DNA of 6,526 nucleotides from Deltaproteobacteria bacterium RBG_13_61_14 (GTDB lineage: Bacteria > RBG-13-61-14), in the NCBI GenBank assembly GCA_001797815.1, contig MGQK01000128.1, positions 1 through 6,526 on the forward strand, in the 5' to 3' direction. The notes under the pieces are model-generated. The model searched no databases. It saw only the letters and a program-made list of their open reading frames with translations, and had not been told where the DNA came from. Shown piece by piece: positions 1 through 6,526 of this stretch. Both the position numbers and the translations under genes were made by a program. Each line of letters starts with the position of its first letter. Positions within the stretch are counted from its first letter, which is position 1.

Positions 1-260
1 CCATCGAGCTCGACCCCACCAACGTCCGCCGGATCGTGGCCCTGATCAAGGAGCTGAAGACCTCGCGCGAGGGCAAGCCCATCACCTCCATCGCCGTCAC
101 CCACGACATGGAGAGCATCTTCCAGTTCTCCGACCGGATCGCCATGCTCTATGATAAAAAAATCCTGGCCGTGGATACGGTGGAACAGATGAAGAACTCG
201 GAGATCGAAGCGGTCCGCGACTTCATCCACGGCTATATGCACCATTACACGCAAAGATAA
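1..260 (+). CDS. ABC transporter ATP-binding protein, C-terminal part (MlaF-type lipid transporter ATPase)
   Basis: This is the 3' end of an ABC ATPase whose start lies before the window. The frame is open from base 3 and reads IELDPTNVRRIVALIKEL, so LDP is the D-loop that normally follows Walker B. The H-loop follows as SIAVTHDMES, with the switch histidine in VTHD, then the usual FSDRIAMLYDKKILA strand pair and a short C-terminal helix ending in RDFIHGYMHHYTQR. Walker A, the signature motif and Walker B are off the window. ATPases of this type power MlaE permeases that move phospholipids between inner and outer membranes, with MCE (MlaD) proteins as partners. The two MCE genes just downstream make that assignment likely, although the fragment alone only proves an ABC ATPase. 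A GTG at base 36 lies in frame but is internal, not the start. Confidence 0.9.
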   Translation, partial: IELDPTNVRRIVALIKELKTSREGKPITSIAVTHDMESIFQFSDRIAMLYDKKILAVDTVEQMKNSEIEAVRDFIHGYMHHYTQR

Positions 261-264
261 GAGA

Positions 265-300
265 TTCACCACAGAGACACAGAGAGCACAGAGAAAGGGA
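265..300 (-). repeat. Dispersed intergenic repeat, copy 1 (inverted relative to copies 2 and 3)
   Basis: This copy lies in the gap between the ATPase stop and the short MCE gene. Bases 267-296 are a perfect 30-base reverse complement of 830-859. The core reads CCACAGAGACACAGAG on the + strand. A third, slightly diverged copy is at 5593-5630. The element is built from CAGAGA/CACAGAG-like units and resembles a repeat class I recall from many environmental bacterial genomes, where it is sometimes mistranslated as HRDTE-type peptides. Its purine-rich right end, AGGGAGA at 296-302, could serve as a ribosome binding site for upstream start choices of the next gene. Confidence 0.85.
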
Positions 301-337
301 GATCATTTGCTTGCAAATGGATTCAGGAAAAGAAACC

Positions 338-343
338 GGGAGG
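338..343 (+). promoter_or_regulatory. Shine-Dalgarno sequence supporting the ATG at 347
   Basis: GGGAGG lies three bases before the ATG at 347. The spacing is short but usable. A competing purine tract (AGGGAGA, 296-302) is eight bases before a TTG at 311 and fourteen before an ATG at 317, so the start of this gene is not settled by ribosome-site strength alone. Confidence 0.45.
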
Positions 344-346
344 CCC

Positions 347-817
347 ATGAAGCGTCCGTTCTATAAGGGACTGGCCCTGGGAATTATCCTGGGGATCATC
401 GGAACGGTGGCGTGGAACATGTTTGAATTTGATGCGGATGAGACCATAATGCTCCGGGACAATTTGTTCTTTTTGGAAACCCATATGGATCATGCTTGCG
501 GTTTGCTCCGTTATGCTCCGGTAAAAATCATGGGAATTACAAGCGGCAAAATCGAAAAGATCCTTCTTGAGGGTGAGCCGGGCCAGCAAACCGTGAAAGT
601 TCAATTCTTGTTGATGAAGGATAGGGCTAAATATATCGCCCGCAGTAATCCGAACCTGAATCTGAAAGCGGATGTAGACCCGACCTTCAGCTATGCAAGA
701 AGTAAAGCCGAAGGGTCGTTAGGAGATAGTTATCTTGATATTCATCCTGGGGATCCCCGAAAAGTAGGCGTTATCGAAGATGGTGGCACAATTCGAACTC
801 TAAACTGTTTGAAATAA
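347..817 (+). CDS. Short MCE-domain (MlaD-like) protein, paralogue of the downstream MCE gene
   Basis: A 156-residue protein with a basic N-terminus (MKRPFYKG), one membrane segment at about residues 8-25 and one MCE domain at about 35-140. MCE proteins sit in the inner membrane and form rings that carry lipid across the periplasm for MlaFE-type transporters. The motif RYAPVKIMGITSGKIEKI (55-72) matches RYAPVKVHGISVGKIERI in the next gene. Over 53 aligned residues around it I count 23 identities. GSLGDSYLDIHPGDP also matches GLLGDNLVQIYAGDP. I chose ATG 347 because from there the two paralogues align from residue 1 to about 103 with a single one-residue shift. Starts at TTG 311 or ATG 317 would add up to 12 residues. 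Unlike its partner it ends right after the domain, a size near classical MlaD. Its base composition is lower in GC: 25 of 60 bases at 601-660, against 39 of 60 at 1141-1200 in the roughly matching part of the partner. Inverted repeats flank it. Confidence 0.85.
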   Translation: MKRPFYKGLALGIILGIIGTVAWNMFEFDADETIMLRDNLFFLETHMDHACGLLRYAPVKIMGITSGKIEKILLEGEPGQQTVKVQFLLMKDRAKYIARSNPNLNLKADVDPTFSYARSKAEGSLGDSYLDIHPGDPRKVGVIEDGGTIRTLNCLK

Positions 818-827
818 GATTTCTTAC

Positions 828-867
828 TCTTTCTCTGTGCTCTCTGTGTCTCTGTGGTGGAAATTCT
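828..867 (+). repeat. Dispersed intergenic repeat, copy 2
   Basis: Bases 830-859 are the exact reverse complement of 267-296, so copies 1 and 2 form a 30-bp inverted pair around the short MCE gene with about 530 bases between them. Bases 834-861 are also identical, in the same orientation, to 5597-5624, and both copies continue into a similar AATTCTT tail. The copy fills the gap between the two MCE genes. The ribosome binding site of the next gene (GAAGGAG, 869-875) follows directly. Confidence 0.88.
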
Positions 868-883
868 TGAAGGAGATTGAACC

Positions 884-2074
884 ATGCGCCGGCAAATGAT
901 TCAGAACCTGGTGGTAGGCATCTTCACCGCGGCGGTGCTGGCCTACGGCATGTATTTCGTGTACCAGACCTCGGAGGAAAGCACGATCCTGCTCAACAAG
1001 ATCACGCTCTACACGATCATGCCCAATGCCATGGGGCTCAAGCGCTATGCGCCGGTCAAGGTGCACGGGATTTCCGTGGGCAAGATCGAGCGGATCTGGT
1101 TTTCGGAAACTCCGGGCGAGGACAAGGTTTACCTGGAGATGAGCATGAGCGCGGACTACATCAACCGGGTGGCCATCTCCAACCCCGACCCGGAAGCTCC
1201 GGCCAACCAGGCCGAGCCGGACGGGATGGTGATTTACTCCTACATCTCGGTTGAATCGGAAGGCCTGCTGGGCGACAACCTGGTCCAGATTTACGCCGGA
1301 GACCCGGAGCGGGCCAAGGCGGGGGCGTCGAAGCGGATCCGGACGGCGGCGGTGCGCATGGTCAAGGAAGAGTGGGAGAAGCAGGAAAAGACCTGGGATG
1401 AAGCCGCGGCGGGGCCTGAGATCCAGGCTAAGGTCAAGCTGTTGAGCAAGGACCTGATCGGCCTGGACACCGGGCACGTGGAAGAGGGGTCCTGGATCAG
1501 TGTCAAGAAGGGCGGGGCCGGGCTGGCCGGGATCACGGATTCGATTGACCCGCTGGTTTCTTCGCTCACCAGCCTGCTCGACGAGGCCAAGACCCAGCCG
1601 GGCCTGATCCATGCTTTGATCTACGATCCGGAGATTCCGGACAAGCTCAAGGGGGTGCTGGGCGACGTGCAGGGTGTGCTGGACGAGGTGGATCACGGCA
1701 CCGGCAACCTCCACACCCTGATCTACGGCGACGACGTGAAGAAGGCCCTGAACGATGTCTCCCAGGTGACCGGCTCGGTCCAGGCGATTATGGACGACCT
1801 GGAGAAAAAGAAAGTGGTGGACAACATCAAGGGCACGTTGGCCAACGTGGAAGATATCACGGCGATGATCAAGGAAGGCAAGGGCACGGTGGGCGCGCTG
1901 ATCACGGACAAGTCGCTGTATGAGGATATCCAGGCGATCCTGGGTTCGGCCAGCCGGAGCGCGGTGGTCAAGGAGGCGGTGCGCTACACCAAGGAGCGGG
2001 GCGAGAAGCAGATCGAGAAGGAAAAGAAGAAGGAAGAGAAGCAGCAACAGAAGCAGCAGCCGTCTCCGCCTTAA
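884..2074 (+). CDS. MCE-domain lipid-transport protein with long C-terminal extension (MlaD-type)
   Basis: A 396-residue substrate-binding/ring component of an Mla-type phospholipid transporter, likely working with the ATPase at 1-260. The start is clear: GAAGGAG (869-875) with normal spacing to ATG. One membrane segment lies at about residues 8-28 (LVVGIFTAAVLAYGMYFVY), so the rest faces the periplasm. The MCE domain covers about 36-142, with RYAPVKVHGISVGKIERI (54-71) and SEGLLGDNLVQIYAGDP (125-141). From about 150 onward the protein is mainly helical and charged. Three related segments follow: QPGLIHALIYDPEIPDKL (238-255), GTGNLHTLIYGDDVKKAL (272-289) and GKGTVGALITDKSLYEDI (332-349), a repeat style common in the C-termini of longer MCE proteins. 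The last 30 residues are a Lys/Glu/Gln tail ending PSPP, probably disordered. No lipobox is visible. A terminator follows 20 bases after the stop, so this is the last gene of the operon. Confidence 0.93.
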   Translation: MRRQMIQNLVVGIFTAAVLAYGMYFVYQTSEESTILLNKITLYTIMPNAMGLKRYAPVKVHGISVGKIERIWFSETPGEDKVYLEMSMSADYINRVAISNPDPEAPANQAEPDGMVIYSYISVESEGLLGDNLVQIYAGDPERAKAGASKRIRTAAVRMVKEEWEKQEKTWDEAAAGPEIQAKVKLLSKDLIGLDTGHVEEGSWISVKKGGAGLAGITDSIDPLVSSLTSLLDEAKTQPGLIHALIYDPEIPDKLKGVLGDVQGVLDEVDHGTGNLHTLIYGDDVKKALNDVSQVTGSVQAIMDDLEKKKVVDNIKGTLANVEDITAMIKEGKGTVGALITDKSLYEDIQAILGSASRSAVVKEAVRYTKERGEKQIEKEKKKEEKQQQKQQPSPP

Positions 2075-2094
2075 ATAGAAAATAGCGTTATCCT

Positions 2095-2127
2095 GACCGG
2101 CGGGAAATTTTTCAGGCCGGTCTTTTT
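2095..2127 (+). terminator. Intrinsic terminator ending the MCE operon
   Basis: The arms GACCGGC (2095-2101) and GCCGGTC (2116-2122) pair perfectly over seven bases with a 14-base loop, and TTTTT follows at 2123-2127. It starts 20 bases after the stop of the long MCE gene. It is unusual in that a ribosome binding site (AGGAAGGGA, 2131-2139) begins only three bases after the T-run, which leaves no room for a separate promoter before the next start at 2143. Confidence 0.82.
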
Positions 2128-2142
2128 GCCAGGAAGGGAAAC

Positions 2143-2394
2143 ATGAACCCGATGGACCGTCGCCGTTTTCTCGTGGCCTCGCTGGGCGCGGCCGCGGTCT
2201 GGGCCAAAAATCTCCCAGCCCCGGTGCCCAGCCTGAGGACCACCATGGGATATAAGATTCATCTGTCCCGTGTTTTCCATACCTACCCTGCGGAAACTGG
2301 TTTTGCTGGAGTTTTTCATAGACCTGATCCGATTATTCGAATTGTCGCAAGGCCCTTTGAGCCATCCAAGAGCAAGTCTAGATTTCAATGGTGA
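2143..2394 (+). pseudogene. Tat-signal-bearing gene remnant (83 codons)
   Basis: The frame starts with a good ribosome site (AGGAAGGGA, 2131-2139) and a convincing twin-arginine signal, MNPMDRRRFLVASLGAAAVWA. This resembles the start of the glycosidase at 3632 (MNPEVDRRRFLAASFGVSAA). After about residue 22 the character changes. The sequence turns more AT-rich and the translation (YKIHLSRVFHTYPAETGF and on to SKSRFQW) shows no domain I recognise and no recognisable signal-peptidase site. It ends at 2394, overlapping the first codons of the SGNH gene. I read it as the 5' end of a Tat-exported protein gene whose body has been lost or replaced, with the break somewhere between about 2212 and 2250. 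The similarity to 3632 is at motif level, with many third-base differences, so a recent duplication is unlikely. It could instead be a genuine small exported protein. Confidence 0.45.
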
Positions 2395-3635
2395 GCCAAT
2401 TGGAAGGAATCCGTTTGCCGAGCGAAATTCGCGGCCGCCGCTCATGGCTCAAGAAGTCCGCCTTTATTCTGTTCACTCTGCTTCTCATCTTTGTCCTCTC
2501 TAACCTGTTGGCGCTGCGGCTCTTCTATTGGCGCTGGCCGGCCCAAGGTTTTTTCGAACCGGATGCTTATCGTGGAGTTCGTCTCAAGGCCAATTTAAAT
2601 TTAAGCTTGCCCATCTCATTCTCAAAGCCCAAACGCTACCATGGGGCTCGATATCGCGTCCTCACGGATGCGCGGGGAATTCGGATCCCGGCTTCGCCTC
2701 CGATCCCGTCCGCCTCTCCTGGGCAAAGCTTCACCATCATCTGCTTAGGAGATTCGAATACCTTCGGATGGGACGTAGATGCGGAGTGGGCTTATCCAGC
2801 TCAGTTGGCGGGGCTGCTGAGGACCCAATTGCGAATCCCGGACGTCCAGGTCGTCAATGCCGGAATCCCCGGTTATACCTCTCGGCAAGCCCTCGCTTAT
2901 CTGAGCCGAGAATTGCTGGCCTTGCATCCGGAGGTCGTGAGCTTCGCTTTCGGCATTCATGAGGGCGTGCCCAGCTCCGGTCGATCCTGGTACCCACTCT
3001 CCGATTTGAGAGACGCCGACCTGATCAAGGGCGACTCGCTCGAACGCTGGAACCCCATCACCCTCTCGCTCTCCCAGCGCCTGAGAAGCGACGCCCTTCG
3101 TCTTCCTATCCTGACCATGTTCCGCTTCATCTATTCGAGGATCAAACCCTTCGATTCCGACCGCTTTCTGACCTTGGCGCAAAGTCAGCCTCAAGATAGA
3201 TCTTATAACTATCAGGGTTCCCGCGTTCCGCCTCACTATTTTAAAAGCGACTTACTGGACTTATTTGAATTGGGCCGCCGGCATTCCTTTCTTCCCATCG
3301 TTCTGGTCACTTACAGCAGCATCTTTAAATATCAGCAAGTGGCCGAGAGCGTTTGCCAGCGGCAGGGGATTCCATTTATTAGCATCCACGAGCGCTTCAA
3401 ATCCTTCCAACCCCGAGAATTGCAGCAACGTCCCGAACTCGCTGAGCTGGGTCGGAATTACTGGCAGCTTCTGGGACCCTCCGCTTTACCGGAAGACCCC
3501 CGGCTCTTGCTTACTACCGATGGAGGGCACCCTAACCCGCTGGGCCATCGCCTCATCGCTGAAGCTATGCTTCAGGCGCTGCAGTCGCGGGGGATAGGGG
3601 CGGCGCCTGGACCTGAGCAGGAGAAAAAGAGATGA
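2388..3635 (+). CDS. Membrane-anchored SGNH/GDSL-family hydrolase
   Basis: A 415-residue protein with a basic N-terminus (RGRRSWLKK), one membrane helix at about residues 24-47 and an extracytoplasmic SGNH domain. Block I is ICLGDSNTFGWD with the candidate nucleophile Ser123. Block II is VVNAGIPGYTS with Gly159. Block V is TTDGGHPNPLGH with Asp378 and His381, the DxxH pair. Block III, normally GxND, reads FGIHEG (189-193): the oxyanion-hole Asn is replaced by His191. The family hydrolyses esters such as acyl or acetyl groups on sugars, lipids or glycans; the substrate here is unknown. ATG 2388 has a weak ribosome site. A TTG at 2415 (codon 10) has a much better one and would give 406 residues with the same anchor. 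The stop overlaps the next start in ATGA, so the two genes are probably coupled. GC content looks lower than in the glycosidase that follows, which may mean separate ancestry. Confidence 0.88.
   Translation: MVSQLEGIRLPSEIRGRRSWLKKSAFILFTLLLIFVLSNLLALRLFYWRWPAQGFFEPDAYRGVRLKANLNLSLPISFSKPKRYHGARYRVLTDARGIRIPASPPIPSASPGQSFTIICLGDSNTFGWDVDAEWAYPAQLAGLLRTQLRIPDVQVVNAGIPGYTSRQALAYLSRELLALHPEVVSFAFGIHEGVPSSGRSWYPLSDLRDADLIKGDSLERWNPITLSLSQRLRSDALRLPILTMFRFIYSRIKPFDSDRFLTLAQSQPQDRSYNYQGSRVPPHYFKSDLLDLFELGRRHSFLPIVLVTYSSIFKYQQVAESVCQRQGIPFISIHERFKSFQPRELQQRPELAELGRNYWQLLGPSALPEDPRLLLTTDGGHPNPLGHRLIAEAMLQALQSRGIGAAPGPEQEKKR
2402..2409 (+). promoter_or_regulatory. Ribosome binding site pointing to an alternative TTG start at 2415
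   Basis: GGAAGGAA ends five bases before an in-frame TTG at 2415, codon 10 of the SGNH hydrolase frame. The upstream ATG at 2388 has only a weak AAGAG-like tract far ahead of it. The TTG start would remove nine residues that carry no visible feature and would also free the gene from overlap with the Tat remnant. Confidence 0.4.
3619..3635 (+). promoter_or_regulatory. Ribosome binding site and ATGA overlap coupling the SGNH hydrolase and glycosidase
   Basis: AGGAG (3619-3623) lies inside the last codons of the SGNH gene, eight bases before the ATG at 3632. That ATG overlaps the TGA stop at 3633-3635. This arrangement usually means the two proteins are made together from one message. Confidence 0.8.
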
Positions 3636-5065
3636 ATCCAGAGGTTGATCGCCGTCGTTTCCTCGCCGCCTCCTTCGGCGTTAGCGCCGCGCTGGCCGGC
3701 GCTCACGTTATCTCTGCGCCGGCCCGGGCAGGGGAGCCTGTCCCCCCGGTTCCGATCCCGGACGAGCCGGTGACCCCGGAAGACTGGCGCGCGCTACGGG
3801 AGATGGCGGCCGCGGTGTTCAAGGCCAACGAGGTCACCGTGGCCGGCGGCACCTTCCACATGCCCTCCCGCGACCTCTATATCTCGCTCTTCGCCTGGGA
3901 TTCGGGCTGGCACGCCATCGGCATGTCGCGGGTTGACCCGGCGCTCGCCGCTTCCGAGCTCGAACTGCTCCTCAACCAGCAGACCCCAGACGGCCACGTC
4001 CCGCATGAGACCCTGTTCCAAGAGATCAAGATCAAGCCCAGCTTCAAGCGGATGGTGACCATGGCCATGGTCCACCGCCAGTTCGACCAGAACCGCCGCT
4101 CCGCTTTCATTGACCCGCCCAGTTTCCTGGTCGCCGCGGAAAAAGTCTATGCCCAAACCCAAGACCGCGCCTGGCTCGAGCGCATTTTGCCGAGAATGGA
4201 GAGATGCGCCCATTACCTGACCCGCGACCGCGACCTCTTCGGCGACGGCCTGGTCTCCATCATCCATCCCTGGGAGTCGGGCACCGACTCCTCGCCCGTC
4301 TTCGACCAGCCGCTCCACCTCAACTTCAGCAACTTCTTCAGCGCCGCCAGCCGGGCCCTGCTCTACCCGCACCTGCTCAACCAGTGCGCCAAGCTGGACT
4401 GGGACATCGAGCGTATCGCCACAGCCAACTACTTCGTGTTCGAAGACCTCAACACCAATGCCATCACCATCCGCGGGCTGATTGCCATCGCCAACCTGAA
4501 CCAAGCGCTGGGCCGGGCCGACAAGGCCCAAGCCTTCCGCGACCAGGCCCGGGCCATGGCCGAGGCGCTCGTCCGCATCAACTGGGACGATAGCGCCGGC
4601 TGCTTCTTCCCCCGCTGGAACCCGCAAAAGCCCCAGCTCATCAAGCGCACCACCTGCGCCTCCCTGCTCCCGCTCTTCACCGGGCTTGTTTCCAAGGAGC
4701 AGGCCGACCGGATCGTAGCCGAGCACCTGCTCAACCCGGCCGAGTTCTGGCTGCCCTACCTGCTTTGCTTCAACGCCAAGGACGAGCTGGACCGGGAAAA
4801 GATCGCCATGGCAGACCTGATGCTCTGGCGCGGCTACTGCATCTGGACCAACATGAACTGGATGATCAACGAAGGCTTGCTCGCTTACGGTTATCGCGAT
4901 GAGGCCCGCGAGCTCACCCGCCGCACCGCCAAGATGATCCGGCACCAGGGCTTCCGCGAGTTCTACGACTGCCGCACCGGCCGGGGCGGGGGCATCACCA
5001 CCTTCAACTGGCCGGCCGTGGTCCTGGACATGATCGCTGTTTCCTGGCCCGAGGTTATGGCCTGA
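3632..5065 (+). CDS. Tat-exported (alpha/alpha)6 glycoside hydrolase, GH63 / glucosylglycerate-mannosylglycerate hydrolase-like
   Basis: A 477-residue protein with a twin-arginine signal (DRRRFLAASFGVSAALAG, 6-23) and a likely cleavage after ARA at about 33, so it acts folded in the periplasm or outside. The mature part looks like an (alpha/alpha)6-barrel inverting glycosidase of the GH63/GH37-like group. It has FAWDSGWHAIGMSRVDP (87-103), DGHVPHE (120-126), HPWESGTDSSPVFD (212-225), LMLWRGYCIWTNMNWMINEG (396-415) and GFREFYDCRTG (440-450). By family analogy Asp219 in the WESGTD motif is the general acid and Glu443 in FREFYD the general base; both are present. Relatives cleave alpha-glycosides such as glucosylglycerate, mannosylglycerate or small alpha-glucosides. 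The exact substrate cannot be told here. Those relatives are mostly cytosolic as I recall, so Tat export would be a distinguishing trait. It shares a message with the SGNH hydrolase upstream, which suggests joint action on an ester-decorated glycoside or glycan. Confidence 0.88.
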   Translation: MNPEVDRRRFLAASFGVSAALAGAHVISAPARAGEPVPPVPIPDEPVTPEDWRALREMAAAVFKANEVTVAGGTFHMPSRDLYISLFAWDSGWHAIGMSRVDPALAASELELLLNQQTPDGHVPHETLFQEIKIKPSFKRMVTMAMVHRQFDQNRRSAFIDPPSFLVAAEKVYAQTQDRAWLERILPRMERCAHYLTRDRDLFGDGLVSIIHPWESGTDSSPVFDQPLHLNFSNFFSAASRALLYPHLLNQCAKLDWDIERIATANYFVFEDLNTNAITIRGLIAIANLNQALGRADKAQAFRDQARAMAEALVRINWDDSAGCFFPRWNPQKPQLIKRTTCASLLPLFTGLVSKEQADRIVAEHLLNPAEFWLPYLLCFNAKDELDREKIAMADLMLWRGYCIWTNMNWMINEGLLAYGYRDEARELTRRTAKMIRHQGFREFYDCRTGRGGGITTFNWPAVVLDMIAVSWPEVMA

Positions 5066-5142
5066 ACCTGGTTTGGATACTGCATGAAGACCCGAGGCGT
5101 GACTGCCTTTTCAAGAGACGATCATGGAAGGAGGATAGGATC

Positions 5143-5445
5143 ATGAGAGGTAAATGGAGCGTGGGGTTGGTCCTGGTGCTGGCGTTGGCCGCGGGTTATC
5201 TCGCCGGCCATCGGATGCCGGTGGCCCGGGCCCAGGAAGCCGCGGCCAAGATCGAGAAGCTCAAGGCCAATGCGGTCAAGGTGGAAGAGGGAGAATACAA
5301 GGATATCTTCTACCGGCGCATGAAATACGACAGCAACGTGGAAATCCGCCAGTTGGTGGACCAGGATAAGAAAGTGGTCTGCTTTGCCTGGCAGGAAGGC
5401 GCCGGGGCCCCTGCCAGCCTGAGTTGTGTCAAGTTTGGGAATTGA
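5143..5445 (+). CDS. Small exported protein of unknown function
   Basis: A 100-residue protein preceded by a strong ribosome site (AAGGAGG, 5128-5134, eight bases from ATG). Residues 1-30 form a Sec signal peptide: a basic start MRGK, a hydrophobic stretch VGLVLVLALAAGYLAG, and a probable cut after ARA (28-30). The mature part is about 70 residues. It begins with a charged helical stretch, EAAAKIEKLKANAVKVEEGE, and ends with IRQLVDQDKKVVCFAWQEG and SLSCVKFGN. Cys80 and Cys95 are the only cysteines and could form a disulfide. The pattern of an aspartate followed by VVC and a terminal SLSC resembles small periplasmic proteins of unknown role in other bacteria, but I cannot name a family. It starts 77 bases after the glycosidase stop and may be on the same message. 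No promoter is evident in that gap. Confidence 0.8.
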   Translation: MRGKWSVGLVLVLALAAGYLAGHRMPVARAQEAAAKIEKLKANAVKVEEGEYKDIFYRRMKYDSNVEIRQLVDQDKKVVCFAWQEGAGAPASLSCVKFGN

Positions 5446-5446
5446 T

Positions 5447-5580
5447 GTCCCTCGACGGCAACAGGGGTCAGGTCGTCCCTTCGAGGGACTGAAGCGCCTT
5501 GACCGGTTCCAGGTCAAACCGCGATTGAAGAGCGGTCACGGCTACTGATTCCAGAGGGCGGAGTCCTCAGACCTCACGCC
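5447..5580 (+). repeat. Cluster of small inverted repeats / REP-like intergenic sequence
   Basis: Directly after the small exported protein lie several possible stem-loops. GTCCCTCGA (5447-5455) pairs with TCGAGGGAC (5481-5489). Competing with it, GTCCCT (5475-5480) pairs with AGGGAC (5484-5489) over a three-base loop. TTGACC (5499-5504) pairs with GGTCAA (5512-5517), ACCGC (5518-5522) with GCGGT (5532-5536), and GGCGGAG (5557-5563) with CTCACGCC (5573-5580) with one bulge. No T-run follows any of them, so a classical terminator is not supported. The GGGGTCAGGTC motif at 5464-5474 resembles what I recall of REP sequences linked to Y1 (RAYT-type) transposases. The stretch may be a decayed REP unit or a structured 3' end of the message. 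Confidence 0.4.
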
Positions 5581-5592
5581 TAAGGCCCCTTC

Positions 5593-5630
5593 TTTTTCTG
5601 TGCTCTCTGTGTCTCTGTGGTGGAGAATTC
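5593..5630 (+). repeat. Dispersed intergenic repeat, copy 3
   Basis: Bases 5597-5624 are identical to 834-861, in the same orientation as copy 2 and opposite to copy 1. The tail GAGAATTCTT matches the AAATTCTT tail of copy 2 with small changes. It lies in the gap before the ABC permease gene, about 4.7 kb from the other two copies, which shows that the element is dispersed and not a local tandem. Confidence 0.85.
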
Positions 5631-5686
5631 TTCCGCTCTTGAAAAAACTTGAAACCCCGGCCAAGCTCTGGCATTCTAAAACTCTA

Positions 5687-5713
5687 GGGGAACAGGTTTG
5701 AAACCTGTTCCCC
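5687..5713. repeat. Perfect 27-bp palindrome just upstream of the permease start
   Basis: GGGGAACAGGTTT (5687-5699), one central G (5700), then AAACCTGTTCCCC (5701-5713): 13-base arms with perfect complementarity. It ends eight bases before the ATG at 5722. No T-run follows, so it is not an ordinary terminator. Read on the opposite strand it gives a FKPVP-type peptide that I recall from mistranslated intergenic repeats in environmental genomes, which suggests a second dispersed palindromic family. It could also be an operator or a hairpin that blocks translation initiation. Confidence 0.75.
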
Positions 5714-5721
5714 GCCAACAG

Positions 5722-6526
5722 ATGAAAGATTTTCTCCTATTGCTCTGGCCCAAGCTGCGCTCGGCCCAAAACAGCGGCCGGTCCCGGTCCGAGCGGATGA
5801 AGGCCCTGGCGCTGCTGGCGGTCGGGCTCCTGTTTTGGTTCGGGGTGCTGTTCGTGACCATTCTGGTCATGGACTATATCCGGGGCGCGGAGGTGGACGA
5901 GGTCCCCGGGTTCGAGCAGGTGGGCAACCTGATCAACAAGGTGCTCCTGTCCATGGCCTTCCTCACCTTCCTCTCGGTCCTCATCTTCTCCAACCTGATC
6001 ACCGCGCTCGCCACCTTCTTCACCGCCGACGACCTGCAACTGCTGGGCGCGCTCCCGGTCAACCAGGACTCGCTCTTCTTCGCCCGTTTCGCGGAAACCA
6101 CCGCCACATCTTCCTGGATGATCCTGCTCTTCGGGCTGCCCGTCTTCTTCGGCTACGGCGTGGTCATGGACGCGCCCTGGTATTATTACCTGGCCCAGCC
6201 GCTGGTGATCGTGCCTTTCGTGCTGGCGCCCACCGGGATCGCGGTGATCCTGGTCATCGCTTTAGTCAACGCCTTCCCCGCCCGGAGGCTCCGCGATATC
6301 CTTTTCCTGCTCACCGTCATCGCCGCGGCCCTGCTCCTGATGCTGCTCCGCCTGCTCCAGCCCGAGCGCCTGGTCAACCCCGAGGCCCAGCAGAACGTGT
6401 TCCAGTATCTCCTCGCCCTGAAAACCCCGATGAGCGAGTGGCTGCCCAGCCACTGGGCCACCGAGGTGCTCGCGCGCCTGGCCCAGGGCAGCCTGGACCA
6501 GGTCGGGCTGTTCCTGCTTCTGCTCT
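5722..6526 (+). CDS. ABC exporter permease (ABC-2 / putative ABC exporter type), N-terminal part
   Basis: The frame is open from ATG 5722 to the window end (268 codons), so the C-terminus is missing. The protein begins MKDFLLLLWPKLRSAQNS, a cytoplasmic helix typical of large ABC exporter permeases, followed by a basic linker RSRSERMK. Membrane segments are visible at about 28-50, 73-99, 131-150, 160-183 and 193-211, with another beginning near 260. Conserved-looking stretches are FSNLITALATFFTADDLQLL (89-108), SSWMILLFGLPVFFGYG (130-146), AFPARRLRDILFL (184-196) and LLQPERLVNPE (211-221). I recognise this style from large permeases usually paired with a separate ATPase gene; no ATPase for it is visible here. 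Its cargo is unknown. No Shine-Dalgarno sequence precedes the ATG. A 27-bp palindrome occupies that position, so translation may start inefficiently, or at an internal ATG (5797). Confidence 0.8.
   Translation, partial: MKDFLLLLWPKLRSAQNSGRSRSERMKALALLAVGLLFWFGVLFVTILVMDYIRGAEVDEVPGFEQVGNLINKVLLSMAFLTFLSVLIFSNLITALATFFTADDLQLLGALPVNQDSLFFARFAETTATSSWMILLFGLPVFFGYGVVMDAPWYYYLAQPLVIVPFVLAPTGIAVILVIALVNAFPARRLRDILFLLTVIAAALLLMLLRLLQPERLVNPEAQQNVFQYLLALKTPMSEWLPSHWATEVLARLAQGSLDQVGLFLLLL

Follow-up and report, generated by a model that had tools for sequence, protein, structure and literature searches.

The window analysed here, the whole 6,526 nt at positions 1 to 6,526 of contig MGQK01000128.1 (assembly GCA_001797815.1) from Deltaproteobacteria bacterium RBG_13_61_14, opens with the end of an MlaF-like ABC ATPase gene, followed in the same sense by two genes for MCE proteins, here called MCE1 and MCE2 (Table 1). 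The matches of the ATPase fragment, whose GC and GC3 are 0.562 and 0.86, include a weak one to MlaF (PRK11831, E 2e-7). MCE1 lies between two inverted-repeat arms of 31 nt each, which are 100% complementary and have 531 nt between them; a comparable inverted pair arises in none of the window shuffles. The left arm is made of three CACAGAG units, CACCACAGAG.ACACAGAG.AGCACAGAG.AAAG. An earlier reading of the window, made from the sequence only, had reported perfect inverted repeats of 30 bp (267-296 and 830-859) around the gene; the repeats are exact as reported, but they are 31 bp long.

Table 1. Coordinates of features at the locus and of a separate element elsewhere in the same genome
Feature	Position	Strand	Basis or remark
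MlaF-like ABC ATPase gene, 3' end, cut by the contig end	3..260	+	weak ABC-ATPase matches
Left inverted-repeat arm	267..297	-	exact complement of 829-859
Possible ribosome-binding site of MCE1, GGGAGG	338..343	+	inferred by direct reading of the sequence
MCE1, 156-aa MCE/MlaD-domain protein, intact frame	347..817	+	PF02470, E 5e-9
Right inverted-repeat arm	829..859	+	complement of the left arm
MCE2, 396-aa MCE protein	884..2074	+	PF02470, E 1.5e-10
Third, solitary repeat copy	5592..5622	+	30/31 (97%) complementary to the left arm
209-bp MITE copies	L017 1997-2205, also L019, L020, L022, L023, L025

The MCE1 unit occupies the spacer between the ATPase gene and MCE2, in the sense of the operon. 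Only 11 nt separate the MCE1 stop from the right arm, and removing 267-859 would leave a spacer of 30 nt between the ATPase gene and MCE2, with the ribosome-binding site of MCE2 (AAGGAG, 870-875) intact. MCE1 was the only gene found inside 267-859, where open reading frames and a domain search gave no GxxExxY gene. There is no recombinase gene in the window; positions 1-2100 had no match among plasmids, and searches against viral contigs, tRNAs and Rfam returned nothing. A perfect palindrome, CATTTGCTTGCAAATG, stands at 304-319 between the left arm and MCE1 and may serve as an operator or belong to a promoter. Further along the window, a GDSL-hydrolase gene (2388-3635) has a GC3 of 0.64, below that of its neighbours. 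It is preceded by a short ORF (2143-2394) whose twin-arginine-like start resembles that of the gene at 3632, and may represent a second insertion that interrupted a gene.

Both MCE1 and MCE2 score above the curated cut-off of PF02470 (MlaD/MCE), with 36.7 and 41.6 bits against 25.1, and they are 37-38% identical over about 140 aa, so the short gene is a paralogue of the next, as had been proposed. What they share with MlaD/MCE proteins is the PF02470 domain and a place 3' of an MlaF-like ATPase gene; MCE1 differs from MCE2 in lacking the C-terminal region of the latter and in being framed by repeats. The much lower GC of MCE1 had also been remarked on, and the counts given for it, 25/60 at 601-660 and 39/60 at 1141-1200, are correct (0.42 and 0.65). 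Over the whole genes, GC and GC3 are 0.459 and 0.497 in MCE1 against 0.608 and 0.864 in MCE2, and the segment 267-859 has a GC of 0.458 inside compared with 0.560 and 0.603 outside. The GC3 of MCE1 falls at about the 4th percentile of 113 sampled genes of its own genome, a sample enriched for repeat neighbourhoods. In a tree, MCE1 and MCE2 are sisters (support 97/95). The nearest relative of MCE1 in 386 genomes is MCE2 (E 5e-18) and the runner-up stands at 2e-6; the sisters having no comparable relative there, an old duplication inside the operon lineage is indicated. The MCE1-MCE2 pair was sought in genome contigs and gave no match, and both genes are absent from the two same-order genomes compared. 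Two more MCE operons of this genome include an ATPase gene, and each has a single MCE gene; the same is true of the MCE loci of two same-order genomes.

The repeat is dispersed, as the sequence-only reading had supposed: its 17-nt core has 19 exact copies in the 4.74-Mb genome, and the reversed control pattern has 0. Allowing up to 3 mismatches gives more than 100 copies, in CACAGAG and CACAAAG subclasses, against 42 for the control at that looseness. Copies less than 1.2 kb apart are arranged (-)(+) in 24 cases and (+)(-) in 3, which means that copies come as pairs with CCAC outermost. Solitary repeats are nevertheless common. One of them, on contig C33 (L003 2075-2091), falls within an Eco57I-type methylase gene, whose reading frame continues through it and translates it as FHHRDTESTEG; peptides of this kind may mark these repeats in annotated proteins. 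Most pairs in the genome have a spacing of 34-113 nt and are empty, and the closer ones form stable hairpins (-67 and -44 kcal/mol), which may affect transcripts. Over all 25 pairs, the two arms of a pair resemble each other more than they resemble arms of other pairs, but this does not hold in the CACAGAG class alone, so the exact identity of two arms is not proof of a single event.

Of the gene-sized pairs, those on contigs C53 (456 nt) and C75 (527 nt) enclose GxxExxY genes, and the one in the window (557 nt) encloses MCE1. At C75:35249-35809, paired arms surround a GxxExxY gene whose neighbours, both in the same sense as it, are a KorD/OorD-like ferredoxin gene on one side and a VorB-like 2-oxoacid oxidoreductase alpha gene on the other; this position is of the same kind as that of MCE1. 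The left arm of the window and an arm of this unit are identical over the 30 nt compared, from 4 nt outside CC to 26 inside. A larger unit on the same contig (C75:32042-33808, arms 1.7 kb apart) contains a GxxExxY gene and, between it and the right arm, a gene of 370 aa with sharply low GC (C75:32610-33719; L027 2611-3720) that matches the PDC-S11 models of defence candidates (E 1.5e-38). GC is 0.446 inside this unit and 0.655 and 0.698 outside, with the step at the repeats. The third framed GxxExxY gene, on C53, has more diverged arms of the CACAAAG class. The genome holds four GxxExxY genes in all, one of them with an in-frame stop. The 24:3 arrangement, and the C75 units bounded by arms at which GC steps, agree with the earlier suggestion that the repeats act as the ends of a unit.

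The arms and GxxExxY also occur together in other genomes. All seven searched genomes with exact cores carry GxxExxY, which is found in 23 of 96 genomes (about 2e-5, calculated by hand, if the two were independent). A GTDB-wide scan of 84,980 species genomes with the pattern CCACAGAGNCACAGAG-(509-567)-CTCTGTGNCTCTGTGG gave 35 loci in Acidobacteria, Planctomycetes, Cyanobacteria, Proteobacteria, Chloroflexi, Lentisphaerae, Nitrospira and others, several of them from MAGs in which single contigs are possibly misassigned. GxxExxY lies inside 25 of these loci and is absent from 10. In a planctomycete (L084), the unit is filled by an intact SUKH (SMI1/KNR4) gene (PF14568, PF09346). In a Pyrinomonadaceae MAG (L103), an intact secreted-type protein of 165 aa is encoded in the order arm-cargo-arm-GxxExxY-arm, with one arm common to both units. 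The remaining loci without GxxExxY are long gene-free pairs or arrays. A search for other genes framed by the same pair, as had been advised, thus leads to GxxExxY in the genome itself and occasionally to SUKH and secreted-protein genes elsewhere. MCE1 is not the sole non-GxxExxY gene in such a frame, given the L084 and L103 cases; such genes are a small minority.

The association holds when the genes are chosen without regard to repeats. Flanking inverted repeats with a score of at least 13 accompany 24 of 30 GxxExxY genes taken from a family search; among 308 control segments of the same contigs, 2 reach that score. With a score of at least 18, the counts are 20 of 30 and 0 of 308. The arms are three tandem units of about 8-10 nt, such as CACAGAG, CGCAGAT, CACGAAG, CGCCGAT and CACGGGG. 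On the GxxExxY tree, the GAT/non-GAT class of the arms changes 2 times where 6.7 changes would be expected, and none of 300 shuffles gave fewer than 5; in the subset taken without regard to repeats, the changes are 2 against 6.3 (minimum 2), and for all arm classes 10 against 17 (minimum 14). With so few changes, the arms therefore evolve in step with the protein, even between unrelated hosts. The interiors of 24 GxxExxY loci are on average 0.10 lower in GC than their flanks (23 of 24 lower, p 1e-6), and MCE1 is likewise lower than its surroundings. All 17 aligned GxxExxY proteins keep E and K of an ExK motif as well as Q and Y of a QxxxY motif, and the preceding D is almost invariant, as would be expected of an active PD-(D/E)XK nuclease.

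Traces of mobility were sought among related genomes. A 236-bp stretch with a gene-free CACAGAG pair in one genome (G048) is replaced by 25 bp in another of the same genus (G109), and the same spacer in G104 holds an unrelated repeat family of AGGGGCGTA type (L174 and L175 compared with L169 6000-10000). G109 also has the GxxExxY unit found in G048. G104 and G107 were considered as empty sites for it and rejected, as alignment shows about 45 bp of the GxxExxY 3' end at decayed sites; the remnants show loss, not gain, of the unit. A pre-insertion site was found for no GxxExxY unit, and a scan of 78 pairs for target-site duplications gave a best offset of +0.12 over permuted pairs, with no coherent length. 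Six copies of 209 bp in the genome of the window were also set aside as proof that CACAAAG pairs move: they belong to a separate MITE (at least 6 copies, 93-97% identity, TTAA target duplications, outer ends CCCGGAAAATGCA), inside which the CACAAAG pair lies. The distribution, the covariation and the composition nevertheless make it likely that the CACAGAG/GxxExxY class is mobile.

The anatomy and distribution of the units, the association of the arms with GxxExxY, the covariation of arm and protein, the GC steps at the arms and the rare other cargo are direct observations. The explanation that we prefer, at almost an even chance, is that 267-859 is a cargo unit without GxxExxY that carries MCE1, its arms being the terminal inverted repeats of a CACAGAG-type GxxExxY unit. 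The arms match that class in having three inverted CACAGAG-like units with CCAC at the outer ends, and the unit is called GxxExxY-less and not a full member because only MCE1 lies inside. GxxExxY, as a small PD-(D/E)XK nuclease, would recognise and cut the three-unit arms, and units without the gene would depend for their movement on GxxExxY supplied in trans from another locus of the genome. Our inferences are that GxxExxY mobilises such units, that 267-859 moved in one piece and that it brought MCE1 along. It had been remarked that a unit with no transposase would need a helper; this fits, since the genome has four GxxExxY genes and the window unit none. Insertion is supported by the composition, the tight packing, the single-MCE operons, the clean 30-nt spacer and the low chance of a double landing, two rough models giving 0.016-0.07 for a gene-sized (-)(+) pair from 35 independent copies. 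A point against it is that, for a unit landing at random, the sisterhood of MCE1 and MCE2 would be a coincidence and is unexpected.

The main rival explanation starts from that sisterhood. MCE1 may be an old tandem duplicate of MCE2 that has always been resident, with repeats landing on both sides separately or by a composite step; its low GC would then reflect weak constraint, and the pair, which may now act as a cassette, would not have brought the gene. MCE1 and MCE2 are mutual best matches in the 386 genomes as well as sisters, and solitary repeats in spacers are common, with one in the window itself. Yet an old duplicate (about 38% identity) should share the local GC3 of 0.86, and MCE1 stands at 0.50; the other ATPase-bearing MCE operons of the genome and the same-order MCE loci have one MCE gene; and the models above make it improbable that two copies landed independently, in this orientation, on either side. 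Because the closest relative of MCE1 is its neighbour MCE2, an enclosed resident duplicate is nearly as likely as insertion; we hold it to be a substantial possibility that falls short of an even chance, and place insertion of the MCE1 unit slightly ahead of enclosure in place.

Three further explanations are far less probable. REPINs are short inverted doublets with palindromic REP arms and a Y1 transposase (RAYT) as partner (PMC3116915). The repeats studied here resemble them in forming short inverted doublets, mostly extragenic and many per genome, and a Y1_Tnp gene is present on contig C83, so that RAYT could have moved REPIN-like repeats and MCE1 could have been caught between them by chance. 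The arms are, however, tandem CACAGAG units that can enclose genes; a single arm forms no hairpin (0.0 and -1.0 kcal/mol), unlike palindromic REPs, and the consistent companion is GxxExxY, a PD-(D/E)XK protein. The C83 Y1 (RAYT-like) gene (L021 3229-3687), the only one seen in the loci examined, has different, palindromic flanking repeats, CCCACCCTTC...GAAGAGTGGG. We regard this origin as very unlikely. The same applies to the proposal that the repeats never moved and serve only as transcription or RNA-processing signals around MCE1. The strong hairpins of closer pairs and their place in spacers would suit such signals, but one spacer differs between members of a genus in having a pair or not (236 bp against 25 bp), the arms bound foreign composition, one copy lies in frame in the methylase gene, and the GxxExxY link is left unexplained. 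Least probable of all is an invertible switch: the arms would recombine, inverting 297-829 and switching MCE1 on or off. The sequence-only reading had raised it, and the arms are indeed exact and inverted; no copy or relative shows the inversion, gene-free pairs are the majority, the window has no recombinase gene, and 31 bp is short for homologous recombination.

The window feature is filed as a GxxExxY-less variant of a repeat-bounded class, and not as a REPIN, a MITE or an invertible segment. It has the arms found around GxxExxY genes (NCBIfam TIGR04256, Pfam PF13366 PDDEXK_3) in this genome and elsewhere, with an MCE gene in the place of GxxExxY. MITEs likewise have inverted ends, no enzyme gene and many copies, but the CACAGAG class gave no target duplication, and the TTAA MITE of the same genome is distinct. 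The 23S rRNA intervening sequences and S23 genes (TIGR02436; PMC4990558) are comparable as units of about 0.4-0.5 kb with one small gene. The TIGR02436 (S23-type four-helix-bundle) genes examined here (L118-L145) are, like GxxExxY, mostly framed by inverted tandem 7-mer repeats; the arrays are different (GGTTAGC and AGAAGAC, for example) and the protein is unrelated. The framing is a sibling of the GxxExxY arrangement. In the open literature searched, no description was found of GxxExxY with repeats or of these repeat sequences, and the mini-element family is apparently undescribed.

At a little short of an even chance, we propose that GxxExxY genes with inverted tandem-unit ends make up a very widespread group of mobile elements of about 0.45-1.8 kb, in which the nuclease would co-evolve with its three-unit ends. 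These ends would also give rise to pairs without the enzyme and occasionally carry unrelated genes, such as MCE, SUKH, secreted-protein or PDC-S11 genes. CACAGAG, CGCAGAT and CACGAAG repeats recur across many phyla, and the link to a small nuclease gives them a testable origin. It also offers a candidate function for GxxExxY, a family known only by its sequence motif. Together, the arms and the nuclease suggest a very small vehicle that may shuttle single genes, such as MCE1 and defence candidates, between bacteria.
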